In this document: positions 1 to 42,886 of the stretch, piece by piece
Layout: the number at the start of each line of letters is the position of its first letter
Position numbering within the stretch: the first letter of the stretch is position 1
NCBI GenBank assembly: GCA_019308995.1
Contig: JAFDHD010000030.1
Span: forward strand, 1-42,886
DNA from: Deltaproteobacteria bacterium
Lineage (GTDB): Bacteria > Desulfobacterota > Desulfarculia > Adiutricales > JAFDHD01
Direction: 5' to 3'
DNA: 42,886 nucleotides
Position numbers and translations under genes: made by a program
Notes under the pieces: model-generated
Databases searched by the model: none
Seen by the model: only the letters and a program-made list of their open reading frames with translations
What the model was told of the DNA's origin: nothing

Positions 1-377
1 CAACTTTAAATCCCTTAAAAATACCCTCTCTGTATGAATATTTGGGGTAAAATTAATTTTACCACTCCTCGATGACTCCCAATTTCAACCGGTTACATAC
101 AACGCAATTGGCTCGGAGGAAGTAGGGTAGGCTTTCCAGCCTGCCAGGCCTTACATGAAGCAAAGCACGAAACTCTCTGATACAAAGCATGGTTAATGTT
201 GTCAGGCAGACCCGCTGCGCGAGCCACCCTGACCTACAAGGCTTGAGTGATTACCGTAATTATATTCCTTTTGGCTGCGGCTTCAGTGCCTATTGAAACT
301 TTCTTGGCAATTGCCTTAATGAGGGGGAGGGAGACGTTCTGAAGGAATCTCTTTCAATAAAAAAAGGGTCTTCTGAG
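1..377. other. Intergenic region with REP-like hairpins
   Basis: No convincing gene is visible. Two hairpin-forming stretches stand out. At 126-145 the arms GGTAGGCT and AGCCTGCC flank a TTCC loop, and at about 200-232 GTCAGG pairs with CCTGAC around a 20-nt loop. The 181-205 stretch resembles 1485-1510 on the far side of the speD/rhomboid unit. These look like short dispersed palindromic repeats rather than coding DNA. A run of T on the minus strand just past the rhomboid stop (about 358-366) could be a weak terminator tail, but the stem before it is poor. Confidence 0.5.
126..145. repeat. REP-like hairpin
   Basis: The arms GGTAGGCT and AGCCTGCC form an 8-bp stem, including one G-T pair, around a TTCC loop. 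The core AGGCTTTCCAGCCT has the form of the short dispersed palindromes seen between genes in many bacteria. A RAYT transposase is present 5 kb away, but its own flanking repeats have a different sequence, so a direct link is not shown. Confidence 0.45.
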
Positions 378-929
378 TCAGGCCCTCCGGCCAGGGCGGG
401 TCACCCAGGCCGCAATCACGCCGGCCGCGAACCCGAAAAAGTGGCCGGACCAGCTAACCCCCGGAATCCGGATGAGCAGGGTCACGAGCAGCCCTCCATA
501 AAGAAGAAAGACCAACAGGGATATAATCAGGGCCTTCCACTCCCGGCGAAAGATTCCCAGAAAAATCAGGAAACCAAGCAGACCAAAAATGATTCCGCTG
601 GCGCCGATATGAATGGTGTGAGCGCTCCCGAATGTCCAGACCGCAGCGCCTCCCAGGAGGGTAATGATGACCAGCGCCTTGATCGTCAGGAGTTTGCTAA
701 AGGACAGCGACAGAAAAAGCAGGCAGAAGAAGGCAAAACTATTGGCCATGAGGTGCTGGAGATTGACATGCAGAAAAGGCCAGAGAAGAACGCCGATCAG
801 GCCGTTGGTCTGACGCGGGCGGATACCATACAGCCGAAGATCAACCGGTGCAAAATAGCCTGCAAAAAAGATAAACCATAGAACGGCCACAGCTATGAGG
901 GCGGTGGTAAGGCTTTCATTAACTTTCAT
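378..929 (-). CDS. Rhomboid family intramembrane serine protease
   Basis: This is a 183-residue polytopic membrane protein with about six hydrophobic segments, the size of a minimal bacterial rhomboid. The family cleaves transmembrane substrates within the lipid bilayer using a Ser-His dyad. The nucleophile motif GASG is at residues 109-112 (Ser111), the partner histidine is in SGHFFG (His163), and the conserved HLMAN motif of TM2 is at residues 59-63. All key residues are therefore present. The start ATG lies only 25 bases after the speD stop on the same strand, so the two are probably co-transcribed. There is no strong ribosome binding site, which suggests translational coupling or weak expression. 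The substrate cannot be told from sequence. Confidence 0.9.
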   Translation of the reverse strand: MKVNESLTTALIAVAVLWFIFFAGYFAPVDLRLYGIRPRQTNGLIGVLLWPFLHVNLQHLMANSFAFFCLLFLSLSFSKLLTIKALVIITLLGGAAVWTFGSAHTIHIGASGIIFGLLGFLIFLGIFRREWKALIISLLVFLLYGGLLVTLLIRIPGVSWSGHFFGFAAGVIAAWVTRPGRRA

Positions 930-943
930 GTTTCATCATAGAA

Positions 944-961
944 GGGCTGGCGGCTCAGCCC
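944..961. other. Hairpin overlapping the speD stop codon
   Basis: GGGCTG and CAGCCC form a 6-bp stem with a 6-nt loop, read on the minus strand as the end of speD. No clean U-tract follows, so it is more likely an intercistronic hairpin between speD and the rhomboid gene than a full terminator. Confidence 0.35.
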
Positions 962-1335
962 TGGCCCTCGGCACGGATGATAGCAGGTCCGGCCGGTCCT
1001 CGCTCAAGCTCCATGATAGAGCAGCTTTTAACCTTGAGGTGCTTTTTCAGGTACTCCACGGCCTTCCGGCCTTCGGTCAGGTCGCCGCAGGTAAAGATGT
1101 CCAGGGCGGCGTATCCAAATTCCGGCCAGGTGTGGATGGAGAAATGGGATTCGGCCACGACCACGATGCCGCTGACCCCGTTGGGCGGGAACTGGTGGAA
1201 GAAGGGCTGGACAATGGTGGCCCCGGAAAGGTTGACCGCTTCCAGCAGGTGTTTTTCTATGACCTTCATGTCGCTTATTTTGGCGCTGTCACAGCCAAAC
1301 AGCTCCACAACCAGATGCTTGCCCAATCCTTTCAC
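955..1335 (-). CDS. speD: S-adenosylmethionine decarboxylase proenzyme (prokaryotic SpeH/SpeD type)
   Basis: The enzyme decarboxylates S-adenosylmethionine to give the aminopropyl donor for spermidine synthesis. The protein is 126 residues, typical of the short bacterial/archaeal class. The self-cleavage site is in AESHFSIHTWPE: Glu62-Ser63, where Ser63 becomes the pyruvoyl cofactor. His68 and Cys83 are also at the positions known for this class. Translation probably starts at GTG 1335, preceded by an AGAGGA ribosome binding site about 9 bases away. It is divergently placed from an operon that contains a membrane-fused spermidine synthase (3289-4842), so the two enzymes probably supply the same polyamine step. 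The rhomboid gene follows closely on the same strand. Confidence 0.95.
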   Translation of the reverse strand: MKGLGKHLVVELFGCDSAKISDMKVIEKHLLEAVNLSGATIVQPFFHQFPPNGVSGIVVVAESHFSIHTWPEFGYAALDIFTCGDLTEGRKAVEYLKKHLKVKSCSIMELERGPAGPAIIRAEGQG

Positions 1336-1760
1336 TTTAGCGATCCTCTTTCATAAGATTTAAAGAGGCCAGGTCTCTTCCAGTCGGACGGGACGGCCTT
1401 GCTTACACGCAGGATAGATAAATACATGGCATTTTGCAATGAGTATTTTTTTTCAGGTCTAGGTCAGGGTGCGAGGCTCCCTAACACAAATCATGATTAA
1501 TATCGTCAGGGAGGCCTGCAAGGCTGGCCTTCGACTTTCCTGAGAACAAAGATCTGGTTTATCCCGTCTCCCCTGGCTGCAATTTTATGAAAATAAAGAT
1601 ATCTGAAGCTGTTCATTTCCAAACCTTTCAAGTTGACAACCATTTGTGAATCTGAAATACTGAGCCATGTTTTAATGCATGTTTTCCTTGGATGACGTTC
1701 TTTTTTCAATTCCGAGACGGTGGTTTTCAAACCTCAGATCAAACATAAGGAAATGAATAC
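1336..1760. other. Divergent intergenic region between speD and the lipoprotein operon
   Basis: This holds the promoters of both units. At 1485-1510 is a partial copy of the sequence at 181-205 (cat-N-N-TTAAT then GTCAGG), followed at 1512-1530 by a palindromic stretch with GGCC arms. A 74-codon open frame on the minus strand (1506-1730) has no ribosome binding site at a sensible distance and overlaps the lipoprotein promoter, so I do not call it. Confidence 0.45.
1485..1530. repeat. Degenerate repeat, second copy of the 181-233 element
   Basis: ACAAA-N-CAT then TTAAT and GTCAGG occur in the same order and spacing as at 181-205. About 20 of 26 positions match by eye. Both copies run into a small palindrome. 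The pair flanks the speD-rhomboid unit in direct orientation. Confidence 0.35.
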
Positions 1761-2447
1761 ATGTTTCGCTTTTGCCATTATGCCTTGGCCTTGATACTGG
1801 CCGCCTCATTCCTCCATGGCTGCGCAGGAAAGCAGCTTCCCATTGATCTCATTAAAAAAGAGTTCAGGGACGTGCCCACCTATGCGATCATCCTGGACGA
1901 CATGGAGGAAAGAGGCGCCTTCTTTAAAAACTATTACCACAAGTACCGTATCGTCCAGCAGGAACGGTCCTGGACGACCGACTGGATGAAGGTGCCTCAA
2001 GATTACTACCGCCGAAACGCAAACTTCCTGGGCATGACCCTGGCGGCGAAAAAGAAAGGGGAGTTTGACGCCTCGACCGGACCGCCGGGCTACCATTACG
2101 TGGGCGACGATCGTTATGGCAACTGGCGTCGCGACAGCGGCGGAAACTCCTTCTGGGTCTTTTACGGACAGTATGCCTTTCTTTCGCACATGTTAGGCGG
2201 GCACCGCGTCTTTCGGAACGATTATAATACCTACCGGGATTACCGCACCCGGAATCGCCCCTATTACGGGCGAAACAATGAATTCGGAACCAAAGGGACC
2301 ATCACCAAGAGGCAGAAGCCCAATTTTTACGCCCGGCAGACGGCCAAAGCCCAGGCTAAAAAGGCCTCATTTTCAAATCGGGTAAACCAGCGCACCGGCC
2401 GATCCAGAGCCGGTTACCGCAGCCGAAGCACGAGTTGGGGGAAATAG
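1761..2447 (+). CDS. Putative lipoprotein of unknown function, first gene of the DUF350/spermidine synthase operon
   Basis: This is a 228-residue protein whose first 21 residues form a lipoprotein-type signal (hydrophobic stretch ending LHGC, Cys21). The mature part is very polar and rich in Tyr, Arg, Asn and Gly. The last 60 residues are strongly basic with low complexity and many Arg, Ser and Gly. I do not recognise a catalytic motif. The start ATG has an AAGGAA ribosome binding site. The stop is only 3 bases before the DUF350 gene, so the two are one transcript. By position it corresponds to the small lipoproteins (YjfM/YgiB-like) seen beside DUF350 genes in other bacteria, but I cannot confirm homology by eye. 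Confidence 0.8.
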   Translation: MFRFCHYALALILAASFLHGCAGKQLPIDLIKKEFRDVPTYAIILDDMEERGAFFKNYYHKYRIVQQERSWTTDWMKVPQDYYRRNANFLGMTLAAKKKGEFDASTGPPGYHYVGDDRYGNWRRDSGGNSFWVFYGQYAFLSHMLGGHRVFRNDYNTYRDYRTRNRPYYGRNNEFGTKGTITKRQKPNFYARQTAKAQAKKASFSNRVNQRTGRSRAGYRSRSTSWGK

Positions 2448-2450
2448 GCC

Positions 2451-3296
2451 ATGACCCTGGACAGCTTACTTCTAGCAGTAATTTTCATCATTGGTTTTTA
2501 TGTCCTGTTCTATATCGGCAAGGTGGTCAACGACCTGCTGCACCGAGAATACAGGCTGAGCTACGAGCTGGTCGAAAAGGACAACGCCGCCCTGGCTCTG
2601 GCCGTGGTCGGCTACTACTTCGGGCTGGTCCTCGCTATTGGCGGGACCGTTGTCGGCCCGAGCAGCGGCATCCTGGAAGACTTGCTTGACCTTTGCATTT
2701 ACGGAGTTTTAGGCATCATTCTGCTTAATATCTCCTGGTTCTTATGCGACAAGTTTATTCTATATAAATTCCATATCAGCGACGAGCTTATCAGGGATCA
2801 TAATCAGGGAACCGGAGCGGTTTCGGCCGGTGTCAGCGTGGCCTCGGGTTTGATCATCTATGGCGCGGTGACGGGTGAGGGTGGTTCGATATGGACCGTC
2901 CTCATCTTCTGGGCCATCGGGCAGATTATCCTGATCCTGGCCGGACTCCTGTATAACCTCATCACGCCCTATGATATTCACGCGGAGATCGAGCGGGATA
3001 ACGTGGCGGCTGGCGTGAGCTTTGCCGGGGCGCTCATCGCCATCGGGGTTGTTGTTGGGTTGGCCGGGGAAGGTGATTTCACGTCCTGGTCTCAAAGCCT
3101 GCTGAACTATCTGGCCTTTATCATCGTCGGCCTCATCCTGCTGCCTGTCATACGTCTGCTGACCGACAGGGTTCTTCTTCCTGCGGTCAAGCTTTCGGAT
3201 GAGATTGCCGCTCAGGAAAAGCCCAATCTAGGCGCCGCCTATATTGAGGCGTTTTCCTATATTGCCGCCGCCTTTATCATTTACTGGTGTGTCTAG
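2451..3296 (+). CDS. DUF350 family inner-membrane protein (YjfL-like, tandem repeats)
   Basis: This is a 281-residue, very hydrophobic protein with about eight transmembrane segments. It appears to consist of two tandem DUF350 units: the pattern of small residues followed by charged NAA/DNVAAGVSFAG-like segments recurs near residues 45-70, 115-140 and 183-200. DUF350 proteins (E. coli YjfL) have no established biochemical role but recur beside polyamine and ATP-grasp genes. It starts 3 bases after the lipoprotein stop, and its end overlaps the GTG start of the spermidine synthase gene, so the operon is tight and probably translationally coupled. A membrane partner or transporter for a polyamine-derived product is an inference from context only. 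Confidence 0.85.
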   Translation: MTLDSLLLAVIFIIGFYVLFYIGKVVNDLLHREYRLSYELVEKDNAALALAVVGYYFGLVLAIGGTVVGPSSGILEDLLDLCIYGVLGIILLNISWFLCDKFILYKFHISDELIRDHNQGTGAVSAGVSVASGLIIYGAVTGEGGSIWTVLIFWAIGQIILILAGLLYNLITPYDIHAEIERDNVAAGVSFAGALIAIGVVVGLAGEGDFTSWSQSLLNYLAFIIVGLILLPVIRLLTDRVLLPAVKLSDEIAAQEKPNLGAAYIEAFSYIAAAFIIYWCV

Positions 3297-4842
3297 CCCT
3301 CGCGGTGTAAGCACCGTTCTCAAGATATCCGTCTTTGCCACCGGCTGCGCGGGCATCGTGGCCGAATTCGTTCTTTCCACCCTGGCAACCTATATCGTTG
3401 GCAACGCTATCTTCCAGTGGACCATAGTCATGTCCCTGATGTTCTTTGCCATGGGGCTGGGCAGCCGCCTCAGTGCGGTCTTTCGCCACCGACTGCTGGA
3501 CGCCTTTATTATCATCGAATTCAGTTTGTCCCTGCTGTGCGCCTCCTCAGCCGCCCTGGCATACGGACTGGTGGCCTATACGGTTTACGCCAGGTTGATG
3601 ATTTATACCCAGGCCTTTGTCATCGGCCTGCTTATCGGCCTGGAGATTCCCCTGGTGACCCGGCTGAACCAGGCCTATGAGGAGCTGCGCTCCAACATCG
3701 CCGGGGTCATGGAAAAGGATTACTACGGCGCGCTTGTAGGCGGCCTTCTTTTCGCCTTCTTTGCCTTGCCTCATCTGGGCCTGACCTATACTCCCATCGC
3801 GCTGGGGGCGATCAACTTTTTGGTGGCGGCCCTGCTTCTCTTTAGCTTTTTTGGGCTTCTCAGCCGGAAGAAGGTCCTGGTGTCCGCCTTTGCCATAACC
3901 TGCGCGGCCCTGATCACCCTTGGAGTTCTGGCCAAACCGATTATCCTGTTCGGAGAACAGCGGCAGTATCGCGACAAGGTCATCTTCGCCAAACAAACGG
4001 TCTACCAGAAGATCGTGATTACACAGTGGAAAAAGCATTACTGGCTCTTCATTAACGGGCAGGAGCAGTTCAGCACTTACGATGAAGAAAAGTATCACGA
4101 GCCGCTGGTGCATCCGGCCATGAAACTGGCCGCTGGCAGGGACAGGGTCCTGATCCTGGGCGGCGGGGACGGGCTTGCTCTCAGGGAGGTGCTCAAATAT
4201 CCGGAAGTCACGTCAGTGACCCTGGTGGACCTGGACCCGGCCATAACGAAGATGGCGCAAACTCATCCGGTCCTGGTGGAGATCAATCAGGGCGCCATGA
4301 ACGACCCCCGGGTCAAGGTTATCAATCAGGATGCGGCCGTTTTTTTAAGGGAGGATGCCGAGCTGTACGACCTGATTTTCATTGACCTGCCCGATCCTGA
4401 CACCATTGACCTGATGCACGTTTACTCCCTGAATTTTTACCGGCTGGCGCACCGGCACCTCAAGGGCGGCGGCATGCTGGCGGCGCAGGCCACCAGTCCT
4501 TATTTTGCCCGGCAGGCCTTTTTATGCATCATGAAAACGATTGAAGCGGCCGGGTTCAGCGTGCTGCCTTATCACAACCAGGTTCCGACCATGGGCGAGT
4601 GGGCCTGGGTCCTGGGGGCCAGGCGCGAAGATATCAAGGCGCCCGCCTTGAGAAGGCGTGTCTTGATGGAGGACTTTAACGGTCTGGACACCAGATTTTT
4701 CAACACCAACGCCATGATCTCCATGGCTCACTTTGGCAAGGGCGTTCTTGACGGGCCTGAGGCGGAAAAGATAAAGATCAACACCAAGAGCAACCCCGTC
4801 CTGATGCGCTATTACCTCGCCGGAACCTGGGGGGCTTACTGA
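3289..4842 (+). CDS. speE: Membrane-anchored spermidine synthase (polyamine aminopropyltransferase)
   Basis: The N-terminal ~190 residues hold about seven hydrophobic helices. The C-terminal half is a classical aminopropyltransferase: GQEQFSTYDEEKYHE near residue 257, the SAM-type loop ILGGGDGLALRE near residue 290, the acidic DLDPAI that holds the nucleoside, and the catalytic-loop DLPDPD near residue 365. The predicted reaction transfers the aminopropyl group of decarboxylated SAM to putrescine or another amine. I chose GTG 3289, which overlaps the DUF350 stop, over an upstream TTG at 3244 that would lengthen the N-terminus by 15 unconserved residues. Neither has a clear ribosome binding site, fitting translational coupling. 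speD, the source of decarboxylated SAM, is 2 kb away on the opposite strand. Confidence 0.9.
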   Translation: MSSPRGVSTVLKISVFATGCAGIVAEFVLSTLATYIVGNAIFQWTIVMSLMFFAMGLGSRLSAVFRHRLLDAFIIIEFSLSLLCASSAALAYGLVAYTVYARLMIYTQAFVIGLLIGLEIPLVTRLNQAYEELRSNIAGVMEKDYYGALVGGLLFAFFALPHLGLTYTPIALGAINFLVAALLLFSFFGLLSRKKVLVSAFAITCAALITLGVLAKPIILFGEQRQYRDKVIFAKQTVYQKIVITQWKKHYWLFINGQEQFSTYDEEKYHEPLVHPAMKLAAGRDRVLILGGGDGLALREVLKYPEVTSVTLVDLDPAITKMAQTHPVLVEINQGAMNDPRVKVINQDAAVFLREDAELYDLIFIDLPDPDTIDLMHVYSLNFYRLAHRHLKGGGMLAAQATSPYFARQAFLCIMKTIEAAGFSVLPYHNQVPTMGEWAWVLGARREDIKAPALRRRVLMEDFNGLDTRFFNTNAMISMAHFGKGVLDGPEAEKIKINTKSNPVLMRYYLAGTWGAY

Positions 4843-5024
4843 GGACCAAGGCTAATGACATAAAGGTCATAATTCACATCAAAAGGAATGAAAAAAAATA
4901 GAGCGGACCTGGATGCGGCGGGGCTAGGAAGTTCATGCAGGTCAGGCACCGGGTGCCCCAGACATTCTAGGCTTTTTTCCAGCAATACCTCCGCTAGGGG
5001 TGATGCATACAACTCGTCAGAGTT

Positions 5025-5051
5025 GTGTGCACGCCGCAGGCGCAAGAAGTC
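5025..5051. repeat. Left inverted repeat of the RAYT element
   Basis: The central block CGCCGCAGGCGCAAGAAGTC (20 bp) is repeated exactly, inverted, at 5599-5618. Only two bases near the outer end differ over the full 27 bp. Confidence 0.8.
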
Positions 5052-5562
5052 ATTCCGGGGGCTGGATTTTTACTCCACACGATTGTCCCGACAAATAAAA
5101 TGGCGCGGAGCTAAATTGCCAGTCTTCCGGCCTGTCCACCAATCCCCCTCTTACCGGATTTTCGTGCATATACTTTAGTTTCTCTACCAGCTTCTTTTCG
5201 GTGTAAAGATTGAAATCGTAATATCGGCGCTGCCAGGCCGGGTCATTTACATCGAAATCTGAGGTATAAGAAGTATAATGCATTTTCATATTGTTTTTGA
5301 TTTGTCGGGAAGACATTTGTTTCCATTGTTTCATAAAATGACTGATGCGATTTATTATGGGGAAGCAGACGATGGCATGTACATGATCAGGCATCACCAC
5401 GAAACCAAAGCATTCTCCTTCCTGTAGGGTTAACTGAGAACTAAGCACTCCAATGACAATTTTCTTGTGAATATCGTCATTCAGAAGCTTTCTTCGTCGA
5501 TAACAAGAAAATGTTAGGTAATGCGCCTGACCTTCCTCTTCGTAAATTTTTCTGTCAGCCAT
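5050..5562 (-). CDS. rayT: REP-associated tyrosine transposase (Transposase_17 / Y1_Tnp)
   Basis: This is a protein of about 170 residues of the IS200-like HUH superfamily, which cuts single-stranded hairpin DNA through a tyrosine. It shows the early RRKLL segment, the metal-binding HUH signature as VVMPDHVHAIV, and the closing region with MHENPVRGGLVDRPEDWQFSS, which is diagnostic for RAYTs. A tyrosine in the YDFNLYTEKK helix is the likely nucleophile. I start it at the ATG of MADRKIYEEE (5562). The frame stays open to a GTG at 5625, but those extra codons only translate the right-hand inverted repeat. The gene looks intact. RAYTs are usually single-copy domesticated genes that maintain REP sequences rather than freely moving elements. 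Confidence 0.88.
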   Translation of the reverse strand: MADRKIYEEEGQAHYLTFSCYRRRKLLNDDIHKKIVIGVLSSQLTLQEGECFGFVVMPDHVHAIVCFPIINRISHFMKQWKQMSSRQIKNNMKMHYTSYTSDFDVNDPAWQRRYYDFNLYTEKKLVEKLKYMHENPVRGGLVDRPEDWQFSSAPFYLSGQSCGVKIQPPE

Positions 5563-5598
5563 ACACAAATCATAGCAGATAATACACGCAAAAGGCAG

Positions 5599-5625
5599 GA
5601 CTTCTTGCGCCTGCGGCGCCCACAC
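5599..5625. repeat. Right inverted repeat of the RAYT element
   Basis: This is the inverted copy of 5025-5051 (25 of 27 positions). It lies between the transposase start codon and the outer hairpin at 5624-5642. Confidence 0.8.
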
Positions 5626-5924
5626 GATCCTTTAAGGATCGTATGGGCCACCCTCGAAGATCACAATATCTAGCAGTGATGGTATCGGGTAGAAAATCTG
5701 CGATCGCTGCAATATCTCCCAATCCCATACAATTTATTGATACGAGGTAGATATCTTAGCCCATTATTAATCCCATGAAAAAAATTAGCGGGTTAAAACT
5801 GATATTCTTTTTTCCCTCACTCCTCACATACTCGTGGATGGAGCCCCGGATTCGAAAGGCGCAATGTTCCGAACGACACAGTCGAGATACTTTATGCGTT
5901 TTTTCAGGGACGATTATGTATGGT

Positions 5925-7034
5925 TTAAAAATCAGGTTCGAGGACAATTCTCCTTTCGAGCATTCCGCTGTGGGCTTGTTCAAAGGCCTCCTGAATCGTG
6001 CTCATGGGTCTTGTTTCCAATAGGGAATCTATTTCAATTTTCCCCGTTTGGACCAATTCGAGGACTTTCGGATAATATTTAGGCAGGCAGCCCCATGTGC
6101 CGATCATCTCGGCGTCGAAGGCCATGAGCCTGGATATGCTGTATTCGTTCTTTTGCAGGCCAAAACCGACAACAATTAATTTACCGATGAAAGACAATAG
6201 CTGAAGGGCAATGGCCTGGCCAGCCCCGGAACCGGTCACTTCGAATATTTTCCAGCCGTAATTATGAGGCAGCCCATTGGCCTTGCAAATTTCTCTGAAC
6301 TCGCTTTGAATATCACGAGGCGTCTTTCCAGTGGAGTCAATCCCAAAATTCGTACCAAATTTTTTAGCCCGCTCGAGCTTTTCGGCCCCGAGTTCAATAC
6401 CGATAACGCATTTTGCCTCCAAGGCCGATGCGGTTTGGGTCATATAGATACCGACCCCGCCGGCGCAGCCAATGATCACGGCCAGGTCTCCTTCAGTCAG
6501 GTCCGCTCGAACGGCCGCTTGATAGGGGGTGGTAGCCGCATCGGCCACCACCGAATAATGGGACAGCGGTTTCCCTTTCAGATCCTCGATAACGCATAAA
6601 TCCCTGAAGGGAACCACTATATGGCTGGCGAACCCCCCTTGAGCTCCCATGCTGTTTCCCGGCATCTGTTGGGCCAGACAACGGTTCCCCCTGCCCATGG
6701 CGCAAATGGGGCAGTCATTGCACGGAAGCACCGCCGGTATAAGGACGTCTTTACCCATGGCTTCTTTTGGACCGGCAACCACGGTACCGCTGATTTCATG
6801 GCCCAGGACCAGCGGTGGCTCGTTCACCGTTCTTACACTCTCATAAAAGTAGCCTAAATCAGTATGGCACAGCCCACAACCCGCAATCCGGACCAGTGCC
6901 TCTCCTTCTTTTAATTCAGGCACGGGAAGTTCGACTCGGGCTAACTTTCCCTCTATAACTTCCCCGGTCTCCTTGTTTTTAGACCACGGCCGGATCATCT
7001 GCCAGGCCTGAATCTTTTGCGGTACATTCGTCAT
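5925..7034 (-). CDS. had: 6-hydroxycyclohex-1-ene-1-carbonyl-CoA dehydrogenase
   Basis: This is a zinc-dependent medium-chain alcohol dehydrogenase of 369 residues. In anaerobic benzoate breakdown Had oxidises the hydroxy product of the dienoyl-CoA hydratase to 6-oxocyclohex-1-ene-1-carbonyl-CoA with NAD+. Catalytic zinc ligands are visible in CGLCHTD (Cys53) and LGHEISG (His79-Glu80). The structural zinc motif is PCNDCPICAMGRGNRC (Cys105, 108, 111, 119). The nucleotide-binding loop GCAGGVG is near residue 195. Family alone would allow another alcohol substrate, but position at the end of an operon with oah, dch and reductase genes makes Had the best call. It starts 28 bases after the oxidoreductase gene and is the last gene of the operon. 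Confidence 0.88.
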   Translation of the reverse strand: MTNVPQKIQAWQMIRPWSKNKETGEVIEGKLARVELPVPELKEGEALVRIAGCGLCHTDLGYFYESVRTVNEPPLVLGHEISGTVVAGPKEAMGKDVLIPAVLPCNDCPICAMGRGNRCLAQQMPGNSMGAQGGFASHIVVPFRDLCVIEDLKGKPLSHYSVVADAATTPYQAAVRADLTEGDLAVIIGCAGGVGIYMTQTASALEAKCVIGIELGAEKLERAKKFGTNFGIDSTGKTPRDIQSEFREICKANGLPHNYGWKIFEVTGSGAGQAIALQLLSFIGKLIVVGFGLQKNEYSISRLMAFDAEMIGTWGCLPKYYPKVLELVQTGKIEIDSLLETRPMSTIQEAFEQAHSGMLERRIVLEPDF

Positions 7035-7062
7035 GGTTTTCCCCTCTTAAGAAAAAACGCGG

Positions 7063-9570
7063 TTAAAAAAGATCGTCCAAATCATCCCCGCCAGCGGCGA
7101 GGCCGTATATCTGCATGTACTCTGTTTCCCTTTTAGTATACATCTTATCTTTTTCGAACTGGAAAAAACAGGCCCTTGAATCCGCTAACAATTCCTCCTC
7201 CAGGGCCGACCTCAGGTTTAAAACCCCTTTTATGGAAAATATCTGTTTCTCCTCATCGGCCAGCAGATAGACACCTTCCATATCCGGAACCTCGTTTATG
7301 CCTTCTTTGTCGAATACATGCCATTTTTCCGGCGGGAGCGGGGCCGATTGAATGGCCAATCGAAGATCACAGCTGAGGCATCGGCCAGCCTCCTCCACGG
7401 CCATTTCCTTATTAAAACCCAGATCTATCCGATCAAAGGATGAACTCCGGGCTTCAGCACTCAGGTAAGGGGATTTAACCCTGGGCCAGATGGCAAAATC
7501 ATCCTCCCGGCCCAGTTTTGGCTGTGAACCGACTCTTTCAAAAAAAACTTCATCTATTACCCCGTCGCCACCTAAGTACCGATCAATCGAGGAAGCGGCC
7601 CTCCGGCCCGCGGCCACGGCGTCAATTACCGAGCCGGGCACACGAGTCACGTCCCCACCGGCAAAAACACTTGACTCATTTGTCTGCATGGTATCCGGAT
7701 CCACCTGGATCATACCCTGATAATCAAGTTTAATCCCGGGTTCATCCAGAAAGGCAAGCTCTGTGGTCTGTCCAATTGCCATTAAAACCGTATCCGCTTC
7801 AACGGTCCGGGTTTCAGCCTCGTCATAAACCGGTGCAAATCGTCCTTTTTTATCAAAGACGGATGTACATTTTTTCAGTTCCAACCCGGTTACACGTCCA
7901 TCTTTCCCTAAAAGGCGTTTCAGGCCCCAGCTATTGTGAAATACTACACCTTCGGCCAGAGCGTCATCGCACTCCCATGAATGGGCCGGCATTTCTTCTC
8001 TGGATTCGAGGCAGATTAATCGAGCTGATGTCGCGCCCAGCCTCAAGGCGGTCATGGCCGCATCAATGGCCGTATTCCCCCCGCCGATAACTACAACTTC
8101 CCCTTTTAACTCCATCGGCCGACCCAGATTGACCTCTTTAAGGAATTCGATTGCCCACCGGACCCCGTCTAACTCCAACCCTTCAATCGCCAGACGCTGG
8201 CTTACTTGAGCTCCGACCGAAATGAAAACAGCATTAAAACCCGACTGCTGTAAATCTGCCCATGTTAGGTCACTGCCAACTGAGGTGTTAACCCGAACCT
8301 CGATCCCTGTTTTAATAATGGCTTCTATATCTCTGGCCAGTATGTCCTTAGGTAATCTGTATCTGGGAATACCGAACAGCATCATTCCACCCAGCTCAGA
8401 TTGGGCCTCAAAGACCGTGACCTGGTGACCCTTGTTTTGCAGGTAAAAGGCTGCCGTAAGACCGGCCGGGCCTGAACCGATTACGGCCGCCTTATTTCCA
8501 GTCGAATCGGGCTTGGACCTTTTATCTTTCCCAAATCCGGTCTCATTCTCTAGGGTAAATCGTTTAAGAGCACAGATAGCAACCGGTTCATTGACACTCC
8601 CCCTGCGGCAGACCTCCTCACACGGATGGGCACAGATCGCCCCCAAAACATTGGGGAAAGGGACTTTTTCTCTGATTACTTTTGCGGCCTCTGTAAATTT
8701 ACCTTGCTTGATCAAACGTACATAAGCCGGTATATCTATTCCAGCCGGGCAGGCGGCTACGCAAGGTACTAAGACCTCATTTTTTTTCCCGGCCGGTAAA
8801 CCTTTGTCCATCAAAGCACCCGTCGGGCAGACTTCAACACAAGCCGTACAGAATTTGCATCCGGATTGAGCTAAAGTAGAGGCTGATGTCCCGACAATGA
8901 CCTCACCCTCGGAATTTAAGACAGCGCCCAGGGCTTCAACGCCTCTCAGATCTCCGCACACCCTGACACACCGGGTGCAGCCGATGCAGAGGTTATAATC
9001 GCGTGCAAACAGAGGGTCCTGATCCAAGACCGGCATCGAAGTCGGCGCCCACCTCGGGGTTTCCGCCTTGATACCGATATATTCAGCCACTTTCTGAAGC
9101 TCACAGTTTCCGAATTTGTCGCAGCATCGTTCCTCAACCGGCACATTTATCGAGCAGGTTTCTCTGGTGCATCCTTCCCTCTGAGCACAGGTCAGGCAGG
9201 CGTGGGGATGCTTGGCCATTATGCTCATCAGGTTGTTCTCGCGAATTTCTTTGACCCGCTCGGTATCGGTCAGGATTGACATCCCGTTTTGCACTATCGT
9301 GTCGCATGCCTGAACTATCTCACCGTCTTTTTCTAATTCCACCAGGCAGAGGCGGCATCCCTGAAAACTTTCGTTTGGGCGTTCATTTTCAAAGGCCTGG
9401 CTTCCTTGATAGATTTTATCCACTGGTTTCAGAGAGCGGGAAGGGGGCAGGTCCGGATGAGAGCAGAGGCTGGGTATATATATACCCAACCTTTGGGCGG
9501 CTAGAAGAATGCTGTCGCCTTGCTGAACCTGAACTCTAGTATTGTTTATGGTTATGCTTAAATCATTCAT
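7063..9570 (-). CDS. NAD(P)H:ferredoxin oxidoreductase, NuoG-like iron-sulfur N-terminus fused to a GltD-like flavoprotein
   Basis: The 835-residue protein is built as follows. A [2Fe-2S] domain has Cys36, 72, 75 and 89. A NuoG-type His-ligated [4Fe-4S] motif is HPHACLTCAQREGC (His121, Cys125, 128, 134). Two further [4Fe-4S] motifs lie at Cys195-205 and Cys238-248. A GltD/NfnB-like module from about residue 265 carries two dinucleotide-binding loops (GSGPAG near 365, VVVIGGGNTAIDAA near 484) and a GGD-type FAD motif near 645. Such proteins pass electrons between NAD(P)H and ferredoxin. Its place between the ferredoxin and had genes suggests it reduces the ferredoxin used by benzoyl-CoA reductase, the role proposed for BzdV. 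Whether it uses NADH or NADPH, and whether it bifurcates electrons, cannot be read from sequence. Confidence 0.85.
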   Translation of the reverse strand: MNDLSITINNTRVQVQQGDSILLAAQRLGIYIPSLCSHPDLPPSRSLKPVDKIYQGSQAFENERPNESFQGCRLCLVELEKDGEIVQACDTIVQNGMSILTDTERVKEIRENNLMSIMAKHPHACLTCAQREGCTRETCSINVPVEERCCDKFGNCELQKVAEYIGIKAETPRWAPTSMPVLDQDPLFARDYNLCIGCTRCVRVCGDLRGVEALGAVLNSEGEVIVGTSASTLAQSGCKFCTACVEVCPTGALMDKGLPAGKKNEVLVPCVAACPAGIDIPAYVRLIKQGKFTEAAKVIREKVPFPNVLGAICAHPCEEVCRRGSVNEPVAICALKRFTLENETGFGKDKRSKPDSTGNKAAVIGSGPAGLTAAFYLQNKGHQVTVFEAQSELGGMMLFGIPRYRLPKDILARDIEAIIKTGIEVRVNTSVGSDLTWADLQQSGFNAVFISVGAQVSQRLAIEGLELDGVRWAIEFLKEVNLGRPMELKGEVVVIGGGNTAIDAAMTALRLGATSARLICLESREEMPAHSWECDDALAEGVVFHNSWGLKRLLGKDGRVTGLELKKCTSVFDKKGRFAPVYDEAETRTVEADTVLMAIGQTTELAFLDEPGIKLDYQGMIQVDPDTMQTNESSVFAGGDVTRVPGSVIDAVAAGRRAASSIDRYLGGDGVIDEVFFERVGSQPKLGREDDFAIWPRVKSPYLSAEARSSSFDRIDLGFNKEMAVEEAGRCLSCDLRLAIQSAPLPPEKWHVFDKEGINEVPDMEGVYLLADEEKQIFSIKGVLNLRSALEEELLADSRACFFQFEKDKMYTKRETEYMQIYGLAAGGDDLDDLF

Positions 9571-9594
9571 GAATAATGATTCGGCTTGTATTCC

Positions 9595-9882
9595 TTACCA
9601 GGAATGCCGCAAAGCCCCGGGTTTGCAAGCTTCGATACAAGGCAGAACCGGCCGGTCAGAAACCGGCTTACAGGGTGAACAACTATATTTGATCTTTCTC
9701 CTGTGCCCCTCACTGACCATAACCACCGGCTCTTCTCTGAAAGGGTCGTTGGGGTCCTCTCCGGTTTCAAGGACTCCGTAAGGGCAGGCCTTTTCACAAT
9801 CCCCGCACCCGTCGCAGAGGTCGGTGTCAATAATGATGAAATATTCGCCCGACCCGTCCTTATATCCATAATGGGCAATCAT
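9595..9882 (-). CDS. Ferredoxin, probable electron donor to benzoyl-CoA reductase
   Basis: This is a 95-residue protein with a normal [4Fe-4S] motif CDGCGDCEKACP (Cys23, 26, 29, 33). A second Cys set is spaced differently (Cys68, 71, 82, 86; ending PCIEACKPGA), typical of ferredoxins with an insert before the second cluster. A strong GGAGGAGG ribosome binding site precedes the ATG. It lies 33 bases after bzdP and 24 bases before the oxidoreductase gene. Benzoyl-CoA reductases of class I draw low-potential electrons from such a 2[4Fe-4S] ferredoxin (BzdM-like). Confidence 0.88.
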   Translation of the reverse strand: MIAHYGYKDGSGEYFIIIDTDLCDGCGDCEKACPYGVLETGEDPNDPFREEPVVMVSEGHRRKIKYSCSPCKPVSDRPVLPCIEACKPGALRHSW

Positions 9883-9915
9883 GCCGACCTCCTCCAGACG
9901 CCGATGCGCCGGCGT

Positions 9916-10785
9916 TTATTTCTTGCGTGCCTTTTCGACCAGGGCTTTTCCAAAAAGAGCGCCGCCAATGGCGCCGGCAATCTGCGTATCCAGTTCGGTC
10001 TTCAAAGTCTCTAAACCGAGTTCTTTTTCCAGCCTTTTAATGACTCCAATGTTTTTGGCAATGCCGCCGGTTATGGCAAAATCCTTTTCAACACCGACCC
10101 TTTCCAAAAGGGTTACGATTCGATGGGCCATGGCCAAACAATAAGCGGCTATCACCTTTTTTTTGGGCCAGCCTTGCCTTAAGAGACCTGAAGCCTCGGA
10201 TTTTGCAAAAACCACGCAGGTGCTCGAAACAGGTTCAGGCTCCTCTTCCACCTCAAAAGACTGATCCCCGATCTCATTTATGGGAACATTGAGCAGATCG
10301 GCAAAAACCTCCATGCCCCGGCCCGTACCGGCCGCGCATTTATCGTTCATGAGAAAATCCAGCACCTTACCCCTATGGTCGCAATGAATGGCCTTACAGT
10401 CCTGACCGCCCATGTCCATGACCGTTTTGACCGATGGACCGTACATGAAGTTGGCCCCACGAGCGTGGCAGGCTATTTCAGTAATGGCCTTCTGGGCAAA
10501 AGGAACGTTGACCCGGCCGTAACCGGTGCCCACTGTATATTGAATCCGTTTGATGTCCAGCTCAGTATCTTCCAAGGCCCAATACATGGCCCGATTGGCG
10601 CTGTCAGGGCTGTTCGATCCGGTACGCATATTCGAGTAGCAATAGAGTTCGCCGTCCACCATTACCACCGTCTGCGTACTGACCGAACCGACATCAACCC
10701 CTGCGGTGATAATATCGCCGTCCCTCCAGTCTTTATCAGGGGCCGTCCATCTTGATTCCGTCTATCGCCAATATTCTTCAGCCAT
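9916..10785 (-). pseudogene. bzdP: Benzoyl-CoA reductase ATPase subunit (BzdP/BcrA-like), interrupted by an in-frame TAG
   Basis: This would encode about 289 residues of the BadF/BcrA-type ATPase family, which couples ATP hydrolysis to electron transfer into the ring-reducing subunits. The ATP-binding motif GVDVGSVSTQT, MDMGGQDCK, and the cluster cysteines in NDKCAAGTG and STCVVFAKSE are all present. Reading from ATG 10785, codon 8 is TAG (10762-10764), giving MAEEYWR-stop-TESRW; the frame then stays open to the end. A TGG to TAG change is the simplest cause. Internal restart at GTG 10668 would drop the first phosphate-binding motif and should be inactive as an ATPase. The 31-kDa size fits BzdP rather than the longer BcrA of Thauera. 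A sequencing error remains possible. Confidence 0.8.
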
Positions 10786-10840
10786 CTTATTTCCCTCTCT
10801 TATTTGTTGAGACGACTATCTCCATAAAAACTATAACTAC

Positions 10841-11608
10841 TTATTGATCAGCGGCTATCAGCGCCGCGCCCAAGGCCCCAACGAACTCGGGTTCCTCAGG
10901 TATGTTTATCTCCTGGCCCAGTTCCCGGTTGAGCGAATCAACAAATCCAACGTTTTTGGCCACTCCGCCGATCAAGACCACCTCAGACTCGATACCGACG
11001 CGGCGAACCATGGAGACGATCCGATCGGCAATGGCGTCATGAATGGCCCGGGCCATATCCGGCTTGGGGGTCTTGGCATGGATAAGAGTCACCAGCTCCG
11101 ATTCGGCAAAGACAGCGCACTGAGCGTTCATGGGAACGGCCTGCGTAGCCTTCAAAGATAAAGGTCCCATCTCTTCAAGACTGACTTCCAGGGCCCTGGC
11201 CATGGCCTCAGTAAAGGCCCCGGACCCGGCCGCGCATTTCTCATTGATGGCGAAATCTACCACCTTTCCCTTCTCATTAACCCTGACCGCACGGCCCTCT
11301 TCGGCCCCCACGTCAATCACGATCCGCGCGGCCGGGAAGAGACAAACTCCGCCGCGAGCACCCGCTCCCACTTCAGTGGCCGTATCGTTCTTGAATTTGA
11401 CTTCATTTTTTCCCGCACCGGTAGCTACAACATTTTCGATGTCTATCCATTTAAAACCGGCCTGGTCCATAGCCTCGGCGTAGGCTTTTTCACTGGCCTC
11501 GACGGCGTCAATCCCAGCCAGGACCAGACTTTTTCCTAGGATTTGACCGTCTTTCAAAATAACGACTTTAACGGTCTTAGCCCCGCAGTCTATCCCTGCC
11601 GTAATCAT
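10841..11608 (-). CDS. bzdQ: Benzoyl-CoA reductase ATPase subunit (BzdQ/BcrD-like)
   Basis: This is a 255-residue member of the same ATPase family as the neighbouring bzdP product. Phosphate-binding motifs are AGIDCGAKTVKV at the N-terminus and VIDVGAEEGRA mid-protein, then the cysteines of the bridging [4Fe-4S] cluster in NEKCAAGSG and AQCAVFAESE, then LIGGVAKNVG. The two ATPase subunits are expected to form a dimer sharing one cluster. I start at ATG 11608, which has GGAGG 9 bases upstream; an in-frame codon 7 residues earlier has no site. The gene appears intact, unlike its partner. It sits 101 bases after bzdO, the largest gap inside the operon. Confidence 0.88.
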   Translation of the reverse strand: MITAGIDCGAKTVKVVILKDGQILGKSLVLAGIDAVEASEKAYAEAMDQAGFKWIDIENVVATGAGKNEVKFKNDTATEVGAGARGGVCLFPAARIVIDVGAEEGRAVRVNEKGKVVDFAINEKCAAGSGAFTEAMARALEVSLEEMGPLSLKATQAVPMNAQCAVFAESELVTLIHAKTPKPDMARAIHDAIADRIVSMVRRVGIESEVVLIGGVAKNVGFVDSLNRELGQEINIPEEPEFVGALGAALIAADQ

Positions 11609-11709
11609 GAGGTTAATCCTCCTTATCACCTACCAAATTTTAAAGAAAATCCTTAATGATGTCTCTTTTAATATTTCCCCATATCCCTTGCTTCAAGGAA
11701 GAACGCGGG

Positions 11710-13017
11710 TCAATCCCTCAGTTTCTTCAAATCCAGGGTCTCCATGAAGGTATCAATACGCTGGAGGGTCTGGGCCTCATCGAATTCTCTCTCATCGCCC
11801 ATGTTTCCTTCAAAAATCATGACTGGGAAACCCGCCTCCTGAAGGGCCAGGCGATTCTCAGCGATACCAAGGCTAAGGCCCTCGCATCCCCGATTATAAT
11901 GAAGTAATACGCCATCAAGTTTGGCCTGCCTGGCAATGGCGATCATCAGATCGCTTTTATACTTCGGGGAGTAGAAATGCTGATATTCCGGCTTTTGCAG
12001 GTGCCAGTCCGCCAGCAGCCGGCAGGCTTCCTCCCGGGAACGGGGGCTTTCTTGAGGCATGGGCCGGGGGGTCAAACTGCCTTCCTCCGCGTCATAAACC
12101 CACATGCCTTCCAATCCCCAGGTGTAAAGCGACCCGACAGAGACACATCCGAATTTCTCCATATAGCGGAATATCTTTAAGAAGCCCCAAGGCGGTTGTG
12201 TATCGGACATGACGCGGCACCGTTCATTAGCCACGGCGGCTATACCCCTTTCGACCCGATCCTTCACGTCTTCGTATAGTTCTTCGTAGAAATCGGCCAC
12301 CTCTTTCCAGGATTTTTGAAGCGTGGCCAAAACGTAAAGGGAATACATGCTTTTTTCATCCAATGGCGCCGGGATGCTTTCATTAAACTGGCTGATGCGG
12401 GCCCACCAATGCGTACTGCGGCAGTCATTCATAACCGCTTCGATGAATTTCTCGTCATCGAAAGTGCGGCCGGTTACTTTTTGCAGCCATCAGATACCGT
12501 CCAGAAGCTGACCAGCCACGTAATCAATCTTTTCTTCGGTCATCTCCCCGAACGGTGGGTAAGGGCCTACGGCCACATCCACGCAGTACATGGGTATGTC
12601 CCCTTCCAGGTCCCTCACGGTCTGGTACCATTTGGCGTGGCTGCAACAGATATGGTCCTGCCAGATAAAATCCGGCCTGGGAAAGGGCCCGCCGAAGGCG
12701 TATTTATTTAAAACGATCGAGCCCCAGTAACTTCTCATATAAGAGCATAGGTCTCTGGCGTAGCCGAGTTTTTCAATGGCTTCCTGGCATTCAGTGGCAA
12801 ATTTTCGGTTAAAGGCCACGCTTGCTCCGTAGGGCTCGCTGGTAAGGCTGAAAACATCGTCACCCAGACCGGCCGGGACCGCGTCAAAGGTCCAGGCCCC
12901 GCCGACCCACCTCAGGCCGCCTTTTTCTTTAGCTTGAGCGTAGTTTCGATAGTACTCCTCTCGAAGCTCCTTGGCCTTGCTCCAAAGCTTCAAAGGCTCG
13001 GATTTATATTTGGTCAT
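11710..13017 (-). pseudogene. bzdO: Benzoyl-CoA reductase catalytic-module subunit (BzdO/BcrB-like), interrupted by an in-frame TGA
   Basis: This is a 2-hydroxyacyl-CoA dehydratase D-component (HgdB) family gene of 436 codons. The N-terminal part (codons 1-175) and the C-terminal part (codons 177-435) lie in the same frame, separated by a single TGA at 12490-12492 (QLLDGI-stop-WLQKVTG). Cysteines expected to bind the active-site cluster are seen in the N-terminal half ([17 protein letters not shown]) and near the C-terminus ([10 protein letters not shown]). The stop lies between domains, away from these cysteines. TGG to TGA or CGA to TGA are one-step explanations. Selenocysteine is unlikely here (see rejected notes). 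It follows bzdN by 49 bases. Either the gene is inactivated or one base is wrong. Confidence 0.8.
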
Positions 13018-13066
13018 GATCTTCCCCCACCTGAATTAGATAATAATAATTAATGTAACTAACCTT

Positions 13067-14182
13067 TTAGAACAAGTCTTCCTCCCAGAGTATTTCGAGA
13101 AAGGCTTCAACCCGGACCTTGAACTGGCCGATCGGCACTGTAACATCAAACTCCAGGGTAAGGGTTTTGATGCCATTTTCCTCCAGCGTCTTTTTCAGAA
13201 TGGGAAAATCCAGTTCATGCGGGTCGCAAAATTTCTGCTGCGCCAGTATGGCTCCAGCGACGTTATATGTCTTGGCCAGATTAAGCGTATGGTCCTTCCG
13301 TCTTCTTTCCGGCCAGTCCTTGGTCGGGCAGGGCGGCCTTTGAATATACCGGTCCGCGATTGCCTCGAGCGGATTCCCATCCGTGGCCGTTTGTCCCAGG
13401 AAATACCGGCTGCCGGTGCAGTGATCATCAATGACAAAAATGGCATTCAAGGATTCGACCATCTCGATAAAGGCCGTGTCATCGTTCTCGCTACCCAGGA
13501 TCATCAGACGCGTTTTGTCCTCATTGTCAGAATCTCTATCAGGCAGCTCAGCCAGAACGTCCTCAAGAACACGGCTGTGTTCCTGCTTATCCACCATCTG
13601 GCCGGAAAGGACCATATACATGGATTCGAGTCCGGTGGTCTTTGGATTTGGGTCCTGGTGGGTCAGGTAGAATTGTTCCATGAGCCGTCTGTTGTTATTG
13701 ACGATTTCAATACCTTTCTGCAAGTCATCATCGCTGATAGACCTTCCGGTCCATTTCTCGACTGATTCTTTAAACCGGACCAGTTCAGCGGTAAAAAAAG
13801 GCAGGGCTCTAGGACTCTGGATGTGATGAGGCATGGGCAGGTAATAACCGTAAGGTACTGGAATATGCAGCTGCCAACTGGTAAAGGCCTGTCTGATATG
13901 AAGGCATGACTGGGAAATCATGATTCCGTCAAGATAATCGAACCGTCCCTTAAGTCCTTGAGCCAGGCAGTCCCGGCAGAAGGGACAATACATGGCAAAT
14001 ATATGGGGTTCGGTAAGACTCTGCGGTTCGTGACTTCCTAATATCCTGACCGGGAGGATGTCGGCCGCATACAGGATCTCTTCCGGAACGTACGTGCAGA
14101 AGTAACCCAACACTTTCCCCCCGGTTTTTTCCTTCCAGTTTTTTGCATATTCATGGCGGTTTTCAGTCCATTTCCGAAACAT
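13067..14182 (-). CDS. bzdN: Benzoyl-CoA reductase catalytic-module subunit (BzdN/BcrC-like)
   Basis: This is a 371-residue HgdB-family protein, the smaller of the two subunits that hold the iron-sulfur clusters and bind benzoyl-CoA. Typical features are GYFCTYVPEEILYAAD near the N-terminus, the cysteine-rich YCPFCRDCLAQG near residues 65-75, SQSCLHIRQAF, and the late DHCTGSRYF segment. The frame is uninterrupted. It lies between dch and bzdO on the same strand, 71 and 49 bases away. The pairing with bzdO and two ATPase genes marks a class I, ATP-dependent enzyme rather than the tungsten-containing BamB type common in strict anaerobes. Confidence 0.87.
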   Translation of the reverse strand: MFRKWTENRHEYAKNWKEKTGGKVLGYFCTYVPEEILYAADILPVRILGSHEPQSLTEPHIFAMYCPFCRDCLAQGLKGRFDYLDGIMISQSCLHIRQAFTSWQLHIPVPYGYYLPMPHHIQSPRALPFFTAELVRFKESVEKWTGRSISDDDLQKGIEIVNNNRRLMEQFYLTHQDPNPKTTGLESMYMVLSGQMVDKQEHSRVLEDVLAELPDRDSDNEDKTRLMILGSENDDTAFIEMVESLNAIFVIDDHCTGSRYFLGQTATDGNPLEAIADRYIQRPPCPTKDWPERRRKDHTLNLAKTYNVAGAILAQQKFCDPHELDFPILKKTLEENGIKTLTLEFDVTVPIGQFKVRVEAFLEILWEEDLF

Positions 14183-14253
14183 TTCAATTACCCATCCTTT
14201 CGCCCCCAGAAGCGTGTTTCAAAGACCCCTCTATGGTCAAAGGGCATAAATAT

Positions 14254-15027
14254 CTATCTGCCCTTCCACTTCGCTTTTCTCTTTTCCAAAAAAGCCTTCA
14301 GGCCTTCATTGGCGTCTTCGGTGACCATTAGTTCTTTCATGTATATGTCCTCGATACGCCTCAGCCCATCCTCGACACCCGTATCCCAACCCTCGATCCC
14401 AGCCTTTTTAGCCATCCGAAGGACTACTGGTGAATGAGCCCTCATTTTCGCTATAAACGCCTCGGCCTCTTCTTCAAAACTCTCGACCGGAAAGACCCTG
14501 TTTATTAAACCGATCTCAAGGGCTTCACGGGAACTAATAGTTTCACCTAAGAGAATTAGTTCAATGGCCTTTTTTTGTCCGATCATTCTTGGAAAAGCCA
14601 AGGCGGCAATGGGAGGGAAGACCCCGACCTGTATTTCAGGCTGACCGAACTTGGCCTTTTCCGAGGCCAGAACCATGTCACAGTAAGTGGCCACCTCGCA
14701 CCCGCCACCCAAGGCCGACCCATTTACCAGGGCCAGGGTTGGCAGGCCCAAAGAATCGAGAAGGCGGAATATTCGGTGAAAAACTTCAATCATCCTGGGT
14801 GCCTTGCCATCCATGTGATCTTCCACCTCTACCCCGACGGAAAAGGCCTTCCCCTCGGCCTGGATGACCAGCAGTTTTAGCAAGCTTTTGTCAGCCAGGG
14901 ATTCCAGGGCCTGATTTATCTCTTCCATCATCTCGATGTTGAGCCAGTTGAGAGGCGGCCGGTTGAGAATCAAACGGGCCAGGTCTTCTTCAAGTTCTAA
15001 TTTTATGTGCTGATATGGTAACCCCAT
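14254..15027 (-). CDS. dch: Cyclohexa-1,5-diene-1-carbonyl-CoA hydratase
   Basis: This is a 257-residue enoyl-CoA hydratase/isomerase (crotonase) family protein. It would add water to the dienoyl-CoA made by benzoyl-CoA reductase. The oxyanion-hole segments are seen as AFSVGVEVEDH and NGSALGGGCEVATYCD. An acid residue follows in GQPEIQVGVFPP, where other crotonases carry the second catalytic glutamate. The NRPPLNWLNIEMMEE start is typical of the Dch subgroup. It lies 70 bases after oah and 71 before bzdN in one transcription unit. The crotonase fold alone would not fix the substrate; the neighbourhood does. Confidence 0.88.
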   Translation of the reverse strand: MGLPYQHIKLELEEDLARLILNRPPLNWLNIEMMEEINQALESLADKSLLKLLVIQAEGKAFSVGVEVEDHMDGKAPRMIEVFHRIFRLLDSLGLPTLALVNGSALGGGCEVATYCDMVLASEKAKFGQPEIQVGVFPPIAALAFPRMIGQKKAIELILLGETISSREALEIGLINRVFPVESFEEEAEAFIAKMRAHSPVVLRMAKKAGIEGWDTGVEDGLRRIEDIYMKELMVTEDANEGLKAFLEKRKAKWKGR

Positions 15028-15097
15028 TAGCCGAACCTCCTATTTGCCGGTGTTTTTTTACCTTGGAATCCATAATGAAAAACAGGCCTTCAAATAT

Positions 15098-16234
15098 TTA
15101 AGCCTTGGGTTTGGGCAGAATGGCTTCGGCAAACTCGTCGTCAAAAGTGCGGCCCTCGGCTAAAAGCTGTCTGTATGTTATGTAGTCTATGTTCCTGCTT
15201 CCGGTAAGTTCCTGGGTGTTGAAGGCGTTGAAGCCGACATAGGCCTCCGAGTTCATATTAGCCGCCAGATAGTAAATCTGGCTGCTCTTCAAATGATCCC
15301 AGAAGAACTTTTTCTTAGTCCGAACGCTTTCGATGGTGTTCATTAGGCAGATGAAAGTGGTATTAGTCAGGGTCCAGACCATCTGGCTGACATATTCGTC
15401 CAAAAGGGTCCAATCGGTTTTAAGACCCTTCAGCTCGCTCAGGGCCGCTCGGAACTCTTCTCCTTTTTTAAACTCTCCATAAACGATCTCACCATCCTTT
15501 ACATACTGGTCGGTGATAACTCGCGGATCTCTGACCCATTCACCTTTTTCGTTTTTCTTAACTGGAATGGCCTTGGTGATCATGCCCAGCCTTTCCGCCT
15601 TGTATGCGCTCCACATCTCGTTTGAAACGGCCTGCCACATGGCCTGTTCCATACTGAGGTTCCAAGGCAGAAAATCCGTTGACCCGCCGGTTGGGCTCGA
15701 ACCATGCCGCGTGCCCACCTGTCCGAAGCCGGCCGTATCCGCGGCCACGGTAAAATCGCAGGCCTGGCCGACCTCCTGGCCCCCGCCGATCCTCATACCG
15801 TTGCTGCGGCAGATGACCGGCTTCCGGGCCTTGAGAATGCCGTCAACCATCCCTGAAAACAGGTCCATGTACTGTGAGTATTCAAGGGGCCGTTTGGAAT
15901 AATATTCGGCATACTCCTTGGTATTGCCGCCGGTGCAAAAGGCACGGTCCCCGACCGCGGTGAAAATGATGGCCACCACGTCCCTTTCCATGGAAGCTTT
16001 GTGCATCCCGGCGATGACGCCCTTGCACATCTCAGTGGTGTAAGAATTGTATTGGGCGGCGTTGTTCAAAGTGATCCAGGCAGTATTCAGACCGTCCACG
16101 GTCTCGCCGGTGTCCATGTTTATCAAGGGTTTTTTTTCGTAACTAATGCAAGGCGGCTCGGTTCCGAAATGTTCCTCCCCAAACAGTTGATGATCTTTTA
16201 TTTCATTATCCCTCACAAGCCAATCTAAACTCAT
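15098..16234 (-). CDS. oah: 6-oxocyclohex-1-ene-1-carbonyl-CoA hydrolase
   Basis: This is a 378-residue ring-opening hydrolase of the Oah/BamA group in the crotonase superfamily. It adds two waters to the 6-oxo intermediate and cleaves the ring to 3-hydroxypimelyl-CoA. The group is recognisable from its unusual length (normal crotonases have about 260 residues) and from segments such as CTGGNTKEYAEYYS, MRIGGGQEVGQACDF and GTRHGSSPTGGSTDFLPW. BamA-type genes are widely used as a marker for anaerobic aromatic degradation. It is the first gene of the operon. Its start codon is 18 bases downstream, in transcript order, of a perfect 19-bp palindrome, and the ribosome binding site is weak. Confidence 0.95.
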   Translation of the reverse strand: MSLDWLVRDNEIKDHQLFGEEHFGTEPPCISYEKKPLINMDTGETVDGLNTAWITLNNAAQYNSYTTEMCKGVIAGMHKASMERDVVAIIFTAVGDRAFCTGGNTKEYAEYYSKRPLEYSQYMDLFSGMVDGILKARKPVICRSNGMRIGGGQEVGQACDFTVAADTAGFGQVGTRHGSSPTGGSTDFLPWNLSMEQAMWQAVSNEMWSAYKAERLGMITKAIPVKKNEKGEWVRDPRVITDQYVKDGEIVYGEFKKGEEFRAALSELKGLKTDWTLLDEYVSQMVWTLTNTTFICLMNTIESVRTKKKFFWDHLKSSQIYYLAANMNSEAYVGFNAFNTQELTGSRNIDYITYRQLLAEGRTFDDEFAEAILPKPKA

Positions 16235-16251
16235 TTTAATTTAGCCCAAAT

Positions 16252-16497
16252 CCACTGACATTGTCAGTGGTGGGGTGTGGGGGCGGAGGTCCCACTCTTA
16301 TAGCGAGCCAACATTGTTGGCGAGATAAAAATATAGATCAGAGATCTTTCCATTTCAGGCAAGACGGAGGACATTGTCCGAAGTCTTACCGCACTCTAAA
16401 GCCACCGACAAGGTCGGTGGTAGTTTACTCTCCTCCTTTTGGATGATTTACTAAACTAAAGCTCCAATTACTCCAACCCGCCGGCACGGTACCGGCG
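16252..16497. promoter_or_regulatory. Array of five related palindromes in the oah leader
   Basis: Five inverted repeats with an odd central base lie between padR and oah. Centres are at 16261 (CCACTGACATTGTCAGTGG, perfect 19-mer), 16314 (GCCAACATTGTTGGC), 16374 (GGACATTGTCC, with AAGAC/GTCTT as an outer stem), 16411 (CCACCGACAAGGTCGGTGG, one mismatch) and 16488 (CGCCGGCACGGTACCGGCG, one mismatch). The first three share the core ACATTGT. Spacings are 53, 60, 37 and 77 bases. They could be operators for the adjacent PadR protein or another regulator, RNA hairpins controlling translation of oah, or a cluster of mobile palindromic repeats. The sequence alone does not decide. Confidence 0.6.
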
Positions 16498-16520
16498 TTA
16501 TAAAATGCGTGGCTGAGATT

Positions 16521-17075
16521 TTATTCAAAGAAGGCTTCAGCCTTCCATTCCTTGCAATCAGACACCTTTACGATCATTTGTTTTAACTGAGACAACTCGC
16601 TTTTAAAACGATCCAGGTCCTTCTCGATGACCATTAACCGGTTCAGCGGCGTCTTGCCTTTGAAGTCCTCCAGCCTTCTCTCCATGCTCTTGATAGCCCT
16701 CTCCAGAAGAATCTGTTTTTGTTTCAAACATTCGAGGGCCTTATCTCTGGACAAGGCAAAAATGAAAAAATAACCAAGGTTGGACAGGTCGTGGGTCAGG
16801 TTTTTATCCATGAGGGACCTCTCCACCAGAGAGGCCAGCCGCTCACTTCCCCGGGAAGTCATCCTGTAAACCTTCCGCTCAGGCATCAGGCCTTCTCTTT
16901 CGGTGTGAGATTTAATCATTTTATTTTGGTGGAGTTTGGCCAAGGTTTTGTAAACCATGGGTGGGCTGATCTTAGCCCAGGAATCCATACGATGAATCTT
17001 CACTTCCTGGATAAGCTGATAACCATACATAGGCCGGTCCATAAGAAATCCCATGACCATGAGTTCATATTTCAT
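16521..17075 (-). CDS. PadR family transcriptional regulator
   Basis: This is a 184-residue protein. The N-terminal winged helix starts MKYELMVMGFLMDRPMYGYQ, the usual PadR opening, followed by the wing segment RKVYRMTSRGSERL. The C-terminal half is a long, charged helical region (residues 110-175) of the kind used for dimerisation in PadR subfamily 1. PadR proteins commonly repress genes for phenolic or aromatic compounds, and this gene sits directly upstream of the benzoyl-CoA operon on the same strand. It is therefore a good candidate for its regulator. A perfect palindrome lies 37 bases before its own start (17112-17127). Confidence 0.9.
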   Translation of the reverse strand: MKYELMVMGFLMDRPMYGYQLIQEVKIHRMDSWAKISPPMVYKTLAKLHQNKMIKSHTEREGLMPERKVYRMTSRGSERLASLVERSLMDKNLTHDLSNLGYFFIFALSRDKALECLKQKQILLERAIKSMERRLEDFKGKTPLNRLMVIEKDLDRFKSELSQLKQMIVKVSDCKEWKAEAFFE

Positions 17076-17111
17076 TCAAATCTGTCCTATGGCTGACTGA
17101 TTATTCCCAGG

Positions 17112-17127
17112 AGAAGATTAATCTTCT
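17112..17127. promoter_or_regulatory. Perfect 16-bp palindrome upstream of padR, possible operator
   Basis: AGAAGATTAATCTTCT is perfectly self-complementary and lies 37-52 bases before the padR start codon, where an autoregulatory site would be expected. It does not resemble the oah-leader palindromes, so if PadR binds here the others probably serve something else. Confidence 0.4.
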
Positions 17128-17357
17128 AATTTCAAATTTTTATTCTAGGTTAAGAGGCAAGGCAGATCGCCAACCATCCGGTCAGGCTCATGATCGCTGA
17201 CTTTAAATCGGGATACCATCTGTGAAGAAGCAGTCTGACCATCACTAACTAGTTTCTTTGCGACTAATATCCTTTTAACTACAATCCCTGGCTTTGTCAA
17301 GTCCTTTTTCTGGAAGGGTGAAGATACTTCTCACGCCAGGAAAGCGGGTTCTGCTTT

Positions 17358-17447
17358 CTCTGCGTCCTCTGTGTTCTTTGCGGTGAAGCTGTATCCTCGC
17401 ATGCACGAGCTCTGCTTCTTACCGCGGAGATCGCTAAGACCGCAGAG
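17358..17447. repeat. Inverted pair of CTCTGCG-type intergenic repeats
   Basis: The stretch 17358-17386 (CTCTGCG...TTTGCGGTGA) and the reverse complement of 17420-17447 (CTCTGCG...CCGCGGTA) match at roughly 20 of 28 positions, so the region could fold as a large hairpin. Similar sequences of CGCAGAG type are dispersed between genes in many bacteria; their function is unknown. Confidence 0.45.
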
Positions 17448-17538
17448 CTACATCCGCCTCTAATTTTTCCAAATCAAAGCACATGGGCAGATGGCAAAGA
17501 CTTCTGACAGTCGCTGACGATTAAGTTTAAACCTGATC

Positions 17539-17692
17539 TCAACCTGCAATCAAACCCGGAGCCGCCTCAGCGGCATAAGGCTTCAGAACTTCGAGGCTTG
17601 ACTCAAAGGCCTTGACCGCCTTGTCTATCTCTTTTTCGGTCATCGGGGTGGATATAACAAACATGCCTCTGACACCATCATGCCGCATTATA
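17539..17692 (-). pseudogene. Truncated 3' end of a class III aminotransferase gene (duplicate of 22445-22573)
   Basis: The minus strand reads RGMFVISTPMTEKEIDKAVK and continues to PGLIAG-stop, the same C-terminus as the full gene at 22445-23836. Over 123 bp (17548-17670 against 22451-22573) I count 9 mismatches by hand, about 93 percent identity. Nothing upstream of this block encodes the rest of an aminotransferase; the permease gene begins within 25 bases. It is in the same orientation as the complete copy, so the two form a direct repeat bracketing the transporter-BKACE segment. Confidence 0.85.
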
Positions 17693-17715
17693 GTATGTTT
17701 GCTATATCTTCAATC

Positions 17716-18660
17716 CTACTGGTAACGAATCCTCGGGTCTAAGAGTCCATAGATCAAATCCACGATGAGATTGATCGTGATAATCAGTGTGGAGATGAAG
17801 AGGTTGATTCCCTGGATCACAGGATAATCACGCCAGGTGATGGCGTTTAGAAGATACTTCCCCATACCAGGCAGGACAAAGATTTGCTCCATAATGATGG
17901 TGCCTCCGATTAAAAAGGCAAGCTGGAGACCCATGATGCTTACGACCGGTATCAGCGCATTCTTCAGGGCGTGACGGATGATCATAACTCTGACCGAGAG
18001 CCCCTTGGCGATGGCTGTTCGGATGTAATCCTCCCGCATGACCTCCAGCATCATCGTTCGAGTCATTCGCATGATGCTGGCCGACATATACAGCGACAGG
18101 ACCAGGGATGGCACGATGAATTGGGAAATATTACCCAGCGGATTCCGGGTGAAAGGAATATAGTTTGTTGGCGGCACCCATTTAAACAAGATGGCGCCAA
18201 AAACCACAATGAGGATGGCGAGCCAGAAGTCGGGTATGGACAGACCACCGATTCCGATGGTTCGTACGATATAATCCAAGGGCTTATCTTGTTTCAAGGC
18301 AGAAATCACGCCGAAAAGGATGCCTGTCACAAAGGCCCAGAAAATGGCCATGCAGGCCAACTGAAAGCTGACGGGCAGCCGTCTGGAAAGTTCATTGATA
18401 ACAGGCTCCCCACTCCAAAGGGAGGTCCCCAGGTCCAGGCTAAAGATGCCTTTTATGTACTTGTAGTACTGTTTGTAGAGCGGCTGGTCCAGCCCGAGCA
18501 TGGCTCTGATCTCTTCCGTATCGTCAGCAAACCCTTGCTCGAAGACCATCATCTCCACCACGTCTCCTGGTATGAGACGTATGATTAAAAAAATCAGGGA
18601 AAAAACTATGAAAAGGGTGGGCAAAACCAGAATGAGCCTTTTGATGATGTATCTTCTCAT
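17716..18660 (-). CDS. Peptide/nickel-type ABC transporter permease (DppB-like)
   Basis: This is a 314-residue inner-membrane protein with about six transmembrane helices. It begins MRRYIIKRLILVLPTLFIVF as DppB/OppB proteins do, and contains the EAA-like loop that contacts the ATPase (REDYIRTAIAKGLS) and the ending LLDPRIRYQ. It is full length. It follows the substrate-binding protein gene by 67 bases. The second permease (DppC) and the two ATPases (DppD, DppF) that should come next are absent; a scrap of an aminotransferase gene lies there instead. As it stands the transporter needs components from elsewhere in the genome, or is non-functional. Confidence 0.9.
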   Translation of the reverse strand: MRRYIIKRLILVLPTLFIVFSLIFLIIRLIPGDVVEMMVFEQGFADDTEEIRAMLGLDQPLYKQYYKYIKGIFSLDLGTSLWSGEPVINELSRRLPVSFQLACMAIFWAFVTGILFGVISALKQDKPLDYIVRTIGIGGLSIPDFWLAILIVVFGAILFKWVPPTNYIPFTRNPLGNISQFIVPSLVLSLYMSASIMRMTRTMMLEVMREDYIRTAIAKGLSVRVMIIRHALKNALIPVVSIMGLQLAFLIGGTIIMEQIFVLPGMGKYLLNAITWRDYPVIQGINLFISTLIITINLIVDLIYGLLDPRIRYQ

Positions 18661-18685
18661 ATTGATGTTCTATCTGGTTGAGAGA

Positions 18686-18718
18686 GAGGCCGCCTCCCCG
18701 ATTGAAGTCAGCGGCCTC
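18686..18718. other. Intercistronic hairpin between substrate-binding protein and permease genes
   Basis: GAGGCCGC and GCGGCCTC form a perfect 8-bp stem with a 17-nt loop just after the stop of the binding-protein gene. There is no U-tract, so it is more likely a stabiliser or attenuator that lets the binding protein be made in excess of the permease, a common arrangement in ABC operons. Confidence 0.5.
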
Positions 18719-18727
18719 ACCCCGTAA

Positions 18728-20302
18728 TTAATGTTTCTCCATCCAGAGATCCTCTGCAATCAGCACTTGATATTCCTGGTAATAGTGCTTCATGTGCACA
18801 TAGGGCTGCTGAGCAACATACCGATTCATCGAATACAGGAATGTGACATTGGCGTCTTCCAGAAGCTTGCGCTGAATTTTATGAATTAGGGCTGTGCGTT
18901 TCTTTTTGTCAACTTCTTTGTTCTGTTGATCAATTAAATCCCAGATTTCCTTGTCGCACATCTTGTAGTAGGTGGCGTCTCTCCCGTAATAGGGGACGAG
19001 CGCTTCTTCCGGGTCAATCCCGCTGGAACCTACGTGCAGTGCCATGTCGTATTTAAAATGGTAGGCCCGGGTGAAGTATTGCGCCATCTCGAGGACCTTC
19101 AGGTTGACTTTAATCCCGACCTCTTTGAGCATTTCAATGAGGACCTGAGCTGGTTTGAGCATATAGGGCGCGTTCCAGGTGAGCATCTCGACTGAGAATC
19201 CCTTAGGATAGCCAGCCTGGGCCAGGAGCTTTTTAGACTTTTCAGGGTTGTATTCAATTTGATCTTCCAAACCCAGGTGATAAGGCGGAAAGTTGGCGAT
19301 GTGGGAAATCAAGATATCACCGTGATTGTCGAGAGCCAGCTTCAACAATTTCTTTTTATCAATGGCATGAGAGATGGCTTGCTTGACCCTGATATCATTA
19401 AAAGGCGGGGCGAGAGGCTTGTCACAGTCAACCTGTGGGGGCGTTCTTAGCATCCATGAATTCACCCCCGCCTTTTTGGTAATAATAACGTTGGGGACCT
19501 CCTTTTTGATTGTTGGAATCTGCCAGTAATATAAGCTTATTACGTCCTGATCTCCAGCGATAAACTGGGCCATAACGGTCGTGGGATCCGGCAGGACCTT
19601 CATATGGATCGCATCCAAATAAGGAAGTCCTTTCTTGAAATAGTTTGGATTTTTTACCATGGTCAAATGAGAGCCGCGCACAAATTCCTTGAGTATGAAC
19701 GGGCCGGTCCCGATGGCCTTCCTTTTCAGGTCTCCGAATTTATCCACCGCCTCCTTGGGTACGATCTTGGTCATGGGGGAAGCTAGGTATTGAATAAAAG
19801 CCGGGTAGGGGTCCTTGGTCTTGAAAATGACCGTATATTTGTCCGGTGTTTCAATGGAGGTTAACTTGCCTTCAAAATAGTGGCGTTGTTTGAATTCGGC
19901 CTTCTTGCCATACATCCCGCCGGTCCGTTCGATGCTGTACTTCACGTCCGCTGCTGTGCATTCGCGGCCGTTGACCGGGGGGATGTTATGAAAGTGAGCG
20001 CCCTTGCGAATTTTGAACTCGTAGGTGAGAGGATCTACCTGCCTCCAACTCTCCGCCAGGTCAGGCAGAACGTCGCTCATATCTTCATTGAAGCGCAGGA
20101 GGCCGCTGTAGAGGTTACATGTGATTTGTTGAACAGATGACATGGCATACATAGGAGGGTCTAAAAATTTAGGTTCTTGAACAATGGGCCAGCGAAATGT
20201 TCCTCCGTATTGCGGCTCGGCCGCCATACAGACTCCAAGACTGAGAATCAAGGTCAATAATAAACAAATCGTCAATAAACCCACGGACTTAAATGCTTTC
20301 AT
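18728..20302 (-). CDS. ABC transporter substrate-binding protein (family 5, DppA/OppA-like)
   Basis: This is a 524-residue periplasmic binding protein with an N-terminal Sec signal (hydrophobic core around residues 8-27, cleavage likely near CMAAEPQ). Family-5 hallmarks are the start EPQYGGTFRWPIVQEPKFLD, the LAESWRQVDPLTYEFKIRKG segment and AVDKFGDL...GTGPFILKEF. There is a good AGGAGG ribosome binding site. Family members bind peptides, nickel, or other small ligands, so the name does not fix the ligand. The operon context (BKACE, SDR, aminotransferase) suggests a small amino- or keto-acid-type nutrient. Confidence 0.9.
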   Translation of the reverse strand: MKAFKSVGLLTICLLLTLILSLGVCMAAEPQYGGTFRWPIVQEPKFLDPPMYAMSSVQQITCNLYSGLLRFNEDMSDVLPDLAESWRQVDPLTYEFKIRKGAHFHNIPPVNGRECTAADVKYSIERTGGMYGKKAEFKQRHYFEGKLTSIETPDKYTVIFKTKDPYPAFIQYLASPMTKIVPKEAVDKFGDLKRKAIGTGPFILKEFVRGSHLTMVKNPNYFKKGLPYLDAIHMKVLPDPTTVMAQFIAGDQDVISLYYWQIPTIKKEVPNVIITKKAGVNSWMLRTPPQVDCDKPLAPPFNDIRVKQAISHAIDKKKLLKLALDNHGDILISHIANFPPYHLGLEDQIEYNPEKSKKLLAQAGYPKGFSVEMLTWNAPYMLKPAQVLIEMLKEVGIKVNLKVLEMAQYFTRAYHFKYDMALHVGSSGIDPEEALVPYYGRDATYYKMCDKEIWDLIDQQNKEVDKKKRTALIHKIQRKLLEDANVTFLYSMNRYVAQQPYVHMKHYYQEYQVLIAEDLWMEKH

Positions 20303-20347
20303 CTTTCCACCTCCCTAGGAAGATAATGTGGTTAAAAAGTTATATAA

Positions 20348-20373
20348 AAATCACTGCTAAAACTGTCAGTGAT
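20348..20373. other. Inverted repeat upstream of the binding-protein gene
   Basis: AATCACTG and CAGTGATT (8-bp arms, 10-nt spacer) lie about 46 bases before the start codon of the substrate-binding protein gene. It could be an operator or a hairpin between the BKACE and transporter genes. Confidence 0.3.
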
Positions 20374-20499
20374 TAGGCGTAGAAATCACCCTTTGCTGGC
20401 AGACGGTAATCAGGTAATGATTAGGTCGTAAATACCTTGCATCTAATCCGGGGTGATGGCCTTAACAGAGACCCCGCTCCTAACATGGCTATTTTCATC

Positions 20500-21360
20500 T
20501 TATTTTTTTCTTAATTCTAAAAGTTCTCGGGTGTCATCGCAAGTAGCTAGCTCGCGTCCGATGATCCTCGCGATTTCCTTAACCCAAACGGCCTGTTCCC
20601 AGCTTCCCTTGGCTAACTCTCCGCCGGGTACGCGAGTATTGTCCTCCAGGCCTATCCGGATATGTCCGCCGCTGATGATGCTCTGGAAGGCGGCCGGAAT
20701 CTGGTGTGGCCCGACGCCGCAGACACTATAAGTGGCCTTCTCCGGCAGGAGGCCCACCAAGCTGAGCTGTAAGAGTGGATCGAAGACCATACCGCCCAGC
20801 ACGCCATATACCAGCTGAAAGTGCATGGGTTCTACAAAGACGTCCCCCTGTTTCCTTATAAAAAGGGTGTTATTCAGGCCACCCGGCTCGAACACCTCTA
20901 TCTCGGGTTTTACGCCGATCTCTTTCATGGCCTTCCCGTATTCCTCAATTTTTTTAACCGGATTTTGGTAAATGAACTCGAAGGCCAGTTCCCCTGTTTT
21001 ATAATTGCCAAAGGCAAAGTTCATACTATTCACGTTCAAGCTGGCCATATCGGGCTTGAGATCAAGGACGGGGGCGATTCTTTCGTCAGGGTCTGTGCCG
21101 GAGCCGGTGGAAATATTTATGACCATTTCCGGACAACGGTCCCGGATGGCCTCGATGACCGGCCTGACGATTTTAAGGTCGGCCGTAGCCATTCCGGTGT
21201 CTGGGTTCTTGGCGTGAATGTGAACAATGCTAACCCCCTCCTGGTAACAGCGATAGGACTCCTCGGCAAATTCCTCTGGTGTATAGGGTGTATTGGGGTT
21301 GTTCTCCTTAGTTGTGGCTCCTCCGGCCAAAGCAGCAGTAATAATTAGCTTGTCGCTCAT
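20500..21360 (-). CDS. BKACE family beta-keto acid cleavage enzyme (DUF849, Kce-like)
   Basis: This is a TIM-barrel zinc enzyme of 286 residues. BKACE enzymes condense a beta-keto acid with acetyl-CoA and split the product into acetoacetate and a new CoA ester. The family founder is 3-keto-5-aminohexanoate cleavage enzyme of lysine fermentation. Zinc ligands are seen in VHIHAKN (His-X-His) and in the late conserved segment GGHIRIGLEDN; the EIEVFEPG strand is also typical. I start at ATG 21360, six bases after AAGGAG; another ATG two codons earlier directly abuts the ribosome binding site. The neighbours (class III aminotransferase, SDR, uptake genes) point to degradation of a beta-amino or beta-hydroxy acid, an inference. 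Confidence 0.9.
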   Translation of the reverse strand: MSDKLIITAALAGGATTKENNPNTPYTPEEFAEESYRCYQEGVSIVHIHAKNPDTGMATADLKIVRPVIEAIRDRCPEMVINISTGSGTDPDERIAPVLDLKPDMASLNVNSMNFAFGNYKTGELAFEFIYQNPVKKIEEYGKAMKEIGVKPEIEVFEPGGLNNTLFIRKQGDVFVEPMHFQLVYGVLGGMVFDPLLQLSLVGLLPEKATYSVCGVGPHQIPAAFQSIISGGHIRIGLEDNTRVPGGELAKGSWEQAVWVKEIARIIGRELATCDDTRELLELRKK

Positions 21361-21449
21361 CAACATCTCCTTATTTGAAGGTTACTCCCAATGTTTGAGG
21401 GTGGTGTTTGCCTTGTTAGCAGTTCTGTTTTACAGGTCCCACTTCTAAC

Positions 21450-22226
21450 TCACAGCATAAAGGCCCCGCCGTTTACATCCAAGGTCACCCCTGTCACGAA
21501 AGGCGAATCGAGCAAGTATTCGAAGGCGCGGGCCACATCCTCTACACGGCCAATACGAGACACCTCAACCTTAGCCAGAAGCTCAGCCCTTCGCGCCTCG
21601 GAAATGTCCACGAAAATCCCGGCGTCTTCGATGAAAGCCGGTGCAATGGCGTTCACTGTAATGCCGTTAATTCCCAATTCCCGGGCCGCGTACCGAGTCA
21701 TTCCGACCAGACCAGCCTTTGAGGCCGCGTAATGCGGCCCAACCACGCCTCCACCACGGGCGGCTATGGAGGCCATATTCACGATCCGTCCGAAACTGGA
21801 TTCAACCATATCCGGAATCACCTCTTTGCTCCAGTAAAAGGCGCCGCTTAAGTTAACCCTAATTGTTTCTTCCCAGTCCTCATTCGAAAGCTCTAAAAAG
21901 GACTTTGGAGGCATAATCCCAGCGTTGTTAACCAGGACGTTAACCGGCCCGAGTTCTTCTTTTATATCCTGGTAGTTATTGGAAACCTGGTCCGGATCAC
22001 CAGCGTTGCCTTTAACTAGGAGTATCTTCTTGTCTTTCCGCCCGATTTTTTCCAGCCGTTTAAAAGCGTCATTAGCGGCAGCTTCGTTGCTGCGATAAGT
22101 TAATGCCACAGCAGCCCCGCGTCTGACCAAGACCTTGGCCAGGGCCAGGCCGATGCCGCGCGTCCCTCCGGTTATGACTGCGTTTAGGGGCGGAAGACCC
22201 TCATTTTCTGCGTTTTCCTGGATCAC
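21450..22226 (-). CDS. Short-chain dehydrogenase/reductase (FabG-like)
   Basis: This is a 258-residue classical SDR. The cofactor loop TGGTRGIG, the NNAG motif, the catalytic Ser in NMASIAARGG and the YAASK tetrad segment are all visible. The residue after the second strand is Arg (TYRSNE), which favours NADP(H). The start is GTG with AAGGAAAGAGG upstream. In this operon it may interconvert a beta-hydroxy and a beta-keto acid that feeds the BKACE enzyme; FabG-type activity on acyl-ACP is an alternative. Confidence 0.87.
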   Translation of the reverse strand: MIQENAENEGLPPLNAVITGGTRGIGLALAKVLVRRGAAVALTYRSNEAAANDAFKRLEKIGRKDKKILLVKGNAGDPDQVSNNYQDIKEELGPVNVLVNNAGIMPPKSFLELSNEDWEETIRVNLSGAFYWSKEVIPDMVESSFGRIVNMASIAARGGGVVGPHYAASKAGLVGMTRYAARELGINGITVNAIAPAFIEDAGIFVDISEARRAELLAKVEVSRIGRVEDVARAFEYLLDSPFVTGVTLDVNGGAFML

Positions 22227-22444
22227 GCCTCTTTCCTTATATAAAATTCGTTTTTAAGGCGAACTAGGCGGTAAACGAAATTTTTTTGAGACCGAAAGCC
22301 GTTTGCCCGGCCTGGTATCAATTTGGGTTTTCTGCTTCATATAAATTCATGAATCGAAGATCATGGCGAAAAGGCTCCTGCTTTCTAGGATTAAGTTCAT
22401 CATCACTGACATTAAGGGTGATCTTCTTTTCCGGGATATCCTAC

Positions 22445-23836
22445 TTAAGCAATCAAACCCGGAGCCACATCAGCGGCATAAGGTTTCAAGACTTTGAGGC
22501 TTAATTCAAAGGCCTTGACCGCCTTGTCTATCTCTTTTTCGGTCATAGGGGTGGATATAACAAACATGCCTCTTGGGGCCGAAAATATACCGCGGCACAT
22601 CATGTCAAGGTGGAGTAATGTCTGGAGATCCTGAGATTCAATCATGCCCTTGAAGGTGTCCTGCGCGGTAATAATATTTCTGTCCCCCCAGTGCACCTGG
22701 GTCATAGACCCGAGACCGGTGCACTGCCCCTTTATGCCGACGGTTTTAAAGGCCTTGTTGAAGCCCTTTCGCAATTTGTCTCCCAGTCTGTTGATTTTAT
22801 TGACTGCGTTTTTGTTATAGGCTTTCAAGGCGGCTATACCGGCGGCCATGGTTATATTATTCCCGTTGAACGTGCCTGAATGTCCCATGCGCCTGGGACC
22901 CTCGGGAAAAGTCGGATCGAACAGCGCCATGATCTCCGCTCTGCCGCCGAAGGCCCCGACCGGGAACCCGCCGCCAATAATCTTTGCCAGGGCGGTCAGG
23001 TCCGGCTCGACATCGGAAATAGCCTGAAGCCCGCCGGTACTGAGGCGAAAGGTCATAACCTCATCAAAGATAAGAAGAGCGTTATATCGGTTGCAAAGGT
23101 TTCTAACCCCTTTCAGGTACCCGGGTTGAGGCGGTATCATACCCAGGCTGCCGATCATCGGCTCCATGATGATCGCGGCGATCTTCTCCTTATACTTTTT
23201 GAGCAGGGTTTCAAGGGCGTTGAGATCGTTGAAGGGCGCCACCAGGATATCTTTTAAGACGCTTTTCGGTATGCCAGGTCCTTCTAAATGCCTTATAGGC
23301 ATCCCTTTGGCCGGTGTACCGGGCCGGATATTGACCTCGACCAGGTCATGTGATCCGTGGTAACCCCCATCCATTTTTATGATCATGTCTTTTTGGGTAA
23401 AAGCCCTGGCCGCCCTTGTGGCGAAAAGAGTGGCCTCTGTTCCGGAATTGCCATAACGCACCATATCCACGGATGGAATACGTTTGCATAAAAGTTCGGC
23501 GTGCTGGTATGTGACCACGGCGGGCGAACAGAGTACGGTCCCCTTTTTCAGCTGCGCCTGAGTGGCTTTGATGATGTCCGCATGGCCGTGACCGTGTATG
23601 AGTGAGGTGTAATTGTTAACAAAATCAATGTACCGATTCCCGTCGCAATCATAGAGATAACAGCCCTTTCCTCTCTCCATATAAGCGGGATACGGCGTAT
23701 AGTAACTTGCATTTCTGGTGTCCCCCCCGGGAAGACGTCTTTTGGCTCTAGCGTCATGCTTCTTAGCCTGTTTGGTGATCCTGGCAAACCGGGCCAGGAT
23801 GTCCTTTTTAATTTTTTCAGCTCCTTGCTTCTTCAT
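22445..23836 (-). CDS. Class III aminotransferase (glutamate-1-semialdehyde aminomutase-like)
   Basis: This is a 463-residue PLP enzyme. The cofactor lysine is in ALAKIIGGGFPVGAFGG. The acidic partner of the pyridine nitrogen is in FDEVMTFR, and the phosphate-binding region is GNSGTEATLFATRAARAFT. The fold resembles HemL, but the context is catabolic rather than tetrapyrrole synthesis and the N-terminal extension is unlike HemL. It is probably a transaminase for a beta- or omega-amino acid. It is the first gene of the operon, with a strong GAGGAGG ribosome binding site, and a perfect palindrome lies 127 bases upstream of its start codon. Its last ~41 codons are duplicated at 17539-17692. Confidence 0.87.
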   Translation of the reverse strand: MKKQGAEKIKKDILARFARITKQAKKHDARAKRRLPGGDTRNASYYTPYPAYMERGKGCYLYDCDGNRYIDFVNNYTSLIHGHGHADIIKATQAQLKKGTVLCSPAVVTYQHAELLCKRIPSVDMVRYGNSGTEATLFATRAARAFTQKDMIIKMDGGYHGSHDLVEVNIRPGTPAKGMPIRHLEGPGIPKSVLKDILVAPFNDLNALETLLKKYKEKIAAIIMEPMIGSLGMIPPQPGYLKGVRNLCNRYNALLIFDEVMTFRLSTGGLQAISDVEPDLTALAKIIGGGFPVGAFGGRAEIMALFDPTFPEGPRRMGHSGTFNGNNITMAAGIAALKAYNKNAVNKINRLGDKLRKGFNKAFKTVGIKGQCTGLGSMTQVHWGDRNIITAQDTFKGMIESQDLQTLLHLDMMCRGIFSAPRGMFVISTPMTEKEIDKAVKAFELSLKVLKPYAADVAPGLIA

Positions 23837-24351
23837 GATAAACCTCCTCTTTTAGGCTGTAATAGTAAAATAAAAAAATCCCTTTTCATAATCCCGGTCT
23901 GAAAGTGGTTCTAGGCCGGGATACTTTATGTGCCAATTAAGCTAGGGAGTAAGAAGTACCATACTCTATAAGTTTATAGAGTGTCAAAAGAAATTTTTCT
24001 CGAAATCCCGCCTTTTGTAAAATCATTGGTGTTACTCATGTTTTAAACTACACAGGTAAATTTGGTCCCCACTTGACAACTTGGACATGATGGGCATAAA
24101 TTAAGTGTTGTATGTTTTTATTTAAGTACGCCTGAAAATATCGTTTTGTACGGTCGGGCGGTGAATGCAATCGCCGCCAGGCCGAAAATAAAGAAAATGG
24201 AAAAATTAAACGCCGATCAGATAAATGAAGAATAAAAACACTCCCTGGAAAAAGCAATATCGCCGCACGTTCACAGTGCATATCCCATAACGGAATTCGG
24301 AATAGTCGCCGGGGCGGACCTCTAAAAAATAAAGCCAAAGATTGAAAGGTA
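23837..24351. other. Divergent intergenic region between the BKACE operon and the Hdr operon
   Basis: This is AT-rich. It contains the perfect palindrome at 23963-23982. Between 24060 and 24340 several short open frames exist on both strands (one on the minus strand would encode a Phe-rich hydrophobic stretch), but none has a start with a ribosome binding site. This may be a decayed gene. Confidence 0.4.
23963..23982. promoter_or_regulatory. Perfect 20-bp palindrome, candidate operator of the BKACE operon
   Basis: ACTCTATAA and TTATAGAGT are perfectly inverted around a 2-bp spacer, 127-146 bases upstream of the aminotransferase start codon. This size and symmetry fit a dimeric repressor site (for example GntR, MarR or TetR class). 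No regulator gene is adjacent. Confidence 0.45.
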
Positions 24352-24507
24352 ATGGTGATTAATGATAAATCACAGGGGAATCAGCGTGAATTTTCTATGA
24401 AATTTGGATACTGCGCTTGTAAAGGCTTGTTGTCGCTTCAAATCGGAGTTCAGATCGTCTTTACCATTATCCCGCTGGGAATATTGACCGCTTACTATGA
24501 AAATTGA
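24352..24507 (+). CDS. Possible small membrane protein upstream of hdrC
   Basis: A 51-codon open frame starts at ATG 24352 or the adjacent GTG 24355. AAGG lies 2 or 5 bases upstream, so the GTG has the better spacing. The N-terminal half is polar and contains a CAC pair (Cys21, Cys23). Residues 25-47 (LLSLQIGVQIVFTIIPLGIL and on) make one good transmembrane segment. I know no family for it. It is the only open frame in this gap that reads like a protein, but short hydrophobic frames arise by chance in AT-rich DNA. Confidence 0.35.
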   Translation: MVINDKSQGNQREFSMKFGYCACKGLLSLQIGVQIVFTIIPLGILTAYYEN

Positions 24508-24532
24508 CTTGCAAGGTATAAAAAAATATGGA
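24504..24532 (+). promoter_or_regulatory. Candidate sigma-70-like promoter for the hdr operon
   Basis: TTGACT (24504-24509) is followed after 17 bases by TATGGA (24527-24532). The -35 is good and the -10 moderate. It would start transcription about 140 bases before hdrC. Confidence 0.3.
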
Positions 24533-24576
24533 AATTTAACATTAGAAGGGAAACACAGAAGGGGAAAAGAAATTTA

Positions 24577-24624
24577 ATGGTCATTGATTTAAACAGACCT
24601 GGTAACCAGACCCTGCTGGCTTAA
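24577..24624 (+). CDS. Possible 15-codon leader peptide before hdrC
   Basis: ATG at 24577 follows an AGAAGGGG ribosome binding site and opens a 15-residue frame (MVIDLNRPGNQTLLA) ending 54 bases before hdrC. It could be a leader peptide or the residue of a lost gene start. Support is only the ribosome binding site and position. Confidence 0.2.
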   Translation: MVIDLNRPGNQTLLA

Positions 24625-24678
24625 TCCATATCCAAGGTTAAGGATAGGCCGGACGTAAAGTGTTTTGAAGGAAGAAAT

Positions 24679-25305
24679 ATGGCACATAAACCAATGGCAT
24701 CTGCTGAGAGCCTGGATGACGGCCAGGTTGAGGCCCTGGACTCCAAGCCTATCGAACCTAGTAGTGATTTCCTTAAGAAAGCTGAGGCCGAAAGCGGTGT
24801 AAATATATCTGCCTGTTACGGGTGTAAAAAATGCAGCAACGGATGCCCGGTCGCCTTTGCTATGGACCTGCATCCCTATCAGGTGGTGCGCTATGTCCAG
24901 CTTGGCATGGTGGATCAGCTCAAAGACTGTGAAACGATTTGGGTCTGCTCCTCCTGCCAGACTTGTGTCACTCGCTGTCCCAATGATGTAGACCTGCCCA
25001 GGATGATGGACTATCTTAAGGAAACCGTGGCCCGTGAGAGGCGTCCGGTCAGTCAGAAGAGGGTCCTTCAGTTTCACCAGATTTTTATGAGCGAGATCAA
25101 GACCTGGGGCCGGGTTTTTGAAGGTTCACTCATGACCCGTTATATGTTCAAAAGCGGTGATTTTACCGATCCGAAAAAGGCCGTCAAGGACGCCCGGTTA
25201 GGCTGGGCCATGTTCAAGCGGGGGCGGTTAAGGCTTCTGCCAGACAGAAACAAAGACCGGAAGTGGCTCAAAGAGTTATTTCGAGAAGAAGGGAAATCGT
25301 CGTGA
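24679..25305 (+). CDS. hdrC: Heterodisulfide reductase subunit C-like iron-sulfur protein
   Basis: This is a 208-residue soluble protein with two [4Fe-4S] motifs, CYGCKKCSNGCP near residues 47-58 and CSSCQTCVTRCP near residues 91-102, as in HdrC. It passes electrons between HdrA and HdrB. AGGAAGA precedes the ATG. Its stop overlaps the GTG of hdrB. In sulfate-reducing and syntrophic anaerobes HdrABC-type complexes take part in flavin-based electron bifurcation or confurcation with ferredoxin; the true disulfide substrate here is unknown. Confidence 0.9.
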   Translation: MAHKPMASAESLDDGQVEALDSKPIEPSSDFLKKAEAESGVNISACYGCKKCSNGCPVAFAMDLHPYQVVRYVQLGMVDQLKDCETIWVCSSCQTCVTRCPNDVDLPRMMDYLKETVARERRPVSQKRVLQFHQIFMSEIKTWGRVFEGSLMTRYMFKSGDFTDPKKAVKDARLGWAMFKRGRLRLLPDRNKDRKWLKELFREEGKSS

Positions 25306-26192
25306 AAGAAGTCAGTTACTATCCCGGTTGCTCTTTGATGGGATCGGCCCGGGATTACTTTGACTCCATAGCCGTAGCGGCCGACCTCCTTGATATTAAG
25401 CTCGTCGAGCTCCCGGACTGGAACTGCTGCGGGGCCTCGTCCGGCCACAGCCTCAATCACCGCATTACCCTCAACCTGGCCGCCAGGAACCTGGGCCTGA
25501 GCCTAGACTTGCCTCAGCCCCTGGTTGTGCCTTGCGCGCTCTGCTATAACCGTCTCAAGGTCGCCCAGGCCGAGTTGATCAAGGGCCACAGTCTCGTTAT
25601 TCCTGAAATCGCCCGTCTCGGGACCGATTACGAGCGTGTGGAGGTGGTGGAACTGAATACCTATCTTACCAGCCCGGAATTTATTGAACTGGCTGAAGCA
25701 AAAAAGGTCCTTGATCTGGAAGGGCTTAAACCGGTCTGCTATTACGGCTGTCAGGGTCAAAGACCGCCCAAGATAACCGGGCATCCGGACTATGAGAACC
25801 CCATGGGGCTGGATAATCTTCTGGCCGCCCTTGGAGCCGATGTTAAGGATTGGTCCTTTAAGACCGACTGCTGCGGGGCTTCCCATGCCATAGCCCGACC
25901 GGATATCCATTTCGAAATGGTCACCGACTTGTATCGCCGGGCTATTGAGGCCGGGGCCAACTGCTTTGTCACCGGCTGCCAGATGTGTCAGAGCAACCTG
26001 GACCTGAATCAGAAAGAGATAGCGGCCGAGATGGGCCAGGAGATTTACCTGCCGGTCTTCTACTTCACCGAGCTTATGGGATTGGCTCTGGGCAAAAATG
26101 ATGCGCCTGTCTGGCTGCGGCGGCACATGGTCAGTCCCAAGGCTTTGTTGAGTGAGATAAATTTGTCCAAAGACATTCAGGAACGTTTATGA
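25302..26192 (+). CDS. hdrB: Heterodisulfide reductase subunit B-like protein
   Basis: This is a 296-residue protein with two CCG (cysteine-rich) domains, which in HdrB hold the noncubane clusters that reduce the disulfide. The first set is YYPGCSLMG, NCCGASSGH and CALCYNRL; the second is CYYGCQGQR, DCCGASHAIARPD and GCQMCQSNLD. Both are complete. I use GTG 25302, whose bases overlap the hdrC stop codon; an in-frame GTG 39 bases earlier would put 13 unconserved residues inside hdrC. The end overlaps the hdrA ATG by ATGA, so the three genes are translationally coupled. Confidence 0.9.
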   Translation: MKEVSYYPGCSLMGSARDYFDSIAVAADLLDIKLVELPDWNCCGASSGHSLNHRITLNLAARNLGLSLDLPQPLVVPCALCYNRLKVAQAELIKGHSLVIPEIARLGTDYERVEVVELNTYLTSPEFIELAEAKKVLDLEGLKPVCYYGCQGQRPPKITGHPDYENPMGLDNLLAALGADVKDWSFKTDCCGASHAIARPDIHFEMVTDLYRRAIEAGANCFVTGCQMCQSNLDLNQKEIAAEMGQEIYLPVFYFTELMGLALGKNDAPVWLRRHMVSPKALLSEINLSKDIQERL

Positions 26193-29100
26193 CTGAGCAC
26201 ATAGATAAAACAGAGGAAAAACTTTCCGGAGCCGTCATGGTGGTCGGTGGCGGGATTGCGGGAATACAGGCCGCCTTGGACCTGGGTGAACAGGGTTTTT
26301 ACGTTTACCTAGTCGAAGGTTCACCTTCCATCGGCGGCCGGATGTCCATGCTGGACAAAACCTTCCCGACCAATGACTGTTCCACCTGCATGATTTCACC
26401 CAAGCTGGTTGAGATAGCTCGTCATAATAATATCGAAATCCTGACCCTGGCCAAACTGACCGAGCTGACCGGAGAGCCAGGCCGGTTTCAGGCTACGGTG
26501 AGGATAGAGCCGCGGTATGTTGACCCGAGTAAATGTGTTGGCTGCGGGATATGTGCCGATAAGTGTCCTAAAAAGGTTCCGGATGAATTCAACCAGGGTC
26601 TATCTCTACGCAAAGCAGCCTTTCTTCGATATCCCCAGGCCGTTCCTTTAATCTATTCCATAGACGAGGATAATTGCATCTATTTTCTTAAGGGACGATG
26701 CCGGGCGTGCGAAAAATTCTGCCAGAGCGACGCCATTGACTTCAATCAAAAGGAACGAATCATAACCCTGGACATAGGCGCTGTAATCCTGGCGCCGGGT
26801 TATGACGTGGTTCATGGCAGTGTTCGCCCGGAATTGGGTTACGGCCGCTATGCCAATGTCCTGAGCAGTCTGGAATTCGAACGCGTCCTCTCCGCCACCG
26901 GTCCCACGACCGGGAAAATCGAGAGGCCTTCGGATGACGGTATCCCCAAAAGAATAGCCTGGATACAGTGCGTCGGTTCCAGGGACCCTTCCCTGGGACG
27001 TGACTACTGCTCTTATGTCTGCTGTATGTACGCCGCCAAGCAGGCTATCCTGGCTAAAGAGCATGTGGAAGGGCTGGATGTAACCATCTTCCACATGGAC
27101 GTCCGTGCTCAAGGTAAAGGCTTTGACCGGTATTACGAACGGGCCAAGGATCAGCACGGGGTACGGTATGTCCGGTCCATGATCTCGCGCGTTATCGAGG
27201 ACCCGGCCACCCAGAATCTTAAGATTCAGTATTTGGATGAGACCGACCGGGAAGTAAAAGAGACCTTTGACATGGTCATTCTTTCTCTGGGCATGGAACC
27301 CAGGGCCGCCGCCCGGGACCTAGTTGAGGCCCTAGGCGTGGAGACGGATCGGTTCGGTTTCGCGGCCATGCAAGGACTCAACCCTTTACGAACCAGCCGT
27401 GAAGGCGTTTTCGCCTGCGGTGTCTTTCAGGCTCCCCGTGACATACCCGATACGGTGATGCAGGCGAGCGGGGCCGCGGCCGAGGTGGCCGCCGTTCTGG
27501 CAGAAGCCCGCGGCTCTGAAGTCATTCTGCCTGAGATGCCTCAGGAGCGGGACGTTTCAGGTGAGCCGCCGCGGATTGGGGTCTTTATCTGCCACTGCGG
27601 GACCAACATTGCCGGGGTGGTAGATGTTCCGGACGCGGTCGAGTTTGCCAAGGAGCTGCCTTATGTCGAATATGCTGAGAACCTCCTCTTTGCGTGCGCC
27701 ACGGACTCTCATGAAAAGATTGCCAGCCTCATCAAGGAACATAACCTGAATCGGGTCGTGGTCGCCTCCTGCTCGCCCCGGACTCATGAGGCCCTTTTTC
27801 AACATACCCTGCGTCAGGCAGGACTTAATCCCTACCTTTTCGAACTGGCTAATATTCGCGATCAATGCTCCTGGGTCCACGCTCAGGATCCAGAAGCCGC
27901 CACGGCCAAGGCCAAAGAGTTGATCAAGATGTCGGTGGCCCGGGCGGCCCTGCTCCAGCCCCTGCATAAGCTTCCAGTGGAGGTGAAACAATCCGCCCTG
28001 ATTATCGGCGGCGGCGTGGCTGGCATGACAGCGGCCTTAAGCCTGGCCGAGCAGGGGTTCCCGGCGCACCTGGTCGAAAGAACCGACGAACTCGGGGGTA
28101 TTGCCAGAAGGCTGACCCGAACCCTGGAAGGCTTCGATGTGCCATCCTTTCTGGCGGAGCTTAAGGAAAAGGTTCTGAAACACAACCTGATAGAGGTTCA
28201 CCTCGGCGCCGAAGTCGCCTCGATCTCCGGCCACGTCGGTCAATTTGCCTCGGAGCTGAAAACCAAAGGCGATGCGGTGACGGTTCAGCACGGCGCTTTT
28301 ATCGTAACCACCGGCGGTCAGGAGTACCAGCCGACAGAATACCTGGCCGGACAGGATGACCGCGTTCTGACGCAGCTGGCTCTTAATGAAGCCCTTTATA
28401 ATGACCCGGATGCCCTGGCCGGGGTGTCAGATGTGGTGATGATCCAGTGTGTGGGTTCCCGTGACGATGAGCATCCATACTGCAGCCGCATCTGCTGCTC
28501 CGCCGCCGTGGCCAACGCCCTGCGAATCAAAGAACTCAACCCTGAAGTCGAGGTGACGATCCTCTTTCGGGACATGCGCACCTTCTCCCTCAAGGAGCTC
28601 TATTACCGGGAGGCCCGGGATAAGGGCGTCCGTTTTATTCGTTATGAACCGGATCAGCCCCCGGAGGTTGCTTCCGGGAGCCACGGTCTTAAGATCATGG
28701 TGTTTGACCAAATTTTGAGGGCGCCGATTGCCTTGCGCGCCGACCGGCTCGTGCTCTCGGCCGCGGTTAGACCCCAGGAGGATGCGCATCGCCTGACCGA
28801 GACCTTGAAAGTTGATCTTGACACTGATGGCTTTTTTATGGAGGCCCATCTCAAGTTAAGGCCGGTGGACTTTACCAACAGCGGCTTTTTCATGGCCGGG
28901 CTGGCTCACGGCCCCAAGTTCCTGGAGGAGTCTGTGGCCCAGGCCAAAGCGGCCGCGGCCAAGGCGGCCATCGTTTTGGCTAAAGCCACGATTGAGGTTG
29001 GGGGGATGGTGGCCGTGGTGGACCCGAGTAAGTGCGCCGTCTGCCTCACCTGCGTGCGCACCTGTCCTTACGGCGTGCCGCGCATCGGGCCTCACGATCA

Positions 29101-29230
29101 CGCCGAGATCGAGCCCGCCCTGTGCCAGGGCTGCGGGGCCTGCGTCTCCGAATGCCCAGGCAAGGCCATCAGCCTTCAGCATGCGACCGATGAACAGATT
29201 TTGGCCAAGACCCACGTCTTGACCGCCTGA
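26189..29230 (+). CDS. hdrA: Heterodisulfide reductase subunit A, doubled (two flavin modules)
   Basis: At 1013 residues this is far longer than a single HdrA (about 650). First module: FAD loop GGGIAGIQAA (residue 20), the conserved NDCSTCMISPKL (Cys64, Cys67), [4Fe-4S] motif CVGCGICADKCP (116-126), a second set at Cys163/171/174/178, and WIQCVGSRDP. A linker has FICHCGTNIAG near residue 468. Second module: FAD loop GGGVAGMTAA near 605 and another IQCVGSRDD near 753. The C-terminus has two ferredoxin motifs, CAVCLTCVRTCP near 948 and CQGCGACVSECP near 980. HdrA is where the electron pair is split between ferredoxin and the HdrB/C branch. No mvhD, frhB or flox genes are nearby to show the electron donor. 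Confidence 0.92.
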   Translation: MTEHIDKTEEKLSGAVMVVGGGIAGIQAALDLGEQGFYVYLVEGSPSIGGRMSMLDKTFPTNDCSTCMISPKLVEIARHNNIEILTLAKLTELTGEPGRFQATVRIEPRYVDPSKCVGCGICADKCPKKVPDEFNQGLSLRKAAFLRYPQAVPLIYSIDEDNCIYFLKGRCRACEKFCQSDAIDFNQKERIITLDIGAVILAPGYDVVHGSVRPELGYGRYANVLSSLEFERVLSATGPTTGKIERPSDDGIPKRIAWIQCVGSRDPSLGRDYCSYVCCMYAAKQAILAKEHVEGLDVTIFHMDVRAQGKGFDRYYERAKDQHGVRYVRSMISRVIEDPATQNLKIQYLDETDREVKETFDMVILSLGMEPRAAARDLVEALGVETDRFGFAAMQGLNPLRTSREGVFACGVFQAPRDIPDTVMQASGAAAEVAAVLAEARGSEVILPEMPQERDVSGEPPRIGVFICHCGTNIAGVVDVPDAVEFAKELPYVEYAENLLFACATDSHEKIASLIKEHNLNRVVVASCSPRTHEALFQHTLRQAGLNPYLFELANIRDQCSWVHAQDPEAATAKAKELIKMSVARAALLQPLHKLPVEVKQSALIIGGGVAGMTAALSLAEQGFPAHLVERTDELGGIARRLTRTLEGFDVPSFLAELKEKVLKHNLIEVHLGAEVASISGHVGQFASELKTKGDAVTVQHGAFIVTTGGQEYQPTEYLAGQDDRVLTQLALNEALYNDPDALAGVSDVVMIQCVGSRDDEHPYCSRICCSAAVANALRIKELNPEVEVTILFRDMRTFSLKELYYREARDKGVRFIRYEPDQPPEVASGSHGLKIMVFDQILRAPIALRADRLVLSAAVRPQEDAHRLTETLKVDLDTDGFFMEAHLKLRPVDFTNSGFFMAGLAHGPKFLEESVAQAKAAAAKAAIVLAKATIEVGGMVAVVDPSKCAVCLTCVRTCPYGVPRIGPHDHAEIEPALCQGCGACVSECPGKAISLQHATDEQILAKTHVLTA

Positions 29231-29865
29231 TTGCCCTGTAATTCCCCCTAAGCCCCCTTTCAAAAATCAGGGGACATCTATATCTGTTCCTCCGCCCTCT
29301 TTAGTTGAGGCTCCTTTAAAAATAGGCCGGTTTTGAAAGTACATTCCCGATAAAATAATCTTTGACAAAACAGTCCAAAATAGATCATATTAATTAAGGT
29401 AGTTATATTTTAGGTCATCCAAAAATTACAGCACTAATCTAAAACAAGAGGGAGCGAAAATGGCCAGAATAAAAATTAAGGATTTGCCAAAGGACCAGAA
29501 AATAGGGGTTTTTATTTAACCGCAAGTTACAGCGATGGTGAGTCCCAGGACAAGGACCATAAAGACTGGCTGGGGGCAGTTTATCAACCCATCCACAAAA
29601 CCTGAAGAGGCACCGGATCATTAAGATAAGGAGGTAAAGAGGGTTAAATTTGGTTCTATCTCTAATCTTTCCCTGAACAAATGGCCTTAAGTTGAATCAA
29701 GGGGGCGCTATACTAATTTTCTGTTGTTTTTAAATGTCAAAAAATTAGTAGCAGAATGCAGAATGTGCTGGCACCATTAATTAAGGGCATGGATTCTATT
29801 CGATACGCAAAGTGCACTCCACGTGGCTAAGGTTACAGCGATGCAAACCCAACCGAAGCCGTCGA
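29231..29865. other. Intergenic region after hdrA with degraded small frames
   Basis: No intact gene is seen. After hdrA, CCCC and GGGG (around 29257-29274) could pair weakly. At 29460-29605 lie two short frames described separately. CTAATTTT and AAAATTAG (29713-29748) form an 8-bp inverted pair with a 20-nt loop. GTTACAGCGATG occurs twice (about 29526 and 29831) as a 12-bp direct repeat. Confidence 0.4.
29460..29605 (+). pseudogene. Possible broken short gene with an Hcp-like tail
   Basis: ATG 29460 follows GAGGGAG and opens a 19-residue frame, MARIKIKDLPKDQKIGVFI, whose first half resembles the lysine-rich leaders of some small secreted peptides. It stops at 29519. In a frame shifted by two bases, 29498-29605 reads on as a Tyr/Asp-rich stretch with SDGESQDKDHKDW, which resembles the GES-x-D-x-x-HKDW start of type VI secretion Hcp proteins. 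A frameshifted or degraded gene is one reading; chance is another. No type VI genes are nearby. Confidence 0.25.
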
Positions 29866-31632
29866 TCACGGCCCTTCTTTCTTCTCCAACCTGGCCAGCT
29901 CCTCGATTTCAGCCACCACATCGTCAATAAGTGGGCCAAGTGTCTCCTCTGAAAAATCAAACTTGATTCCAGCGGCCGTGAAAAGTTCCAGAAGCGGCCT
30001 GCTCCCGCCCAGGGCCAGTCCGGCCTTATAATCAGCAATGGTCTTCTTCAGGTCTGACTTGGCCTTTCGCCAGATTTGCAAGGCCCCCAGTTGGGCGATG
30101 CCATACTCGATATAATAAAATGGAACCTCGAAGAGATGCAGCTGGCGCTGCCAGGCGGTTTTCAAGCCCTCCTCATAGCCGGAATAGTCCACATCGCCCC
30201 CGAATCTCTCCATCAGGGCCAGCCAGCAGTCGGTCCGTTCTTGAGTCGAATGTCCTGGATGTGAATAAAGCCAGTGCTGAAAGGCGTCAATGGTTGCAAT
30301 CCAGGGGAAGAGGAAGAGCAGGTCTTCGAGATTTTTTTTGCGCGCCCGGGCGGCCTCGGCCTGGTTGTAAAACTCCTCCAGGTAGTTCGAGGCAATCAAT
30401 TCCATACCCATGGAGGCCACCTCGCAGAATTCCATGGGCGCGTGCCTGTAATGGAGAAGCGGCTCCTCCCGTGACGCAAATGAATGGAAGGCATGCCCGC
30501 CTTCATGCAGCAGGGTGTACACGTCCCGGTTGAGTCCGGCGGCGTTCATGAAGATAAAAGGCAGCCGAACCTCCTCCAGCGCGGACTGATACCCCCCCGG
30601 CGCCTTGCCTTTATGGCTGGCAAGGTCCAGTAGGCCGTCATCTTTCATCTTTTCAAAGATCTTTCCGAGGTCAGGATCAACCTTTTCAAATATCTTCACG
30701 CAGCCTGAGGACAGCTCTTCTGGATTGGAAAATGGCTTGAGAGGAGGGCGGCTGTAAGGGTCAACCGCGAGGTCGTAAGGGCGGAGCGTACTCAGGCCCA
30801 GGGTCTTCCTCTGCCTCCCGAGCGATTCATTATACGCGGGCATGACGCACTTCTCCACGGCGTCATGGAACCTTAAACAATCTTGAGGCGTGTAATCAAA
30901 GCGTTCCAATTCTTTGAAACGAAATTCAATGTAATTGTCAAAGCCGGCGTTTTCAGCCGCCTGCTGTCGGAGCCCGAGCATTTTGTCGTAAAGGTTGTTC
31001 AGTTTATCTGCATCCTGAAGCCTTCTTTCGCTCACCAGTTCCCACGACTGCCTGCGGATATCCCGGTCCGGCTCCTCAAGAAAGACGAGCATCTGCTGCA
31101 GGGTCCTTTCCTGATCTTGAAATTCAACCGTCATGGCTCCCTGAATACTCATATATTCCTGAGATAACTTGGCCAGTTCGGTCTGGAGCGGTACGTTTTC
31201 TTCACGGAAGATCTCGAGATGATTTCTAATATCCCGGATCAATATCTCGTATTTGAATTGGTCCAGCTCTCTCAGATGAGGGTTGTTTATAAATTTATTA
31301 TCGAGTTCATTCCCCCGCGTCTTCATCCCAGGCTCGATATGTTCCACGAAGTGCATGTATGCCTTCTTGATCTCTTCGTCATCCGTGGCGCATGTCATGG
31401 CGATGTACCGCCTGGAGCCTTCTTCACCCAGAGCGGCCTGGAGTTCACTTAAGTCAAGCAGCCATTTTACCAGTTCTGAAACCGAGCCCGGCTCCCGGTC
31501 AAGAAGGTCCTGGTAGAAAGGCTCGATTTTCCCCCAATCCGCCAGATCAATCTCCTCGGGCAGAAAACGGCGTGGAAATTCCGAGGCGGGCCTTTTTATC
31601 TCAGAAACCTTGTTCGTAGAAACTTTTCCCAT
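29866..31632 (-). CDS. pepF: M3 family oligoendopeptidase F
   Basis: This is a 588-residue zinc metallopeptidase that degrades short peptides in the cytoplasm. The zinc site HEGGHAFHSF is near residue 374, and the third ligand lies in the following helix (EFCEVASMGMELIAS). No signal peptide is seen. The length and the segment GGYQSALEEVRLPFIFMNAAG before the zinc site are typical of the PepF/M3 subgroup. It follows nadE by 30 bases on the same strand, probably in one transcript. Confidence 0.9.
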   Translation of the reverse strand: MGKVSTNKVSEIKRPASEFPRRFLPEEIDLADWGKIEPFYQDLLDREPGSVSELVKWLLDLSELQAALGEEGSRRYIAMTCATDDEEIKKAYMHFVEHIEPGMKTRGNELDNKFINNPHLRELDQFKYEILIRDIRNHLEIFREENVPLQTELAKLSQEYMSIQGAMTVEFQDQERTLQQMLVFLEEPDRDIRRQSWELVSERRLQDADKLNNLYDKMLGLRQQAAENAGFDNYIEFRFKELERFDYTPQDCLRFHDAVEKCVMPAYNESLGRQRKTLGLSTLRPYDLAVDPYSRPPLKPFSNPEELSSGCVKIFEKVDPDLGKIFEKMKDDGLLDLASHKGKAPGGYQSALEEVRLPFIFMNAAGLNRDVYTLLHEGGHAFHSFASREEPLLHYRHAPMEFCEVASMGMELIASNYLEEFYNQAEAARARKKNLEDLLFLFPWIATIDAFQHWLYSHPGHSTQERTDCWLALMERFGGDVDYSGYEEGLKTAWQRQLHLFEVPFYYIEYGIAQLGALQIWRKAKSDLKKTIADYKAGLALGGSRPLLELFTAAGIKFDFSEETLGPLIDDVVAEIEELARLEKKEGP

Positions 31633-31662
31633 GGCTTACCTTCTTTCATTTGTGCTCACAGC

Positions 31663-33312
31663 CTAAAGATCATGCCTGGCCACAATCGGCATCTTCCGGC
31701 CAATCCCGAAGGCCTTTGATGTGACCTTCAGGCCAGGGGCGGCCTGCTTTCGTTTGAACTCGTTGCGGTTCATGGTTTTGATAACCCACTTTACCATGTC
31801 GAGGTCAAGGCCCTGATCAACGATGCGCTCGATGGAATATCCTTCCTCGATGTAATAAAACAACATCTGATCCAGGAGTTCATAAGGCGGAAGGGTATCC
31901 TCGTCCCGCTGATTGGGCTTCAATTCTGCGGAGGGCGCTTTTTCAATGCACCGGCGGGGAATGACCTCGGACTTTTGGTTAATAAAGTGCGCCAGCTCAT
32001 AGACCATGGTTTTAGGAACGTCGGAAATAACTCCCAGCCCGCCGCACATATCGCCGTACAGGGTGCAGTAGCCCAGAGCCAGTTCGCTTTTATTTCCGGT
32101 CGCAAGCACGAAGTAGCCAAACTTGTTGGAAAAGGCCATCAGGATATTGCCTCGTATTCTGGCCTGGATGTTCTCTTCAGTCACGTCCGGTGCCCTGCCT
32201 GAGAAATGTTCTTCCCAGCTATCGAGATAGGATTCAAATATACTACCAATCGGAATGATCTTGATTTCCACTCCCAGGTTGGCGGCCAGTTGCTCTGCAT
32301 CCTCCATACTCTCCCTGGAGGAATACTGAGAAGGCATGGACAGACTGAGGACGTTTTCCGGCCCCAGCGCCTCTGCGGCCAGACACAGCGTGACCGCTGA
32401 GTCAATACCACCGGAAAGGCCGACAATGGCCTTGGAAAATCCGCTTTTTATTACATAGTCCCGCGTACCCAAGGCCAGGGCCTCATATACAGACTGGATT
32501 CTATCCAGGGGCGCAAATCCCCTGGTCATGGCCTCACCATTCATGTCTATCGTCTCCACATGCTCTTTAAAAGCAGGAAAGACGCTCAGGGGCTCTCCTT
32601 CATGGTTAAGGCAGAAGCTGCGGCCGTCAAAGATGAGTTCGTCATTCCCGCCGACCTGGTTAACATAAACAAGCGGAACCTTCAGTTTGAGGACATGGTT
32701 GCGCATAACACGGTACCTGACTTCTTCTTTACCTAGCTCAAACGGTGAGGCCGAGATATTGATCAGCAGGGTGGCGCCTTTCTGAATCAGAACCTCAACT
32801 GGATTTAAAGAATAGAATTTTCCCGGCGCCCATAATTCAGGGTCAGTCCACGCATCTTCGCAAACAGTTATACCAAGTCTTTCATCCTTGAAAGTAACAG
32901 GTTCGATCTCCTTTGCTGGATCAAAGTACCGCGCCTCATCAAAAACATCATAAGTCGGCAGCAGGCTCTTGGGCTGCTGAAAAACGATCTTTCCCCGATG
33001 AATCAGTAAGGCGGAATTGTAAAGCCCTTTCCCGGCCTCCCCTTCCCAGGGTTGAGCCGATCCGATCAGGATACCCGTTTCAGGGTACTGACCGGAAACC
33101 CTTATCAGTTCAGCCACGGCCTTTTGTTCCTGCCCAATAAACCAGTCACGCTCCACCAAATCCTGAGGCGGATAGCCCACCAGGAATAATTCAGGAAAGA
33201 TCAGTAAATCCGGGTGATCCTGTTTGGATTGAGATAATGCCTTTTTCGCCTTGGCGAGATTACCCGTGATATCTCCGACAATCGGGTTCAGCTGGGCCAA
33301 AGAAACTTTCAT
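31663..33312 (-). CDS. nadE: Glutamine-hydrolysing NAD+ synthetase
   Basis: This is a 549-residue two-domain enzyme that makes NAD+ from nicotinate adenine dinucleotide, ATP and glutamine. The N-terminal nitrilase-type glutaminase has the Glu41-Lys115-Cys151 triad (PELFLVGYPP, PKSLLPTYDVF, VCEDAW). The C-terminal synthetase has the ATP pyrophosphatase loop GLSGGIDSAV near residue 299. Start ATG 33312 gives the canonical opening MKVSLAQLNPIVGDI with GGGAAG upstream. All catalytic residues are present. Confidence 0.95.
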   Translation of the reverse strand: MKVSLAQLNPIVGDITGNLAKAKKALSQSKQDHPDLLIFPELFLVGYPPQDLVERDWFIGQEQKAVAELIRVSGQYPETGILIGSAQPWEGEAGKGLYNSALLIHRGKIVFQQPKSLLPTYDVFDEARYFDPAKEIEPVTFKDERLGITVCEDAWTDPELWAPGKFYSLNPVEVLIQKGATLLINISASPFELGKEEVRYRVMRNHVLKLKVPLVYVNQVGGNDELIFDGRSFCLNHEGEPLSVFPAFKEHVETIDMNGEAMTRGFAPLDRIQSVYEALALGTRDYVIKSGFSKAIVGLSGGIDSAVTLCLAAEALGPENVLSLSMPSQYSSRESMEDAEQLAANLGVEIKIIPIGSIFESYLDSWEEHFSGRAPDVTEENIQARIRGNILMAFSNKFGYFVLATGNKSELALGYCTLYGDMCGGLGVISDVPKTMVYELAHFINQKSEVIPRRCIEKAPSAELKPNQRDEDTLPPYELLDQMLFYYIEEGYSIERIVDQGLDLDMVKWVIKTMNRNEFKRKQAAPGLKVTSKAFGIGRKMPIVARHDL

Positions 33313-33537
33313 GGCGCTGCTTCCCTTTCAATATATTTTGATCTTGAAATATTATCCACATTGCCGTCTGTTGTCGAGTTTTCTTTTGAGAGAAGTTACA
33401 ACCCCCCTGCTGCGCTGGCAATGCTCATGAATAGTTTTTATAAATTAAATTATTGGGAAAATTCCTTAAAGAGACCTCGTATTGAAAGCAGACTTCATTT
33501 GTGATATGTCTCAATTAAAGTGGGGAATGACTCTCAG

Positions 33538-34146
33538 ATGCGTGACTCAAGAAAAATACATTTCCTTTTGCCATGGATAATTCTTCTTTTTTTGGCCGGG
33601 CCAACCTGGGCCTATGAGGTTCTTGATGACCTAGAGGTCGCCTTCGAAGCGCATGTCAGCAACGATTTCGATGAGGCCATCAAGCTTTACACCAAAATCA
33701 TCGAAACAGATACCCTGAACCGCAAGAACTTATCAGTTCTGTATCTCCTGAGAGGAGAGGCCTGGGCCGAACAGGGTGACTGCAATCATGCCATCGAGGA
33801 TTTCACAGAAGCGATCAGGCTGAGACCGGAGTATGCCCATGCCTACTATTTCCGGGGTGATTGTCACACATATAAGGGTGAGTATAAAAAGGCGTGGCGC
33901 GATATCGAAAAAGCCATCCACATAAGACCGGATAAGGAGCTGTACCGGGAGACCTGGACCTTACTGGCCTCTTTAATGGGCAAGGAGGAAGAGGAGTTCA
34001 TGGCGGCGGCCCCATTCGCGCCAGCTCGAAAATCATTGAAAATTCCAGCTAAAGCCAGATCGAGCTGGAAGTCAGCCATCCCCGATTTTTTTCGCTCCCC
34101 CTGGTCATATATAAAAACAATCAGGCAGCAACGAAGCAGGGAATAA
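33538..34146 (+). CDS. Secreted or membrane-anchored TPR protein
   Basis: This is a 202-residue protein with an N-terminal signal or anchor (hydrophobic LLPWIILLFLAGPTWA, with likely cleavage after AWA-like TWA). It is followed by about three tetratricopeptide repeats (for example NDFDEAIKLYTKIIETD, GDCNHAIEDFTEAIRLRP, GEYKKAWRDIEKAIHIRP). The last 40 residues are basic. It is probably a periplasmic protein-protein interaction scaffold; the partner is unknown. I prefer ATG 33538 with GGGGA 11 bases upstream; GTG 33520 in the same frame is possible and adds six residues. It diverges from nadE and converges on the MFS gene. Confidence 0.75.
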   Translation: MRDSRKIHFLLPWIILLFLAGPTWAYEVLDDLEVAFEAHVSNDFDEAIKLYTKIIETDTLNRKNLSVLYLLRGEAWAEQGDCNHAIEDFTEAIRLRPEYAHAYYFRGDCHTYKGEYKKAWRDIEKAIHIRPDKELYRETWTLLASLMGKEEEEFMAAAPFAPARKSLKIPAKARSSWKSAIPDFFRSPWSYIKTIRQQRSRE

Positions 34147-34147
34147 A

Positions 34148-34166
34148 ACCCCTGAGGCATGGGGGT
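34148..34166 (-). terminator. Possible terminator of the MFS gene
   Basis: Read on the minus strand, ACCCC and GGGGT form a 5-bp stem with a 9-nt loop, followed by TTTTATT. It lies between the convergent TPR and MFS genes. The stem is short, so this is a moderate candidate. Confidence 0.35.
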
Positions 34167-34250
34167 GCGAGACAGGAAGGCCTTTGAAGAAAAAAATCGG
34201 GTCAGGACCTCGGCCCACGCCTGAAACGCCGGTTTCCGACTCTAGTTAAC

Positions 34251-35543
34251 TCACCTAACCAGGTCAGGGTGTCTGGGGGGAGAAGCCAGGACGGCGCAGA
34301 CAAGCCCCACGACACTGAAGCCGGTTATGATCGCAAAGGCCGGGAAGTAGGTTCCCATGGCATCATTGATCGCCCCGGCCATGACCGGGCCCAGGGCCTG
34401 AGCGATAATGGCCAGGGGAAACATCAGGCCCAGGATCTGGGTATAATGAAGACGTCCATAGTATGCGCCGATGAAGGTCGGCAGGGCTGTAACCAATGCC
34501 CCATAGCTGACGCCAAAGAGCGCAGAGTAGATATAGATTAGGAACAAGCTCCTGGCGGAAAGCAGAATAAACAGCGCTATCGCCTGTACCACAAAGCAGA
34601 CAACCGCTAAAAGCCTCACTTCAAATCTAACCCCTAACAGGCCAAAGGCCAGCCGCCCGAAGATACTCATTCCCGGAACAAGGGCCAGAGCCGTGGCCGC
34701 TATCATGGGTGAAAAACCAATATCCTTGAGATAAGCCGCCTGGTGGGCTGCCACCGTGCCGATGGCCAGGAAGTTGGCGGCACACCAGATTGTGATTAAC
34801 CAGAAGACGTGGTTTCGTACGGCCTGCCCGATTCGCCAGTCCACAGGGCTTTGATAAACCCGGGAGACATGACCGGCCTCCTCTTGGATCTCACTGGCCG
34901 ATACGTTCGATATACCGTCCGCCGCCTGTCCCATGTCCTCCGGCCTGTTCCTGATCAGAATCAGGCCCCCGATGAGTGCCGCGCCAATGAGTTGTATCAT
35001 TGCCAGGATCAGCCAGGCCATCTGCAAACCGAAACTGGCAATCAGCCAGGCCGTCAGGGGCGGGAAGGCAAAGCCGCCTAAACCTCCGGCAGATGTGACA
35101 ATCCCCATGCCTAGTGATCGCCTCCGGACGAACCAGTTGTTGACGACCGTGGTACAGGCCAAATACAGTCCAAAACCGGCTCCCAGGCCTGTCAGGACCC
35201 CGTAAAACAGGTAGATCTGCCATACTCGTGTTGCCATGGACATTCCGAACAGGCCGAAGGCGGCAAGCAGATTGCCGCAGACAATGTTCGTCCTGGGTCC
35301 GAATCTGGCGATCGAGGCCCCGATGATTGGACCGGGCAGCCCAAAAGCCAGCATCGCCACAGAGAGCGCGCCTCCGACCACGGCTCGGCTCCAGCCGTAC
35401 TCATGACACATGGCTGGAAGAAAAACCCCGTATGAGTAAAAGAAGGTGCCGCTGGCGGTGAAGTACACCAGCGTCGCCCCGGCCAGCGCCACCCAGCCGT
35501 AAAAACCGGGGTTCTTATGAGCAGCCTCAGTGTTTCCAGTCAT
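34251..35543 (-). CDS. MFS transporter (oxalate/formate antiporter or monocarboxylate transporter-like)
   Basis: This is a 430-residue major facilitator with about twelve transmembrane helices and a central cytoplasmic loop around residue 205-230. The opening GFYGWVALAGATLVYF and the loop-2 region FGLPGPIIGASIARFGPR match the OFA/MCT group, which moves small carboxylates such as oxalate, formate or lactate. The particular substrate is not readable. AAGGAAGG precedes the ATG. No metabolic partner gene is adjacent. Confidence 0.87.
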   Translation of the reverse strand: MTGNTEAAHKNPGFYGWVALAGATLVYFTASGTFFYSYGVFLPAMCHEYGWSRAVVGGALSVAMLAFGLPGPIIGASIARFGPRTNIVCGNLLAAFGLFGMSMATRVWQIYLFYGVLTGLGAGFGLYLACTTVVNNWFVRRRSLGMGIVTSAGGLGGFAFPPLTAWLIASFGLQMAWLILAMIQLIGAALIGGLILIRNRPEDMGQAADGISNVSASEIQEEAGHVSRVYQSPVDWRIGQAVRNHVFWLITIWCAANFLAIGTVAAHQAAYLKDIGFSPMIAATALALVPGMSIFGRLAFGLLGVRFEVRLLAVVCFVVQAIALFILLSARSLFLIYIYSALFGVSYGALVTALPTFIGAYYGRLHYTQILGLMFPLAIIAQALGPVMAGAINDAMGTYFPAFAIITGFSVVGLVCAVLASPPRHPDLVR

Positions 35544-35964
35544 ATGCGCCTTCCTTCATGCTTGGCAGCCTGACCTGCTTTTTAAACCAGCCTGAGTCAG
35601 GGGATTATCCTTCATTCATTAAATTCATAGCGATTGTCATAATTATTTTCCTTTTGGGTTCCTGGTATCAGAATCCAGGGTCAATCAGGTCGTCTGGTTT
35701 CCCTACAACTTCCCGACATTCGGACCATTATAGATACCAGTTTGGTATGCACAGGAGGTGCCTCTTATATGATTATCAATCTCAGACCTTTTCAATCGGA
35801 ACGTATTTTTGCCATCCGCTCTAAAAAGCTCGTCGGAATTGCGCCGCCACAGACCGGCCGGCGCTCCGGAGATAAAAACATGGTTTGACAACCCACAGAT
35901 TTTTTCAAAGAACCAATTTTTTAATCCTGGTTGACTTCCTGATTTTCTGTTTTAAAGTTACAAG
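35544..35964. other. Intergenic region between the MFS and uvrA genes
   Basis: I see no gene with a plausible start or family. A Cys-rich 88-codon plus-strand frame (35558-35824) has the look of chance translation and overlaps the MFS promoter region. No clear terminator follows uvrA. Confidence 0.4.
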
Positions 35965-38820
35965 TTATTTCTCGGCAATCTTTAAAACCTTCTTCAGGAA
36001 CTGGCCGGTATAGGACTGGTTCATGCAGGCCACCTCCTCTGGCGTGCCGAAGGCAATGACCCGGCCGCCTAAATCCCCTCCCTCGGGTCCGAGGTCAATG
36101 ATATGGTCAGCGCATTTAATCACGTCCAGGTTGTGTTCTATAATGACGACGGTATTGCCTTGATCCACCAGCCGGTTAAGAACATTAAGGAGTTTTTTAA
36201 TGTCATCAAAATGCAGGCCGGTGGTCGGTTCGTCCAGAATGTACAGGGTCCGGCCGGTGCTGCGCTTGGAAAGCTCCCGGCTGAGCTTGATGCGCTGAGC
36301 CTCGCCGCCGGAAAGCGTTGTGGCCGGCTGCCCTAATTTGATATAACCCAGCCCCACATCTCTGATAGTGGTCAGCTTGTTCTTGACGGCCGGGATGTTT
36401 TTGAAAAACTCCCAGGCCTCGTTAACGGTCATATCCAGGACATCAGCGATGGAGGCGCCACGGTAAAGGATTTCCAGGGTATCGCGGTTGTATCGGCTTC
36501 CCTTACAGACCTCGCAGGTGACATAAACATCGGGCAGGAAATGCATCTCGATCTTGATGATCCCATCGCCCTGACAGGCTTCACACCGCCCGCCCTTAAC
36601 ATTGAAAGAGAATCTCCCGGGTTTGTACCCTCTAGCCTTTGCGGTGGGAAGCCGGGCGAAGAGATCACGGATAAAAGTAAAGACACCGGTATAGGTTGCC
36701 GGGTTGGAGCGAGGAGTTCGACCGATGGGGCTCTGATCAATATCAATAACCTTGTCAATATACTCAAGACCCCTAATTTTTTCGACCTTCCCGGCTCTGT
36801 CCTTGGAGCGGTAAAGGTGCTGGGCCAGGGTTTTGTATAGGGTTTCGACGACCAGGGTGGATTTGCCTGAACCGGAGACACCGGTGACACAGGTCAAGGT
36901 GCCCAGGGGTATATGAACGTCAATATTCTGGAGGTTGTGTTCCGAGGCTTTCTTGAGGATGATTTCACCGTTATCTGACTGGCGTCTTTTTGCCGGGATC
37001 ATGATTTTTTGACGTCCTGAAAGATACTGTCCGGTCAGGGATTCTTTACTTTTAAGCAGCTTTTTTGGTGAACCGGTAAAAACAATCTCACCGCCCTTTA
37101 TCCCGGCCCCGGGCCCCATATCCAGGACATGGTCAGCCGCCAGGATGGTTTCAGCGTCATGCTCAACGATCAGGACGGTGTTGCCCAGGTCACGCATCCT
37201 TTTCAAGGTGCTCAGCAGGCGCATGTTATCGCGCTGATGCAGGCCGATGGATGGTTCGTCCAGGATATAGATCACCCCGACCAGCCGGGAGCCGATCTGC
37301 GTCGCCAGGCGGATGCGTTGCCCTTCACCGCCGGACAGGCTGGCTGAGGCGCGGTCAATGGTCAAATAATCCAGGCCGACATTGGTCAGGAACTCCAGGC
37401 GTTCCCGGATCTCTTTTATGACGCGGCGTGCAATCTCCATTTCCCGGTCTGAAAGTATCAGTTCTTCAAAGAACTTACGTGCCTCAGTCACCGAGAAGCC
37501 GGTGACCTGGCTGATGTTCAGCCCGCCAACCTTTATGGCCAGACTTTCCCGGCGCAGCCTGGCCCCCTTGCATTTCGGACAGGGCTGATAGTTCATGTAT
37601 TGCTCAATCTCCTCGCGGATGCGGGCTGAACTCGTCTCGCGGTAACGCCTTTCCAGCCTGGTGATAATCCCTTCAAAAGGACGCCGGAAAAAATAGCGGC
37701 GGTCATCCCTCTCGAAGTAAAAACGGATTTCTTCATCGTCTGAGCCGTAAAGTAAAACCTTCTTGACCTGATTCGGAAGCTTCTTAAAGGGAGTATAGAT
37801 ATCAAATGAGTAATGATCGGCCAGAGCGTCCATGAGCTGAAAGAAGTAAACCGAAGAGGTATTAGAATGGGGCGCTAACGCCCCTTCTCGCACGGATAAC
37901 TCCGGATTGGGGACAATCAGTTCCGGATCGAAATACATCTTTGTGCCTAACCCGTCACAGGTCGGGCAGGCCCCCTGGGGATTGTTAAAGGAGAACATCT
38001 GGGGTGTCACTTCAGGGTAGCTGATGCCGCAAACATCACAGGCCAGATGCTCGCTAAAAAAAAGCTCCTCCTGACCGACAACGGCAGCCAGCACCGTGCC
38101 TCCTGAGGTGCGTAGCGCCAGCTCGACCGAATCGGTCAGCCGCCGGCTCACCCCTTCTTTAACTACCAGCCGGTCCACAACCAGCTCCAGGTTATGCTTT
38201 TTCTTTTTGTCCAGCTTGATCTCTTCGCTCAGGTCACGAATCTCCCCATTGACACGAACCCGAAGGAATCCATCCTTACGGAGCTGATCCAGTAGCTTGG
38301 CATGCTCACCCTTGCGTCCCGCGACCAGAGGCGCCATGATCATCACCCTGGAGCCCTCTTTCAAGGTTGAAACCTGGTCCACGATTTCTTGAACGGTCTG
38401 CGAGGTGATCTCGCGGCCGCAGTTATAACAATGGGGATGACCGACCCGGGCGAAAAGCAGACGCAGGTAGTCGTAAATTTCGGTGACCGTGCCCACGGTC
38501 GAGCGCGGGTTCTTGCTGGCTGTCTTCTGTTCGATGGAGATGGCCGGGGAGAGGCCCTCGATGAAGTCCACATCCGGTTTGTCCATCTGTTCCAAAAACT
38601 GCCGGGCATAGGCCGAAAGGGATTCCACATAGCGGCGCTGGCCTTCGGCGTAAATGGTGTCAAAGGCCAGGGTAGATTTACCAGAGCCGGACAATCCAGT
38701 GATAACGACCAGGGCATTCCTGGGGATATCCACATTAATATTCTTGAGGTTGTGCTCCCTGGCGCCGCGGATAATAATCTGATCCTGCGGCTCAGCTTGT
38801 ATGGAACCAGTTCGAGGCAC
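35965..38820 (-). CDS. uvrA: UvrABC excision repair ATPase subunit A
   Basis: This is the DNA-damage sensor of nucleotide excision repair, about 951 residues. It has two ABC ATPase modules: P-loops [12 protein letters not shown] and [11 protein letters not shown], and signatures [12 protein letters not shown] and [12 protein letters not shown]. Zinc-binding cysteines are present in both (CDVCG with [16 protein letters not shown] with [10 protein letters not shown]). I start at GTG 38820, because AAAGGAGG lies just upstream (13-base spacing, a little long) and this leaves 12 residues before the conserved [15 protein letters not shown]. The frame is open to another GTG at 38874, but that start has no ribosome binding site. 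The gene is intact. Confidence 0.95.
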
Positions 38821-39063
38821 CCGGTTTTTCAAACCTCCTTTACTTAACCCCAATCGAATTTTTAAGTATGCCACCCCAATGGGTCTATTTCAAGGCAAAT
38901 GAATGAGGCCGAATTAGATTATTTAGGAAAGCGCGAGCTTCCAAATCTATGGTTTCAAGTAAATGGAGGTATGACTTTAAATATTTTTTTTGGGGTTCAA
39001 GCCTATGTAGGAGTTGAACAGTTTTATTTAGCCGGCGGAGCCGGTTTAGACGCGGGCCACGTC

Positions 39064-39564
39064 CTATTCTTCGTCCTCGTCTTCGTAATCATCTTCATAG
39101 TCGTCATCTGGATACACATACTGAGGCGGAGAATCGCCACGTTTTTCAAGCATATGGGGGTAGCGGCGGCTTTTTTCCGGAGTCTCGTCGGTCTGCTCAA
39201 CCTTGATTTCATGCCACCAACTGTCCCCGAAATCGAACAAATAATGAAAGGTCTGACCAGGTTTCAAATCAAGACTGCTGATCCGAGTCTTGGCCGCGTT
39301 CTTAATCGGTTTACCACCCCAAGAGGCAAGTTCTTCTGGGCCATCGGGAGAGGTATACTCGGAAGCATCGCGGATTCTCGCCCGCCCCTTGGCTCCAGGC
39401 TTGGGGAAGTAAAAGGAATAGAGATGAGGATCGAATCGGTCAAAGGCCTCGAAAATGGCCTGGTGCAGATGGTCTAGTGTTTGGTCAGAGCCCACGGCGA
39501 TCCTTCGCCAGATTCTCTTCTCGTCTTGTAATGCCACTTTAAAAGTAAAAATCTCACGCTTCAT
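39064..39564 (-). CDS. Plasmid pRiA4b ORF-3-like family protein
   Basis: This is a 166-residue protein matching the pRiA4b ORF-3 family, seen from its central LKPGQTFHYLFDFGDSWWHE block and the preceding VGSDQTLDHLHQAIFEAFDRFD, with HLYSFYF in between. The biochemical role of the family is unknown; it occurs on plasmids and near mobile elements as well as in chromosomes. The tail is extremely acidic (Asp/Glu-rich, with Tyr, over the last ~15 residues). A strong AGGAGG lies 7 bases before the ATG. Confidence 0.88.
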   Translation of the reverse strand: MKREIFTFKVALQDEKRIWRRIAVGSDQTLDHLHQAIFEAFDRFDPHLYSFYFPKPGAKGRARIRDASEYTSPDGPEELASWGGKPIKNAAKTRISSLDLKPGQTFHYLFDFGDSWWHEIKVEQTDETPEKSRRYPHMLEKRGDSPPQYVYPDDDYEDDYEDEDEE

Positions 39565-39772
39565 GTCAAAGTCCTCCTGGAAAAAAGCAATGAGTCAGGC
39601 TCATATTTGTACCCGCTTCATTATTTCTATTATTCAATTTGAACAAGAAGGCCAACCGTTATAAGAATATACAAACATGGCTGGCTGGTCAAGAAACCCT
39701 GCAGGCGTCCTGGCAAAGCTCTTGCATGTATATTTGGAAGAGATCTTTAAGGAAATTTTTAAGCCATAAGTT

Positions 39773-40600
39773 ATGTCTCTTTCCGATATCCACCATCTGG
39801 GACTTTTCTGGCCTTTCAAAGGCCAGGATAAGATCAAGACGCACTCCTCTGCCTTAAAAATGACCTCGTTTGAGGAGGTATTGGCCCGGATCAGGCTGCT
39901 TGAGGGGAAAACCAAGCCCTCATCTCCACAAAAAAAGCAGGAATTAGAAGCAATCAGGACCCTGGCGGCGATTCATCGCCTCCAGATGAACCTGACCCTT
40001 CTTCAGGACTTGAGCGACACTTCTACCAGAGATGCCTCGGGTTTAATCCCCTTAAATTGGGTCGGTTCAGCATGGTGGCTCCATCTGGTCGAACTTATCA
40101 AGCCTTTGGAGGAGGCCTCGGCTTCCATGAGTCCGGAGGATACAGCCTCTGTTAAAGGCGAGACTTCACTGACTGAGTCCCAGGCGTCAGTTCTTAAGCT
40201 TTCAGGACAGGATTTTGACGCCCTGATCGAACAGGCGGCCAGGAGAAACGATCTGGATTCCAACCTGGTCAGGGCTGTTATAAAGGCTGAGTCTGATTTT
40301 AATCCCATGACCGAGTCAAAGAAAGGCGCCAGGGGGCTGATGCAACTCATGCCCGGCACCGCCAGGGAGCTGGGCGTGATGGATACCTTTGATCCAGTCC
40401 AGAATATTGAGGGCGGGTGCCGTTACCTGAGACAGATGCTCGACCGATACTCCGGAGATCTGAGCCAAGCCCTGGCCGCCTATAACTGGGGACCCGGCAA
40501 TCTGGATCGCTCGCAAGGCTCCCTGCCTGAAGAAACCCGGACCTACCTCAAGCGCGTCCAACGCTTCTTCCGACAATTCACCGCTGTGGCCAAAGCCTAG
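39773..40600 (+). CDS. Lytic transglycosylase (SLT domain)
   Basis: This is a 275-residue protein whose C-terminal half is a soluble lytic transglycosylase domain that cleaves the peptidoglycan glycan strand. The catalytic Glu is in AVIKAESDFNP; GARGLMQLMPGTAREL and the AYNWGPGNL motif follow in the right order. No signal peptide is visible from ATG 39773 or from the in-frame ATG 39860 (MTSFEEVLARIRLLEG), which may be the true start. Without a signal it could act from the cytoplasmic side as part of a secretion or flagellar apparatus, but no such genes are near. A T-run right after the stop (40600-40608) may end transcription. Confidence 0.87.
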   Translation: MSLSDIHHLGLFWPFKGQDKIKTHSSALKMTSFEEVLARIRLLEGKTKPSSPQKKQELEAIRTLAAIHRLQMNLTLLQDLSDTSTRDASGLIPLNWVGSAWWLHLVELIKPLEEASASMSPEDTASVKGETSLTESQASVLKLSGQDFDALIEQAARRNDLDSNLVRAVIKAESDFNPMTESKKGARGLMQLMPGTARELGVMDTFDPVQNIEGGCRYLRQMLDRYSGDLSQALAAYNWGPGNLDRSQGSLPEETRTYLKRVQRFFRQFTAVAKA

Positions 40601-40816
40601 TTTTTTTTAGTGACCGCTTATTTTATGAAACGGATTCCTCCGCATCATTAACTATAAATATTAGCACTGCATCTGCTCTAGCCGGCGCAGGCTAAGGATG
40701 GTTTTTATAAGAGGCAAAGAAGGTTTGTAGATAACTCCTTCCTCAATCAAAAAACTCCATGGGGAAGGCGATCATGGCAGGATGCGGGTTTAAGGGTGGC
40801 GTCCGGATCACAAGAT

Positions 40817-41146
40817 TTATGCCTTTTTAAAGTGAATTCCAGATTTGGTCTTCCGAACATAAAACACGTCACCTTCGACATAGCCTAAACCCTGAACTAT
40901 TTCTCGCGGAACAATAAGGCTGTTGCGCTTATTGATCTTGATTGTTTCGCTTATTTCGGAAGCCGTTTTTTTCCGCCGTGTATAGCCGCCCCTGGCCTTT
41001 CCTTTTTTTGTAAGATCGTTTTTTGAATGAGACCTGGGTCGTCTGGAGGTCTTAAGGCCAAACTTGGAGATAATCTTCTTATCAAGTTGACCTGTTTCCA
41101 CAGCCTCAATCAGCTTCGATGAATCCACAATCCTTCGTTTTGGCAT
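40817..41146 (-). CDS. SpoVT/AbrB-domain protein
   Basis: This is a 109-residue basic protein. The C-terminal 45 residues have the swapped-hairpin AbrB pattern IKINKRNSLIVPREIVQGLG followed by EGDVFYVRKTKSGIHF. The N-terminal half is very basic and contains IISKFGLKTSRRPRSHSKND, possibly a helix-turn-helix or DNA-binding arm. AbrB-type proteins are antitoxins or transcription regulators. No toxin gene adjoins it, so a regulator is as likely. AAGGGAG precedes the ATG. Confidence 0.75.
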   Translation of the reverse strand: MPKRRIVDSSKLIEAVETGQLDKKIISKFGLKTSRRPRSHSKNDLTKKGKARGGYTRRKKTASEISETIKINKRNSLIVPREIVQGLGYVEGDVFYVRKTKSGIHFKKA

Positions 41147-41499
41147 TTCTTTCTCCCTTTATGCGGCTCCCTTCATTGTCTGCCCGCCTGCTAGGTTTAA
41201 ACCTTTTACTCTGTTTCCAACTCGTGCATCCAGTGCTCTCAATTTCTGTAACATGAGTTTTTAACAGGTAAGACACCTCAATGGCTAATGAAACACCTTG
41301 AGAACTATCACACCATTTCTTTTAGTAGTTGCACCGATTATACACACCGCCTCGAGATTTTTCAATCAGGCTTAAAACAATCAGCTTTAATTATCAAGCT
41401 ATTTTGGGAACCGATTGATTACCCAGTATTACTTATAAAAGCCCTATCAGGGAAAAAACGCAAGAATAAAAAGCAGCCGCCAAGGAGCAGACCTAAAAC

Positions 41500-41619
41500 A
41501 TGGACCAGCTCTCAGGACGGCCCGCGCTTAAAAAAAATTACACTAAGGAGCAAGAAACCTTTATCAAGCCCGTCTCCATCCAAGGCTTGAATATAAGAGG
41601 TGAAATGCAAAGCAAATGA
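41500..41619 (+). CDS. Possible small protein, unknown
   Basis: A 39-codon open frame, MDQLSGRPALKKNYTKEQET and on, has a natural-looking amino-acid mix. An AAGGAG sequence lies 12 bases upstream of the ATG, a long but possible spacing. I recognise no family. Position just before a tRNA and an integrase remnant fits accessory DNA. Confidence 0.25.
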   Translation: MDQLSGRPALKKNYTKEQETFIKPVSIQGLNIRGEMQSK

Positions 41620-41640
41620 GATGGGGAACAGATTCTTTTC

Positions 41641-41669
41641 TTGACAAATAGCAGGACTTAAAATAAATT
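41641..41669 (+). promoter_or_regulatory. Promoter of tRNA-Phe
   Basis: TTGACA (41641-41646) and TAAATT (41664-41669) are separated by 17 bases and end 23 bases before the mature tRNA. The -35 is consensus and the -10 matches 4 of 6. Confidence 0.6.
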
Positions 41670-41692
41670 GAGCGACGTTGAAATCCTCAGGC

Positions 41693-41768
41693 GCCGAGGT
41701 AGCTCAGTCGGTAGAGCAGGGGACTGAAAATCCCTGTGTCGGCGGTTCAATTCCGTCCCTCGGCACCA
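41693..41768 (+). tRNA. tRNA-Phe (GAA)
   Basis: This is a complete 76-nt cloverleaf. The acceptor stem GCCGAGG pairs with CCTCGGC, the D-arm is GCTC..GAGC, the anticodon stem GGGGA/TCCCT surrounds loop CTGAAAA with anticodon GAA, and the T-arm carries GGTTCAATTCC. The CCA tail is encoded. An integrase remnant starts 15 bases after its 3' end, so this gene served as an integration target. Confidence 0.97.
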
Positions 41769-41782
41769 GTAATTTCAAGGAG

Positions 41783-42781
41783 TTAGCTGACATTGGCTGG
41801 CTCCTTGTTTTGTTCGGTTGCGGATAGGTTGCGGATTGTTGCGGATTCTGCACCTAATCTGTCCAGTTCGGCGACCTCGTTTCTCGTCTGATTTGGCAGC
41901 CAATGGTAGTATGTATCCACGGTTATTTTTATTGAAGAATATCCAAGTTGACGTGATATATCCGCTATGTTGTGACCGGCGGTGATCCTGATGGTCGCAT
42001 AGGAATGCCTTAAATCATGTATCCTAACCCTGCGAAGGCCAGCCTTTTCACAGACCTTGTAATGAATTCGGCCCCTGAGATTTCCACCATCCAGGGGATG
42101 CCCATCTTGATTGATAAAAACCCATTCAGGAACTTCTTTCCATCCCTTGCCCAAAGCTTGCTTTTTTCTCTGAACACGAAGAGCTTTTAAAACTTGAGAG
42201 AGTTACGGTGTCATTTCAACACGCCTGGTTTTACCGCTTTTAGGTGTAGTAAGCCGGTTTTCAACCCATCCCCTTCTGACTTCTATGAACTTTCCAGCGA
42301 AATCAATATCCCTCCACTGTAAGCCTAAGACCTCACCAAGCCTCATTCCTGTCCTGGCTAAGGTTAAGAAAAGAGGATAATACTCAGGGTTATTCTCATG
42401 ACATGTTTTTAAGTAGACTTCGAGTTCTTGTGCCGAGAACGGAGAAATACCCTTGTCGAGCAATTGGTCCTTGGATTTAAATATTCTGCCCAACCTAGAT
42501 GCAGGGTTTGAATCAACATGACCATCTTCCAAGGCCTGAGTGAAAAGCCCGGAAATAGCAGCCTTGATGTTCCTTACTGTGCCAGGGCTTAATCCCTCAT
42601 TAATTTTCTTGAAGAGAAAATTCTTTACTTCTTCTCGCGTAATCGACTTCAAGGCTCTATTCCCGAACTGAGGCAATAAATAGCGATTCAATATTCCTTT
42701 GTAGCCATTGCAGGTAGAGTATTTCAGGGCCGCTGCAACATATCCATTTAGCCAAAGTGACGCATAGTCTCTAACGGAAGT
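41783..42781 (-). pseudogene. int: Tyrosine recombinase (phage/ICE-type integrase), decayed
   Basis: The reading frame runs from about 42781 to 41783 but is cut by an in-frame TAA at 42203-42205 (RVEMTP-stop-LSQVLKAL; CAA to TAA is the simplest cause). It begins at VRDYASLWLNGYV, so the N-terminal arm-binding domain is missing; a TGA at 42782-42784 closes the frame there. Core residues can be seen: Arg in ARTGMRLGEVLGL, Lys region TPKSGKTRR, HDLRHSYAT, and the Tyr in VDTYYHW. The usual LGHSS motif reads LGYSS here, a change at a catalytic position. Its place against the tRNA-Phe 3' end is typical of integrated elements; the rest of the element, if any, lies beyond the window. Confidence 0.88.
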
Positions 42782-42886
42782 TCACCCCGATCAAATTGAA
42801 TAAAGCTAATAATAACGGATAATTAGTGCCGAAATGGCCTGATAATTGTAGGCATGTAATAAATGATTACATCACACAATAAGCTT

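Follow-up and report, generated by a model that had tools for sequence, protein, structure and literature searches.

A palindrome array before oah is most probably a transposase-free IS200/IS605-family element located between the Shine-Dalgarno sequence and the start codon

In IS200/IS605-family elements the TnpA transposase recognises the ends in the form of hairpins of single-stranded DNA. The cleavage sites are chosen through base pairing with a guide tetranucleotide located 5' of each hairpin (PMC5934647; PMC8266576). The left guide/cleavage pair of IS608 is AAAG/TTAC, insertion takes place 3' of the target tetranucleotide, and both IS608 and ISDra2 show a strong preference for the +1 base (PMC5934647). 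In the IS200 of Salmonella a stem covers the ribosome-binding site of tnpA (PMC12594629). Elements lacking the transposase have been described as palindrome-associated transposable elements (PATEs) in Haloquadratum (PMC3119063) and Halanaerobium (PMC7290912), where only the palindromic ends of IS605-type elements are found. The locus analyzed here belongs to a stretch of 42,886 nucleotides (the window) from a Deltaproteobacteria bacterium. It is the 286-bp leader (16235-16520) between a padR gene (16521-17075, minus strand, PF03551) and oah (15098-16234, minus strand), an intact gene encoding a 378-aa 6-oxocyclohex-1-ene-1-carbonyl-CoA hydrolase-like protein of the enoyl-CoA hydratase family (PF00378). 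We conclude, with a probability of about 0.95, that four of the five palindromes of this leader belong to one non-autonomous element of 185 bp, a PATE/MITE-like derivative within the IS200/IS605 family, which landed between the Shine-Dalgarno sequence and the ATG of oah.

All five inverted repeats listed in an earlier note on this DNA are present at the positions it gave and in a leader of the length it gave, the fifth being imperfect. Palindrome 1 (16252-16270) reads CCACTGAC-ATT-GTCAGTGG, palindrome 2 (16307-16321) GCCAAC-ATT-GTTGGC, palindrome 4 (16402-16420) CCACCGAC-AAG-GTCGGTGG and palindrome 5 (16479-16497) CGCCGGCAC-G-GTACCGGCG, while palindrome 3 (16361-16387), AAGAC-gga-GGAC-ATT-GTCC-gaa-GTCTT, has the second outer stem AAGAC/GTCTT that the note had described. 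A small sixth palindrome that the note lacked, AGATC-AGA-GATCT, is located at 16335-16347. The array is beyond chance: there are 3 perfect triloop palindromes with a stem of 6 or more bp against 0.076 expected (0 of 2000 dinucleotide-preserving shuffles), and 4 with a stem of 5 or more bp against 0.27 expected from shuffles of the same kind. Compared with shuffles, the leader folds strongly as RNA of the oah strand (z = -6.3), and the leader region does so as DNA of the plus strand, which is the element strand (z = -5.0). This folding and the position directly before oah are what would be expected of a dedicated regulatory leader, in which mRNA hairpins would serve attenuation, an RNA-binding protein or another form of riboregulation of the benzoyl-CoA operon. 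No Rfam family was found in the oah leader, the sole match (E = 4.4, chance level) lying outside it. The odd-centred dyads also resemble operators, and with padR as the neighbouring gene the array could be read as a row of symmetrical sites bound by PadR or a different protein.

The genomic distribution of the palindromes bears on both of these readings. When the leader was used as a query against its own genome, eight other contigs showed ten matches to it, with 87-100% identity; with the window included, this makes 11 matches at nine genomic places. Contigs of the source genome (G000) are given below as C-numbers, C30 being the window copy. The eight other loci are unrelated places, and tnpA adjoins the element sequence in two of them, C84 and C51. 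In C84 (210-811) a partial left end, with the inner left palindrome only, is followed by a tnpA frame and then by both right palindromes. This frame reads MEGYRKSSHATY*CEYHFLWVPKYRYQ... and terminates in DNSE*; it encodes an IS200/IS605 transposase (Y1_Tnp; NF033573) and is interrupted by a single TGA at 347-349 of the locus (L014), where C51 has AGA. The C51 copy (665-1019) contains two left palindromes, the start and the end of tnpA with the middle deleted, and two right palindromes. A contig of a Desulfobacterales MAG (L031) carries a full-length copy whose TnpA (147 aa) is intact and shares 76% identity with that of C84, and a contig of a viral collection (L046, IMGVR_UViG_3300005264_001257) has another intact tnpA followed by the same right end. 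The TnpA proteins of L031, L046 and C84 match NF033573, the IS200/IS605 transposase family, with E values of 1e-46 to 2e-42; the family also corresponds to PF01797, and solved relatives include the ISHp608 transposase. The L031 protein shows the Y1 HUH features, with HVH at residues 61-63 and, in its C-terminal part, Y125. The same ends flank tnpA in C84, C51 and L031, and because these related copies carry tnpA between them, the window copy can be understood as an internally deleted, non-autonomous derivative.

These results largely refute a dedicated oah leader, which we consider very improbable: the same hairpins occur at unrelated loci and around tnpA, and no such palindromes are present in the 400-bp leaders of the five close orthologues scanned. 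Still less probable is an array of operators, since palindromes 1-4 travel as one element without padR, which leaves that reading for 16479-16497 only. The earlier note had considered RNA hairpins of the oah leader on one side and a family of palindromic repeats on the other, and had named the same palindromes at unrelated loci, or a loss of the symmetry in close relatives, as results that would speak against the hairpins. The first of these was found, and it is the repeat family, with tnpA beside two of its eight other members, that has been borne out. The locus therefore carries a transposon remnant and not a purpose-built regulatory leader.

The element was searched for in 40 relatives and in a further 62 genomes from the class, and its own genome was the only one to have it. 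An intact tnpA of this subgroup is absent from the source assembly, and the family may thus no longer be mobile in this strain. Several minor observations were made on the copies. The left end hairpin of the viral-collection relative (L045/L046) was not recognised. The C51 copy (L010, G000:C51, 1-1330) sits between an integrase-like frame and an apparent tRNA gene and for this reason is possibly part of an integrated island. The same genome has another, intact IS200/IS605 TnpA (L018, G000:C213, 160-680), whose end hairpins, CCACGGGTTTACCCGTGG and CCCCGGGCTTGCCCGGGG, are different.

We set the edges of the window element by the guide/cleavage logic and by comparing left and right ends across copies, which placed it at 16244-16428 on the plus strand, the right edge being uncertain by one base (16428 or 16429). 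The 185 bp contain no TnpA frame and share their ends with L031 and C84. On the left, the putative cleavage and target site TTTA (16240-16243) would be host DNA retained on excision; it is TTTA in C30, C54, C51 and C137 and TCTA in C46 and L031. The left guide AAAT (16248-16251) stands directly 5' of the left-end hairpin, and is conserved in C30, C54, C51, C137 and C46, with TAAT in L031. This hairpin (16252-16270, 8-bp stem, ATT loop), presumably a TnpA binding site, is conserved in C54, C51, C137 and L031 and near-identical in C46. The left ends of C30, C54, C51 and C137 read TTTA|GCCCAAAT-hairpin, that of C46 TCTA|ACTCAAAT and that of L031 TCTA|AGACTAAT. The left-end inner hairpin (16307-16321) has a 6-bp stem and an ATT loop and is found on the 5' side of tnpA in full-length copies, and the right-end inner hairpin with its outer stem AAGAC/GTCTT (16361-16387) overlaps the tnpA stop codon in them. 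The right guide (16398-16401) is AAAG in C30, C51, C84, C12 and L046 and AAAA in L031 and L032; directly 3' of it is the right-end hairpin (16402-16420, 8-bp stem, AAG loop), also a presumed TnpA binding site, and the putative right cleavage site TTAC (16425-16428) is the element end. All of these features are on the plus strand. The right ends of the window and C51 read AAAG-hairpin-TAGTTTAC|T, with slight alterations in C84, C12 and L046, and those of L031 and L032 read AAAA-hairpin-TAGTTTAT|T.

The base after the right end is T in 8 of 8 copies, in line with the +1 preference of IS608 and ISDra2. TTTA or TCTA directly precedes all six complete left ends, and the empty-site comparison gave no true empty site; the left cleavage site at TTTA is placed by analogy. 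The one same-genus genome (G001) had no oah match at the threshold used, and tested as an empty-site source for other copies it gave no clean site, in the case of the C46 copy because only one flank, the tRNA side, aligns. The central part of the window element (about 16325-16360) is shared with C54, and its last part with C12, but it has no counterpart in the full-length copies, so simple deletion from C84 or L031 does not account for the window element. A promoter-like sequence, CTGAAA-17-TATATT, lies inside the element on the minus strand (16358-16330) and points at oah; it was identified by consensus match only.

Changes at the right end follow the pairing rule. Guide and cleavage site there are AAAG/TTAC in five copies versus AAAA/TTAT in two foreign copies (L031 and L032), and the change of the last guide base from G to A together with the last cleavage base from C to T agrees with the compensation expected from base pairing, although as it is seen in two related sequences it may be a single evolutionary event. 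The left-end pairs are consistent with the rule, with too little variation among copies for a test. The stems also change on both sides. Palindrome 2 is GCCAAC/GTTGGC in the window, ACCAAC/GTTGGT in L031 and ATCAAC/GTTGAT in L046. The outer stem of palindrome 3 is GACATCAGC/GCTGATGTC in C51, AAGACAACAGC/GTTGTTGTCTT in C84, GACAGCAGC/GTTGCTGTC in L031, GCAAGAT/GTCTTGC in C12 and AAGAC/GTCTT in the window, and L046 and L032 retain most pairs with a few breaks; these pairs were counted by eye from the sequences because the MAFFT alignment of the right ends misplaces the outer stem. The suggestion in the earlier note that pairing is under selection therefore holds, as the arms covary between copies, for instance in palindromes 2 and 3, but the selection belongs to the transposon and not to oah. 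The small TnpA subgroup of L031, L046 and C84, in whose right ends guide and cleavage site covary naturally, offers an independent check of the base-pairing rule of IS608. In the full-length copies a stem also covers the tnpA ribosome-binding site, GTAACCTC/GAGGTTGC at 108-138 of L031 and GTAACCCC/GGGGTTAC in C84 (L014, 272-310), with paired changes between the two.

The guides also bear on a further reading, an array of REP/BIME palindromes spread by a REP-associated transposase. The palindromes are short, and the window itself contains a gene for a REP-associated tyrosine transposase at 5050-5625 (NF047646, E 2.7e-32). However, the palindromes occupy fixed places around a classical IS200 tnpA in C84, C51 and L031, the feet of the hairpins carry AAAT/AAAG guides instead of a GTAG tag, and nine genomic places are below the high number usual for REPs; we give this reading very little credence. 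At the 5' end of the REP-associated gene there is a perfect 8-bp triloop palindrome, ACGATCCTTTAAGGATCGT, at 5624-5642, so that the window contains, apart from the element, another transposase system of the single-strand type.

The single IS200/IS605-type element is supported by a second line of evidence, strong and independent of the repeat comparison, from the start of oah. Orthologues with 81% identity begin at the same methionine. On the oah strand, the sequence between the left end of the element and the gene is TAAATTAAA-ATG, and just beyond the right end it is CCAAAAGGAGGAGA. The displaced Shine-Dalgarno sequence AAGGAGG (16432-16438, minus strand) is now about 200 nt from the start codon. 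When the element is removed, AAAAGGAGGAGA is rejoined with TAAATTAAA-ATG to give a consensus Shine-Dalgarno sequence before oah; the in silico deletion of 16244-16428 yields AAAAGGAGGAGATAAATTAAAATG, in which the Shine-Dalgarno sequence stands 12 nt before the ATG, counted from GGAGG. We compared 30 oah orthologues, up to 81% identical, obtained from a phylum search and from G005. All 30 have a Shine-Dalgarno sequence near the aligned ATG, and its predicted pairing energy with the 16S tail ranges from -7.1 to -13.4 kcal/mol, averaging -11.0; at the oah start of the window the predicted value is -4.0 kcal/mol as it is versus -11.6 when joined. The closest orthologue (L051) reads AAAGGAGGAGGTAAAAGTATG, with the start region AAAGGAGGAGGTAAAAGT-ATG. 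Among the 31 orthologues compared, the window oah alone is without a Shine-Dalgarno sequence. Since joining restores the site and 30 orthologues have kept it, this is strong evidence for an insertion at these edges, which appears to have parted the ribosome-binding site of oah from its start codon.

We infer from these comparisons that the window element transposed in the past. The left and right ends of a 0.6-kb insertion sequence of the IS200 type would have been fused with deletion of tnpA, and a TnpA acting in trans would have attached to the end hairpins of the single-stranded DNA, while the guide tetranucleotides located 5' of them determined the cleavage sites by base pairing. Insertion would have occurred 3' of TTTA, the next base being T, without target duplication, at a point 9 bp before the oah ATG and with the element strand opposite to oah. 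The element is like the IS200 group (tnpA only, no tnpB) in the TnpA family (NF033573/PF01797), the single gene, the subterminal hairpins, the guide and cleavage tetranucleotides and, as none was seen, perhaps also the lack of a target duplication, and the full-length copies resemble the Salmonella IS200 in the stem over the tnpA ribosome-binding site (PMC12594629). It differs from the group in the loss of tnpA from the window copy, the perfect triloop stems, the second pair of inner hairpins and the TTTA/TCTA targets. With the IS608 of Helicobacter pylori it shares the guide AAAG with cleavage at TTAC and the +1 base preference (PMC5934647), but the pair belongs to the left end of IS608 and to the right end here (the left pair here being AAAT/TTTA), and IS608 has tnpB. 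With PATEs it shares the absence of transposase, the palindromic IS605-type ends and the deleted core (PMC3119063, PMC7290912), and it is unlike them in its host lineage, in having kept the inner hairpins and in a centre that the full-length copies do not explain. It joins this described class of transposase-free elements with palindromic ends, an ordinary one, and the only notable point is its exact landing place. What had looked like a candidate novel riboregulator is replaced by a transposon remnant dividing the ribosome-binding site of a catabolic gene, one that is in single copy at the threshold used.

The frame of oah is intact, and the genome has no other match at 1e-100. Translation of the gene therefore presumably continues, though probably at a level reduced by the insertion. 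A fold that would bring the old Shine-Dalgarno sequence beside the ATG was rejected: its closing stem forms in a short fold, but the probability is at most 0.03 once some of the oah coding sequence is included, and a longer leader takes it to about zero. We think it unlikely that the element has been co-opted as a new regulatory leader for oah, with translation independent of a Shine-Dalgarno sequence and a transcript that may start inside the element, where the promoter-like sequence lies; if so, the amount of an enzyme central to anaerobic benzoyl-CoA degradation would now be set by a transposon end.

Palindrome 5 (16479-16497) is separate from this element. The earlier note had grouped all five palindromes as related, which is correct for palindromes 1-4 as one repeated unit and not for the fifth. 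We rejected it as a further copy of the repeat because its sequence is unrelated and unique in the genome, other matches having 2-3 mismatches and being no commoner than those of a reversed control pattern. It is GC-rich, is separated from the element by 50 bp and falls within what was presumably the old promoter region of oah, and our guess is that it may be a candidate operator of that promoter.
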